The notes below the pieces were generated by a model. The model did not search any database. It was not told the origin of the DNA and saw only the letters and a list, made by a program, of their open reading frames with translations. 47,109 nt of DNA from Exiguobacterium sp. (GTDB lineage Bacteria; Bacillota; Bacilli; Exiguobacteriales; Exiguobacteriaceae): contig NZ_JAFIFD010000031.1 in NCBI RefSeq assembly GCF_020832205.1, positions 1-47,109 on the forward strand. The letters are read 5' to 3'. The stretch's first letter is position 1, and every line of letters starts with the position of its first letter. Positions 1-47,109 of the stretch are shown piece by piece. A program made the translations under genes and the position numbers.

Positions 1-41
1 GGCTCCCGATAAAGGAGACGGCTTTTTCTGTGATTGTGGCA

Positions 42-1304
42 TCACGTGAACAACGAGACGATCCACCTGATCAAAATCCCGACGAGCGCGAAATCGGAGT
101 CTCCGAACGTCGTACTCTCGAAACCGAGATTGCCAAGAAGCGGCAACAGCAACGCCGGCAAGAAACTGATCAACAATCCGTTCGCAAACGCTCCGAGCAA
201 GGCACCCCGCCGTCCCCCGGTCGCATTTCCGAACACGCCGGCCGTCGCTCCCGTGAAGAAGTGAGGCACAAGCCCTGGCACGATGACCGCAAGACCGAAG
301 AGCGGTAAGAAGAACATGGCGATCAATCCGGCCGTAAAGCTCGCCAAGAAGCCGATGATGACGGCGTTCGGAGCGAACGGGAAGACGGTCGGGCAGTCGA
401 GCGCCGGTTTCGCGTTCGGCACCATCTTGTCGGCAATCCCTTTGAACGCCGGGACGATCTCCGCGATCAACATGCGGACACCTGCGAGGACGATGTAAAC
501 ACCGGCCGCGAACGTGATCGCTTGAATGACCGAGAAGACGATATAGTTCGACCCGCCCGACAACTCACTCTCAATAAAGGCCGGACCCGCGAACAGGGCG
601 ACGACGATGAACAAGAGCGTCATCGTCAATGAGACGGCGACAGACGTATCTCGAAGGAAGCCGAGTTGCTTCGGTACTTTGATCTGTTCAGTCGAATGTT
701 CTTTGTTCCCGGCATATTTCCCGATCGTTCCGGAAACGAAGTAACCAAGCGACCCGAAATGTCCGACCGCGAAATCATCCGACCCCGTGATTTGACGCAC
801 GAACGGTTGAAGTAGCGCCGGGAAGAGAACCATACACAGTCCGAGCAACACCGAACCGACCGCGACGAGGACGACACCGTCCAATCCTGATACCGAAAGA
901 ATCGCAGCGAGCAGACTCGCCATGAAGAGCGTGTGGTGACCCGTCAAGAAAATATATTTGAACGGGGTGAATCTGGCCAAGACGATGTTCATGATCATCC
1001 CGAATACCATGATCATCGCCGTCTCAACGCCGAACGCGTCTTGAGCGACGGCGACGATGGCTTCGTTGTTCGGAATGACACCGCGAATACTGAACGCTTC
1101 GTCGAACATCCGACCAAAGATGTCGAGCGCCGCAATGATGACACCAGCCCCTGCTCCGATGATGACGAATCCCATAATCGTCTTCAACGTCCCCGAAACG
1201 ACGGACGCGACGTCTTTCTTTTGAAGCATGAGACCGATCAACGCGAACAGACCGACCAAGATCGCTGGTGTTCCCAATATGTCCCGCATAATCAAATCAA
1301 GCAT
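42..1304 (-). CDS. ulaA: PTS EIIC component, ascorbate (UlaA/SgaT) family
   Basis: This 420-residue, very hydrophobic protein has about ten membrane segments and is the sugar-translocating subunit of a PTS transporter. The family call rests on overall similarity to UlaA/SgaT, including a segment GSLGYFVSGTIGKYAGNKEHSTEQ near residue 190-210 (conserved loop) and a late GATAGVFGNATGGRRGA loop. It is the last gene of the operon regulator-EIIB-EIIC. The substrate is probably L-ascorbate or a related acid or pentitol, but this is inferred from family only. The stop lies at 42-44, so the gene is complete. Its terminator would fall at the very edge of the window; the first 25 bases look like part of a hairpin. 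Confidence 0.88.
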   Translation of the reverse strand: MLDLIMRDILGTPAILVGLFALIGLMLQKKDVASVVSGTLKTIMGFVIIGAGAGVIIAALDIFGRMFDEAFSIRGVIPNNEAIVAVAQDAFGVETAMIMVFGMIMNIVLARFTPFKYIFLTGHHTLFMASLLAAILSVSGLDGVVLVAVGSVLLGLCMVLFPALLQPFVRQITGSDDFAVGHFGSLGYFVSGTIGKYAGNKEHSTEQIKVPKQLGFLRDTSVAVSLTMTLLFIVVALFAGPAFIESELSGGSNYIVFSVIQAITFAAGVYIVLAGVRMLIAEIVPAFKGIADKMVPNAKPALDCPTVFPFAPNAVIIGFLASFTAGLIAMFFLPLFGLAVIVPGLVPHFFTGATAGVFGNATGGRRGALLGAFANGLLISFLPALLLPLLGNLGFESTTFGDSDFALVGILIRWIVSLFT

Positions 1305-1338
1305 ACGTTATTCCCCCTCCCTGTCCCGAAATTGTACG

Positions 1339-1605
1339 TCAGAGCTTGTCGCTCAACTCGGCTTTGATTTGTTCGATATCCATCACGTTCTCGAGTGCGA
1401 CGATCGTCCGTGTCCCGTCATCTAGCGTCGTGATGATGTCTTGTGCGCCGAGATAGATGTCAGCCGGTTCCGTTCGAGCCGTAGCGATGTCCGTGTGCGA
1501 CACTTCCGCTTCTTTCCCCATCTGATCGAGCGCTTTTTTCACGTTCAACTCCATGATGAAACTCGACCCTAACCCGTTTCCACATACAACTAAAATCTTT
1601 TTCAT
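1339..1605 (-). CDS. PTS EIIB component, lactose/ascorbate-type
   Basis: An 88-residue cytoplasmic phosphocarrier that passes phosphate from EIIA to the sugar taken up by EIIC. It begins MKKILVVCGNGLGSS, the classic EIIB active-site loop, with Cys8 as the phosphorylated residue. The length is typical for a free-standing EIIB of this superfamily. The start lies only 3 nt after the regulator stop, and its ribosome binding site (GAGGAG near 1614-1619) lies inside the end of the regulator gene, so translation is probably coupled. Its partner is the EIIC gene 34 nt downstream. No separate EIIA gene follows. Confidence 0.9.
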   Translation of the reverse strand: MKKILVVCGNGLGSSFIMELNVKKALDQMGKEAEVSHTDIATARTEPADIYLGAQDIITTLDDGTRTIVALENVMDIEQIKAELSDKL

Positions 1606-1608
1606 GAT

Positions 1609-3627
1609 TTATTCCTCCTCAGAATATTTAGTGATGACTTGTAACATTTGTTCAATCGATTCAGCGTGCATGACTTCTGTTAAATCGGGACCGTTACTGA
1701 GCAGCTCTGTCAGTTGCGCCAACGCTTTTAAATGGGTCGTCTGATCGATGGCCGCAAGGACGAAGAAGAGACGGACCGACTTGTCAGACGGAAAGACGAC
1801 CGGTTCTTCGAGCTTCAAGACGCTCATGCCGAGTTGGCGGACCCCGTCTTCCGGTCTTGCGTGCGGGATGGCCACGTCAGGCATCAAGACGACATACGGA
1901 CCATGCTGCTCGACGTTCTCGATCATCGTCTCGACATATCTCGCTTCAATCGATCCGTTCGTCTCGAGTGGTTGAGCGGCGACCCGAATCGCCTGTTTCC
2001 AATCGTCCACCCGTTCGAGCAGTTGGACCTGGTCGTGCGTGATCAATTCATTCAACACTGGTTGTTCCCCCTCTGACCTCATCAGGTGTTTATTCGGATT
2101 GAGCAACATCCGCAACGCTTGCTTCAATTGCCTTTCGTTCGTGACGTTCGCATATTTTTTCACGATATCCATGACGTCTTCCACTTGGATGGGCTCGTCT
2201 GAGATGCGGTTGAAGAAACGTTGACCGACTTCTTGCTTCAAGGCGACTTGTTCGATCCGTGTCGGCAATGTCGGGACGAGCATCACGTGGGCCAACCGCT
2301 GTATCTCGCGAGGCAATGGCACGGTCGTGAAGACGATGTCGACGAGCGGGACGAACCGTTCAACGTCCCGCTGTGAAATCGGCGGCAAAAAAATGAACTC
2401 CGGAAACTGGTTTTTCAAAATGTGATCGAGCATATGAGACACGCTGACCCCGCTCGGACAGACGACGACCGCCTTCATCTTCTCATCGAGGTGTTGCCCT
2501 TGCCGATGAAGGTGGGCTGCGAAGTGAAGGGTATAATACATCACTTCGATTTTAGGGACGTCTTTGCCGAACCGTTGACGGAACGGGTCGAGTGACCGTT
2601 CCACGAGAACGTTCAATACTTGGTGCTCTTTCATCACGTACCGTTCCAACTCTCTCGGTGCCTCCAGGCCGGTGTATACGCGTTGCATCGTCGCTTTCGA
2701 ATGAAGGACGAGCTTCTCGCACAGCGCTTCCCGTTCGATGATGAACGTACAGCTCAACGTCTCGAACCGTTCGATCACTTCCATCATCGCTGCCGCCAAG
2801 TTTTGTTGCACTTCCGCTTCCATCTCTTCTTCCACTTTCGGACCGCTCTTGACGAGCATGTCGAGCGTCACCCACAAGTGTGGCACTTGATTAAAATGTT
2901 GCCGGAGCGACTCATCCGTGTTTTCGGCTAAAATGACGTCCTCTTCATCGAGCGGCTCGATGCTCGAGAGACGTTGACCGATCAAGAGGAAGTAAGCGAG
3001 CTTTTCCCGGTGGCTCTCCACGAACTGAAATTGACGCATCTGTTCGTACGACTCGATCTGTTCTTGCAACCGTCCGAGTTCATCTCGCCACTCTGCGATG
3101 ACCGCGCTGACGAGACGTTCTTTCGTCGATAACTCCATCATCCGTTCGACGGCTCGATACATGTAAAGCGCCAACGTCTGGGGATGACCGTTAAAGTGGT
3201 ACCCGAGTCGCCGCGTATAGGCAAAATCGAGACCGAAATGAGCCGCGCTTTTCTTCACTGCATTCAAACTTTCCTGGACGGTAAACTTGGATACGTCGAG
3301 TAACTGTTGATAATGGACGGCCGATAAGAAGTCACGGCTCGTCAACGTATAAAATACGATCAACAATTCCCGTTCTTCCTCCGAAAAGACGAGATCGGCG
3401 CGTTCGATCTGTTCGACGATGCGCGGGTCATCACGAAGTTGAATCGATGTCTTCTCGATGACGAGCGGAGGAAGGTCATTGCCGCGCAACCATTCTTGAA
3501 TCCGCTCCAATTCGTATTCGATGGTCCGTTTCGAATAAGGCAACATGACGGTCAGCAGCTGCAACGTCACGTTGTTCTCATGCATGAGAACTTGGAAGAT
3601 CCGTTTGCTTTTTTCGTTTAGTAACAT
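1609..3627 (-). CDS. PRD-containing transcriptional regulator with EIIB-like and EIIA domains (BglG/MtlR type)
   Basis: A 672-residue multidomain regulator. In order it shows: N-terminal winged-helix and second HTH regions (about 1-150); two PRD regions (about 180-375) with candidate phosphorylatable histidines His206, His309 and His368/372; an EIIB-like domain starting near 385 with Cys390 in VVVCPSG; and a C-terminal fructose/mannitol-type EIIA domain (about 525-672) with active-site His589 in AIPHARPEDG. Phosphorylation of the PRDs by HPr and EIIB normally sets activity in this family. It is the first gene of the operon and lies downstream of a cre site. Because the operon has no other EIIA, the fused domain may also supply the phosphate relay to EIIB (inference). 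Start: ATG with GGAGG about 10 nt upstream. Confidence 0.88.
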   Translation of the reverse strand: MLLNEKSKRIFQVLMHENNVTLQLLTVMLPYSKRTIEYELERIQEWLRGNDLPPLVIEKTSIQLRDDPRIVEQIERADLVFSEEERELLIVFYTLTSRDFLSAVHYQQLLDVSKFTVQESLNAVKKSAAHFGLDFAYTRRLGYHFNGHPQTLALYMYRAVERMMELSTKERLVSAVIAEWRDELGRLQEQIESYEQMRQFQFVESHREKLAYFLLIGQRLSSIEPLDEEDVILAENTDESLRQHFNQVPHLWVTLDMLVKSGPKVEEEMEAEVQQNLAAAMMEVIERFETLSCTFIIEREALCEKLVLHSKATMQRVYTGLEAPRELERYVMKEHQVLNVLVERSLDPFRQRFGKDVPKIEVMYYTLHFAAHLHRQGQHLDEKMKAVVVCPSGVSVSHMLDHILKNQFPEFIFLPPISQRDVERFVPLVDIVFTTVPLPREIQRLAHVMLVPTLPTRIEQVALKQEVGQRFFNRISDEPIQVEDVMDIVKKYANVTNERQLKQALRMLLNPNKHLMRSEGEQPVLNELITHDQVQLLERVDDWKQAIRVAAQPLETNGSIEARYVETMIENVEQHGPYVVLMPDVAIPHARPEDGVRQLGMSVLKLEEPVVFPSDKSVRLFFVLAAIDQTTHLKALAQLTELLSNGPDLTEVMHAESIEQMLQVITKYSEEE

Positions 3628-3650
3628 GGGTAGAGGCCTCCTACACCTTT

Positions 3651-3690
3651 AGTATACGATACGGAGCGAACAAAAATGTAAGCGTTTACG
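3651..3690 (-). promoter_or_regulatory. PTS operon promoter region with CcpA cre site
   Basis: On the minus strand a TATACT -10 element lies at 3651-3656. Just upstream, 3677-3690 reads TGTAAGCGTTTACG on the plus strand and matches 13 of 14 positions of the cre consensus TGWAANCGNTNWCA. Its place around the -35 region suggests carbon catabolite repression by CcpA. No convincing -35 hexamer is visible, as expected for a promoter that needs an activator. Confidence 0.7.
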
Positions 3691-3740
3691 ACAGGATTTT
3701 CGGGTCGTTCGTCCAAAAATTCTGTCTGAAGGGTACATGC

Positions 3741-3770
3741 AAAAAAGCGAGGGGACTTCTGTCCCCTCGC
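3741..3770 (-). terminator. Rho-independent terminator of the lipid-phosphatase operon
   Basis: A perfect 10-bp stem, GCGAGGGGAC pairing with GTCCCCTCGC around a TTCT loop, is followed on the minus strand by six T residues. It lies just after the stop of the 65-residue gene and ends the four-gene operon before the PTS operon begins. Confidence 0.92.
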
Positions 3771-3775
3771 CACCA

Positions 3776-3973
3776 TCACGCTTCTGTCATCGGGCTGGCT
3801 TCGTTGCGACGATAAATCGTCACACCACCATGCTTTGCCTCTCCGACGACTTGAAACAACCATTCTTTTTCAATCAACATCGAACGCACGGTCAAAAAAT
3901 CTTCTTTCGGAACCGTGAGCTCCTCGACGGAACCGTCGAGCAACGCGCGCATGCGTTGTTCCCATTCGTTCAT
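3776..3973 (-). CDS. Hypothetical 65-residue protein, last gene of the coupled operon
   Basis: I do not recognise this protein. It is 65 residues, cytoplasmic, with no signal peptide or membrane segment. It has an acidic amphipathic first half and a C-terminal part ending in a hydrophobic, glycine-containing strand region (VVGEAKHGGVTIYRR). Its ATG overlaps the stop of the upstream 176-residue gene by 4 nt, so it is probably translated by coupling. A strong terminator follows directly. The overlap, the terminator and the codon use, which matches its neighbours, make it a real gene rather than a chance frame. Confidence 0.7.
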   Translation of the reverse strand: MNEWEQRMRALLDGSVEELTVPKEDFLTVRSMLIEKEWLFQVVGEAKHGGVTIYRRNEASPMTEA

Positions 3974-4500
3974 GTCAGGTTCCCCCTCTCATTCTGCGCA
4001 TTCGCCCAAGCGAACAACCGCTCGCCCGTTTTGACGACGTTCCCGTCGATATATAAATCACCCGGAACGCGGGCGACGTCCGGAACCTTGCCGTTGCCGG
4101 CCAACATGACGTCGTCTCCGAGCTTATGCTGTAAATAACGGACCGCGAAGGCGACGGCTTCTTCGTCCGTCGTCGCACCGGCCTGTACGAGTGCCGCCTC
4201 GTACTCGGCGTCCGCTTGATTACGCTCCAACAAGACGCGTCCCCCTTGAAGCAACGCATAAGGCGGCAACGCGTCGACATGGAACACTTCGTACGCTTTA
4301 TAATCCGTTTCGTCGCATGACAATAACGGAATGAACCGTTCGGCTGCCGTCCACTTCTTCAATTGGAACAACGTCCGCATCGGAGCGAACGACCGGGCTC
4401 CGGTTTGATCTTTCTCTACTAAAATCGTGGGCACGTCAGCCAAATCCGCTGCGTGGCGGTCCATGAACAACCAGTGTTCAACTTCTGCTATAAGTATCAA
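3970..4500 (-). CDS. Hypothetical protein (176 aa) coupled to PAP2 phosphatase
   Basis: Not recognised. A soluble protein of 176 residues with few cysteines, no signal peptide and no membrane span. It has a mixed alpha/beta look: an N-terminal half with hydrophobic strands (MILIAEVEHWLFM, VPTILVEKD), a central helical acidic stretch, and a C-terminal GNGKVPDVARVPGDLYIDG segment that could be beta hairpins. It overlaps the PAP2 gene by 4 nt upstream and the 65-residue gene by 4 nt downstream. Constant coupling with two lipid-phosphate enzymes suggests a link to envelope lipids, but no function can be assigned from sequence. Confidence 0.72.
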   Translation of the reverse strand: MILIAEVEHWLFMDRHAADLADVPTILVEKDQTGARSFAPMRTLFQLKKWTAAERFIPLLSCDETDYKAYEVFHVDALPPYALLQGGRVLLERNQADAEYEAALVQAGATTDEEAVAFAVRYLQHKLGDDVMLAGNGKVPDVARVPGDLYIDGNVVKTGERLFAWANAQNERGNLT

Positions 4501-5087
4501 TTACGTTTCCTCCCTAACCACCACTCCGAGGCGGCGATGACGACGACCGCGACAAGCCATCCTCCGAGGACGTCACTGAAATAATGGACGTTTAAAATGA
4601 CCCGACTGAATGAGACGAGGACGACAAGGGACAGGACGAGCCCGATCCCCCACATCGATCTGTCGTTGCGATACATCGTAAACGCGAACAATCCATAAAG
4701 GGCGAGCGATCCCGAGGCGTGTCCGCTCGGGAAACTGTACGTCGTGGCGTCAAGCGCCGCATCGATAAGCGGACGTTCAATCCCATAGACGAGCTTCAGC
4801 CCTTGTGTCAATATGAGCGTCCCGATGACGACGAGCGGCAACCGGAACGCCTCGCTTTTCTCGCCGTTCCATAACCAATACAACATCCCGACGAATGAAA
4901 GCCCGATCAGTACGCGGACGCTGCCGAGTTCTGTAATATAGGCGAACGTCGGTCCGGACAACGGTGCGACCGCCTCATAGATGAAGTCATCGATCGGGAT
5001 GGCCGCTCCTAAAACGACAATCACCGAGACGAGAGCGTAGCCCATCGTCCCGGCGATTGTCAGCATCTTCGCTCGGTCGTTCATCAA
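4497..5087 (-). CDS. PAP2-family membrane phosphatase (undecaprenyl-diphosphatase or lipid phosphatase)
   Basis: A 196-residue membrane protein with about five to six spans. It carries the three PAP2 signatures: KLVYGIERP, then the PSGHAS motif in YSFPSGHASGS, then SRVILNVHYFSDVLGG, whose His is the nucleophile and whose Arg and Asp complete the site. Such enzymes remove phosphate from undecaprenyl pyrophosphate, phosphatidate or phosphatidylglycerophosphate on the outer face of the membrane. Its start overlaps the stop of the PgpA-like gene by 4 nt. Possible roles are undecaprenyl phosphate recycling (BcrC/YodM type) or PgpB-like lipid synthesis; the motifs alone do not decide. Confidence 0.88.
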   Translation of the reverse strand: MMNDRAKMLTIAGTMGYALVSVIVVLGAAIPIDDFIYEAVAPLSGPTFAYITELGSVRVLIGLSFVGMLYWLWNGEKSEAFRLPLVVIGTLILTQGLKLVYGIERPLIDAALDATTYSFPSGHASGSLALYGLFAFTMYRNDRSMWGIGLVLSLVVLVSFSRVILNVHYFSDVLGGWLVAVVVIAASEWWLGRKRN

Positions 5088-5629
5088 TACAATCCTTTTC
5101 GTTCCCGCATCTCTTCTTCACCGAAGTCGGTCATGTCCCGCAACCGATGCGCGAGACGGCCTGAGGCGTTCGCGGCGATGGCGCCGACGAGGTCGTCCAT
5201 GAACGTATGGACTTGACCGTCCTCCATCTTCGTATCGAGCTGTTTGATGATCCCGATTTTCGCTTTATCTAAGTAACCGAACGTCGTGACGGCGATCGAA
5301 CCGTACGTGTTGACGGCTCCGATGGCAATCGTCTCATCGACCCCGAACAGTCCTTCGTCCGAGGCGACAATCGATAGGAGCGGCTCCGACAATTGTCCGC
5401 GCTCCGCTAACATGTCGAGCTCCGAGCCGACGAGGATAGCGTGTTGGAGCTCACGCTTTTCAAGCACGGCCTCGACCGAGTCCATGCAATCTTTTAGCGA
5501 TAAATGGGGCGAGTATGGGGCTTGCATTTGATAGACGATTTCACCGATCGATTCGATGGATACGCCGCGCTCAAGCAAACGGGCCCGGGCGGCCTCTCTG
5601 ACGTCTCGTGAGTGTGGTACATTTTTCAT
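5084..5629 (-). CDS. Phosphatidylglycerophosphatase A-family protein (YutG-like)
   Basis: A 181-residue protein of the PgpA/YutG family, recognised from its N-terminal helical part (ARARLLERGVSIESIGEIVYQMQ) and the conserved ending with FMDDLVGAIAANASGRL. Members dephosphorylate phosphatidylglycerophosphate or, in the Bacillus-type soluble branch, have an unproven role. Unlike enterobacterial PgpA it shows no clear membrane spans. It is the first gene of the four-gene coupled operon and the next gene is another lipid phosphatase. The only in-frame start, ATG at 5629, has no ribosome binding site close by; an AAAGGATG sequence lies about 29 nt upstream behind a small hairpin. Confidence 0.82.
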   Translation of the reverse strand: MKNVPHSRDVREAARARLLERGVSIESIGEIVYQMQAPYSPHLSLKDCMDSVEAVLEKRELQHAILVGSELDMLAERGQLSEPLLSIVASDEGLFGVDETIAIGAVNTYGSIAVTTFGYLDKAKIGIIKQLDTKMEDGQVHTFMDDLVGAIAANASGRLAHRLRDMTDFGEEEMRERKGLY

Positions 5630-5805
5630 AGTTTGCGCGGGCGCTGGTCCCGCTACACATCCTTTCGTATCGAGAGCGGTTCACGCTCTCACCGTACTTG
5701 ATTCCATTATACTGAAAAATTGAAAAAAAGACTAAGCCCGCTTTGACTTCCCTTCTTAAATCGTTCATCATAAATGAGAAGACCACTATTAAAGGGGGAA
5801 CTGGA

Positions 5806-6315
5806 ATGAAGATTGGGGTAGTCTTATTTCCATCAAAACAAGTTCAAGACTTCGCCAACTCGTACCGTAAGCGGTACGATACGAAGTACGCCTTGATATC
5901 ACCACACGTGACTATCAAAGAGCGGACCGAAGTGGACGAAGCCGACTTGCCAAAAGTGCTCGAGTATTTACAACAAGTCGCCGACGCGACGAAACCGATC
6001 CAACTGAAGATTGATGGCGTCCGTGCGTTCGCGCCGACAAACAACGTTCTTTACTTAAAAGTGTTGCCGACCCGTGAGCTGGCGGCGTTGCAACAAAAGT
6101 TGCACGAAGGCGTGCTTGACCAACCGCCGAAATACGAATTCCTCCCGCATATTACGATCGGACAAGACCTTGCCGATGCCGAGCTGTTCGACGTGCTCGA
6201 ACGGATGCGGATGGAACAAGTCCATTTCGAGGAAACGATCACCCGGATGGCCGTCATGTACGAGCTTGAAAACGAAACGTGGAACGTCTATGAGACGTTC
6301 CGGTTCCGCGGATAA
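5806..6315 (+). CDS. yjcG: YjcG family protein, 2H phosphoesterase / 2'-5' RNA ligase-like
   Basis: A 169-residue protein with the two HxT motifs of the 2H phosphoesterase superfamily, His34-Val-Thr36 in SPHVTIKER and His115-Ile-Thr117 in LPHITIGQD. Such proteins act on cyclic phosphate or 2'-5' linked RNA ends; the physiological substrate of YjcG is unknown. I chose the ATG at 5806 over an upstream ATG (5743) because AAAGGGGG lies about 7 nt before it and the family starts MKIGVVLFP. It is a single-gene unit with its own terminator. Confidence 0.9.
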   Translation: MKIGVVLFPSKQVQDFANSYRKRYDTKYALISPHVTIKERTEVDEADLPKVLEYLQQVADATKPIQLKIDGVRAFAPTNNVLYLKVLPTRELAALQQKLHEGVLDQPPKYEFLPHITIGQDLADAELFDVLERMRMEQVHFEETITRMAVMYELENETWNVYETFRFRG

Positions 6316-6317
6316 TA

Positions 6318-6506
6318 TTAAACGCTCCGGTCGACGAATCGACCGGGGCTTTTCTGTTGTTCTGCTTCTAACCATTCGTCTTGCCGAGGCCGAATCCGTT
6401 GGACCCGCTTAATGCGTGTCACTGGTTCGATGTTTGCCCGTTCAGTTGGTTGGACTTGGCGATTCCCGTATTGGACGACCGTGAAATCAATCTGATAAGG
6501 ACCCAT
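6318..6506 (-). CDS. Hypothetical small protein (62 aa)
   Basis: Not recognised. A 62-residue, basic, soluble protein starting MGPYQIDFTVVQYGNR. The start is chosen because a strong GGGAGGGG ribosome binding site lies 5 nt upstream of ATG 6506; longer in-frame starts lack one. Its 3' end overlaps the yjcG terminator, so the two genes are convergent. It lies downstream of the fabI terminator and has no obvious partner. The good binding site and codon use support a real gene, though without family recognition this remains moderate. Confidence 0.55.
   Translation of the reverse strand: MGPYQIDFTVVQYGNRQVQPTERANIEPVTRIKRVQRIRPRQDEWLEAEQQKSPGRFVDRSV
6324..6354 (+). terminator. Terminator of yjcG
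   Basis: The stem CCGGTCGA / TCGACCGG with a CGAA loop is extended by flanking pairs and followed by CTTTT. It lies 9 nt after the yjcG stop and overlaps the 3' end of the convergent 62-residue gene. Confidence 0.85.
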
Positions 6507-6556
6507 GACTTCCCCTCCCTCACAAGTCCTTACCCGAAACCGTTTCACGATAATAC

Positions 6557-6585
6557 AAAAAAGAGCGCTTTAATGCGCCCTTTAC
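6557..6585 (-). terminator. Terminator of fabI
   Basis: On the minus strand GGGCGC and GCGCTC pair (one G-T) around ATTAAA, followed by TTTTTT. It begins about 6 nt after the fabI stop codon. Confidence 0.75.
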
Positions 6586-6590
6586 CAAAC

Positions 6591-7364
6591 TTATAAAATA
6601 TGGTAGCCGCTGTCGACGTGAATGATTTCTCCCGTCACACCGCTGCCCATGCTAGACAACAAGAACAAGCCGGTCGAGGCGACCTCTTCTGCCGAGACGT
6701 TGCGTCGGAGCGGTGCCTTTTGCTCGAGCTCAGACAAGATGCTGTTAAAGTCACCGACGCCTTTGGCCGAGAGCGTACGGATCGGTCCCGCTGAAATCGC
6801 ATTGACCCGAACGCCATGCGGGCCATACTCGTTCGCCAAGTATTTGACGCTCGAATCGAGCGCGGCTTTCGCGACACCCATCAAGTTATAGTTCGGGACG
6901 ACTCGTTCGCCACCGAGGTAAGTGAGCGTGATGACTGAAGCATCTTCTGCGAAATAAGGCTTCGCCGCCTTGACGACCGCCGTCAAGCTGTACGCCGAAA
7001 TATCGAGCGCCTGAGCGAACTGACCGCGCGTCATCTCCGAAAACTCACCGCGTAACGCTTCTTTGTCGGCGAACGCGATTGAGTGGGCGATCCCTTGAAT
7101 CGTCCCGGCCTGCTCGTGGATCGTCCGGAACGTCGCTTCGATCGCTTCGTCGTTCGTGACATCGCATTCAAGCAACAGTGCTTCTCCGTTCAATTCAGCT
7201 GCGAGCGATTCGAGACCGGATTTGAACCGTTCGGCCGCATATGTGAGAACGAGCTTCGCACCCGCCTCATCAAGCGTCTTCGCAATCGCCCAGGCGATTG
7301 AACGTTTATTGGCGATCCCCATGACGACATACGTCTTATTCGTTAACGTTGGATAGATTGACAT
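6591..7364 (-). CDS. fabI: Enoyl-[acyl-carrier-protein] reductase (NADH) FabI
   Basis: A 257-residue FabI, the last reductive step of each fatty-acid elongation round (trans-2-enoyl-ACP to acyl-ACP). It is an SDR-fold cytosolic enzyme. The nucleotide loop is GIANKRSIAWAIA, and the catalytic set is Tyr149, Tyr159 and Lys166 in the FabI spacing Y-x6-K. It is usually a homotetramer and the target of triclosan-type inhibitors. It forms its own transcription unit with a near-perfect SigA promoter and a FapR box, so malonyl-CoA should induce it together with fabHF. Start: ATG with AAAGGGGAG upstream. Confidence 0.97.
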   Translation of the reverse strand: MSIYPTLTNKTYVVMGIANKRSIAWAIAKTLDEAGAKLVLTYAAERFKSGLESLAAELNGEALLLECDVTNDEAIEATFRTIHEQAGTIQGIAHSIAFADKEALRGEFSEMTRGQFAQALDISAYSLTAVVKAAKPYFAEDASVITLTYLGGERVVPNYNLMGVAKAALDSSVKYLANEYGPHGVRVNAISAGPIRTLSAKGVGDFNSILSELEQKAPLRRNVSAEEVASTGLFLLSSMGSGVTGEIIHVDSGYHIL

Positions 7365-7379
7365 CGTAAACTCCCCTTT

Positions 7380-7396
7380 TTAGTACCTGGTGATAA
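7380..7396 (-). promoter_or_regulatory. FapR operator of fabI
   Basis: TTAGTACCTGGTGATAA matches the 17-bp FapR palindrome (TTAGTACCTGGTACTAA) except for two bases in the right half. It lies just downstream of the -10 element, covering the start of the transcript, as expected for repression relieved by malonyl-CoA. Confidence 0.85.
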
Positions 7397-7407
7397 CATC
7401 TGTTATT

Positions 7408-7436
7408 AGATTACAGAATGGTGTCTGTTTTGTCAA
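7408..7436 (-). promoter_or_regulatory. SigA promoter of fabI
   Basis: On the minus strand TTGACA (7431-7436) and TAATCT (7408-7413) are separated by exactly 17 nt. The FapR box begins about 12 nt downstream. Confidence 0.85.
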
Positions 7437-7512
7437 CCGACTCGGAACGTATTGCGATTTTTTTTGGTTATTGTAAGATAAAATACGTATAGAAAGGGTG
7501 ACACGACTCCTC

Positions 7513-8679
7513 ATGAACCGCATTCAATCATATTTTAAAAGCTTAGACGCGACGCTTTTGACAATCGTTTTTCTATTGATGATCATCAGTCTCGGCGCAA
7601 TTTACACGGCACAACCGATGCTTCCGGTCCGTCTGCAAGGGATCAACTTCGCTTTCCAACAGGCAACCTGGTACGTCATCGGCTTCGTGGCGATGCTCGT
7701 CGTCATGACGATCGAATACGAGCAGCTTCGGAAGATCCATTGGTATTTATATGCGCTCGGCCTGATTTTACTCGGCGGGCTCATCCCGCTCCGCGATACG
7801 ACGCTCGTTCCGAACATTAACGGCGCGTACGGCTGGTATAACTTGCCGGGCTTCAGCTTCCAGCCGGCTGAATTCATGAAACTGTTCTTGTTGATCACGA
7901 TGTCGACGATCATCTATGACCATAACAAGCGGTTCGGCACGTCACAGCTCGACACGTGGCTGCTCGTGAAGCTCGTTCTCGTGACGCTCCCACCGCTTGG
8001 GCTCATCGTGACCCAACCGGACCTTGGGATCGGTCTCGTGTTGATCACGATGCTCGGGGCGGTTATCATCGTTTCCGGGATCGGCTGGAAATGGCTCCTC
8101 GGCCTGTTCAGTGCCGCCGGGCTAGCCATCGGCGGATTCATGTATTTGTTTTTCTTCCAATTTGAGACGCTGGCTAAAATTTTCCCAGGACACGCCTTGA
8201 ACCGTTTCCAAGCCTGGATTTATCCGTACGAGTATTCGGATGACCTCGCGTTCCAGCTCATCAAGTCGCTCCAAGCGATCGGCTCTGGTCAAATGTTCGG
8301 TGCCGGATACGGCCAAGGACTCGTCTACTTGCCCGAGTCCCAGACCGACTTCATCTTCGCCGTCATCGCCGAGCACTACGGTTTCATCGGGGCTGCGATC
8401 GTGATCATCGTCTTCTTCTTGTTCTTGTATCGCATGATTCATATCGCGCTCGAATCGAGCAGTCCGTTCGGAAGTTATATCGTCACTGGGATCGTCGCCA
8501 TGTTCACGTTCCAAGTGTTCCAAAACATCGGGATGACGATTGGAGTCCTCCCGATCACGGGACTTCCGCTCCCGTTCGTCAGTTACGGCGGGACATCGTT
8601 GCTTATGAACATGATTGCCGTCGGCCTCGTCATGAACGTCGCCTCGAAGTCGAAAACGTATATGTTCGATGATGATTAA
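7513..8679 (+). CDS. rodA: RodA/FtsW/SpoVE-family peptidoglycan glycosyltransferase (RodA-like)
   Basis: A 388-residue SEDS-family protein with about ten membrane spans. SEDS proteins polymerise lipid II into glycan strands together with a class B penicillin-binding protein. Diagnostic features are the GAYGWYNLPGFSFQPAEFMK loop (GW...QP.E..K), the TQPDLG loop with the catalytic-type Asp, and the C-terminal GLPLPFVSYGGTSLL motif. It is closer to RodA (elongation) than FtsW by overall look; this is a judgment. I chose ATG 7513 rather than GTG 7498 because AGAAAGGGTG ends 12 nt before it and would overlap the GTG. Single gene, ended by a strong bidirectional terminator. Confidence 0.88.
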   Translation: MNRIQSYFKSLDATLLTIVFLLMIISLGAIYTAQPMLPVRLQGINFAFQQATWYVIGFVAMLVVMTIEYEQLRKIHWYLYALGLILLGGLIPLRDTTLVPNINGAYGWYNLPGFSFQPAEFMKLFLLITMSTIIYDHNKRFGTSQLDTWLLVKLVLVTLPPLGLIVTQPDLGIGLVLITMLGAVIIVSGIGWKWLLGLFSAAGLAIGGFMYLFFFQFETLAKIFPGHALNRFQAWIYPYEYSDDLAFQLIKSLQAIGSGQMFGAGYGQGLVYLPESQTDFIFAVIAEHYGFIGAAIVIIVFFLFLYRMIHIALESSSPFGSYIVTGIVAMFTFQVFQNIGMTIGVLPITGLPLPFVSYGGTSLLMNMIAVGLVMNVASKSKTYMFDDD

Positions 8680-8685
8680 ACAACA

Positions 8686-8711
8686 AGCCCCGGCTCATTC
8701 GAGCCGGGGCT
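8686..8711. terminator. Bidirectional terminator between rodA and rluD-type gene
   Basis: An 11-bp perfect stem AGCCCCGGCTC / GAGCCGGGGCT with an ATTC loop. It is followed by GTTTTGTT on the plus strand and by TGTTGTTT on the minus strand, between convergent genes. Confidence 0.9.
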
Positions 8712-8717
8712 GTTTTG

Positions 8718-9587
8718 TTAACCGGTGATGTCGATGAAATCTTGCGGGAGCGACGCTTGAACGGTGAGCGTTTCTTTCGTCAACGGGTGCGAAAACGTCG
8801 CTGACGCGCTGTGCAGGGCGTGACGATCGATGACCGGTGTGCCCCCGTACATCGTGTCTCCAAGCAGCGGATGACCGATATGACGCATATGCACACGGAT
8901 TTGATGGGTTCGTCCCGTTTCGAGCTGGATCGTCAGTGCTGAGACACCCCCGTGCACGACGGCTGCTCGAACGTGGGTGACGGCGTGTTGCCCTGCTTCG
9001 GTGACGACCCGTTCCATGATGGAATGCTCGGCTCGACCGATCGGCGCGTCAATCGTTTGCGGCTCGACGGCGCCTTCGGCGAGCGCGACATACGTCCGTG
9101 TCAATCCGCCCTTTTTCTGAAGCTCACTGAAACGATGATGGACGTACGCGTACTTCGCGAACAAGACGACGCCGGACGTATCGCGGTCGAGCCGGTTGAT
9201 CACATGAATGGCCGACGATAAACCGATCTGTTCATAATATCCGAGCACGGCGTTCGCGAGCGTATCGTCCGGGTGGAGGCGCGACGGGATCGTCGCGATG
9301 CCGGGCGGTTTATCGACGGCGAGCAAATAGTCGTCTTCATACAGCACGGTGAGCGGACGTGTCGAGCGGACCATCGTCGCCGCGGGGTGTTCGACCGGGA
9401 AATGGACCGTCACCGCATCGCCTGGCGATACATCATAACGGACGGTCCGCGGTTCCCCGTTGACGAGGATGAGACCGCCATGCTTCACTTGGGTCAACAT
9501 TTTCCGGGAGATGCCACAGTCTGTCATTAAAAAATCGCGCAGCGGGACGTTCGTCTCCGCGACGCGATGTAGCGTAAATCCGTACAT
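8718..9587 (-). CDS. RluA-family 23S rRNA/tRNA pseudouridine synthase (YjbO-like)
   Basis: A 289-residue pseudouridine synthase. An N-terminal S4-like RNA-binding region (about 12-65) precedes the catalytic domain. The catalytic Asp lies in INRLDRDTSG, and the RluA-family signature ETGRTHQIRVHM follows. It isomerises uridines in structured RNA; which site cannot be told. It is the last gene of relQ-nadK-yjbO, starting 3 nt after the nadK stop with its ribosome binding site inside nadK. B. subtilis has the same order (yjbM-yjbN-yjbO). Confidence 0.92.
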   Translation of the reverse strand: MYGFTLHRVAETNVPLRDFLMTDCGISRKMLTQVKHGGLILVNGEPRTVRYDVSPGDAVTVHFPVEHPAATMVRSTRPLTVLYEDDYLLAVDKPPGIATIPSRLHPDDTLANAVLGYYEQIGLSSAIHVINRLDRDTSGVVLFAKYAYVHHRFSELQKKGGLTRTYVALAEGAVEPQTIDAPIGRAEHSIMERVVTEAGQHAVTHVRAAVVHGGVSALTIQLETGRTHQIRVHMRHIGHPLLGDTMYGGTPVIDRHALHSASATFSHPLTKETLTVQASLPQDFIDITG

Positions 9588-9590
9588 CGG

Positions 9591-10388
9591 TTATTTCCCT
9601 TCTTCAATGAACGACTCGCGCACTCGTCTCCAAAACGGGAACGGGCGGAAACGGGCGAACGTCACTTTTTCTTTCGCGACCGCACAACGAATTGAGCGGA
9701 CGTTCGACCATGACAACGCTTCTTGGTGGTCAAACGCCAATTCAAACTCCGTTTTCGTGTGCGGCGCAATCTTCACTTGGTGGTGTTTTGGCAAGAGCAG
9801 CGGCGACCCGATCGTCCGATAGACGAGGTTGTTGATCGACGCCATCTCCGTCACTTGAATCGCCTCGATCGACGGATGGACGATGGCCCCGCCGAGCGCC
9901 TTGTTGTAAGCGGTCGACCCTGAAGGTGTCGAGATGCACAACCCGTCCCCCCGGAACGTCTCGAAATAGTCGTCTCGAATCGACAAATCGCAGACGAGCG
10001 TCCGCTTATAGTTTTTAATCGTGCACTCGTTCATGGCGAGCTGGCGTTCGGTCGTCCCGTCCTCATAATCGATGAGCACCTCGACGAGCGGGTACGAGAC
10101 CGGCTCGAACGATTCGCTCGTGATCATATCGGTCAGTTCATCGAGCTCGTCCGGTTGCCAGTCGGCATAAAAGCCGAGATGTCCCGTATGGATGCCGACG
10201 AGAAGCACATCTTCCAAGCGGTCGACGTATTCGTGGAACGCTTGCAACATCGTCCCGTCCCCGCCGACCGACACGACGATGCGCGGTTCGTTCGACACAG
10301 AATGTCCTGCTGCCGTCAACTTGTCCGTCAACTCACGCGCGATGTCAGCCGAACGCGCGTCTCCCCTTGCCACAATCGCAAACTGCAT
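9591..10388 (-). CDS. nadK: NAD kinase
   Basis: A 265-residue NAD kinase that makes NADP from NAD and ATP. Diagnostic motifs are GGDGTM (near residue 43), the NE motif in MNECTI and the glycine-rich GDGLCISTPSGSTAYNKALGG. The length matches the shorter Gram-positive enzymes (YjbN/PpnKA). It lies between relQ and a pseudouridine synthase gene in one operon. Start: ATG with a GGGGGC-type binding site upstream in the gap after relQ. Confidence 0.95.
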   Translation of the reverse strand: MQFAIVARGDARSADIARELTDKLTAAGHSVSNEPRIVVSVGGDGTMLQAFHEYVDRLEDVLLVGIHTGHLGFYADWQPDELDELTDMITSESFEPVSYPLVEVLIDYEDGTTERQLAMNECTIKNYKRTLVCDLSIRDDYFETFRGDGLCISTPSGSTAYNKALGGAIVHPSIEAIQVTEMASINNLVYRTIGSPLLLPKHHQVKIAPHTKTEFELAFDHQEALSWSNVRSIRCAVAKEKVTFARFRPFPFWRRVRESFIEEGK

Positions 10389-10400
10389 ACTCTCTGCCCC

Positions 10401-11045
10401 CTAGTCTTGGTCCGTTTGGACGTTCATTTCTTTATCCCGGAACACTTGCTGTGCGTCTTGGATCTCGACTCGGAGCTGACTCATTTCGGCATCGAGCAAG
10501 AAAGCCGCTTCGGCGGCACGGCGAAGCCGTTCCTGCACTTCTTTCGGCATGTCCCCATCGTATTTATAATTAAGCGAGTGTTCGATCGTCGCCCAAAAGT
10601 TCATGGCGAGTGTTCGCACTTGCACTTCAACGAGCGTCGGGAACTCCCCATGAATCGTCTGGACCGGGTATTCAATGATGATGTGGTACGAGCGATACCC
10701 CGACTCTTTTTGATTCGTGATGTAGTTGCGCTCTTCAACGATTTTAAAGTCTGTCCGATGGTGGAGCAGTTCGAGGACGTGGACGATGTCGTCGACGAAC
10801 TGGCACATGATGCGCAGACCTGCGATGTCCTGCATCTCGGTCGCCAAGTTGTCGTATGCGATTTGTTTCCGCTTCGCTTTCTCAAGGATGCTGCCGAGAG
10901 GTTTGACGCGTCCCGTGACGAACTCGATCGGAGAGTGATCGTTTTGTGAGTTATATTGCTTCCGAATCGCTTTGAACTTCACTTTCAGCTCGTCGACCGC
11001 GATTTGATACGGTACTAAAAATTGATCCCAATCCATTGATTGCAT
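10401..11045 (-). CDS. relQ: Small alarmone synthetase RelQ (SAS1)
   Basis: A 214-residue single-domain (p)ppGpp synthetase of the RelQ/YjbM group. It has the synthetase domain only, without hydrolase, TGS or ACT domains. Visible motifs are FVTGRVKPLGSILEKAKRK, DIAGLRIMCQF, SGYRSYHIII and EVQVRTLAMNFWATIEHSLNYKY. RelQ transfers pyrophosphate from ATP to GDP or GTP and works as a tetramer. It is first in the operon with nadK and is divergent from yjbK over about 110 bp. Start: ATG at 11045; ATG three codons later is possible. Confidence 0.95.
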   Translation of the reverse strand: MQSMDWDQFLVPYQIAVDELKVKFKAIRKQYNSQNDHSPIEFVTGRVKPLGSILEKAKRKQIAYDNLATEMQDIAGLRIMCQFVDDIVHVLELLHHRTDFKIVEERNYITNQKESGYRSYHIIIEYPVQTIHGEFPTLVEVQVRTLAMNFWATIEHSLNYKYDGDMPKEVQERLRRAAEAAFLLDAEMSQLRVEIQDAQQVFRDKEMNVQTDQD

Positions 11046-11153
11046 AGGCTGTCACCACTTTCGTTCGTTTCGGAAATTCGTGCTTTTTTCCGTATGTATC
11101 CGATAGTATGGTATCATAAACCAACAATTGTTCATAGAATGGAGCGACGACAA

Positions 11154-11735
11154 ATGACCCAAGAAGTGGAAATTGAATTTAAATCGATGTTGACGAAAGA
11201 CGAGTACGAGACGTTGCTCGACGCTTATCAACTCGCAGACGAAGTGAAATGGCAAGCGAACGACTATTTCGATACGCCGACGTTTGAACTGCGCAACCAT
11301 GGTGCGGCTTTACGCATCCGCGAGAAGAAAACCGGTCTCGTCTTGACGCTCAAACAACCACACGACGTCGGACTGCTTGAGACGCACGCTCCGCTCACGG
11401 ACGAGGAGGCCGAAAATTTATTCAAGTACGGGATCGTCCACGATGAGCAGATGAAAGAAGCACTCGCCCCCTTCCATCTGACCGGTCCGCTCGAACACCT
11501 CGGACGCCTCGAGACGAAACGGGCCGAAATCGAGACGGCAGAAGGGTTGCTCGTCCTTGACGAAAGTAATTATTTGGAGATTCGTGACTATGAAATAGAA
11601 TTTGAAGTGACGAACGAGACAGCCGGCCGGATCGCCTTCCTGCGCCTCCTCGCCGAACACGGCATCCCGCTGCGTCCCGCCAAAAATAAAATTGTTCGGT
11701 TCATGGAAGAAAAGATGGGCCGGAGTGAAGGTTGA
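11154..11735 (+). CDS. yjbK: CYTH-domain protein YjbK (triphosphatase-like)
   Basis: A 193-residue CYTH protein. The signature ExExK appears as EVEIEFK at residues 4-10, followed by the acidic and basic strands of a triphosphate tunnel (ALRIREKK, LVLTLKQP, ETKRAEIE, EFEVT, KNKIVRFM). Members hydrolyse inorganic triphosphate or nucleoside triphosphates with a divalent metal. I chose ATG 11154 over upstream starts because GGAG lies 9 nt before it and family members begin with this motif. It is followed by a terminator that overlaps its stop codon. Confidence 0.9.
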   Translation: MTQEVEIEFKSMLTKDEYETLLDAYQLADEVKWQANDYFDTPTFELRNHGAALRIREKKTGLVLTLKQPHDVGLLETHAPLTDEEAENLFKYGIVHDEQMKEALAPFHLTGPLEHLGRLETKRAEIETAEGLLVLDESNYLEIRDYEIEFEVTNETAGRIAFLRLLAEHGIPLRPAKNKIVRFMEEKMGRSEG

Positions 11736-11760
11736 GCAGATACATTGCCAACCTTTTTTT
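11727..11760 (+). terminator. Terminator of yjbK, overlapping the spxH promoter
   Basis: AAGGTTG pairs with CAACCTT around a 14-nt loop and is followed by seven T. The stop codon TGA lies in the 5' arm boundary, and the -35 of the spxH promoter lies in the 3' arm. Confidence 0.7.
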
Positions 11761-11774
11761 GTCGTTGCTACAAT
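11745..11774 (+). promoter_or_regulatory. Promoter of spxH
   Basis: TTGCCA (11745-11750) and TACAAT (11769-11774) with an 18-nt spacer. The start codon is about 45 nt downstream. The -35 hexamer overlaps the terminator stem of yjbK. Confidence 0.65.
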
Positions 11775-11819
11775 GAGCATACGATATATTTGATTCTGTT
11801 TACGAGAGGAGGCGACACA

Positions 11820-12593
11820 ATGGAACTTGAACAATGTAATGAGTCATCCTGTTCACTGGAAGAAACTGCTATCCAAGTCACATATAAACCATTAGAGCTA
11901 TTCTATTTCGTGGATATATCGGACCCGGATGGACTTCACGTGATGACACTCATTAAAAAGCTCGAGCTCGAATACGGTCATTTGATTCGTTTTCGGATGG
12001 TCTCGACAGTTCCAAGTTGTGTTGGCGGATGTCAAGAAGAGGTTCGCCTTCTCACGATGATCAAGGCTATGGAATTACAAGGGAAACGTCATGCGATGCG
12101 CTTTTTGCGTCACTTGCATATTAACGACATCTTTTTGAACAAAACGACGCACGACGCTGATTTATGGGAAATCGCTCGTTCGTTTTCCGGATATGGTCTC
12201 GACATCGATGAGCTGGCGGCTGACATTCAGTCCAACCAACTGTTAAGCGCCCTCGCCGTCGACCACCAGATTTTAAAAGACTGGGAAATCGAGACGTTGC
12301 CGGCGCTCACATTCGTCACACGTGACGAAGCGCTGAAAATCGAAGGCGTCTATCCTTACGACGTCTATCAAGCCGTCATGGCCGAACTGCTTGGCTACGT
12401 CCCGAATCGTGAAACCGATTGGAACGTTGAAAAAGTGCTCAGCCATTATGACGCCTCGACGATTACCGAACTTGCGTTCATTTTAGAACTCGAGAAGCCG
12501 GTCATCGAACGAGAACTGAAAAAGTTGTCGCTCCAGCAACGTTGCCGCCCCGTACCAGGGTGCAGCGGACAAGCGTGGGCGACGAAAAAGTAA
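11820..12593 (+). CDS. spxH: ClpXP adaptor protein SpxH (YjbH), DsbA-like fold
   Basis: A 257-residue YjbH/SpxH homologue, the adaptor that delivers Spx to ClpXP for degradation. The call rests on the PLELFYFVDISDP...LIKKLELEYG start, the following VSTVPSC...CQEEVRLL region, the helical middle with FLNKTTHDADLWEIARSFSGYGLD, and the location next to the pepF-coiA-mecA-spx block. The thioredoxin-like CPEC of B. subtilis YjbH is replaced by DPDG (Asp35-Gly38), and the metal-binding N-terminus is reduced to Cys6 and Cys11. Start: ATG 11820 with GAGAGGAGG 7 nt upstream. Unlike in B. subtilis it follows yjbK directly, without yjbI or yjbJ between them. Confidence 0.9.
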   Translation: MELEQCNESSCSLEETAIQVTYKPLELFYFVDISDPDGLHVMTLIKKLELEYGHLIRFRMVSTVPSCVGGCQEEVRLLTMIKAMELQGKRHAMRFLRHLHINDIFLNKTTHDADLWEIARSFSGYGLDIDELAADIQSNQLLSALAVDHQILKDWEIETLPALTFVTRDEALKIEGVYPYDVYQAVMAELLGYVPNRETDWNVEKVLSHYDASTITELAFILELEKPVIERELKKLSLQQRCRPVPGCSGQAWATKK

Positions 12594-12602
12594 GACGAAA
12601 CG

Positions 12603-12638
12603 AAAAAAAGCCCACGGCCGGGGAGCCGTGGGTTTTTT
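12603..12638. terminator. Bidirectional terminator for spxH (+) and roxS (-)
   Basis: CCCACGGC and GCCGTGGG pair around a CGGGGA loop, flanked by A7 on one side and T6 on the other, so it serves both strands. Confidence 0.88.
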
Positions 12639-12741
12639 GACGTCTCAAGCGGGGACAAGAGGCGTCGATCTCAACACCCGGGGAAGGTGTCGAGACGGGA
12701 GAAAGTTTACGGTCAATAAAGGGGTTTGTGATTGATTTCAC
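12603..12741 (-). ncRNA. roxS: RoxS/RsaE-type regulatory small RNA
   Basis: A free-standing transcription unit of about 140 nt without a good reading frame lies between spxH and pepF. It has a SigA promoter (12748-12776), an expected start near 12741 and the shared terminator. Its RNA carries several C-rich segments able to pair with ribosome binding sites: ACCCCTTTA (12717-12725), TTCTCCCGT (12695-12703), CTTCCCCGGG (12677-12687) and TTGTCCCCGC (12650-12659). These motifs, the 5' end TGTGAAATCAATCACA and the place beside spxH and pepF match my memory of B. subtilis RoxS and S. aureus RsaE, which tune central metabolism and redox genes under ResD/SrrA and Rex control. No search was run. Confidence 0.8.
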
Positions 12742-12743
12742 AC
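12726..12743 (-). promoter_or_regulatory. Rex-like (or Fnr-like) operator at the roxS start
   Basis: TTGTGATTGATTTCACAC is close to the Rex palindrome TTGTGAAATATTTCACAA and keeps TGTGA-N6-TCACA, also the Fnr pattern. It covers the predicted transcription start, a repressor position, which favours Rex. Confidence 0.65.
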
Positions 12744-12747
12744 TTAT

Positions 12748-12776
12748 AATATACCGAGCAACGCCTTCATTGACAA
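12748..12776 (-). promoter_or_regulatory. SigA promoter of roxS
   Basis: On the minus strand TTGTCA (12771-12776) and TATATT (12748-12753) are separated by 17 nt. Confidence 0.75.
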
Positions 12777-12780
12777 GCTG

Positions 12781-12808
12781 TTTGTTCACTTTGTCACATA
12801 ATGTTCAC
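12781..12808 (-). promoter_or_regulatory. Three tandem GTGAAC/GTGACA half-sites upstream of roxS (ResD-like)
   Basis: On the minus strand GTGAACA (12802-12808), GTGACAA (12791-12797) and GTGAACAAA (12781-12789) follow each other at 8-11 nt spacing just upstream of the -35. They resemble ResD/SrrA sites of the TTTGTGAAT type in opposite sense. The same stretch holds the inverted repeat CATAAT...ATTATG that may also help end pepF transcription. Confidence 0.45.
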
Positions 12809-12820
12809 GTAGCGTGACGA

Positions 12821-14623
12821 TTATGAGAACAGGAGCGCCTCCATCTCATCGAGGACAGATTCGAATTGATCCAACGCCGCTAGAACAGGGGCTTTTGTCG
12901 TCATATCGACTCCGGCCGCTTTCAACACTTCGATCGGATAATCGCTTGATCCCGCTTTCAAGAACTGATCGATATAACGGCGAACGGCCGGCTCTCCTTC
13001 TTCCATGATCTGCTGGGACAAGGCAGCTGAAGCCGAGATGCCCGTCGCGTACTGGTACACGTAATAGTTGTAGTAGAAGTGCGGAATGCGGGCCCACTCA
13101 TATGCGATTTCTTCGTCGATGACAATGTCGTCGCCGAAATAACGTTTGTTCAGTTCCAAATATGTCTCGTTCAAATATTCTGGCGTGAGCGAGACGCCAT
13201 CTTGGGCCGCCCGGTGAATCATATGCTCGAACTCGGCAAACATCGTTTGGCGGAACAAGGTGCCTCGGAACGTTTCAAGCTGATTGTTGAGAAGGTACAG
13301 GCGCTCGGCCTTGTCCGTACGCGTCTTCAACAAGTAATCGTTCAAGAGCGCCTCGTTCGTCGTCGAAGCGACTTCGGCCACGAAGATCGAGTAGTCTCCA
13401 TACGGATACGGTTGTGTCGCCCGTGTGTAATGGCTGTGCACGGAATGCCCGAACTCATGAGCGAGCGTGAACAAGTTGTTGACGTTGTCTTGCCAGTTCA
13501 TCAAGATGAACGGTTGCGTGTCATATGCGCCGGACGAGTAGGCGCCGCTACGCTTCCCTCGCGTTTCCCGGACGTCGACCCATCGCGAGTCGAGCCCATC
13601 CTTGACGATTTGAACGTACTCGTCACCGAGTGGGGCAAGCCCATCGACCATCAGCTGTTTCGCTTCTTCATATGAGATTTTCATCTCCACGTCTTTGACG
13701 AGCGGCGTATACAAGTCGTACATATGCAACGCGTCGACTCCGAGCGCCCGTTTCCGGAGCGCGACGTAACGGTGCAACAGGTCGAGCCGTTCATTCACCG
13801 CTTCGACGAGACCGTCGTATACCGATTCGGGGATCGAATTGTGATGGAGTGCCGCTTGACGGGCATTTTCAAATTTCCGGACCGTCGCGTAGAAGTTATC
13901 TTTTTTCACACTTCCCGACAGCGTCGAGGCGAACGTGTTCAAATAGTCTTTATACGTGCCGTACATCGCCTTGAACGCCGTCTCCCGCACATCGCGGTCG
14001 CTCGACTCCAAAAATGTGATGTAGCGGCCGTGTGTCAGTTCGACGTCTTCCCCTGCCTCGTTCTTCACTTTCGGGAATTTCAAATCGGCGTTGTTGAGCA
14101 TGCCGAACGTCGAGCTCGATTGTCCGAGCACGTCTCCCGCTTGAGCGAGCAGCGCTTCTTCAGCTTCTGTCAAGACGTGTGGGCGCTCTTGGGCCAACTC
14201 ATCGAACGCGTGCCGATAGACGCGGAGGTCATCGTGTTCGTTCATGAACGCCTCGATTTGGCTTTCCTCGATGGCGAGCAGTTCTGGCGTCATGAAAGCG
14301 AGTTGCGCCGAAATTTGGGCCGCCAGCGTCCCCGCGCGATCGTTCAACGCTTGGTAATGGCTGTTCGCCGTATCCTCGTCGTAACGCATGTGGGCGTATG
14401 TATAAAGTTTATGCAGTTGCCGCGAGAGGTCGTCTCGCAGGCTGAGCGCGGCGTAGAGCGTGTCGGCCGATTCTCCGAGCTTCCCTTTGTACTCCATGAG
14501 AGCCGGTACGTTCGCTTTGAGCGCTTCAAAATCCTGTTCCCAAGCTTGATCGTCGGCATAGATCGTCTCTAAGCTCCACGTCTCCTCGACGGGCACTTGT
14601 TGTCGTGTAAGTACTTCTGACAT
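12821..14623 (-). CDS. pepF: Oligoendopeptidase F (M3B family)
   Basis: A 600-residue cytoplasmic zinc metallopeptidase that cleaves short peptides. The active-site helix is LAHEFGHSVHSH (HExxH form), with downstream Glu-rich segments and the PHFYYNYYVYQYATG signature of M3B enzymes. The length is usual for PepF. I place the start at ATG 14623 because AAAGGAAGTGG precedes it and the family N-terminus is MSEVLxRQxVP; a longer frame to 14737 would overlap coiA and has no binding site. It is downstream of coiA, as in B. subtilis. Confidence 0.95.
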   Translation of the reverse strand: MSEVLTRQQVPVEETWSLETIYADDQAWEQDFEALKANVPALMEYKGKLGESADTLYAALSLRDDLSRQLHKLYTYAHMRYDEDTANSHYQALNDRAGTLAAQISAQLAFMTPELLAIEESQIEAFMNEHDDLRVYRHAFDELAQERPHVLTEAEEALLAQAGDVLGQSSSTFGMLNNADLKFPKVKNEAGEDVELTHGRYITFLESSDRDVRETAFKAMYGTYKDYLNTFASTLSGSVKKDNFYATVRKFENARQAALHHNSIPESVYDGLVEAVNERLDLLHRYVALRKRALGVDALHMYDLYTPLVKDVEMKISYEEAKQLMVDGLAPLGDEYVQIVKDGLDSRWVDVRETRGKRSGAYSSGAYDTQPFILMNWQDNVNNLFTLAHEFGHSVHSHYTRATQPYPYGDYSIFVAEVASTTNEALLNDYLLKTRTDKAERLYLLNNQLETFRGTLFRQTMFAEFEHMIHRAAQDGVSLTPEYLNETYLELNKRYFGDDIVIDEEIAYEWARIPHFYYNYYVYQYATGISASAALSQQIMEEGEPAVRRYIDQFLKAGSSDYPIEVLKAAGVDMTTKAPVLAALDQFESVLDEMEALLFS

Positions 14624-14640
14624 ATGTCCACTTCCTTTTC

Positions 14641-15702
14641 TCAGTTTGTATACGATTTCGCCATAAATCGCTGAAACCCTTGAAACAATCGAAAATCGCT
14701 TTGAAGCGCCGCCTCGAGTGTCCTCGGCACGGGCCACCCTTTCACGTCAGGCGACAGATCGAACACGTTCAAGAGTTGTTTCCATTGTACTTCAAACCCT
14801 TCAATAAAGTCGCTTGTCGGGGTCACACCGAACTGGAGACTCGTCTTCTCGATACTCCACCGGACCGAGTCGTTCGGGAACGAACGCCGATTCAAGTATA
14901 AGACGACTTGATAATCGAATGGGTGAATGTGAATTCCCCAGAGCGCCGGGAGCGGCAAATAGCAACACGTCGGCAGTAACGATGGCAACATCCCGATCGG
15001 ATAGAGCCGCTCGAGCACCAAGCGCCGATACACGGCAGACGGATAAGGCGGTGTGACCCGACTCCGGCGTACGCGTTGCGTCCAGCGATGTGCGTCAAAC
15101 CGATAATACGCCTCGAACGGTGACGTGTTAAAATCGTCTGCCGGGACCCAGTTGCCTTGCCCTCTCCGAAGCGTAGTCGGGCAGCCGACGAACCGGTAAA
15201 GCTTCCCACCCGCCGGAACGAAGAGCGCCTCGTTCCGCGCCAACTCGGCCCGCATCCATGGTGAGAACGCAGGCATCGGGTCCGGACTCATCCCGCTCGC
15301 GAGCCAGACGACTGAAAAGCCCGCAGCCGTGTAATGCGTTGTCCGTTGTCGGTACGTCTCTGCATCGAGCGGGGAGGCCTGCACTTCGACGATGAACGTC
15401 TCGCCATCCTTTGACGCCACCAAATCGGCCCGCCTCCCGCCGACGGTCACTTCTTGGTCGACATCATAGCCCCGTTGTTGCAACCACTGCCTGACGTTCC
15501 ATTTATCCTGTTGGTGAGCGGCCGATTCTCCACGTCCGCATGAATGGACGTGGGCGAAATGGAGACGACGTTTCACTCCTTCCTTCAAGATGACGCGTTC
15601 ATGACAGTCCGGGCACGAAAAAGGGGCAAGCGCTTCGAGTTGCCTCCGGTTCGCGATCCGGGTGTCTACATACTCCCCTGTCCGACCGATTGCACATCGC
15701 AT
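14641..15702 (-). CDS. coiA: Competence protein CoiA
   Basis: A 353-residue CoiA homologue, a competence protein needed to process incoming DNA for recombination. The N-terminus has a zinc-ribbon-like part (CPDCHERVILKEG...HFAH...C, about 29-55). A PD-(D/E)xK nuclease-like core follows, with RRADLVAS and FIVEVQAS (about 88-108) giving the Asp and Glu-x-Gln residues. The C-terminal half is less conserved. It sits between cls and pepF, in the coiA-pepF arrangement typical of Bacilli and only about 4 kb from mecA and spx, the other competence regulators. Start: ATG 15702 with GGGGGAAGCGAT upstream. Confidence 0.92.
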   Translation of the reverse strand: MRCAIGRTGEYVDTRIANRRQLEALAPFSCPDCHERVILKEGVKRRLHFAHVHSCGRGESAAHQQDKWNVRQWLQQRGYDVDQEVTVGGRRADLVASKDGETFIVEVQASPLDAETYRQRTTHYTAAGFSVVWLASGMSPDPMPAFSPWMRAELARNEALFVPAGGKLYRFVGCPTTLRRGQGNWVPADDFNTSPFEAYYRFDAHRWTQRVRRSRVTPPYPSAVYRRLVLERLYPIGMLPSLLPTCCYLPLPALWGIHIHPFDYQVVLYLNRRSFPNDSVRWSIEKTSLQFGVTPTSDFIEGFEVQWKQLLNVFDLSPDVKGWPVPRTLEAALQSDFRLFQGFQRFMAKSYTN

Positions 15703-15714
15703 ATCGCTTCCCCC

Positions 15715-17226
15715 TCATAATAATGGTGAGAACATTCGAGCCAACGACTCGATCACTTTGATGAGAAATGGCCGTTCTGAAAAAACAGCCAAGTCTAGTT
15801 CGTGTGACCCTTCGAAATCTTTATACAAGTCTTGTTTCAGCTGATGGACCGAATTCGTATTATAGAGAAGCGCGTTCACTTCAAAATTCAAGTGAAAGCT
15901 CCGAAAGTCCATGTTCGCCGTCCCGATCGTCGCGAGCCCATCGTCGACGACGATGACTTTTGAATGCATGAACCCTTCCTCGTATAAATAAATTTTGACC
16001 CCGGCACTGAGTAACTCCTCGAAATAGGAACGACTCGCATAAAAGACAATTTTATGGTCCGGGTAACTCGGCAGTACGATACGGACATCGATGCCGGATA
16101 GCGATGCCGTCTTGAGCGCGCTCATGATATCTTCATCGGGGATGAGATAAGGCGAAGAGATGTATACCGACTTCTTCGCGGCATTGATCAATGCGAAGTA
16201 AATCGATTTCATCGTCTCATACGGCTCATCCGGGCCGCTCGCGACGATTTGCACGCCGCCGCTCGCACTTCTGACCGTTTCAAGTGGCTCGAGATAAAAC
16301 GGCGTGAACAGCCGTTCCCCGGTCATGTAGTACCAGTCTTGCAAAAAGATGAGCTGTAACTCCGACACGCCTTCTCCTCTGACGTACAGATGCGTGTCAC
16401 GCCAGAAACCAAATTTCGAGTGCTCCCCTAAATACTCATCCCCGACGTTCAACCCACCGGTGAACGCCTCTGTCCCGTCAATGACGACAATTTTACGATG
16501 GTTTCGATAGTTCGTCTTGCTCGAGACGAGCGGCAAGATGACCGGAAAGAACGCTTGCACATGGACGCCCGCTTGGCGCATTTCATCGAAGAACGCGCCG
16601 CTCGTATGAATCGAGCCGACTGCATCGTATAAGAACCTCACTTCGATGCCCGCTCGTGCCTTGTCGATCAAAATTCGCTGGATTTCCCGAGAAATACGGT
16701 CTTCCCGGAAAATATAGTACTCGAGGTGAATATGGCGTGTCGCCCCTTTCAGCGCCGGCAACAGCTTCGAGAACTTCTGTTCACCGTTCGTCAAGATTTG
16801 TGTGTACGTGTTCGAAGAAACGGGCAACTGATTAAGTGATGACGTCAAATGCATAAGCTTCTCATAATCGTCATGTGTGAACATGAGGGACGGAGAGAGC
16901 GTCATCGCTTTTTGCCGGTAAGCGAGGTACGTCTCTTCATCGAGCATCGCCTTTTCCGAGAACATGCGCTTGCGGCGATAGTTCTGCCCGAATACGAAAT
17001 AGGCGAACAAGCCGACGACCGGAAAACCGATCATGACGATTGCCCAAATGAGCGTCCGCTGCGGGTTACGGTTCTCGAGCATGATGACGAGCAAAATACT
17101 GAACGTCGTCAAAAAGACTAAAATCGAGAACAAGCCGATCACTTGCGAGCTCCAGTAATATGATAATACGGCAATGAGTCCTGCGAGCAAAATAAGGGAT
17201 AAGAGTACTTGTATGCGTCGCAACAT
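15715..17226 (-). CDS. cls: Cardiolipin synthase
   Basis: A 503-residue phospholipase D superfamily enzyme that condenses two phosphatidylglycerols to cardiolipin. Two N-terminal membrane spans (about 5-65) are followed by a short conserved linker and two HKD motifs, HRKIVVIDG with GGLN after it, and HSKVIVVDDG with GTANMD after it. I chose ATG 17226 (MLRRIQ) because GAGGT lies 11 nt upstream and a TATAAT -10 lies at 17266-17271; the ATG at 17253 has no binding site and would leave almost no leader. It stops 12 nt before coiA, so the two may be cotranscribed. Confidence 0.93.
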   Translation of the reverse strand: MLRRIQVLLSLILLAGLIAVLSYYWSSQVIGLFSILVFLTTFSILLVIMLENRNPQRTLIWAIVMIGFPVVGLFAYFVFGQNYRRKRMFSEKAMLDEETYLAYRQKAMTLSPSLMFTHDDYEKLMHLTSSLNQLPVSSNTYTQILTNGEQKFSKLLPALKGATRHIHLEYYIFREDRISREIQRILIDKARAGIEVRFLYDAVGSIHTSGAFFDEMRQAGVHVQAFFPVILPLVSSKTNYRNHRKIVVIDGTEAFTGGLNVGDEYLGEHSKFGFWRDTHLYVRGEGVSELQLIFLQDWYYMTGERLFTPFYLEPLETVRSASGGVQIVASGPDEPYETMKSIYFALINAAKKSVYISSPYLIPDEDIMSALKTASLSGIDVRIVLPSYPDHKIVFYASRSYFEELLSAGVKIYLYEEGFMHSKVIVVDDGLATIGTANMDFRSFHLNFEVNALLYNTNSVHQLKQDLYKDFEGSHELDLAVFSERPFLIKVIESLARMFSPLL

Positions 17227-17309
17227 ATTATAAACTGACCTCGTTTCTGTCATGTATTATCATTAATTATACAACGTAACGCCATTATTTAGAGGGGAGC
17301 GGAAAAAAT

Positions 17310-18032
17310 ATGGGTACTTTTCTCATTACCGGGGCGACGAGCGGCATCGGACGCGCTGTCGCCTTGCGCTTAGCGGAGGACGGACATGACGTGTTCGGTG
17401 TAGGACGGGACGAGGCACGAGGGGAAGAAATCGCGGCCGCCTCACCACGCATCACGTTTTTGAAATGTGATTTATCCGATCCGGACGAAGTCGAGTCGCT
17501 GATGGACGGATTGAAAGACCGGAACATCACGCTAGACGGCTTGTTCAACAACGCTGCCACGTTCGGCCGTCCCGGGACACCGGAACGGCTACCGGCTTCG
17601 GCGTTTGACGACGTGTTCGACTTGAACGTGAAAGCGACGAACCGGATCATTCAGCGGGCGCTGCCGCTCTGTTCGACAGGAGCGAGCGTCGTCAACAACG
17701 CTGCCATCGTCGGTCACGTCAAATTTCCGCCGATGCTCGGTCCATACGCTGCCTCTAAAGCGGCCGTCATCGCTTTGACGAAGACGTTCGCCCATCGGCT
17801 GAAAGGCAAAGTCCGCTTCAACGCCGTCTGTTTCGGTCCTGTCGACACGCCGCTCAGCCATAAACTGTACGGCGGCGAGGCGAAGTTCAATGAAGCGATG
17901 ACCCATCATTTCCGGGGCAATGCCGCCAAACCGGAAGAAGTCGCCCCGGTCGTCACGTTTTTGTTGACCGATGGGTCGAGCTACTTGAACGGCCAAGCCA
18001 TCACAGTCGACGGCGGATATAGTCTTTCGTGA
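17310..18032 (+). CDS. SDR-family oxidoreductase with atypical active site
   Basis: A 240-residue short-chain dehydrogenase/reductase fold protein. It has the nucleotide motif TGATSGIG (residues 7-14), NNAA after strand 4, the catalytic Tyr and Lys in YAASK, and the C-terminal LNGQAITVDGGYS typical of FabG-like members. The segment before the Tyr reads VVNNAAIVG where active members have an ISS-type stretch, so the catalytic Ser appears to be Ala. Substrate unknown. Start: ATG with GAGGGGAGCGG upstream. It is divergent from cls and a single gene ended by a strong hairpin. Confidence 0.85.
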   Translation: MGTFLITGATSGIGRAVALRLAEDGHDVFGVGRDEARGEEIAAASPRITFLKCDLSDPDEVESLMDGLKDRNITLDGLFNNAATFGRPGTPERLPASAFDDVFDLNVKATNRIIQRALPLCSTGASVVNNAAIVGHVKFPPMLGPYAASKAAVIALTKTFAHRLKGKVRFNAVCFGPVDTPLSHKLYGGEAKFNEAMTHHFRGNAAKPEEVAPVVTFLLTDGSSYLNGQAITVDGGYSLS

Positions 18033-18035
18033 CAC

Positions 18036-18067
18036 AAACAAGCAGGCGAACGCTCGCCTGCTTGTTT
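18036..18067. terminator. Bidirectional terminator between SDR and DUF2254 genes
   Basis: A 14-bp perfect stem, AAACAAGCAGGCGA pairing with TCGCCTGCTTGTTT around an ACGC loop, sits between the convergent genes. Confidence 0.85.
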
Positions 18068-19298
18068 CATGCGTTTACTTTTTTGGACCGCATGAGCTGA
18101 TTCTGTAAATACGCGCGTTCTCGCTCGTGCAGATCGCCCCAGTCGATGACGTCATCAAAATAGTCGATGATTTCTTCGAACGCCTGAAACGATGACGGAT
18201 GGGCTTCGAGACGGGCGATCCGGATCGCTTCGAATACGGAGGCCATGACGAAAATGTCGTGGCTCGCGTACGTTTTGATAGGAGCGAACGCTTGGAACAA
18301 CGTGGCGTCGAGCGGTTTACGTTTTGCATGCCAATCGCTCTTCCCGTTTGAGAACACGAAGTCGCCTTCTGGCATTCGGCTCAGCTCGCGTAAAATGTCG
18401 CCGATGTAATGGATGGCATGGATGGCCGTATTCGGGTCGTTGATTCCCGGCGAGACACCTTTTAGCGCAATCTCACTCAGCTTCTCGATGACGAACGCCG
18501 GATCTTGGATCGACGAACGGACTTCTCCGATTTGAAACAGTTCCACGTCATCCGCTTCCTCACCGACCCAATAGCCGAGCAGATCCCCTTTCGCAACGAA
18601 ATCCCCGACGGCGACGACCGACTCAAAACTAGATGTCCGATCTTCTTGTTTCTCGCTCGCGAACAGTTGGATGTAACCGGTGCGCGAGGCATAGACGGCC
18701 TGCCCTTCGAACGCATGGACGGAACGCGTCGGCACGATGCTCACTTCGTCGCATTCGACCGCCTTGCGTTGGCTTTTGATGACCGAGAGCGCTTCTCGAT
18801 GCAACGCCGACAGCAACCGCTCCGCTTGGATCGAAACGCTGATCGTCTGGATGAACTTGACGAACGCCCAAATCGAACCGATGACGAGGAGGACGCTCAC
18901 CCCCGAGGCGAGCACCGAATCATCATCGGCCGTCCGGATTAAAAACAAGTTCGATATGCCGTAGACGGTCGTCATGATGAACAATCCGAGCGTATGCTTC
19001 GCTGCTGCGTTCGTCAAAAAATTGTTGACCGTCCGTGGCGAGAACTGGGACGAATACGTCGTCAAGACAACGAGGATCGTCGAGAAGCTGAACGTCATCA
19101 TCGTCATCAAACTTGTGAACGACGAGGACAGCACGTTCGCCGCCGAATCTTTCTCTAAGTAGAACGCTTCCGGCAACAGTTCTCGGAAAAAGCCACCAAA
19201 GGATTGCGTGAGAAACGTCAAAACGCCCCCCCGAACCCGTATAAGAACGGGACGAACCATGCACTGTCTGATAACATCAATTGAATCCGCTTTAGCAT
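18067..19298 (-). CDS. DUF2254-family membrane protein with an N-terminal frameshift
   Basis: The main frame (18067-19260) encodes 397 residues resembling DUF2254 proteins: hydrophobic spans (about 50-75, 90-110, 118-140) and a C-terminal soluble part with the family-like GVSPGINDPNTAIHAI motif. Its nominal N-terminus is arginine-rich and unlike the family. The proper start is in another frame: ATG 19298 behind GAGGTGA encodes MLKRIQLMLSDSAWFVPFLYG, which joins the main frame if one G is removed from the G7 run (plus-strand C7, 19226-19232). As written that frame stops after 26 residues. This is either a sequencing error, a recent mutation or homopolymer-based switching. Function of the family is unknown. 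Confidence 0.8.
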
Positions 19299-19330
19299 CA
19301 GGTCACCTCTTCATTATGTATCGAATAGTA

Positions 19331-19358
19331 AAAAACCGCCTGTCCACTTGAACAGGCG
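19331..19358 (-). terminator. Terminator of mecA
   Basis: CGCCTGTTC and GGACAGGCG pair on the minus strand around a short loop and are followed by GTTTTTT. Confidence 0.85.
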
Positions 19359-19367
19359 ATTGGGGGT

Positions 19368-20024
19368 TTAAAAATAGTGACGTACTTTCGCGAATACATC
19401 TCCGTCGAGAATAAGTTTGCCGTACTCCTCGAGCATCGCGAGCGTTTGCGTACTGAACGACAAGTATTCTGCGAGCAGGCTGAGGACGTTTTCTTCCTCT
19501 TCCGGCTCCATCTCGTCCGGGAAATCGACCCATAAATAGTAGCGATTATCGTAATGGAATAGTTTCAACGTGACGTTGTTTAACGTATCACCGGCCCGTT
19601 TGCTGAGGGCGATGATCGATTCGAAATCGTCAGTGTCCATCGCGAGCGGAGCCCACGCCTCCGGCTCGGCTTCAAGTTCATCAAGTTCACTCAATTGATC
19701 CAAGACGTTTTGTTGTTCGCGTGCATCGTCGATGGCCGAACGTAAAAGCGAACCGAGTTCGGAATCATCTTCCGCGTCGATCACATTTTTAGCGATCGTG
19801 ACGGTCACTTCGAGTCCTTTTTCAAAAGCTTGTACTTGTATCCATAGTGGACCATCAAACGAGATGTCTTCTCGTTCATGCGCTTCGTCCATCATTTGCC
19901 AGAACAGCTGCTCACCACGTTCACGGTTGTACCAGATTTCATCCCGGGCGAAACCGCGTTTCTCGATATCGACATAGGTGATGAAAAATTTGACGGTGTT
20001 GTCATTGATGCGCTCAATTTTCAC
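19368..20024 (-). CDS. mecA: Adaptor protein MecA
   Basis: A 218-residue MecA homologue, the adaptor that brings ComK, ComS and other substrates to ClpC(P). It has the conserved N-terminal substrate-binding domain (KIERINDNTVKFFITYVDIEKRGF), an acidic linker (about 105-135) and a C-terminal ClpC-binding domain ending DGDVFAKVRHYF. The start is GTG at 20024 because GGGAGTGG lies 6 nt upstream and the family begins MKIERI; the frame extends further upstream without a binding site. It has a near-perfect promoter about 70 nt upstream. It lies beside spx, as in B. subtilis. Confidence 0.95.
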   Translation of the reverse strand: MKIERINDNTVKFFITYVDIEKRGFARDEIWYNRERGEQLFWQMMDEAHEREDISFDGPLWIQVQAFEKGLEVTVTIAKNVIDAEDDSELGSLLRSAIDDAREQQNVLDQLSELDELEAEPEAWAPLAMDTDDFESIIALSKRAGDTLNNVTLKLFHYDNRYYLWVDFPDEMEPEEEENVLSLLAEYLSFSTQTLAMLEEYGKLILDGDVFAKVRHYF

Positions 20025-20093
20025 GATTGTCCACTCCCTTCTCACCTCACTCCTACTACGATTGTTAAGGAGGAGAGGGGAAATTGTCTTGTT

Positions 20094-20122
20094 ATCATAG
20101 TACCCTCTTTTACATGTGTCAA
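20094..20122 (-). promoter_or_regulatory. SigA promoter of mecA
   Basis: On the minus strand TTGACA (20117-20122) and TATGAT (20094-20099) are separated by 17 nt. Confidence 0.8.
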
Positions 20123-20171
20123 TCTTCAGATGATGGGGTTGTTACTCTTATTTTATCGGAAAAACGGGATA

Positions 20172-20203
20172 ATAAAAAGCACACTGCTTAGACAGCGTGC
20201 TTT
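20172..20203 (-). terminator. Terminator of spx
   Basis: AAAGCACGCTG and GCAGTGTGCTTT pair on the minus strand (one G-T) and are followed by TTTATT, directly after the spx stop codon. Confidence 0.85.
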
Positions 20204-20204
20204 C

Positions 20205-20603
20205 TCATTCGTTGACAAGCCGTTGCGCTTCCTGTAGTTGGAACGTCCGAACTTTACGCGGCAAGAACCGACGAATCTCATCCTCGTTATATCCGACTTG
20301 GAGACGTTTTTCGTCAATTAAGATCGGACGACGTAAAAGTCCAGGATATTCTTGAATCAAATCGTACAGTTGCTGGAGCGAGAGCGCGTCGACAGAAACA
20401 TCAATTTTCGAGAAAACTTTTGAGCGGGTCGAAATGATTTCATCGGTCCCGTCTTCTGTCATACGTAGTATTTGTTTGATCTCATTGAGTGAGAGCGGCT
20501 CTGAAAATATATTCCGTTCCGTAAATGGGATGTCATGTTCTTCGAGCCAAGCCCGTGCTTTGCGACACGATGTGCAGCTCGGGGACGTATATAATGTGAC
20601 CAT
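20205..20603 (-). CDS. spx: Transcriptional regulator Spx (ArsC family)
   Basis: A 132-residue Spx protein that binds the RNA polymerase alpha C-terminal domain and redirects transcription under disulfide stress. The redox switch is Cys10-Thr-Ser-Cys13 in [10 protein letters not shown]. Other family features are the [22 protein letters not shown] segment and the length. It is turned over by ClpXP with SpxH, whose gene lies 8 kb away. Start: ATG with AGGGAGG upstream. Its promoter overlaps a PerR-like box. Confidence 0.96.
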
Positions 20604-20683
20604 GTTCGTTCCTCCCTGATCAAATGTTCGTACTTCTTTTTTAGTGACTCTTCTTGTATACCCAAAAACTCGTCCACTTAATT

Positions 20684-20712
20684 ATAATAATTCTTATTTA
20701 TTAAAACATCAA
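20684..20712 (-). promoter_or_regulatory. Promoter of spx with PerR-like box
   Basis: On the minus strand TTGATG (20707-20712) and TATTAT (20684-20689) lie 17 nt apart. The plus strand at 20682-20696 reads TTATAATAATTCTTA, matching 13 of 15 positions of the PerR box TTATAATNATTATAA, and covers the -10. PerR control of spx is known in B. subtilis. Confidence 0.6.
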
Positions 20713-20740
20713 TGATATTCTTTCTCATTGAGGTAAGAAA

Positions 20741-20766
20741 AGAGGACGCATCCGCACGGATGCGAC
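20741..20766 (-). terminator. Terminator of the 45-residue gene
   Basis: CGCATCC and GGATGCG pair around GTGC on the minus strand and are followed by TCCTCTTTTCTT. It lies about 10 nt after the stop codon. Confidence 0.75.
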
Positions 20767-20775
20767 CTTGATCGA

Positions 20776-20913
20776 CTAGGAAGCCGGTACCCGAGAAACC
20801 GGTTGTGACACCGTTTCTTTACCAGGCTTCACTTGTAAGTCTTTCAACTTTTTCTTGAGTACTTCTTTCAACAGTTTCTTTTTCCGTTGCAATACTTTGT
20901 CACGCTCTTTCAT
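20776..20913 (-). CDS. Small basic protein of 45 residues, lysine-rich
   Basis: A short gene of 46 codons including the TAG stop. It encodes a protein that begins MKERDKVLQRKKKLLKEVLKKK and is about 40% Lys/Arg in its first 30 residues, a likely amphipathic helix, with a polar, proline-containing tail ending in SRVPAS. Support: GGGGGTGAGAGACC before the ATG, an extended -10 promoter about 85 nt upstream, and its own terminator. The basic helix could bind RNA, DNA or membrane; I do not recognise a family and infer no function. It lies between spx and the HD-domain gene. Confidence 0.65.
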   Translation of the reverse strand: MKERDKVLQRKKKLLKEVLKKKLKDLQVKPGKETVSQPVSRVPAS

Positions 20914-20997
20914 GGTCTCTCACCCCCACTGCCTGAAGCAACAGCACGACCATTACTGAATCTGAAAATCTTAAACTTGCACTAAATCTACAATTAA

Positions 20998-21006
20998 ATT
21001 ATAGCA
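20998..21006 (-). promoter_or_regulatory. Extended -10 promoter of the 45-residue gene
   Basis: On the minus strand TGCTATAAT is a perfect -10 (20998-21003) with a TGn extension. No good -35 is visible, as allowed for extended -10 promoters. The leader is about 80 nt. Confidence 0.55.
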
Positions 21007-21134
21007 TATTCATTTGAAAAATGTTGCACATTCTTCAATTTTTTCATCATTTCCCACGTTACAAATTTGCTTTTCTTTCTCGATTCCCGTATAGTTAATA
21101 GAAATAACCTTTGAAATCACCAAGGAGGAGAGCG

Positions 21135-21668
21135 ATGATGAGAATCACTTTAGAAACAATTATGCAGCACCCGGTCACCCAGAAATATTTAACAAGATCC
21201 GGCTTAAAACACGCCGTCGACGTCTGTGAGCGCGCTCTCGAATTGGCGACACGACGAGGACTCGACACGGATTTGGCGACGAAAGCCGCCTTGCTTCACG
21301 ACATCGGTCATTACGAGTGGTATACCGAAGGCAAGTGGAATTATGATTTGTACCGTCAAAACGACATTCACGCGATCAAAGGAGCCGAACGGGCCCATAA
21401 ACTGTTGATTCGTCTCGGGGAAGACCCGGCGCGGGCAAAAGAGATCTCCGTCATGATTTTACTTCACACGGACTCTTACTTGCCGCCTAGCCGAATCCAA
21501 CGCACCCCGCTCCAACAACTCGTCCACGACGCCGACACGTTCGTCGAACAACCGGGCGGACTCCATCACTATGAGACGATGGACATCGAGGACGCGCTCG
21601 CCCGCGTTCGGATCATCGATTCGATTGTCGACCGGCTCTCGAACTTGCCGCGCATCTCCAACGCCTGA
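21135..21668 (+). CDS. HD-domain phosphohydrolase-like protein
   Basis: A 177-residue HD-superfamily protein. Metal ligands are visible as His26, the His55-Asp56 pair in LLHDIGH, His79 and His88, His111 and Asp132 in HDAD. Such enzymes hydrolyse nucleotides or phosphate esters; the substrate is unknown. I chose ATG 21135 because AAGGAGGAG lies 4 nt upstream; the next codon is also ATG. Single gene with its own terminator. Confidence 0.82.
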   Translation: MMRITLETIMQHPVTQKYLTRSGLKHAVDVCERALELATRRGLDTDLATKAALLHDIGHYEWYTEGKWNYDLYRQNDIHAIKGAERAHKLLIRLGEDPARAKEISVMILLHTDSYLPPSRIQRTPLQQLVHDADTFVEQPGGLHHYETMDIEDALARVRIIDSIVDRLSNLPRISNA

Positions 21669-21697
21669 CACTTCCGGACTTCCGGCAGTGTTTTTTT
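21667..21697 (+). terminator. Terminator of the HD-domain gene
   Basis: CACT-CCGG and CCGG-AGTG pair around ACTT with one internal mismatch and are followed by seven T. Confidence 0.7.
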
Positions 21698-21701
21698 GTG
21701 C

Positions 21702-21733
21702 AAAAAACCCCGAATCGATCGATTCGGGGTTTG
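21702..21733 (-). terminator. Terminator of the opp operon
   Basis: AAACCCCGAATCG and CGATTCGGGGTTT pair around a short loop, followed by TTT on the minus strand. It lies right after oppF. Confidence 0.9.
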
Positions 21734-21738
21734 CTCCA

Positions 21739-22689
21739 TTAAACGAGCTGAGCTTTATAAGCCTCATATTCTTCATCTGTCAACGAGACGAAATGACCTG
21801 GCTCGACTTCACGGAGCGGCGGGATGCTTGAATCTTCATCCGAACGTCCGACGGCACCGAGTGACTTCGACTCATAGACGATCCGTTTACGGGTCCGCTC
21901 ATGCTCTGGATCCGGAAGCGGGATCGCCGACAAGAGCGACTTCGTGTAAGCGTGAATCGGGTTATCGTACAGGAGTTCCGCCGGAGCAAGCTCGACGAGG
22001 TGACCTTGATACATAACGCCGATTCGGTCCGAGATATACTTGACCATCGACAAGTCGTGGGCGATGAACAAGTAAGTGAGATCACGGTCGCGTTGCAGTT
22101 CTTTCATCAAGTTGACGACCTGTGCTTGAATCGACACGTCAAGTGCCGAAATCGGCTCATCGGCGATGATGAAGTCCGGTTCGACCGCGAGAGCACGGGC
22201 AATCCCGATCCGTTGACGCTGTCCGCCCGAGAACTCGTGCGGGTAACGGCTCGCGTGTTCTTTCGTGAGACCGACCGTCTCGAGAAGATCATAGACACGG
22301 TTCATCCGGTCTTCATTCGTCTTCGCGAGACCGTGGATATCGATTCCTTCCGCGATGATATCAGCGACCGTCATCCGCGGGTTAAGCGACGCGTATGGGT
22401 CTTGGAAGATCATTTGCATCGCGCGGTTGAACTTCAACTTCTCCGCTTTCGACTTCTTATCGTGAACGTTCTCGCCTTTGAAGATGACGTCTCCGTCTGT
22501 CGCATCGTAAAGTCCGATGATCGTGCGTCCAGTTGTCGATTTTCCACAACCAGATTCTCCGACGAGACCGAGTACTTCTCCTTTGTAAATATCAAACGAG
22601 ATGCCGTCGACCGCTTTGACGACACGGCCTCGACCAATTTTAAAGTGCTGCTTCAGGTCTCGTACTTCTAATAATTTCTCACGTTCCAT
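21739..22689 (-). CDS. oppF: Oligopeptide ABC transporter ATP-binding protein OppF
   Basis: A 316-residue ATPase subunit. Walker A is GESGCGKST, the signature is FSGGQRQRIGIARAL, Walker B is IIADEP, followed by the switch His in AHD. The C-terminal extension (IPLPDPEHERTRKR onward) is the OppF/DppF type. It couples ATP hydrolysis to peptide import through OppBC together with OppD. Its start codon overlaps the oppD stop by one base, so the two are coupled. It is the last gene of the operon. Confidence 0.96.
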   Translation of the reverse strand: MEREKLLEVRDLKQHFKIGRGRVVKAVDGISFDIYKGEVLGLVGESGCGKSTTGRTIIGLYDATDGDVIFKGENVHDKKSKAEKLKFNRAMQMIFQDPYASLNPRMTVADIIAEGIDIHGLAKTNEDRMNRVYDLLETVGLTKEHASRYPHEFSGGQRQRIGIARALAVEPDFIIADEPISALDVSIQAQVVNLMKELQRDRDLTYLFIAHDLSMVKYISDRIGVMYQGHLVELAPAELLYDNPIHAYTKSLLSAIPLPDPEHERTRKRIVYESKSLGAVGRSDEDSSIPPLREVEPGHFVSLTDEEYEAYKAQLV

Positions 22690-23762
22690 TATTCAGCACC
22701 ACCTTTCACTAGCGATTTCGCGAACGCGCTGTCTGGACGATATTTGAGCGCCAAGTCGATGATCGCTTGTGGCGGCGTCACTTGCGGTGCTTGCGGGTGC
22801 AACAACCATGTCGCCGCGTAGTGCGTGTCGCTAATTTGGAACATCGGTGGCTCTTTCTCAAAATCAATCTTCATCGCGTACGGGTTACGCGGTGCGAACG
22901 CATCGCCTGTCGGCGGGTTCAACAAGTTAGGAGGCGTACCCGGGATGGCCGGGAGCGCTTCGTTCGGATCATCCGTCGGACGCGGCATCGAGCCGAGCAG
23001 TCCCCATGCGTATGGGTGACGTGGCTCGTAGAAGATCTCATCGACCGTTCCTTTTTCGACGATTTTACCGGCATACATAACAGCGACACGGTCAGCCATG
23101 TTCGCGACGACACCGAGGTCGTGCGTGATGAAGATGATGGCTGTACCTGTCTTTTGTTGAATATCTTTCAACAATTCTAAAATTTGCGCTTGAATCGTTA
23201 CGTCGAGCGCTGTCGTCGGCTCATCAGCAATCAACACTTTCGGGTTACATGCGAGCGCGATCGCGATAACGATCCGTTGACGCATCCCACCTGACAATTG
23301 GTGCGGATATTGCTTCAGACGAGCTTCCGGGTTCGGGATGCCGACGAGCGTGAGCAATTCGAGCGCACGCTTCTTCGCATCTTCCCCTGTAAGCCCTTGG
23401 TGCTGTTTCAATCCTTCGGCGATTTGCTTATAGATCGTCATCGTCGGGTTGAGCGACGTCATCGGATCTTGGAAAATCATCGCGATGTCGCGACCGCGGA
23501 TTTTGAGCATTTCTTTTTCCGAAAGTTTGGCCAAGTCTTTTCCTTCGAACAAGATTTCTCCGTTCGTGATCTCACCTGGCGGGTTCGGGATGAGACGCAT
23601 GATCGCTTTCGACGTGACGGATTTACCAGAACCCGATTCACCTACGATTGCGAGCGTCTCGCCTTTTTTCAAATCAAACGATACGTTGCGAACGGCTTGT
23701 ACCGTACCAGCGTACGTATGGAACGAGACCGCTAAGTCTCGGACAGATAAAATCGTTTCCAT
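22689..23762 (-). CDS. oppD: Oligopeptide ABC transporter ATP-binding protein OppD
   Basis: A 357-residue ATPase subunit, partner of OppF. Walker A is GESGSGKSV, the signature LSGGMRQRIVIAIAL, Walker B LIADEP, then THDLGVVA. The C-terminal oligopeptide-transporter extension (HPYAWGLLGSMPR) is present; the four-cysteine iron-sulfur type ending of some DppD proteins is not. It lies 23 nt after oppC. Confidence 0.96.
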   Translation of the reverse strand: METILSVRDLAVSFHTYAGTVQAVRNVSFDLKKGETLAIVGESGSGKSVTSKAIMRLIPNPPGEITNGEILFEGKDLAKLSEKEMLKIRGRDIAMIFQDPMTSLNPTMTIYKQIAEGLKQHQGLTGEDAKKRALELLTLVGIPNPEARLKQYPHQLSGGMRQRIVIAIALACNPKVLIADEPTTALDVTIQAQILELLKDIQQKTGTAIIFITHDLGVVANMADRVAVMYAGKIVEKGTVDEIFYEPRHPYAWGLLGSMPRPTDDPNEALPAIPGTPPNLLNPPTGDAFAPRNPYAMKIDFEKEPPMFQISDTHYAATWLLHPQAPQVTPPQAIIDLALKYRPDSAFAKSLVKGGAE

Positions 23763-23785
23763 GCACGAGTCCCCCTCTTTCTAAG

Positions 23786-24811
23786 TTATTTACGCATTTT
23801 CGGGTCGAACGCATCACGCAAGCCGTCGGCAAGCAAGTTGAAGCTGACCATGAGCAAGACGATGATCGTCGATGGGATGACGAGGAGGTACGGGAACGTC
23901 CGTAGCTCTTTATATCCGTCATTGATCAACGTACCGAGTGACGCTTGTGGCGGTTGAAGTCCGATCCCGATGAAGCTGAGGAACGCCTCGAAGAAGATGG
24001 CAGATGGAATCGTGAACATGAGTGTGATGATGATGGCGCCGAGCGTGTTCGGGATCAAGTGTTTGAAGATCAAACGATTGCTTGAAGCACCGAGCGTGCG
24101 GGCAGCCAAAACGAACTCTTGGTTTTTTAGTTTCAAGATCTGCCCGCGGACGAGTCGACTCATCCCGATCCAACCGGTGATGGTCATCGCCAAGATGATG
24201 GTGAAGACCCCTGGGTCAAAGATCAAAATGAACAAGATGATCAAAATCAAGTTTGGTACACCTGTCAAAATCTCTACGAACCGTTGCATGATGTTATCGA
24301 CGCGGCCACCGAAGTAAGCCGAAATTCCGCCGTACGCCACACCGATGACCGTATCGATGATCGCGGCGACGAGACCGATAAAGAGCGAGATGCGTGTCCC
24401 TTCCCAAATCCGTGACCAAAGATCACGGCCGAGGTAGTCGGTCCCGAACCAGTAGTTCTCTTCGACGTTCTTTTGTTCATAGAAGTTGATATCACGGCCA
24501 CCGAGGTTAGCCATGCCGTCAAATCCGGCCCATTCAAGTCCTGTGACTTTTGGCGGAAGTTTCGCTTGCGCGATGTTTTGTGTATACGCGTCGCGTCCTG
24601 ACAGCATCGGTCCGAAGAGCGCGAGTGCGACGAGAATTAAAATGACCGATAGCGAAATGATGGCTGCTTTGTTTTTCTTTAAGCGCATCCATGCATCTTG
24701 CCAGAAGTTTAAACTTTTTCCTGCGATCCGTTCAGCGAGCTGTTCGTTCATTTCGACCGGTTGGAACATGTCTTGGTCGAACTGCTCGTATTTTTTTTTA
24801 TTTTCAATCAT
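23786..24811 (-). CDS. oppC: Oligopeptide ABC transporter permease OppC
   Basis: A 341-residue inner-membrane permease with a long cytoplasmic N-terminus (about 1-45), six membrane spans and the EAA loop (EFVLAARTLGASSNRLIFKH) that contacts the ATPases. A periplasm-like outer loop with NYWFGTDYLGRDLWSR is typical of OppC/DppC. Its ATG shares one base with the oppB stop (TGATG), indicating translational coupling. Confidence 0.95.
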   Translation of the reverse strand: MIENKKKYEQFDQDMFQPVEMNEQLAERIAGKSLNFWQDAWMRLKKNKAAIISLSVILILVALALFGPMLSGRDAYTQNIAQAKLPPKVTGLEWAGFDGMANLGGRDINFYEQKNVEENYWFGTDYLGRDLWSRIWEGTRISLFIGLVAAIIDTVIGVAYGGISAYFGGRVDNIMQRFVEILTGVPNLILIILFILIFDPGVFTIILAMTITGWIGMSRLVRGQILKLKNQEFVLAARTLGASSNRLIFKHLIPNTLGAIIITLMFTIPSAIFFEAFLSFIGIGLQPPQASLGTLINDGYKELRTFPYLLVIPSTIIVLLMVSFNLLADGLRDAFDPKMRK

Positions 24812-25737
24812 CAGTTATCCCCCCCAAGACGAATACGTGGGTCAACGACTCCGTAGAGCAAATCGACGAGTAAAATGATCAAGATGAAGAGCGCCGAGAA
24901 GAACAGGGTCGTACCCATGATGACCGAATAGTCATTCAACGTAATCGACGTAACGAACAATTCACCAAGTCCTGGCACGGCAAAGATTTTCTCGATAACG
25001 AACGTCCCTGTCAATAAGGCAGCTGTCATCGGGCCAAGAATCGTGATGGCCGGAATGATGGCGTTACGCACCATGTGTTTCCACACGATGGCATTCCCCG
25101 TCAGCCCTTTCGCCTTGGCGAGCGTGACGTAATCTTGACCGGTGACTTCTAGCATCTCAGTCCGGACGAAACGGGCAATCGAAGCCGTAACCCCGAGCGA
25201 GAGCGAGATGGTCGGTAAGATCGTGTGCGCCGGAGAATCCCAGAACGCAACAGGCAATACGCCCCACTTTACGCCCACATAGTACTGAAGGAGGGCCGCA
25301 AAGACGAACGATGGGACGGAAATCCCGATAACAGAGACGAACATTGAACCATAATCGATGAACGTGTTATGACGAATTGCCGCCACGATTCCGAGCAATA
25401 GTCCTACGAACGTACCGAGTATCAACGCTTGAGCACCTAACTGGGCCGATGGACCGATTCGTTCCATAATCAATTCCGTCACTGGACGGTTAGCCGTACG
25501 GAATGAAATGCCGAGGTCACCTTGTAACAGGTTCCCCATGTAAGTCGCATAACGAACCGGAAGTGGATCGTTGAGTCCGTAACGATCGTTCAAGATTTGA
25601 ATTTGCGTATCCGTCAATTTCTCCTGGTTTTGGTACGGCGAACCCGGTAACAGGTCCATCAGGAAAAATGTGAACGTCGCAATCAAGAAGAACGTGATGA
25701 GGCCGTAAGTCAGCCGTTGCAAAAGATAACGTCCCAT
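24811..25737 (-). CDS. oppB: Oligopeptide ABC transporter permease OppB
   Basis: A 308-residue inner-membrane permease with six spans. The N-terminal MGRYLLQRLTYGLITFF is typical of OppB/DppB, and the EAA loop reads DYVTLAKAKGLTGNAIVWKH. It pairs with OppC. It has its own possible promoter in the 300-bp gap after oppA, with GGGGG about 9 nt before its ATG. Confidence 0.95.
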   Translation of the reverse strand: MGRYLLQRLTYGLITFFLIATFTFFLMDLLPGSPYQNQEKLTDTQIQILNDRYGLNDPLPVRYATYMGNLLQGDLGISFRTANRPVTELIMERIGPSAQLGAQALILGTFVGLLLGIVAAIRHNTFIDYGSMFVSVIGISVPSFVFAALLQYYVGVKWGVLPVAFWDSPAHTILPTISLSLGVTASIARFVRTEMLEVTGQDYVTLAKAKGLTGNAIVWKHMVRNAIIPAITILGPMTAALLTGTFVIEKIFAVPGLGELFVTSITLNDYSVIMGTTLFFSALFILIILLVDLLYGVVDPRIRLGGDN

Positions 25738-26003
25738 AAATAAAAACCCCCTGTTTTTCTAAATATATCTATGCTTGCACCAACAGCGTCACTATGACAT
25801 ATTTCCCTATTCTTGAATTCACAAAATGAAAGGAATTTTCTGAAAGAATAGGTCAAACGTCATCTCAAGGCTCTTAGTACAGCACATGAAAATCGCAAAG
25901 TACTCACTTTATGAAGTATTCTGAATTTTCACTGTTACTACATTATACTTTACCAACAAAACATTTGAATAGTGTTTTCTCTTATTTCTAATTTTTTTTT
26001 AGA
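25738..26003 (-). promoter_or_regulatory. oppA-oppB intergenic region with internal promoter
   Basis: The 302-bp gap holds the oppA terminator, then on the minus strand a possible promoter (TTCAAA at 25964-25969, 16 nt, TATAAT at 25942-25947). A CodY-like stretch AATTTTCTGAAAGAA begins near 25831 and matches 12 of 15 consensus bases. A terminator plus a promoter would allow more OppA than OppBCDF, as binding proteins are usually in excess. I see no reading frame here. Confidence 0.5.
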
Positions 26004-26034
26004 AAACGGGGGACATGCTGTCGCATGCCCCCGC
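26004..26034 (-). terminator. Hairpin terminator (attenuator) after oppA
   Basis: CGGGGGCATGC and GCATGTCCCCCG pair with one bulged base around GACA and are followed by TTTTCT. It ends or reduces transcription before oppB. Confidence 0.8.
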
Positions 26035-26039
26035 GCTCT

Positions 26040-27656
26040 TTAGTTGATGTCGACGTATTTGTACTGGTAGTCAGCACCGAATAGTTGACGGTTGAAGTTT
26101 TCGACGTTTGGACGAATCAAGTAAGCGACACCTGCTTGATAGATCGGCATGATCGCTTGGTCTTGTTCGATCAACAATTGTTCAGCTTCTTTAAACTTGT
26201 CATAACGGGCATCAATTGCCGTCTCAGCTGACGCTTCGTCGATGAGACGATCGTAATCGGCCGAGCTGTAGTTGATGTCGTTTTGACCGTTGTTCGATGT
26301 GAAGATCCCAAGGTTTGTGAGCGGATCTTGATAGTCAGGACCCCAAAGGGCGAATGAAATCTGGTAGTCCCCGCTCGCTTCACGCTCGAGTTTATTGTTA
26401 AACGGTTGTTGAGCGATGTTGACCGTCACGTTCGGCAAGTTTGCCTCGATTTGGCCTTTCATGTACTCAGAGATTTGTTTCGATACTTCAGAGTCGAATG
26501 AGAGAAGTTCGATTGTGAGCGCTTCGCCGCCCGTCGCTTCTTCCCAAAGCGTCGCCGCTTCGTCTGCGTTCGTCTCAAAGTATTGAAGACCTTCTGTGTA
26601 ATCCGTTCCGTCTTCATATTTGATGAAGTCTTTCGGGATGAAAGATGTCGTTGCAATCGAACCGTTGTTCAAAAGTTGGTCGATGATCCCAGACGGGTCG
26701 ACCGCGCGTGCGACCGCTTTACGGGCGTTCACGTCAGCGAACACTTCATCTTCGTGGTTGAACTTGAAGTATCCGACGGCTGAACGGAGACCTGTGTTGA
26801 AGTCTTCGCTGTCTTGGAAGGCAGCGACTTGCTCTGAAGCGAGGCCGGCGTAGTCGACTTCACCAGCTTCGAACAAGTTGACGACTGTCGATGTCTCTTT
26901 GACGACACGAACATCGACTTTGTCGAGAGCGACGTTGTCTTTGTCCCAATACGTGTCGTTTTTCGTCAAAACGTAGCCTTGCTCACGATCCCATTGCGAC
27001 CATGTGAACGGTCCGTTGTAAAGAAGGTTGTCGACGTTCGTCGCGAAGTCTGAACCTTTTTCAGTTGCAAACGCTTCGTTGACCGGTGTGAACGTACCGA
27101 ACGACGTGAGTGAGAGGAACGATGGGTCTGGACGCTCAAGTGTGACTTCGAGTGTCTTCTCATCGATAGCTTTCACCCCGAGCTCTTCTTTTGGAACGTC
27201 GCCCGCGTTGATCGCGTCCGCGTTTTTGAGCGTGCTCATGATGTAAGCGTATTGTGAACCTGTTTCAGGGTCGACGGCGCGTTGCCATGCGTAGACGAAG
27301 TCGTTCGCTGTGACCGGTTCTCCGTTTGACCACTCGGCGTCACGAAGTGTGAACGTGTAGACGGTCTCGTCTTCGTTCAATTCCGGCTCGCCTTCTGCCA
27401 TCGCTGGTACGGCTTGACCGTCTTTATCGAGGCGGTAAAGTCCCTCCATCGTGTTCGCAATCAAGTTGAATGCGACCGCGTCTGTTGCAAGTGCCGGGTC
27501 GGCTGTCGTAATGTCAGACGTATCTGTCAAGCGGAGTACTTTTTCTCCGTTCGAAGATGAACCGCCGTCAGAGTCTCCGCCAGTCGAACAAGCGGCGAGT
27601 ACTGAACCGAGCGCTAAGATGAGTGTCATCATTAGCAAGATCGATTTTTTCTTCAT
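26040..27656 (-). CDS. oppA: Oligopeptide-binding lipoprotein OppA
   Basis: A 538-residue family-5 extracellular solute-binding protein. A lipoprotein signal ends in VLAAC (Cys22), followed by a Ser/Gly/Asp linker and the mature domain with family motifs (ADPALATDAVAFNLIANTMEGL near 55, NEDETVYTFTLRDAEWSNGEPVTANDF near 95). It captures peptides outside the membrane and hands them to OppBC. It is first in oppABCDF, with a good promoter and a CodY-like box upstream, pointing to repression in rich medium. Confidence 0.95.
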   Translation of the reverse strand: MKKKSILLMMTLILALGSVLAACSTGGDSDGGSSSNGEKVLRLTDTSDITTADPALATDAVAFNLIANTMEGLYRLDKDGQAVPAMAEGEPELNEDETVYTFTLRDAEWSNGEPVTANDFVYAWQRAVDPETGSQYAYIMSTLKNADAINAGDVPKEELGVKAIDEKTLEVTLERPDPSFLSLTSFGTFTPVNEAFATEKGSDFATNVDNLLYNGPFTWSQWDREQGYVLTKNDTYWDKDNVALDKVDVRVVKETSTVVNLFEAGEVDYAGLASEQVAAFQDSEDFNTGLRSAVGYFKFNHEDEVFADVNARKAVARAVDPSGIIDQLLNNGSIATTSFIPKDFIKYEDGTDYTEGLQYFETNADEAATLWEEATGGEALTIELLSFDSEVSKQISEYMKGQIEANLPNVTVNIAQQPFNNKLEREASGDYQISFALWGPDYQDPLTNLGIFTSNNGQNDINYSSADYDRLIDEASAETAIDARYDKFKEAEQLLIEQDQAIMPIYQAGVAYLIRPNVENFNRQLFGADYQYKYVDIN

Positions 27657-27726
27657 AGTGATATCCCCTTTCTGAAACTATATTGCTTGGCGCATCGTCG
27701 GAACGTAACATCTTACTTTTTTCTTT

Positions 27727-27741
27727 AATTTTCTGAATATT
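27727..27741 (-). promoter_or_regulatory. CodY-like box upstream of oppA
   Basis: AATTTTCTGAATATT matches the CodY consensus AATTTTCWGAAAATT at 14 of 15 positions. It lies about 30-40 nt downstream of the predicted transcription start, where bound CodY would block elongation. Confidence 0.7.
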
Positions 27742-27774
27742 TCATAAAGTATCCGACGAAAGAACGTTAGGGCT

Positions 27775-27804
27775 ATTGTAAAAAATTTTTAATCAAACTG
27801 TCAA
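27775..27804 (-). promoter_or_regulatory. SigA promoter of oppA
   Basis: On the minus strand TTGACA (27799-27804) and TACAAT (27775-27780) are separated by 18 nt. Confidence 0.75.
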
Positions 27805-27929
27805 CTAGTTGATAAACCGCTCTCATTTTTCAAACTTCTCTCTCGCCAGAACGATAGAACTACTAGTATCATAGAGCCATGAAGGATGGGAGCCGATTTA
27901 AGTCATCCGGTTGAAAGGAGTTTGACACA

Positions 27930-28298
27930 TTGAAAAATTTTAGAGCGATATTAATCGTTTTAGGGATTGTCACAATTACATACACGATTTGGTCGTATGC
28001 ATCGTACTATCGGCCGGAAACGTTTTTATTCCATGTGAGCGGTGGACTGTTCGTCGGCGGGATGATCGTCTTCGCGATCGGCATGTTCTCACAAATGAGC
28101 GCATCCGGTCTATTCGACGGCATCATGTACGGCTTCAAGCGGAATCGACGAGCGAAATTGAAAGAAATCGATCCGGACTATGAAGAAGACGAAGATGCGA
28201 CACCGGAGGAACGGACCGAACGGAAACAAAACGCTCGGCGTTGGATTTATATCGGCATCGTGAGTATTCTCGTCTCGTTCGCCCTCTCGTTCGTTTGA
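27930..28298 (+). CDS. DUF3899-like small membrane protein
   Basis: A 122-residue membrane protein with spans at about 5-25, 35-55 and 103-121. Between the second and third span is a charged cytoplasmic loop (GFKRNRRAKLKEIDPDYEEDEDATPEERTERKQ). This layout, with hydrophobic ends and a charged centre, matches DUF3899 proteins as I remember them; the function is unknown. The start is TTG at 27930, supported by GAAAGGAG about 10 nt upstream. It lies between the divergent oppA and the trpS leader. Confidence 0.7.
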   Translation: MKNFRAILIVLGIVTITYTIWSYASYYRPETFLFHVSGGLFVGGMIVFAIGMFSQMSASGLFDGIMYGFKRNRRAKLKEIDPDYEEDEDATPEERTERKQNARRWIYIGIVSILVSFALSFV

Positions 28299-28344
28299 CC
28301 TTCCCGTTTTTTCGTCCGTATGCTAAACTGAAATGAGAATAAAA

Positions 28345-29606
<1,262 letters not shown>

Positions 29607-29613
29607 ACTGCCG

Positions 29614-29645
29614 CACCGCTCTTTCATTCGAGCGGTGTTTTTTTA
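29614..29645 (+). terminator. Terminator of trpS
   Basis: CACCGCTC and GAGCGGTG pair around TTTCATTC and are followed by seven T. Confidence 0.88.
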
Positions 29646-29650
29646 CGCAC

Positions 29651-29680
29651 AAAAAAGAGAGACAGGCGTCCCTGTCTCTC
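29651..29680 (-). terminator. Terminator of the second oppA-like gene
   Basis: GAGAGACAGG and CCTGTCTCTC form a perfect 10-bp stem around a 4-nt loop, followed by TTTTTT on the minus strand. Confidence 0.9.
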
Positions 29681-29696
29681 TCAGTGATGTGTAATC

Positions 29697-31364
29697 TTAT
29701 TCTTTACCTTCGATGAATGCCCACTTGTACGAGTAGTCAGCGCCGAACGCGTGTTCAACGATGTCTTTCACGTATGGCTTCGTGAGGCGAGCCGATCCCC
29801 GTTGGTAAACTGGTGAGATTGCGCTCTCTTCAAGAACGATTTTCTCTGCTGCTGCGAGGTCAGCCCAACGCTGTTCAGCATCTGTGCTTGTTTTCGCCGA
29901 TTCGATGAGTGCATCGAACTCTTCGTTCGACCACTTACCACGGTTGTATGGTCCGTCAGTGACGAAGAGGTCAACGAATGTCATTGGATCCTGGTAGTCA
30001 GGTCCCCAACCAGCGAATGACATTTCGAAATCGCCAGCGCTTTCGAGTTCAAGTTTGTTGTTGAACGGTTGTTGCTTGATTGTGACAGTCATACCTTCGA
30101 GGTTCTTCTCGAGTTCACCTTTGATGAACTCACCGATTTGCTTCGCAGTCTCTGAGTCGTAGTTCAAGAACTCAAGTTCAACTGTGTCTGTACCGAGTTC
30201 TTCAAGTCCAGCTTCCCAAAGTTGCTTCGCTTCTTCTGGGTCGTAGCCGCCGATGTCTCCGTTGATGTCACGGAAGTCGTTGCCGTCAGGACCTGTTACG
30301 AAGTCTTTCGGTACGAGGTAGTTCGCAGGGATCGATCCGTTCGCGAGGAGCGTCTCTGAGATTGCTGCTTTATCGTAAGCGCGGTCGATCGCGTTACGGA
30401 TGTTTTGGTTGTCAAGCGCTTCTACAGCTGAGTTGAATTGGAGGTAGAAGAGTGTAGGTTCGACGACAGTTGAGAAGTCTTCGCTGTCTTGGAACTGGGC
30501 AACGAGCTCAGAAGTCAAGCCAGTGCGGTCAACGTCACCGTTCTCGTACAAGTTAACGCCCGTTTGGACTTCTTTTACGACGCGGAAGTTGATCTCGTCA
30601 AGTTTGACTGATTCTGCATCCCAATACTCTTCGTTTTTAACCATTTTCCAGCCTTGTTCGCGCTCCCAGTTTTCGAGTTTGAACGGTCCGTTGTAAAGAG
30701 TTGTCTCTGCAGACGTCCCGAGGTTCTCGCCTTGCTCTTGGTCGAATGACTCAAGTTTAGGCATAAATACGCCGAAGCTTGTGAGACCGAGGAAGTAATC
30801 AGCTGGTGCTTTCAATTTAACTTCAAGTGTTTGCTCATCGACAGCTGTGACGCCGACTGCATCGCGCTCGCCATCGCCTGTATTATATTCATCAGCACCT
30901 TCGATTGGTGACATGACGTATGCATATTGTGAACCGTTATCCGGGTTCAATACTTCTTTCCAACCGTATTCGAAGTCGTTAGCCGTTACAGGCTCTCCGT
31001 TTGACCAAGTAGCGCCTTCACGGATTTTGAACGTGTAAGTCAAGCCGTCTTCAGATACTTCGTGTGATTCGGCCATACCAGGTGTTGGGTTGTCTTCTTC
31101 GTCCATGCGATAAAGACCTTCCATAACGTTGTTCAATACGTTGAACGATACTGAGTCAGTAGCGAGCGTCGGGTTAAGTGAAGGAATATCTGAACCTTCG
31201 AGCAAGTTGAGGACTTGCGCTTCATCCGGCGTACCTTCTGAACCAGATCCGTTTGAACCTGTTTCGTTGTTAGTCGTGTCGTCCCCACCCGAGCAAGCTG
31301 CTAGAAACGCACTCGAGATGAGCGTGACTGACGTTGCTAAAGCAAAACCTTTTTTCTTATTCAT
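29697..31364 (-). CDS. Second oligopeptide-binding lipoprotein (OppA paralogue)
   Basis: A 555-residue family-5 binding protein. The lipoprotein signal ends FLAAC (Cys24), followed by a Gly/Ser/Asp linker. The mature part is clearly related to the OppA at 26040-27656 throughout (for example TLATDSVSFNVLNNVMEGLYRMD and YNGPFKLENWEREQGW), so it arose by duplication. It has no permease genes and is flanked by terminators, so it probably feeds OppBCDF with a different peptide range (inference). Its promoter carries a CodY-like box in the spacer. Confidence 0.93.
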   Translation of the reverse strand: MNKKKGFALATSVTLISSAFLAACSGGDDTTNNETGSNGSGSEGTPDEAQVLNLLEGSDIPSLNPTLATDSVSFNVLNNVMEGLYRMDEEDNPTPGMAESHEVSEDGLTYTFKIREGATWSNGEPVTANDFEYGWKEVLNPDNGSQYAYVMSPIEGADEYNTGDGERDAVGVTAVDEQTLEVKLKAPADYFLGLTSFGVFMPKLESFDQEQGENLGTSAETTLYNGPFKLENWEREQGWKMVKNEEYWDAESVKLDEINFRVVKEVQTGVNLYENGDVDRTGLTSELVAQFQDSEDFSTVVEPTLFYLQFNSAVEALDNQNIRNAIDRAYDKAAISETLLANGSIPANYLVPKDFVTGPDGNDFRDINGDIGGYDPEEAKQLWEAGLEELGTDTVELEFLNYDSETAKQIGEFIKGELEKNLEGMTVTIKQQPFNNKLELESAGDFEMSFAGWGPDYQDPMTFVDLFVTDGPYNRGKWSNEEFDALIESAKTSTDAEQRWADLAAAEKIVLEESAISPVYQRGSARLTKPYVKDIVEHAFGADYSYKWAFIEGKE

Positions 31365-31468
31365 TGCGATGACCCCCTGATTTTTTTCGGTTTAACAGAA
31401 TGAACGATGGTAGAAAATTCAGTCATTTTCCACTTTACAAAATTTGCTACCACAATCCCGTTGAAGCA

Positions 31469-31496
31469 ATAATACAATATTCTGATAATTTTGCAA
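31469..31496 (-). promoter_or_regulatory. Promoter of the second oppA gene with CodY-like box in the spacer
   Basis: On the minus strand TTGCAA (31491-31496) and TATTAT (31469-31474) are separated by 16 nt. The spacer itself, 31476-31490, reads AATATTCTGATAATT on the plus strand and matches the CodY consensus at 13 of 15 positions, a direct occlusion arrangement. Confidence 0.65.
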
Positions 31497-31537
31497 AGTA
31501 TTTATTTTGATTTTTCTAAAAAATTTTTACCATAGTC

Positions 31538-31567
31538 GAAAAGCCCGCCTAAAAAGACGGGCTTTTT
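31538..31567. terminator. Terminator of the third OppA-like gene
   Basis: AAAAGCCCG and CGGGCTTTTT flank a short A-rich loop. On the minus strand it follows the stop of the 510-residue gene, overlapping its last bases, and ends in TTTTCG. Confidence 0.8.
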
Positions 31568-31569
31568 GC

Positions 31570-33102
31570 TCATTTTTTATAAACTTTCGAAAAATGTAGG
31601 ACGTACGAAGGACCGATGACTGGAAATCCAATTTCCGCATATTTGCCATCGACCGCGTACGTTCTTCCAGCTTGATAGATTGGAATAACGACAGCTTGAT
31701 CGAGCAAGTGCTGTTCAGCTTGCCGATACTTCGCATCGCGCGCTGCCAACGCCTCTGTCGCCCGAGCGTCCGCCATCAGTTGATCGTACGTTTCGTCGGC
31801 GTAACCGCTCGAGTTTAAATAATTGTCCGTCTCGAACTGGGTCAAATAAGCGCTAAGCCCGGGGGAGTCCGGTTGCCATCCCGAGAGTGACAACGCATAA
31901 TCCCCTGCGACTTCTTTCCTAACTTTCTCACCGAGCGGAAGTTCGATGATGTTGACGGTGAGTCCGTCGAGTTGTTCAAAGTCTTGCTTGATCGACTGGG
32001 CAATTTGTCTCGCTTCATCGTCGACGAAGCTGAGAAGCTCGATTTCGATCGTTTCTTGTTGCAACCGTTCTTTCACGGTTTCGAACGTTTCGGCCGCATC
32101 CCCTTCGAGTGCGGCGTTCGCTTCCGTCTCATCGATGACGAGCAAGCGCTCCGTCGGCCGCTCGGCCCGTGCGAGTTTCGAAGCGATCACCTCCCGGTCA
32201 AGCGCAAGGGCGAGGCTTTGTCTGAACTCGGTGTCATCAAACGGATACTCGTCGACGTTCGGTTTTAAATAGAAGACGCCGCTCCGCGGGATATCGACGA
32301 TTTCCCCTTCGAACGATTCGAAAGCGGCTTCTTCCGTACCGTACGGGATTGGATGGATGCCGGTCGTCTCTTGATCGAGTGCCGCATCGGCCCATACGGT
32401 AATTTTCTCGATCATGACATCATCCGCTTCGTGATATTTTTCGTTTTTGACGAGCGTCATCTGGGCCGCGTCAATCGACTCGATATGGAACGGGCCGTTC
32501 CCGTCAAGTTCTTGCCATTCGCCAATCCCTGTTTGGGGTAGGAAAGCCGGCATGGCGAGGATTTCTTCGAATCCTTCCATCGGCCGTTCAAGCGTCACTT
32601 CAAGTGTCGATGGATCGAGCGCCCGAACACCGAGCGTCTCCGGTTCGTTCGTCCCGAGGCTGACCGCTTTTCCGTTCACGACATCTTCTAAGAAGAAACT
32701 GAACGGGGAATTCGTGTCATCGTCGGCGAGCATGCGGAATCGCTCGACGAACGTCTCGGCCGTCACCGCCTCGCCGTTGAATGACTGGCTGTCTTTTAAC
32801 GTGAACGTATATGTCGTCCCGTCATCCGACCGCGACATCGATTCGACGAGCCCCGGCTCGACTGAACCGTCGTTTCCGAATCGATACAACCCTTCATAAA
32901 TGTGGGACAAGATCGTCTGCGAGCTCGGATCGATGGCGAGTAGCGTGTTCGGCTGCTCCGGTAACGTCTCTCCGTGGATCGTGATCACTTGTTCTTCTGG
33001 TGATGCCAGTTCTCGTGCCGTGTCTCGTTGTCCGTACCAAAGGATGAAAAAAAGGATAAGGACTGAACCTAACAAGGCGGCACCGATGAAAAATCGTTTC
33101 AT
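31570..33102 (-). CDS. OppA-like peptide-binding protein anchored by a membrane helix
   Basis: A 510-residue family-5 binding protein, more divergent than the other two (motifs SHIYEGLYRFGNDGSVEPGL near 66 and DDGTTYTFTLKDSQSFNGEAV near 95). It has no lipobox, and I see no cysteine anywhere. Instead residues 4-23 form a hydrophobic helix with no clear signal-peptidase site, suggesting an uncleaved anchor. It has no permease genes and is followed by a terminator. A peptide sensor or an accessory OppA are both possible. Start: ATG with GAGAGGAG 8 nt upstream. Confidence 0.85.
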   Translation of the reverse strand: MKRFFIGAALLGSVLILFFILWYGQRDTARELASPEEQVITIHGETLPEQPNTLLAIDPSSQTILSHIYEGLYRFGNDGSVEPGLVESMSRSDDGTTYTFTLKDSQSFNGEAVTAETFVERFRMLADDDTNSPFSFFLEDVVNGKAVSLGTNEPETLGVRALDPSTLEVTLERPMEGFEEILAMPAFLPQTGIGEWQELDGNGPFHIESIDAAQMTLVKNEKYHEADDVMIEKITVWADAALDQETTGIHPIPYGTEEAAFESFEGEIVDIPRSGVFYLKPNVDEYPFDDTEFRQSLALALDREVIASKLARAERPTERLLVIDETEANAALEGDAAETFETVKERLQQETIEIELLSFVDDEARQIAQSIKQDFEQLDGLTVNIIELPLGEKVRKEVAGDYALSLSGWQPDSPGLSAYLTQFETDNYLNSSGYADETYDQLMADARATEALAARDAKYRQAEQHLLDQAVVIPIYQAGRTYAVDGKYAEIGFPVIGPSYVLHFSKVYKK

Positions 33103-33168
33103 CTCGCATTCTCCTCTCTGTTAGACCAACCCTTATACCCTACCCGTTTTTGGTACGATTTTCTACTA

Positions 33169-34401
33169 TTAGTCTGTCACTTTCGCGAAAGCAAGCGTCG
33201 CGTTGTGGCCCCCGAAGCCAAGTGAGTTGCTCAGTGCATACTGGATATCAAGTTCCCGGTTTCCTTCTCGAACGTAGTCGAGGTCACAATCCGCTGCGGG
33301 TGACGCACAGTGGATCGTCGGATGAATCTTCCCTTCATGGATCGACAGCGCCGTAATGACGGCTTCTACGCCCCCGGCCGCGCCGAGCAAATGCCCGATC
33401 ATCGATTTCGATGAGTTGACGGCGAGTTTATCGGCATGTTCCCCGAACACGTTCCGAATCGCTTTCGTCTCGAGCATGTCGTTGAGCGGCGTGCTCGTCC
33501 CGTGGGCGTTAATGTACTGGACGTCCTCAGGGCGAATTCCTGCGTCGCGGAGCGCCTCGCTCATCGCTTTCGAACCGCCTTCCGCTTCTGGGGACGGCGC
33601 CGTGATATGGTACGCGTCCGAGCTCATGCCGTAGCCGACGACTTCAGCGTAAATTTTCGCACCGCGCGCTTTCGCATGCTCGTATTCCTCGAGAACGAGC
33701 ACACCAGCGCCTTCTCCCATGATGAAACCGTCTCGGTTCTCATCGAACGGGCGGCACGCCGTTTCCGGGTCTGGATTCGTCGACAATGCTTTGTTCGCAC
33801 AAAATCCTGCGAACGAGAGCGGAGTGATCGGCGCCTCGGCACCGCCTGCAAACATGGCGAGCGCGTCACCACGTTGAATGACACGGAACGCTTCCCCGAT
33901 CGAGTTCGTGCCCGATGCACAAGCCGTCACCGAGCAGTTGCTCGGTCCTTTCGCCCCGAGGTAGATCGACACTTGGCCGCTCGCCATGTTCGGGATCATC
34001 ATCGGGATGAAGAACGGACTGATACGGCGCGGCCCGCGCTCGTGAAGCACGGCCGACTGCTTGTCGATCGTCTCGACGCCGCCAATCCCGCTTCCGATCC
34101 ACGTTCCGACTTTGTCAGGAGCGGCTGCGACATCGAGTCCGCTATCTTTGTGAGCGGCGTCTGCCGCTAAAATCGAATATTGGATAAACGAGTCCATCTT
34201 GCGGATCTCTTTCGGCTCTACCAAATGGCTGATATCCCACGATTTGACTTCAGCCCCGACTTTCGCCGGATACTGGTCGATATCGATTTTTGTCAACGTG
34301 TCGACGGCGTTGTCCCCGTTCAATAACCGTGTCCACATTTCCGTGACATCATTGCCTAACGGTGATACGACACCTAACCCTGTAATGACTACTCGTTTCA
34401 T
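33169..34401 (-). CDS. fabF: 3-oxoacyl-[acyl-carrier-protein] synthase II FabF
   Basis: A 410-residue condensing enzyme that extends acyl-ACP with malonyl-ACP. The Cys-His-His triad is Cys161 (VTACASG), His300 (NAHGTST) and His337 ([11 protein letters not shown]). The length is normal for KAS II. Its start overlaps the fabH stop by 4 nt (ATGA), so the pair is cotranscribed and coupled under the FapR site before fabH. Confidence 0.97.
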
Positions 34402-35357
34402 GAACTAATCTCCTCCGTGATGTTAGCGTTATTCCAAGTGATACAGCTCGCTCCCCAAGTGAGCCCGGCTCCGAAGCCGGCGATGACGACCGTCTGTCCG
34501 GCCGCGACTTTCCCGTTTTGCACCGCTGCGGCGAGTGCGAGCGGAATCGAGGCGGCCGACGTGTTCGCATGGTCTTGAATCGTGACGACGACTTTTTCTT
34601 CAGCGAGTCCTAACCGTTCGATGGCCGCGTCGATGATGCGTCGGTTCGCCTGGTGCGGAACGAGCACATCCATGTCGTCAATCGTCTTCCCTGCCTGTTC
34701 GAGCGCTTCGAGGACGATGTCTGGCATTTTACGGACGGCGAATTTGAATACTTCACGCCCGTTCATGACGATTTTGCCTTCGTCATTCTCATACAAATAT
34801 TTGCCGCCCGTACCGTCACTGCCAAGTACGATCGAATCGATCGAAGCGACGTCGTCTTCCCCTAATACGACGGCCCCGGCCCCGTCGCCGAACAAGACGG
34901 CGGTCGAACGGTCGTCCCAATCAATCAGATTGCCCATCTTCTCCGCACCGATGACGAGTGTGCGCTTGAAGCCTTTTGACACCATCAAGCTCTTCGCCGT
35001 GTCCATCGCGAAGATGAAGCCGCTACATGCCGCACTGACGTCGAAAGCGACGGCACGCTTGGCCCCAAGGTTCGCTTGGACGAGACACGCGGTCGCTGGG
35101 AAAGATGGCGCCGTCGCCGTGGCACAAACGATGGCGTCGATCTCATCGATGTCAATCCCCGCACTCTTGAGCGCTCGTTCGGCGGCCTGTGTCGCCATAT
35201 CGGCCACGGTGACGTCCGCATCGGCCAAATGGCGGGCCTCGATGCCCGTCCGGGTCCGAATCCATTCGTCGCTCGTATCCATTCGTTGTTCCAAATCGAT
35301 GTTCGTGACCCGGTTAGCCGGAAGGAACGAACCGATCCCAATGATTCCAATGTTCAT
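34398..35357 (-). CDS. fabH: 3-oxoacyl-[acyl-carrier-protein] synthase III FabH
   Basis: A 319-residue KAS III that starts fatty-acid synthesis by joining an acyl-CoA primer to malonyl-ACP; in Bacilli it usually accepts branched primers. The triad is Cys111 (SAACSGF), His235 (VPHQANRRI) and Asn265 (DHANTSAAS). It is the first gene of fabH-fabF and sits behind a near-ideal promoter and FapR box. The start is ATG 35357 with AGGGGTCAAC upstream. Confidence 0.97.
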
Positions 35358-35374
35358 AATGTTGACCCCTATTC

Positions 35375-35391
35375 TTAGTATCTGGTACTAA
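35375..35391 (-). promoter_or_regulatory. FapR operator of fabHF
   Basis: TTAGTATCTGGTACTAA differs from the FapR palindrome TTAGTACCTGGTACTAA at one base. It overlaps the -10 by two bases and covers the transcription start. Confidence 0.9.
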
Positions 35392-35418
35392 TATAAGGGA
35401 ATGAAAAAGGGATGTCAA
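35390..35418 (-). promoter_or_regulatory. SigA promoter of fabHF
   Basis: On the minus strand TTGACA (35413-35418) and TATATT (35390-35395) are separated by 17 nt. The -35 lies in the loop and 3' arm of the mtnN terminator. Confidence 0.85.
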
Positions 35419-35427
35419 CGCATCCCT
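35404..35427 (-). terminator. Terminator of mtnN
   Basis: AGGGATG and CATCCCT form a 7-bp stem around CGTTGA and are followed by TTTTC on the minus strand, 6 nt after the mtnN stop codon. Confidence 0.8.
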
Positions 35428-35432
35428 CTCAT

Positions 35433-36140
35433 TTATTCACTTTGACCGAGCCGTTTCGTGACGGCCATGACCATTTTCGCCGAGTTGATGGCTGCCGTCT
35501 CCAAAAACTCATCGAACGATAAGTTCGCCTCTTCATCGGCACTATCTGAGATCGAACGCGTCACGACGAACGGGACGCCGAACTGATAGCACGTCTGTGC
35601 GATCGGTGCCGCCTCCATCTCGACCGCGGCCACTCCTTCGAAATGTCCGAGAATGTCTTGTACGCGTTTCGAGTCGTTGATGAACGAGTCGCCCGTCACA
35701 ATGAGTCCCGTGTGGACGTTCACGTCATGCAAGCTCTCGATCACTTCTTTACATACATCCATGAGATACTCGTCCGCCGGGTAAGCGGCAGGCATGCCCG
35801 GCACTTGTCCGTACTCATAGCCGAACGCCGTCACGTCGACGTCGTGGTGACGGACTTCTGTCGAGACGACGACGTCGCCGACTTTCATTCCTTTTTTGAA
35901 ACCGCCGGCCGAACCGGTGTTGATGACAACGTCAGGCTTGAACTTGTCAATCAAGAGCGTCGTTCCGATCGCCGCATTCACTTTACCGATGCCCGACTTC
36001 AAGATGACGACCTCGACGTTCCCGAGGTAACCTTCATAAAAGTGATAGTTCGCGATTTCTGTGTCTGTCCGTTCTGTCAATTCGTTGCGGAGCAAGTTCA
36101 CTTCTTCTTCCATCGCCCCGATGATCCCGATTTTCATCAT
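35433..36140 (-). CDS. mtnN: 5'-methylthioadenosine/S-adenosylhomocysteine nucleosidase
   Basis: A 235-residue enzyme that splits methylthioadenosine and S-adenosylhomocysteine into adenine and the thiosugar, feeding methionine salvage and removing inhibitors of methylation. Family marks are [11 protein letters not shown] (catalytic Glu near 12), NTGSAGG near 74, the substrate loop [13 protein letters not shown] and [11 protein letters not shown] with the catalytic Asp. Start MM: either ATG is possible, with GAGGAGG just before. It follows greA after a hairpin. Confidence 0.95.
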
Positions 36141-36152
36141 GTTGCCTCCTCA

Positions 36153-36186
36153 GAAAGAGAGCGACCTCCACATGGATGTCGCTCGT
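36153..36186 (-). terminator. Terminator between greA and mtnN
   Basis: GAGCGAC-TCC and GGA-GTCGCTC pair around ATGT with one internal mismatch and are followed by TCTTTCTG. The mtnN ribosome binding site follows directly, so some read-through is likely. Confidence 0.7.
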
Positions 36187-36192
36187 TTGTCC

Positions 36193-36666
36193 TTACTTGA
36201 TTTCTTTAATTTCGACGACCATGTCGCCGCCTGGTGTTTGCACGTTCACGACGTCTCCGACCGTACGGCCGAGAACCGCTTTCGCGATTGGTGATTCGTT
36301 CGAGATTTTCCCTGTGAACGGGTCGGCCTCGGCGCCACCGACGATTGTGTACGTCTCTTCTTCGTTGTCTGCTTGGATAAAGAACGTCACGGTCTTGCCG
36401 ATTGCGACCATCGAGTTGTCCGCTGCGTCATCTTGGATGATGACGGCGTTACGGAGCATCTCTTCAAGTTGTGCGATGCGGCCTTCGACCATTGCTTGTT
36501 CTTCTTTTGCTGCGTCGTACTCAGCGTTCTCCGACAAATCGCCGAAGTCACGAGCGATTTTAATATTTTCAACGACTTCCTTACGGCGCACCGTCTTCAG
36601 TTCGTTCAATTCATTTTCGATCTTCGCTTTTCCGTCTAACGTCATGTAATGTTGTTTTTCAGCCAT
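36193..36666 (-). CDS. greA: Transcription elongation factor GreA
   Basis: A 157-residue GreA that rescues backtracked RNA polymerase by stimulating RNA cleavage. The N-terminal coiled coil (about 8-75) has the conserved tip acidic residues in [20 protein letters not shown]. The C-terminal FKBP-like domain ends in [23 protein letters not shown]. The start is ATG 36666 because AAGGAGTGAC lies 5 nt upstream; a GTG three codons before overlaps that site. It has its own SigA promoter. Confidence 0.97.
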
Positions 36667-36691
36667 TTCTGTCACTCCTTCATTGTCTCCT

Positions 36692-36720
36692 AGTATATTA
36701 CAGCTAGGGGTAAATTGAAA
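36692..36720 (-). promoter_or_regulatory. SigA promoter of greA
   Basis: On the minus strand TTTCAA (36715-36720) and TATACT (36692-36697) are separated by 17 nt. Confidence 0.65.
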
Positions 36721-36729
36721 ACGATTTAT

Positions 36730-37371
36730 TTAGTATGTGCGGTTGCGTTCTGTCAGCACCCAGCGGATTTTCGTCACGAGCAGATCGATGGCGACAAAGT
36801 TCTCGCCGCCTTCCGGGACGATGATGTCCGCGTAACGCTTCGTCGGCTCACAAAACTGCAAATGCATCGGGCGGACGACGTTCGTATACTGCGCGACGAC
36901 CGAGTCGATCGAGCGGCCGCGCTCGTTTAAGTCACGTTGCATCCGACGTAAGATTCGGACGTCCGCATCCGTGTCAACGAACACTTTAATATCCATCAAA
37001 TCACGAAGACGGTCGTCTTCGAGCGCTAAAATCCCTTCGACGATGACGACGTCGACCGGCTCGATCAAAATCGTTTGATCCGAGCGTGTATGGGCCGCAT
37101 AATCATAGACCGGTTTTTCAATCGCTTGATGCGTCTGCAACTGCTTGATGTGTTCGATCAATAGATCGTTGTCGAAAGCGAACGGATGGTCATAGTTCGT
37201 CTTGTACCGTTCCTCCATCGTCATCTCCGATTGATCTTTATAGTACGCGTCTTGCTCGATCATGACGACCGATTGTCCTTTGAACGCATCCACGAGCGCG
37301 CGGGCCACGGTCGTCTTGCCTGATCCGGTCCCCCCGGCCACGCCGATAATGACGGGTTTATGTTGCATCAA
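36730..37371 (-). CDS. udk: Uridine kinase
   Basis: A 213-residue uridine/cytidine kinase of the pyrimidine salvage pathway. The P-loop is [12 protein letters not shown]; further marks are [19 protein letters not shown] and the LID arginines in [12 protein letters not shown]. It starts 13 nt before... that is, 13 nt after the trmR stop, and in B. subtilis the same pair is separated by two U32 peptidase-family genes. The start MM has AGGAGGATTTAAC upstream. Confidence 0.96.
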
Positions 37372-37384
37372 AGTTAAATCCTCC

Positions 37385-38035
37385 TCATCGTAATTTACGA
37401 CTGATTGCTAGGCCATCACCAAGGGGCAAAATTGCAGTATGATAATCGGTCCGTGCCATCAATTGCTCTGTAAATTCTTTCACGAGACGGACGAGCCGGC
37501 GACGTCGGCGGTCAAGTACTGACACGTCTTCGAGCAGCACGTCTCCTCGTAAAAATAAATTATCGCTGTAAATCGTACCACCAATTGGTACTAAAGCGCC
37601 ATACCCATCAAAAAATTTTTGATACTGACCTTTCGCCGCATCGATGAACACCGCGTCAAACGGGCCTTCGATCGACCCGATCAATTCGACAGCATCGCCG
37701 TGTACGACGGTGATCCGATGTTTCACGTCGGAACGACCGATGAACGACAGCGCCTCTTCGTGCCGGCGTGCGTTTCGTTCGATCGTGACGATTTCAGCGA
37801 ACGGCAACAGCTCCGCCATTCGGATCGCCGAATAGCCGATCGCCGTTCCGACTTCAAGGATCCGGGCCGGGCGTTGCATCGCGAGGAGCGACAGCAACAC
37901 TTCCGACCCGGTCAAGTCCATGATCGGCACGTGATGAACGCGGGCGAACTCCTCCATCTCCGCTAAAAGCGGTGACCGAGGCGTGACCAAATTCTCCACA
38001 TAACCTTCATAGGATGAATGTTCCACTGTTGACAC
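37385..38035 (-). CDS. trmR: tRNA 5-hydroxyuridine methyltransferase TrmR (YrrM-like O-methyltransferase)
   Basis: A 216-residue class I SAM methyltransferase. The SAM loop is [16 protein letters not shown], then the acidic TIERN, then the metal-site Asp in [12 protein letters not shown]. By family and gene order it is YrrM/TrmR, which O-methylates 5-hydroxyuridine at the tRNA wobble position. The genes that make the hydroxyl group in B. subtilis (trhP1 and trhP2, yrrN and yrrO) are not next to it here. Start: ATG with AAGAGGTGTC upstream. Confidence 0.9.
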
Positions 38036-38057
38036 CTCTTACTCTCTATTCATTCAA

Positions 38058-38083
38058 ACGACCGGAAGCGAAAGCTTCCGGTC
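38058..38083 (-). terminator. Hairpin after mltG
   Basis: CGACCGGAAGC and GCTTCCGGTCG form a perfect 11-bp stem with a TTTC loop, followed by TTTG. It may be only a partial terminator because the T run is short. Confidence 0.6.
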
Positions 38084-38089
38084 GATCCG

Positions 38090-39232
38090 TCAATTGTTGT
38101 TGGCTGCTTCAAACGCTTCCCATTCCGGTCGGTACTGGTTGACGTTTTGTTGATGCGCCTCATACGTCACTTCAAACAATACTTCTCCGTTCGGGAACCC
38201 TTCACGTGGAGGACGTGCGTAGAAATAGACGTTCTCCGTGTCGTTCGGGTTGAGCGTCGCGGTGAACGCATCTCGGCTGACCGATGCGATCGGACCGATC
38301 GGGATGCCGGCATACTTGTACGTGTTGTAGAGTGAATCGTTTTGGAGGTCATTGAACGATGTGAAAATCGACGTCTCCCCCGTTCCGTACCAGACGGTCG
38401 GGTCAGACTGCAGTCTCATGCCGTCAGCAAGACGGTTTTCAAAGACACCGGCAATCTCTTGACGGTCTTCTGTCGAGACGGCTTCTTTCTCAACGACCGA
38501 AGCGAGGGCGAGCGTCTCATGGAACGTACGTCCTGCCGCTTCAAGAGCCGCCTTATTCTCGAAATAAAGCTGTTCTGTCGGCTTCAGCATCTCTTCGATG
38601 ATTTGTGTGAGCGTGACACCTTTGTCAAACTCATACGTCGCCGGGAACAAATACCCTTCGAGCGGATGGTAAATCCCGTCCGCTAGCACTTCGTCGGTCA
38701 ACATCTCATGTTTAGCCACGAGCGAACGGATATACTCCTCATCGCTTAGCTGAGCTGAAATCTCTTCCTCTGGGAGCTCTGCGACATTCGCAAGCCGTTT
38801 AATGACTTGGTCAATCGTGAACCCTTCCGGAATGACGAGCTTGATGTCCGGTACGACGATCACTTTACCCGTTTTCAGTGTGGCAATCAACTCGTCAAGT
38901 GACTGTGACGGAGACAACGTATACGTCCCCGCTTGGAACGATGATTCATTTTTAAACCGTGTATAAAGACGGAAAATCGCGCTATTCCTCACGAGCCCAT
39001 TCTCTTCGAGTAGGTCGCCAATGTAACCTGAGCCGGCACCAAGCGGCACCTCGACTTCGACCGTTTCGGTCGAGGCCGGGTCCACTGGCTCAAGTGACCG
39101 CTTCACGAAAGCGTACGATACGGCGGCACCGGTGGCGATGACAAGAAGAAAGACAGCAAGGATGATGACCGTGATTCGACGAACGATCCGGCTTCGTGCA
39201 CGCTTCTCATCTGGCATCGATGGATAGTTCAT
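38090..39232 (-). CDS. mltG: Endolytic murein transglycosylase MltG (YceG-like)
   Basis: A 380-residue membrane-anchored enzyme that cuts nascent glycan strands and so sets their length. A basic cytoplasmic N-terminus is followed by one span (about 20-43), a LysM-like part (about 58-125) and the YceG catalytic domain. The likely catalytic Glu is Glu248 in LASVVEKEA, followed by the family motif LQSDPTVWYG and YNTYKYAGIPIGPIA. Start: ATG with AGGGGAGAC upstream. It precedes trmR as in B. subtilis (yrrL-yrrM). Confidence 0.94.
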   Translation of the reverse strand: MNYPSMPDEKRARSRIVRRITVIILAVFLLVIATGAAVSYAFVKRSLEPVDPASTETVEVEVPLGAGSGYIGDLLEENGLVRNSAIFRLYTRFKNESSFQAGTYTLSPSQSLDELIATLKTGKVIVVPDIKLVIPEGFTIDQVIKRLANVAELPEEEISAQLSDEEYIRSLVAKHEMLTDEVLADGIYHPLEGYLFPATYEFDKGVTLTQIIEEMLKPTEQLYFENKAALEAAGRTFHETLALASVVEKEAVSTEDRQEIAGVFENRLADGMRLQSDPTVWYGTGETSIFTSFNDLQNDSLYNTYKYAGIPIGPIASVSRDAFTATLNPNDTENVYFYARPPREGFPNGEVLFEVTYEAHQQNVNQYRPEWEAFEAANNN

Positions 39233-39263
39233 GCATGTGTCTCCCCTGTTCTTCTTTTATGAA

Positions 39264-39297
39264 GATGGGCGACGAGGGTTTCCCCTAGTCGCCCCTC
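39264..39297 (-). terminator. Hairpin between yrzB and mltG
   Basis: GGCGAC-AGGG and CCCT-GTCGCC pair around GAAA with one mismatch on the minus strand. It is followed by CATCTTC, so termination may be weak. Confidence 0.5.
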
Positions 39298-39303
39298 CAC
39301 GTA

Positions 39304-39600
39304 TTAGTCTAAACCGACTTCGTCGTTGACGATGTCGAACGCTTCCATGACTTCCTCGAAGTCGTCATCGTCTTCGACGAGCTTCAAGATGAACTCGCCA
39401 TCTTCAAGTTCTTCGATTTCGAATGCGTATACTTCGATTGTGTCTTCATCTTCTGTTTCCGGGTTGCCGACCGGCTCGAGGACGACGAACGTCTTTTTCG
39501 AGCGGTCGCTCGTCATACGGAAAATTTCTGCAAATAAATGCTCGTCTCCATTTTCATCTGGAATACGGTACATTTCTTCTTCACGACGGATTTCTGCCAT
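39304..39600 (-). CDS. yrzB: DUF1292 family protein YrzB
   Basis: A 98-residue, strongly acidic cytoplasmic protein of the DUF1292 family, with the typical central IFRMTSDRSKKTFVVLEPVG and an acidic C-terminus (VEDDDDFEEVMEAFD). The function is unknown. It is always found in the alaS-ireB-ruvX-yrzB string in Bacilli, as here. Start: ATG with AAGGAGGA 8 nt upstream, 13 nt after ruvX. Confidence 0.92.
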   Translation of the reverse strand: MAEIRREEEMYRIPDENGDEHLFAEIFRMTSDRSKKTFVVLEPVGNPETEDEDTIEVYAFEIEELEDGEFILKLVEDDDDFEEVMEAFDIVNDEVGLD

Positions 39601-39613
39601 GAGTAATTCCTCC

Positions 39614-40036
39614 TTATTTCCCGGAACGATCCAGGTAGTTTTGTAAAATCATGACGGCTGCCATCTTATCGATGACGGCCTTTCTCTTTTTACGGCTGAC
39701 GTCTGCTGAGATGAGCATCCGTTCCGCTTGCATCGTCGTCAGGCGCTCATCGACGAGAATCGTCGGTAAGCCCGTCGCCTCGGTGAGCGCAGCGGCAAAC
39801 GCCTCTGACGCCTCGCCCCGTGGCCCGATCGTCCCGTTCATGTTCTTCGGGAGACCGACAACGACTTCTAACACATCGTACTGCTCGATGATCGGACGGA
39901 GCAGACGGACGGCTTCATCAAAGTCCGGCTCGGTCCAATAGACCGTCTCCACACCTTGCGCCGTCCATCCCATGAGGTCGCTCACAGCGACCCCAATCGT
40001 CTTCGAACCGACATCGAGCCCCATGACTCGCTTCAT
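39614..40036 (-). CDS. ruvX: Putative Holliday junction resolvase RuvX (YqgF)
   Basis: A 140-residue RNase H-fold nuclease of the YqgF family. The first catalytic Asp is in [16 protein letters not shown], a second acidic cluster in [16 protein letters not shown], and the last in [11 protein letters not shown] and [13 protein letters not shown]. It acts in 16S rRNA 5' processing or junction resolution depending on the species. It starts 1 nt after ireB. Confidence 0.95.
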
Positions 40037-40037
40037 A

Positions 40038-40304
40038 TTAATCCTCTCTACGATCGTTCAAATACGATTTGACCAACTCTTCGAGCAGTTCATCTCGTTC
40101 GATTTTGCGAATCAAGTTTCGCGCATCGTTATGACGCGGGATATAGGCAGGGTCACCTGACAACAAGTATCCGACGATTTGATTGATCGGTTGGTAGCCT
40201 TTTTCCTCGAGTGCTTTGTACACTGTGATCAGCGTTTCCCGAGTGTTGGCGCGATTATCATCTTCTGGAAAATTGAATTGCATCGTGCGATCCATTTGGC
40301 TCAC
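40038..40304 (-). CDS. ireB: IreB family regulatory phosphoprotein (YrzL)
   Basis: An 88-residue DUF965 protein. The family is recognised from the N-terminus ([13 protein letters not shown]) and the centre [45 protein letters not shown]. In Enterococcus IreB is phosphorylated by the PASTA kinase on N-terminal threonines and affects cephalosporin resistance; Thr7 here is a possible target. Between alaS and ruvX, its usual place. Confidence 0.95.
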
Positions 40305-40341
40305 AAGAATCCACCTCTTTCCGTTTGCACTTCACATTCTA

Positions 40342-42981
40342 TTATGCCAGTGATTCGACGTAATGTGAAGCAAACTTCAATGCTTCGTCCAGTTTTGTCG
40401 CATCACGGCCTCCGGCTTGCGCCATGTCTGGACGGCCGCCACCGCCACCGCCGCAACGAGTCGCGACTTCCTTGATGAGTTTTCCAGCGTGGAAGCCACG
40501 GTCGTTCAAGTCTTTCGTCACACCGGCGACGAGGTTGACTTTATCACCGTTCGCCGAGCCGAGAATGATGACCGCTGAACCGAGTTTTCCTTTCAATTCA
40601 TCAACCATGCCGCGAAGCGCATCCATGTCTTGGCCGTCGACCCGTTTGGCAATCAATTGAACGCCTTGAATCGTCTCAATCGCATCCGTGAGTGACGCCG
40701 CTTCGATATTGGCGAGTTTTGCTTTCAGTGACTCGCTTGCACGTTCCACGTCTTTTAGTTCGGCTTGAAGTGCTTGAACGCGAGCCGGTACTTCGAGCGG
40801 TTTTGTCTTGAGCAGTTTAGCCGCTGACTCGAGCGTCTCGATATGTTGGTTCATCACTTCGTACGCGCCAGCTCCTGTGACCGCCTCGATCCGGCGTGTC
40901 CCGGCGCCAATGCCTGACTCTGACAAGATTTTGAAAAGACCGATCTCGGCCGTGTTGCCGACGTGGCAACCGCCGCAAAGTTCGACCGAGTCACCGGCCG
41001 CGACGACACGGACGACGTCGCCATACTTTTCACCGAAGAGCGCCATCGCACCTTTCGCTTTCGCATCGGCGATGTTCATCTCTTCGATATCGACAGCGAT
41101 CGACGCCCAAATCCGTTCGTTCACTTGGCGCTCGATCGACTGAAGTTCTTCTGCCGTCACTTGACCGAAGTGCGAGAAGTCGAAGCGCAGACGATCTGGC
41201 GTGACGAGTGAACCGGCCTGGTTGACGTGTTCACCGAGCGTGTCTTTCAAGGCGCGGTGAAGCAAGTGCGTGGCCGTATGGTTTTTAATGATCGCTTGAC
41301 GAGACGCTTGGTCGACCGTCGCCGTGACGGCAACTTCCGCTTTGGCAACGCCTGAGACGACCGTGACCGTGTGCAAGTTCTGTCCGTTCGGTGCTTTTGA
41401 GACGTCTTTGACGTGAAGGACGAAGTCTGGGCCTTGGATTTGGCCTTTGTCACCGATTTGACCGCCGCTTTCCGCATAGAATGGCGTTTGGTCAAGGATG
41501 ACTTGCGCTTCTTCACCGGCTCCGACGACATCGACGAGTTCGCCGTCGTGAATCAAGCTGATGATTTTCGCGTCCGTCTCGAGGTGCGTATACCCCGTGA
41601 ACGTCGACGGGAGTGTGATATCCGCGAGGACGCCTGACTGGATTTGCATCGATTCGACGTCGGCACGCGCCGTGCGGGCACGTTCACGTTGCGCGTTCAT
41701 CGCTTGTTTGAAGCCGTCCTCGTCGACCGAAAGTTTGTGGTCTTCCGCGTATTCGATCGTCAATTCGAGCGGGAACCCATACGTATCATAGAGACGGAAC
41801 GCGTCTTCACCGCTGATGACGTTCGAACCGGCCGATTTTTGCGCTTTCGCGACTTCGTTCAAGATGGCAAGGCCGTCATGAAGCGTCTCGTGGAACCGCT
41901 CTTCTTCGTTCTTGACGACTTTCTTGATGAAGTCTTTCTTCTCGCGTACTTCTGGATAGAAGTCGACCATGATATCGCCGACGACGTCGACGAGTTCAAA
42001 CATGAACGGACGCTCGATTCCGAGCATCTTCGCATAGCGAACGGCACGACGGAGCAGACGACGAAGGACGTAGCCGCGGCCTTCGTTCGATGGAAGAGCC
42101 CCATCACCGATCGCGAACGATACGGTCCGGATATGGTCGGCGATAACTTTGAACGCCACGTCTTTGCTGTTGTCAGCGCGATACGTTTCGCCGCTGATTT
42201 TCTCTGTCTCACGGATGATCGGCATGAACAAGTCCGTGTCGAAGTTCGTCGGCACGTCTTGCATGACGCTTGCCATCCGCTCGAGGCCCATCCCCGTATC
42301 AATGTTCTTCCGTGGGAGCTCGGTGTAGTTGCCGTGTCCGTCATGGTTGAATTGACTGAAGACGATGTTCCAGATTTCGAGGTAACGCTCGTTCTCACCG
42401 CCCGGATACAGTTCCGGGTCAGTCGGGTCGTCGCCAAACGCAGGTCCGCGGTCGAAGAAGATTTCCGTGTTCGGTCCAGACGGGCCTTCCCCAATTTCCC
42501 AGAAGTTTTCTTCGAGCGGGATGATGCGGTCTGCCGGCACGCCGAGTTCGAGCCAGATTTGTTTCGCTTCTTCATCTTCCGGGTGGATCGTCACGGAGAG
42601 ACGGTCCGGGTCAAGCCCGTACCACTCGTCGCTCGTCAACAGTTCCCAACCCCATTTGATGGCGTCTTCACGGAAGTACTCCCCGACCGAGAAGTTCCCG
42701 AGCATCTCGAAGAACGTATGGTGACGCGCCGTCTTCCCGACGTTCTCGATGTCGTTCGTCCGAATCGATTTTTGCGCGTTGACGATGCGCGGGTTCGCTG
42801 GAATGACGCGTCCATCAAAATATTTTTTAAGCGTCGCGACGCCGGAGTTGATCCAAAGTAACGTCGGGTCCTCGACCGGTACGAGCGAGGCGCTCGGCTC
42901 GACGCTATGCCCTTTTGATTTGAAGAAATCTAAATACATTTGGCGAATCTGTGCGCCAGTTAATGGTTTGAGCTGTTTCAT
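40342..42981 (-). CDS. alaS: Alanyl-tRNA synthetase
   Basis: An 879-residue class II synthetase that charges tRNA-Ala. It has the catalytic domain (residues 1-about 240, with the [18 protein letters not shown] and [12 protein letters not shown] motifs), the tRNA recognition region, the editing domain with the zinc site HTATH...CGGCH, and the C-terminal DHHA1 domain with GGGGGG. I chose ATG 42981 because AAGGAGG lies 8 nt upstream and the family begins here; the frame stays open upstream only through the T-box leader. Usual length about 878. Confidence 0.97.
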
Positions 42982-43008
42982 CAACAATTCCTCCTTATTC
43001 TGAACGAA

Positions 43009-43258
43009 ACGAAAAAAAGCGATGTCCATCCCTATGGAAAGGGACGAAAGCATCGCTTCGTGGTACCACCCTCGTTCGCACGGCAAAGCCGTGCCTCGAA
43101 CATCCGATAACGCGGATGAGGCGCCCAGGGTGAGTGGGGACTCCAGACTAGCTTCGGTCGGCCGGCCCCCATCTTCTCGCAGCCTAGGAAGATGTCTCTG
43201 ATGAGGCGGTGACGACGTACTCGGTTCTTTCATCGTCTTTAATCGTTTCAGTTTTCTA
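43009..43258 (-). ncRNA. T-box leader (alanine) of alaS
   Basis: On the minus strand the T-box core reads AGGGTGGTACCACG (43059-43072), followed by a terminator whose arms AAGCGATG and CATCGCTT flank a loop and end in T7 (43011-43056). The Stem I tip is marked by AGAGACATC and GCTGCGAGAAG. The specifier is most likely GCU (43150-43152) in GAA-GCT-A, the same context as the Trp specifier in the trpS leader. It fills the 308-bp gap between recD2 and alaS. Confidence 0.93.
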
Positions 43259-43264
43259 TTCGTC

Positions 43265-43293
43265 ATTATCACATGTGTTCATACGTCCGTCAA
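43265..43293 (-). promoter_or_regulatory. SigA promoter of the alaS leader
   Basis: On the minus strand TTGACG (43288-43293) and GATAAT (43265-43270) are separated by 17 nt. The -35 overlaps the recD2 stop codon. Confidence 0.7.
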
Positions 43294-45500
43294 GACTTAC
43301 CACCGAGCCGTTCGACGAGTTTCGTCCGTCGTACCGGCTCCTCTTCCCGCGTCGCCGCCTCGAGCGCTCGAACGTCCCCGAACAAGAGCAAGCTCTTCTT
43401 CGCCCGGGTGACGGCCGTGTAAATCAAGTTGCGGGATGAACGGAAGCCGCCGGTGAAAAAGACGGGCATGAGCACGATCGGAAACTCGGAGCCTTGCGAC
43501 TTATGGATCGTGATGGCATAGGCGTGGGTGAACTGGTCCCACTCGCTCCGGTTATATTCGACTTCGGTCTGGTCGAACCGGATGTAAATCTTGTCGACTT
43601 TGTCGACGTTCTCTTTCGCGAAAAAGATGTTCGTGATTTCGCCGATGTCGCCGTTGTACACGTTCTCCTCGGCGTTATTGACGAGTTGGAGCACTTTGTC
43701 CCCGTTCCGGTACGTCCGGTTGCCATGTTTCACTTCACGGGCGGCCGATTTCGGGTTGAACACGTTTTGCAGCGCTTCGTTCAATCCGTCGATGCCGCAG
43801 ACGCCGCGATACGTCGGGGCGAGCACTTGAATGTCAAACGGCGAGTAGCCTTTCCGGAGCGCGGCCCCTGCCATCTGACAGATGGCTTGGAGCGCCGTCT
43901 CTTGGTTCGCCGTGTAGAAACGGCGGTCCGGGAGTGAGGCGAGCAAGTCATCCGGCATTTGTTTCGCGTTCAGCGAGTGCGCGAGACGCAAGATGCTCGA
44001 TTCGGACGCCTGGCGATGAACGACGTCGAGACGGACGACCGGAATGCCATCTGTCGCCATCAAGTCGGCGAGCACTTGGCCCGGTCCGACCGACGGGAGC
44101 TGGTCCCGGTCACCGACGAACAAGATTTTCATCCCGTTCGGCACGGCACGAAGCAGGCTGCGGAACAAGAAAATGTCGATCATCGACGCCTCATCGACAA
44201 TCAATACTTTCCCGACGAGCGGGTTCGTGTCATCGACTTGAAACGAACTGCCGTCAAACTTCAACAGACGGTGAATCGTCGACGCCGGCAAGCCCGTCGA
44301 TTCACTGAGACGCTTCGCGGCCCGGCCGGTCGGTGCGGCGAGGACGAACGGGAACGGTTGATTCGGCACCGGTTCGAGTTTCCAATCGAAGACGTCACTA
44401 AGCGCGTGGATGATTCCACGGACGACCGTCGTCTTTCCGGTACCCGGTCCGCCGGTGAGTACCATGAGCGGCGACTTCAACGCGAGCTCGATCGCTTCCC
44501 GTTGCTGTTTGGCGTACTCGATCGAGAACATCTCCTCGACGCGGCCGACGGCATCGAAAATCGTCGCCATGTCGACGTCTTCTGTCGTTGACGTCGACAT
44601 GATGCGGGCGAGTTCTTCTGCTGCCTTTCGTTCGGCCCGGTAGACGCGCGGATGATAGACGACGCCGTCCTCGATGATGATCCGCTCATCGTTCGCGAGC
44701 GTCTCAAGCGCCGATACGAGCGCTTCTCCCGGATCACCACCGATGATGCGCGGCATGTCGTTCGCAAGTTGGTCCGCCGTGACGAACAGATGCCCGTTCC
44801 CTTGCTCGAGTTCGAGCACGTATAGGACAGCCGCGGCGATGCGTTCCGGGTGAATGCCTTGAATGCCAAAATGCGCGGCGATGGCGTCGGCCGTTTTGAA
44901 ACCGATGCCTTGAACGTCATACATGAGCGCGTATGGATTTTTTTCAATCGTCTCCATCGCCCGGCCTTCGTACTCTTTATGAATTTTTGAGGCGAGCCGC
45001 GGCGTCACATCGAACGGGGCCAAAAACAACAGCAGTTGGTCGACGCCGTACAAGACGTTCAACCGTTCGGTGATGACACGGGCTTGCTTTTCTTTCAATC
45101 CGTCCACGTTCGATAGCACGCTCGGGTGTTTGACGATTTGGTCGATGCAGTCGTCACCGAGCGTGTCGGCGATTTTTTGGGCCGTCTTTTGACCGATGCC
45201 CGGAAACGAGCCGTTCGTCAAAAAACGGATGGCGGCGCGTTTCGTCATCGGGACGACGCGGCGAATCCAATCCGCCTTCATCTGCTTACCGAACCGTGGA
45301 TGATCGACGAGGCGTCCATGCGCCTTATACGTCTCGCCTTTCTCGATGCCGACACCGACACCGGCGATGACCATCTCGGTCTCGTCTGTCTCAAAGTTTT
45401 TTTCTTTTATACGTACAAGCGCGATCGTATGCGCTTCTTCTTCCGATTGAAACAGGACGCGGATGACTTTTCCTGTCAACTCGTAAGGTGCTGCCATCAT
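43290..45500 (-). CDS. recD2: ATP-dependent RecD-like DNA helicase RecD2
   Basis: A 736-residue superfamily 1B helicase that moves 5' to 3'. It has the long RecD2 N-terminal extension with HhH-type segments (for example GIGQKTAQKIADTLGD near 115). The Walker A motif is LTGGPGTGKTT, followed by DEASM, a GDRDQLPSVGPG motif III and the C-terminal AITIHKSQGSEF motif. It works in DNA repair and fork maintenance without RecBC. I chose ATG 45500 (MMAAPYE) because GGGGGTGGC precedes it. Confidence 0.95.
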   Translation of the reverse strand: MMAAPYELTGKVIRVLFQSEEEAHTIALVRIKEKNFETDETEMVIAGVGVGIEKGETYKAHGRLVDHPRFGKQMKADWIRRVVPMTKRAAIRFLTNGSFPGIGQKTAQKIADTLGDDCIDQIVKHPSVLSNVDGLKEKQARVITERLNVLYGVDQLLLFLAPFDVTPRLASKIHKEYEGRAMETIEKNPYALMYDVQGIGFKTADAIAAHFGIQGIHPERIAAAVLYVLELEQGNGHLFVTADQLANDMPRIIGGDPGEALVSALETLANDERIIIEDGVVYHPRVYRAERKAAEELARIMSTSTTEDVDMATIFDAVGRVEEMFSIEYAKQQREAIELALKSPLMVLTGGPGTGKTTVVRGIIHALSDVFDWKLEPVPNQPFPFVLAAPTGRAAKRLSESTGLPASTIHRLLKFDGSSFQVDDTNPLVGKVLIVDEASMIDIFLFRSLLRAVPNGMKILFVGDRDQLPSVGPGQVLADLMATDGIPVVRLDVVHRQASESSILRLAHSLNAKQMPDDLLASLPDRRFYTANQETALQAICQMAGAALRKGYSPFDIQVLAPTYRGVCGIDGLNEALQNVFNPKSAAREVKHGNRTYRNGDKVLQLVNNAEENVYNGDIGEITNIFFAKENVDKVDKIYIRFDQTEVEYNRSEWDQFTHAYAITIHKSQGSEFPIVLMPVFFTGGFRSSRNLIYTAVTRAKKSLLLFGDVRALEAATREEEPVRRTKLVERLGGKS

Positions 45501-45532
45501 GTGAGCCACCCCCAGCTAGTTTTCCATCCCCC

Positions 45533-45562
45533 ATTATAGCCCGATTCGGAAGGTGAGAACAA
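45533..45562 (-). promoter_or_regulatory. Promoter of recD2
   Basis: On the minus strand TTGTTC (45557-45562) and TATAAT (45533-45538) are separated by 18 nt. Confidence 0.6.
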
Positions 45563-45567
45563 ATGGC

Positions 45568-46290
45568 CTAGTTGAACACGTTAAGAATCCGCTCCAGTTG
45601 ATCGAGGTTGACCCGTTCAAGGATGCGAATCAGTTGATCGATATCGACCCGATTCAACAGCCGCTCGAGCTGGTCGATATCGACCGTATTGAACAAGCGT
45701 TCGAGCTGTGCCAAATCGACACGTTCCGGCAGCCGTTCGAACCGTTCCAGCTCGCCACTGTTGACGTACCCTTCCAACCGTTCGAGCAGCTCGGTCCGTT
45801 CAACCCGGAACAGTTTCTCAAGCGATGGACGCTGCACAAGAAAGACGAGACCAGCAGCTGCGACGTGGACGGTCCAATTGAAGACGACGTGCCCGAGTCT
45901 TACCGCCTGGCCGACGAACGGAATGAGCGGGATGAACGACAGTTGCAAGAACACGAGCGCGAGTTGTACATAGGCGTTCGGAACGAAGAACGCCACGATC
46001 GCCAACAAAAGCGGCACAAACCAGGCGATTCCGACGTCTCCGAGCGTTCTGATCCAAGACCGGTTTGTCGACAATACCCAATGCATAAAGATCCCGATAA
46101 CGAAAAACGTCGCGAACAAGAGGAGCAGTGCGGTCGTCGCCCGTTCTGACTCGACGACGACGCGGAACAAGAGATTGTTCGTCCATTCGCCAGAAGCGAG
46201 CCGGACATCAATCGCTTCAAACAATCTTCCGAGCATGAACCATTCGATGATGAAGAAGACAAGGACACTGACCAAACTATACATACGCAT
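45568..46290 (-). CDS. Membrane protein with C-terminal 12-residue tandem repeats
   Basis: Not recognised as a named family. A 240-residue protein with about four membrane spans (roughly 4-22, 50-72, 85-105, 108-128; another hydrophobic stretch near 135-152) and a cytoplasmic-type C-terminus. The tail (residues 191-238) is four repeats of 12 residues with the pattern V-[DN]-[LI]-x-Q-L-x-R-[LI]-[LF]-x-x, for instance VDIDQLERLLNR. Two weaker units may precede them. The regular Leu/Ile and Asp/Arg pattern suggests an elongated helical or beta-solenoid-like surface for protein contact. Start: ATG 46290 with GAGAGGGGAG upstream. Confidence 0.75.
   Translation of the reverse strand: MRMYSLVSVLVFFIIEWFMLGRLFEAIDVRLASGEWTNNLLFRVVVESERATTALLLLFATFFVIGIFMHWVLSTNRSWIRTLGDVGIAWFVPLLLAIVAFFVPNAYVQLALVFLQLSFIPLIPFVGQAVRLGHVVFNWTVHVAAAGLVFLVQRPSLEKLFRVERTELLERLEGYVNSGELERFERLPERVDLAQLERLFNTVDIDQLERLLNRVDIDQLIRILERVNLDQLERILNVFN
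45577..45720 (-). repeat. Four tandem 36-bp repeats coding for 12-residue units
   Basis: Four in-frame 36-bp units encode VDLAQLERLFNT, VDIDQLERLLNR, VDIDQLIRILER and VNLDQLERILNV. DNA identity is highest between the middle units (shared GGTCGATATCGACC-like core), so unit number could change by recombination. Confidence 0.8.
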
Positions 46291-46408
46291 ATGATTTCTC
46301 CCCTCTCACATTGATAGTTCATTTCCCGAACACTCGGACGGCTATGCACGTTTTTCAGCGAATCAAACGGGGAACTGTTCGAGTGAACCTACGAAGGAGG
46401 AATGACAC

Positions 46409-46957
46409 ATGACGAAACGAATCCCGGTCACCGGACTATGTGAGCTCGTACTAGAAGTGACCGATATGGCCGAAGCCGTCGCTTTTTGGCACGGAAAGCT
46501 CGGTCTCCCCATCGTCGAACAATGGGTCGGTGACGACGCCGAGCCGAGCAAAGCGCAAGAACAAGCGGATGAGCCGTGGGCGACATGGCTATACGTCGGC
46601 GGAAACACCCGTCTCGGTCTTTGGCTGAAACGAAACTTCACGGAAAAAGAAAACACAAACCGGAACCAAGACGTCACCGAATGGGACACGCTCTATGACG
46701 AGGGCGGTGCCCACGTCCACTGCGCCTTTTACGTGCCGATGGACTCGTTCGACCAAGCGCTCGACGTGTTGAATTCGTCCGACATCCCGACAAAACTCCG
46801 GACGTGGGATGAAGACGAGACCGTCAACGGCAAAGAGCGCTCGGCCTACTTTAAAGACCCGAGCCATAACGTAATTGAGCTGTACACGAAAAACATGGAT
46901 GAGGCGTACGGGGAGTTCGCCGGTGAGCCGGTGAAGATCACGACGAAGCAGTTGTGA
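46409..46957 (+). CDS. VOC-family protein (glyoxalase/dioxygenase-like)
   Basis: A 182-residue vicinal-oxygen-chelate protein with the paired beta-alpha-beta-beta-beta fold. Marks are LVLEVTDMAEAVAFWHGKLGLPIVEQW at the start, ARLGLW-like strand (TRLGLWLKR), VHCAFYVPMDSFDQALDVL and the ending SAYFKDPSHNVIELY with a metal-type Glu. The substrate is unknown and some members bind drugs or act as lyases. Start: ATG with GAAGGAGG 8 nt upstream. Confidence 0.85.
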   Translation: MTKRIPVTGLCELVLEVTDMAEAVAFWHGKLGLPIVEQWVGDDAEPSKAQEQADEPWATWLYVGGNTRLGLWLKRNFTEKENTNRNQDVTEWDTLYDEGGAHVHCAFYVPMDSFDQALDVLNSSDIPTKLRTWDEDETVNGKERSAYFKDPSHNVIELYTKNMDEAYGEFAGEPVKITTKQL

Positions 46958-47019
46958 ATTCGATGAAAGCCGAGCGAGCCGCATGATAAGATGAGAAAAA
47001 ATGGAAAAGGTTGTGGCCC

Positions 47020-47109
47020 ATGCAATTTTTCGCTCCATTCATCATGACCTGTCTCGCGCTACTCACCTATGTGCTCTATTTCATGATTGAAGCGTTTCCT
47101 TCGCTCGAC
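47020..47109 (+). CDS. Start of a membrane protein gene, cut by the window end
   Basis: An open frame from ATG 47020 runs to the window end (30 codons). It begins MQFFAPFIMTCLALLTYVLY, one hydrophobic membrane helix. GAAAAGG lies about 10 nt upstream. The identity cannot be told from this fragment. Confidence 0.45.
   Translation, partial: MQFFAPFIMTCLALLTYVLYFMIEAFPSLD

Follow-up and report, generated by a model that had tools for sequence, protein, structure and literature searches.

A divergent RoxS/RsaE-like small RNA with a changed predicted fold between spxH and pepF in Exiguobacterium

The gap between the genes for SpxH and oligoendopeptidase F in Exiguobacterium contains what is very probably a divergent orthologue of the small RNA called RoxS in Bacillus subtilis and RsaE in Staphylococcus. 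In Bacillus and Staphylococcus, RoxS/RsaE lowers TCA-cycle activity in response to shifts in redox balance. The Exiguobacterium element is a RoxS/RsaE homologue by descent, yet it stands outside the family RF01820 as curated and its predicted fold has changed. It likely acts through Rex- and ResD-controlled turn-down of TCA-cycle and related enzymes by way of G-rich ribosome-binding sites. We analyzed the element in a stretch of 47,109 nucleotides from an Exiguobacterium sp. contig (referred to here as the window) and in related genomes. An initial annotation of the same DNA had read the gap as a RoxS/RsaE gene with Rex-like and ResD-like control, and this was mostly right, although the changed fold and the signature on the target side were overlooked.

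The spxH/pepF gap holds a complete RNA gene with a promoter, a start near position 12741, and a terminator (Table 1). Its position is the one originally proposed, but the strand needs correcting: the RNA is encoded on the minus strand. Its 5′ end was placed from the promoter and by homology, and its 3′ end from the terminator. Two promoter-like sites were found between positions 12400 and 13000, where 0.4 would be expected, and one of them is the 17-nt-spaced TTGTCA/TATATT pair on the minus strand that had been noted before; two terminator-like sites were found against 0.9 expected. The transcript, originally described as a C-rich RNA of about 140 nt with a shared terminator, comes to 138 nt and has a folding z-score of −6.0, with equal stability reached in 0 of 200 shuffles. 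The terminator stem is near-symmetric and could therefore act for spxH, on the opposite strand, as well.

TABLE 1 Features of the RoxS/RsaE-like locus, with positions in the window
Feature	Position	Strand	Details
spxH (thioredoxin-fold SpxH/YjbH), convergent neighbor	11820..12593	+	PF13743, 73.2 bits
RoxS/RsaE-like small RNA	12604..12741	-	138 nt; RF01820, 28.4 bits; alignment A2; model R1, 156.6 bits (self-match)
Terminator stem	12611..12632	-	UCCCC in loop; followed by T run; near-symmetric; 99.5% of cells paired
Hairpin 3	12639..12666	-	5 pairs with changes on both sides; alignment A2
Hairpin 2	12668..12696	-	5 pairs with changes on both sides; alignment A2
C-rich region 2, UUUCUCCC	12697..12704	-	predicted unpaired
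C-rich region 1, CCCCUUU	12718..12724	-	predicted unpaired
Rex-like operator, GTGTGAAATCAATCACAA	12726..12743	-	over start site; also predicted 5′ hairpin of the RNA
Promoter-like TTGTCA, 17-nt spacer, TATATT	12748..12776	-	TATATTATAA kept across genus sequences
ResD-like half-sites GTGAAC, TGTGAC, GTGAAC	12784..12808	-	at about -67, -57, -48
pepF (oligoendopeptidase F), upstream neighbor	12821..14623	-	same strand as RNA; TIGR00181, 691.8 bits (cutoff, 490.55)

We considered whether only the terminator region and the promoter elements are conserved here, the transcript itself being functionless read-through or a 3′ tail of pepF or spxH. A near-symmetric terminator that could serve spxH is compatible with this account, and the scores for RF01820, RNAI, and Thr_leader derive in part from the terminator. 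However, 18 of the 19 genus members in alignment A2 share one and the same sequence over the first 45 nt of the RNA, the remaining genome departs from it by a single change, no reading frame through this part keeps its end, and RoxS-like motifs persist in all 19 sister-genus genomes despite differing terminators; read-through is scarcely credible in light of these observations. Matches to RNAI, Thr_leader, and other Rfam families overlap the terminator hairpin far under their gathering scores and were discarded. A protein-coding reading was likewise rejected. No frame keeps its end across the 19 relatives, ATG is absent from 10 of the 19 same-genus RNAs, and a 95-amino-acid frame is open in 5 of the 19 genomes. 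Two other frames run without a stop through the whole stretch examined, one in 10 of the 19 and the other in 12, but the starts GTG at nucleotide 1 and TTG at nucleotide 26 run to stops at differing places.

The homology to RoxS/RsaE claimed in the initial annotation is supported by genomic place, by reciprocal model search, by alignable 5′ sequence, and by the kept Rex-like and ResD-like sequences. Comparison with the Rfam RsaE model had been suggested as a check, and its outcome was mixed: a match spanning the full model exists, but its 28.4 bits (E = 0.0081 in the 401-base stretch searched) lie under the gathering score of 79, which is reached by none of the 38 genomes of the family. This locus is the sole match in its own genome at E ≤ 10. 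At the best 30 of the 58 canonical RF01820 loci over the cutoff, PepF is a neighbor in 30 and SpxH in 26; from these matches we take the gene at 11820..12593, whose product matched no NCBIfam profile, to be spxH. The initial annotation had treated the absence of yjbI as notable, which is beside the point because the canonical RNAs also sit between pepF and spxH. The stretch GTGAAATCAATCACAAA-CCCCTTTATTGACCGTAAACTTTCTCCC can be aligned to canonical RoxS in the order GUGAAAU..AAUCACAAA, a gap of about 8 missing nucleotides, CCCCUUU, UUGACCGU, and UUUCUCCC.

For the reciprocal search, a covariance model (R1) was built solely from the 19 same-genus sequences that make up alignment A2. The search with R1 covered 299 genomes drawn from the class, with a match threshold of E ≤ 0.01, and RF01820 was applied to the same genomes at E ≤ 0.001, both with strict filters. 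R1 matched 49 of the 299 genomes, 14 in the same genus and 35 outside it, and 30 of the 35 outside matches coincide with the RF01820 place. RF01820 finds 78 non-family genomes in this set, so that R1 recovers 30 and misses 48. When applied directly to the canonical loci, R1 matched all 30 at E ≤ 0.02 (E ≤ 0.017). R1 matched no sister-genus genome at E ≤ 0.01 among the 299, and only 5 of the 19 sister-genus loci at E ≤ 1 (E = 0.0005 to 0.16). An R1 match in genome G296, with neither pepF nor spxH beside it by eye, was counted as a miss, as were matches in four genomes of family f7 that mark a different, C/U-rich element. This conserved f7 element (1241-1348 in locus L154, 1421-1539 in L156, and in two more genomes) carries a terminator-like hairpin and in L154 and L156 lies upstream of a gene that by eye is amidase-like; neither of these two loci matched Rfam at gathering score, and the element may represent a small RNA or leader that has not been described before.

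Within the family, the RoxS/RsaE-like element is present at this place in all 38 genomes, comprising 19 of the same genus (our own included) and 19 of a sister genus. BLASTN matched the gap in every one of the 19 same-genus genomes, again with our own included, and gave no match better than E = 0.028 in the sister genus. There, spxH was located in all 19 genomes, and the adjoining element starts GTGAAG-N4-TCACA-NTCCCC in every one. At E ≤ 1, RF01820 matched 23 of the 38 family genomes. In 20 of these (the 19 same-genus genomes and G033) the match falls on this locus; the matches in G021, G027, and G029 lie elsewhere and were set aside. In an exact-pattern scan of named genomes, 24 of 26 matching records were Exiguobacterium, and the other two, from Verrucomicrobiaceae, were treated as chance. 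A literature search reaching few subscription journals found no paper joining RsaE/RoxS with Exiguobacterium, and the main text of a paper on predicted Exiguobacterium small RNA numbers names neither (PMC10837837).

The sequences upstream of the RNA suggest the same two regulators as in B. subtilis, where Rex repression and ResD activation of roxS have been reported (PMC5419742, PMC4409812). The palindrome over the start site reads TGTGA-N6-TCACA, and GTGAA-N5-TCACA lies on the start point in all 38 family genomes, 19 from each of the two genera. Its description as Rex-like is based on this conservation and on position, because its consensus score by itself is not above chance: a Rex-box scan allowing up to two mismatches found 19 places, hardly above the 15 found with a reversed control pattern. 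The palindrome also fits the Fnr-type consensus, and together with its departure from the Rex consensus at two positions this would accord with a site for an Fnr/Crp-type regulator in place of Rex. We regard that alternative as quite unlikely, given that the B. subtilis roxS promoter has a Rex site at the same place and is bound by Rex in gel shift (PMC5419742), and that our genome encodes Rex (one match, 356.8 bits; cutoff, 177) and has Rex boxes elsewhere, namely a perfect one ahead of an adhE-like gene and two-mismatch sites ahead of ldh (two) and rex.

Further upstream, the three GTGAAC-type half-sites of the initial annotation were found as GTGAAC and TGTGAC sequences. All 19 same-genus genomes have TGTGA at −57, compared to 7% in shuffled sequence. 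The 19 sister-genus genomes all have it at −56 or −57, and 28 of 30 canonical loci have it within −95 to −46 (shuffled, 6 to 10% overall). Rex-like and ResD-like sequences are both kept in 38 of 38 family genomes. A resABCDE-like cluster is present in our genome, with ResB recognized by Pfam, the response regulator and kinase by domains, and the rest by order. None of the 25 NCBIfam matches listed for each of the regulator and the kinase reached its cutoff, and the candidate ResD is assigned from gene order and domains. Judged from these sequences, Rex and ResD would bind at the promoter and the RNA would be expressed.

The RNA of the window's genus consists of a conserved 5′ part followed by three hairpins, and in the genome studied here three loops contain UCCCC. 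The loop of hairpin 2 is UUCCCC in 12 of 19 genomes and C-free in 7, whereas the hairpin 3 loop, GUCCCCGC, is invariant in 19 of 19. In alignment A2, 90.0% of cells are paired, compared to 81.8% in shuffles; 12 pairs show double changes, compared to 8.1 in shuffles and 1 to 5 in slid structures; and covariation is 0.311, compared to 0.162 in shuffles. Further pair types showed no excess in A2 (26 versus 26.2 shuffled), and slid structures score lower on every A2 measure. Paired changes in the alignment thus support the two added hairpins (2 and 3) in the window's genus.

The predicted fold of the 5′ end has also changed. Within the first 48 nt, a GUGA/UCAC hairpin is predicted at −3.3 kcal/mol in the window's genus compared to +0.6 kcal/mol for a RoxS-like stem, and the long canonical 5′ stem that holds C-rich region 1 in its loop is not predicted there. 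For the sister-genus RNA, the prediction is a longer 5′ stem that carries the C-rich loop. As the 5′ end in the window's genus is predicted to fold only on itself, at the Rex palindrome, motifs 1 and 2 would be open in the full-length RNA. RoxS of B. subtilis loses about 20 nt from its 5′ end to RNase Y, a step reported as required for good sucCD binding in vitro (PMC4409812), and trimmed RsaE of Staphylococcus epidermidis is described as behaving like trimmed B. subtilis RoxS in binding sucC (PMC6435200). By the predicted structure, we infer that the RNA of the window's genus may be open without trimming.

Taken feature by feature, the RNA of the window shares with B. subtilis RoxS (RF01820) its pepF/spxH place, a GUGAA..UCACA 5′ end on a Rex-like site, a ResD-like sequence near −57, CCCCUUU, UUUCUCCC, and the terminator, and its candidate targets likewise include TCA-cycle genes. 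It differs from RoxS in lacking about 8 nt of the 5′ loop and a predicted long 5′ stem, in having two hairpins that replace the CCCAUCCCCUUUGUU block, in its length of 138 nt compared to 96 to 122 in the 30 canonical loci read, and in scoring below the Rfam threshold. RsaE of Staphylococcus belongs to the same family and shares the unpaired C-rich motifs, which, along with control by SrrAB (ResDE) and Rex, have been reported or proposed (PMC6435200, PMC5826253). The differences from RsaE are those from RoxS, and the form in the window's genus is predicted open at full length, whereas in S. epidermidis and B. subtilis it is the loss of some 20 nt at the 5′ end that permits binding to sucC.

To look for candidate targets, we used 379 gene starts chosen by script from 20 stretches of 20 kb of our genome and from the window. 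The word GGGGG occurs in the ribosome-binding zone of 43 of the 379, including genes for OdhA, OdhB, SdhC, GcvPA, GcvPB, and RocD (by family), and for EtfB and EtfA, whose best matches are electron-transfer-flavoprotein-type families below curated cutoffs; GcvT joins this set once its start is corrected by hand. For B. subtilis, the literature describes these genes as decreased by RoxS, as belonging to the RoxS regulon, or as part of a target operon (PMC10433868, PMC8216469). GGGGG is present at 10 of 10 recognized orthologues of published RoxS targets (sucC included) compared to 35 of 370 other genes (Fisher p = 2e-10), or at 6 of 6 with one gene per operon (p = 1e-6). Both p values are on the optimistic side: the targets were compiled only once GGGGG had been noticed, making the test partly post hoc, and genes lacking the word were identified by eye from 40 residues, so that an unrecognized orthologue without GGGGG could be among them. 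Left out of the target set, and all counted among the 370, were an LcfA-like ligase (a paralogue of the target LcfB, without GGGGG), malic enzyme (without GGGGG), nitroreductases (two with GGGGG and one without), and the NAD kinase PpnKA (a paralogue of PpnKB, with GGGGG); ytsJ and yodC, the B. subtilis relatives of malic enzyme and the nitroreductases, are reported to go up (PMC10433868).

Pairing with motif 1 was stronger in the target set than in the rest (p = 1.6e-5; first cistrons only, p = 0.0011), whereas anti-Shine-Dalgarno pairing, used as a control, did not differ between them (p = 0.47). At sucC, duplex energy ranks 45, 68, 78, and 29 of 380 for four RNA segments, and by itself was rejected as proof of targeting, not being decisive. 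All 22 sucC leaders read in Exiguobacterium (22 of 38 genomes with sucC) carry GGGGG, as do all 30 read for etfA and etfB (of 38 genomes). The word is absent from sucC in the 15 Bacilli examined outside Exiguobacterium. A second G-rich box, UAAAGGGG, lies upstream of the sucC ribosome-binding site in 22 of 22 read from both genera (L186, L187, L188, L195-L197, L200, L204, L207, L209, L210, L212, and 10 sister-genus loci). The idea that this box coevolved with motif 1 was rejected: the sister genus retains the box, although its motif 1 reads CCCCAG or CCCCUGA in most cases and does not match the flank of the box.

We also observed GGGGG at other ribosome-binding sites in the window. A NAD kinase gene of PpnKA type (9591-10388), about 2.2 kb from the RNA, has the word there; among the entries considered from a B. 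subtilis RoxS table, the lowest ratio belongs to NAD kinase 2 (PpnKB) (PMC10433868). On the minus strand at 21739-29697 and beyond, an oligopeptide-transport-like cluster, named by eye, has GGGGG ribosome-binding sites at the genes with low ends 22689, 23786, 24811, and 29697, and the B. subtilis RoxS list includes the peptide transporter genes dppD, dppE, and ykfD (PMC10433868). A T-box leader (128 bits) lies at 28344-28552.

The GGGGG sites could instead reflect another C-rich small RNA, such as a counterpart of FsrA, or a bias connected with expression. FsrA probably differs from the RoxS-like RNA in place and sequence. It is, in B. subtilis, also a small RNA with C-rich regions and TCA-cycle mRNA targets such as sdhC (PMC8216469), and the frequency of GGGGG among the sampled genes as a whole would suit either source. 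However, rocD, gcvT-PA-PB, odhAB, sdhC, and sucC have been reported to be lowered by RoxS (PMC10433868), and the anti-Shine-Dalgarno pairing of the target set does not differ from that of the rest, which together make an FsrA counterpart or expression bias a somewhat unlikely explanation.

Under the preferred RoxS/RsaE reading, the RNA would be transcribed from a SigA-type promoter, with Rex on the start site repressing while NADH is low and ResD assisting under low oxygen or nitric oxide. The 138-nt RNA would expose several CCCC motifs that could pair with the G-rich ribosome-binding sites of mRNAs for the TCA cycle, electron-transfer flavoprotein, glycine cleavage, and ornithine degradation, and translation of these mRNAs would be lowered when NADH accumulates. 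The extra hairpins with C-rich loops would occupy the place of the second CCCAUCCCCUUUGUU block of canonical RoxS. We infer both the pairing with targets and its physiological effect. More tentatively, and with the balance leaning against it, the RNA and its regulon may have been rewired together: the 5′ stem would have been lost in the window's genus, leaving the RNA always open, C-motifs would have moved onto new loops, and target sites would have become GGGGG. If target ribosome-binding sites did shift to GGGGG across Exiguobacterium in this way, the regulon could be read from that word alone.

These results extend the Rex/ResD-RoxS redox node to a family missed by the Rfam threshold. The two sister genera offer a natural comparison, as the canonical 5′ stem is predicted in one and not in the other while the candidate targets are the same; gating of target choice by the stem, through RNase Y, is therefore testable. 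Such a comparison could show how a small RNA with a large regulon changes its pairing motifs.
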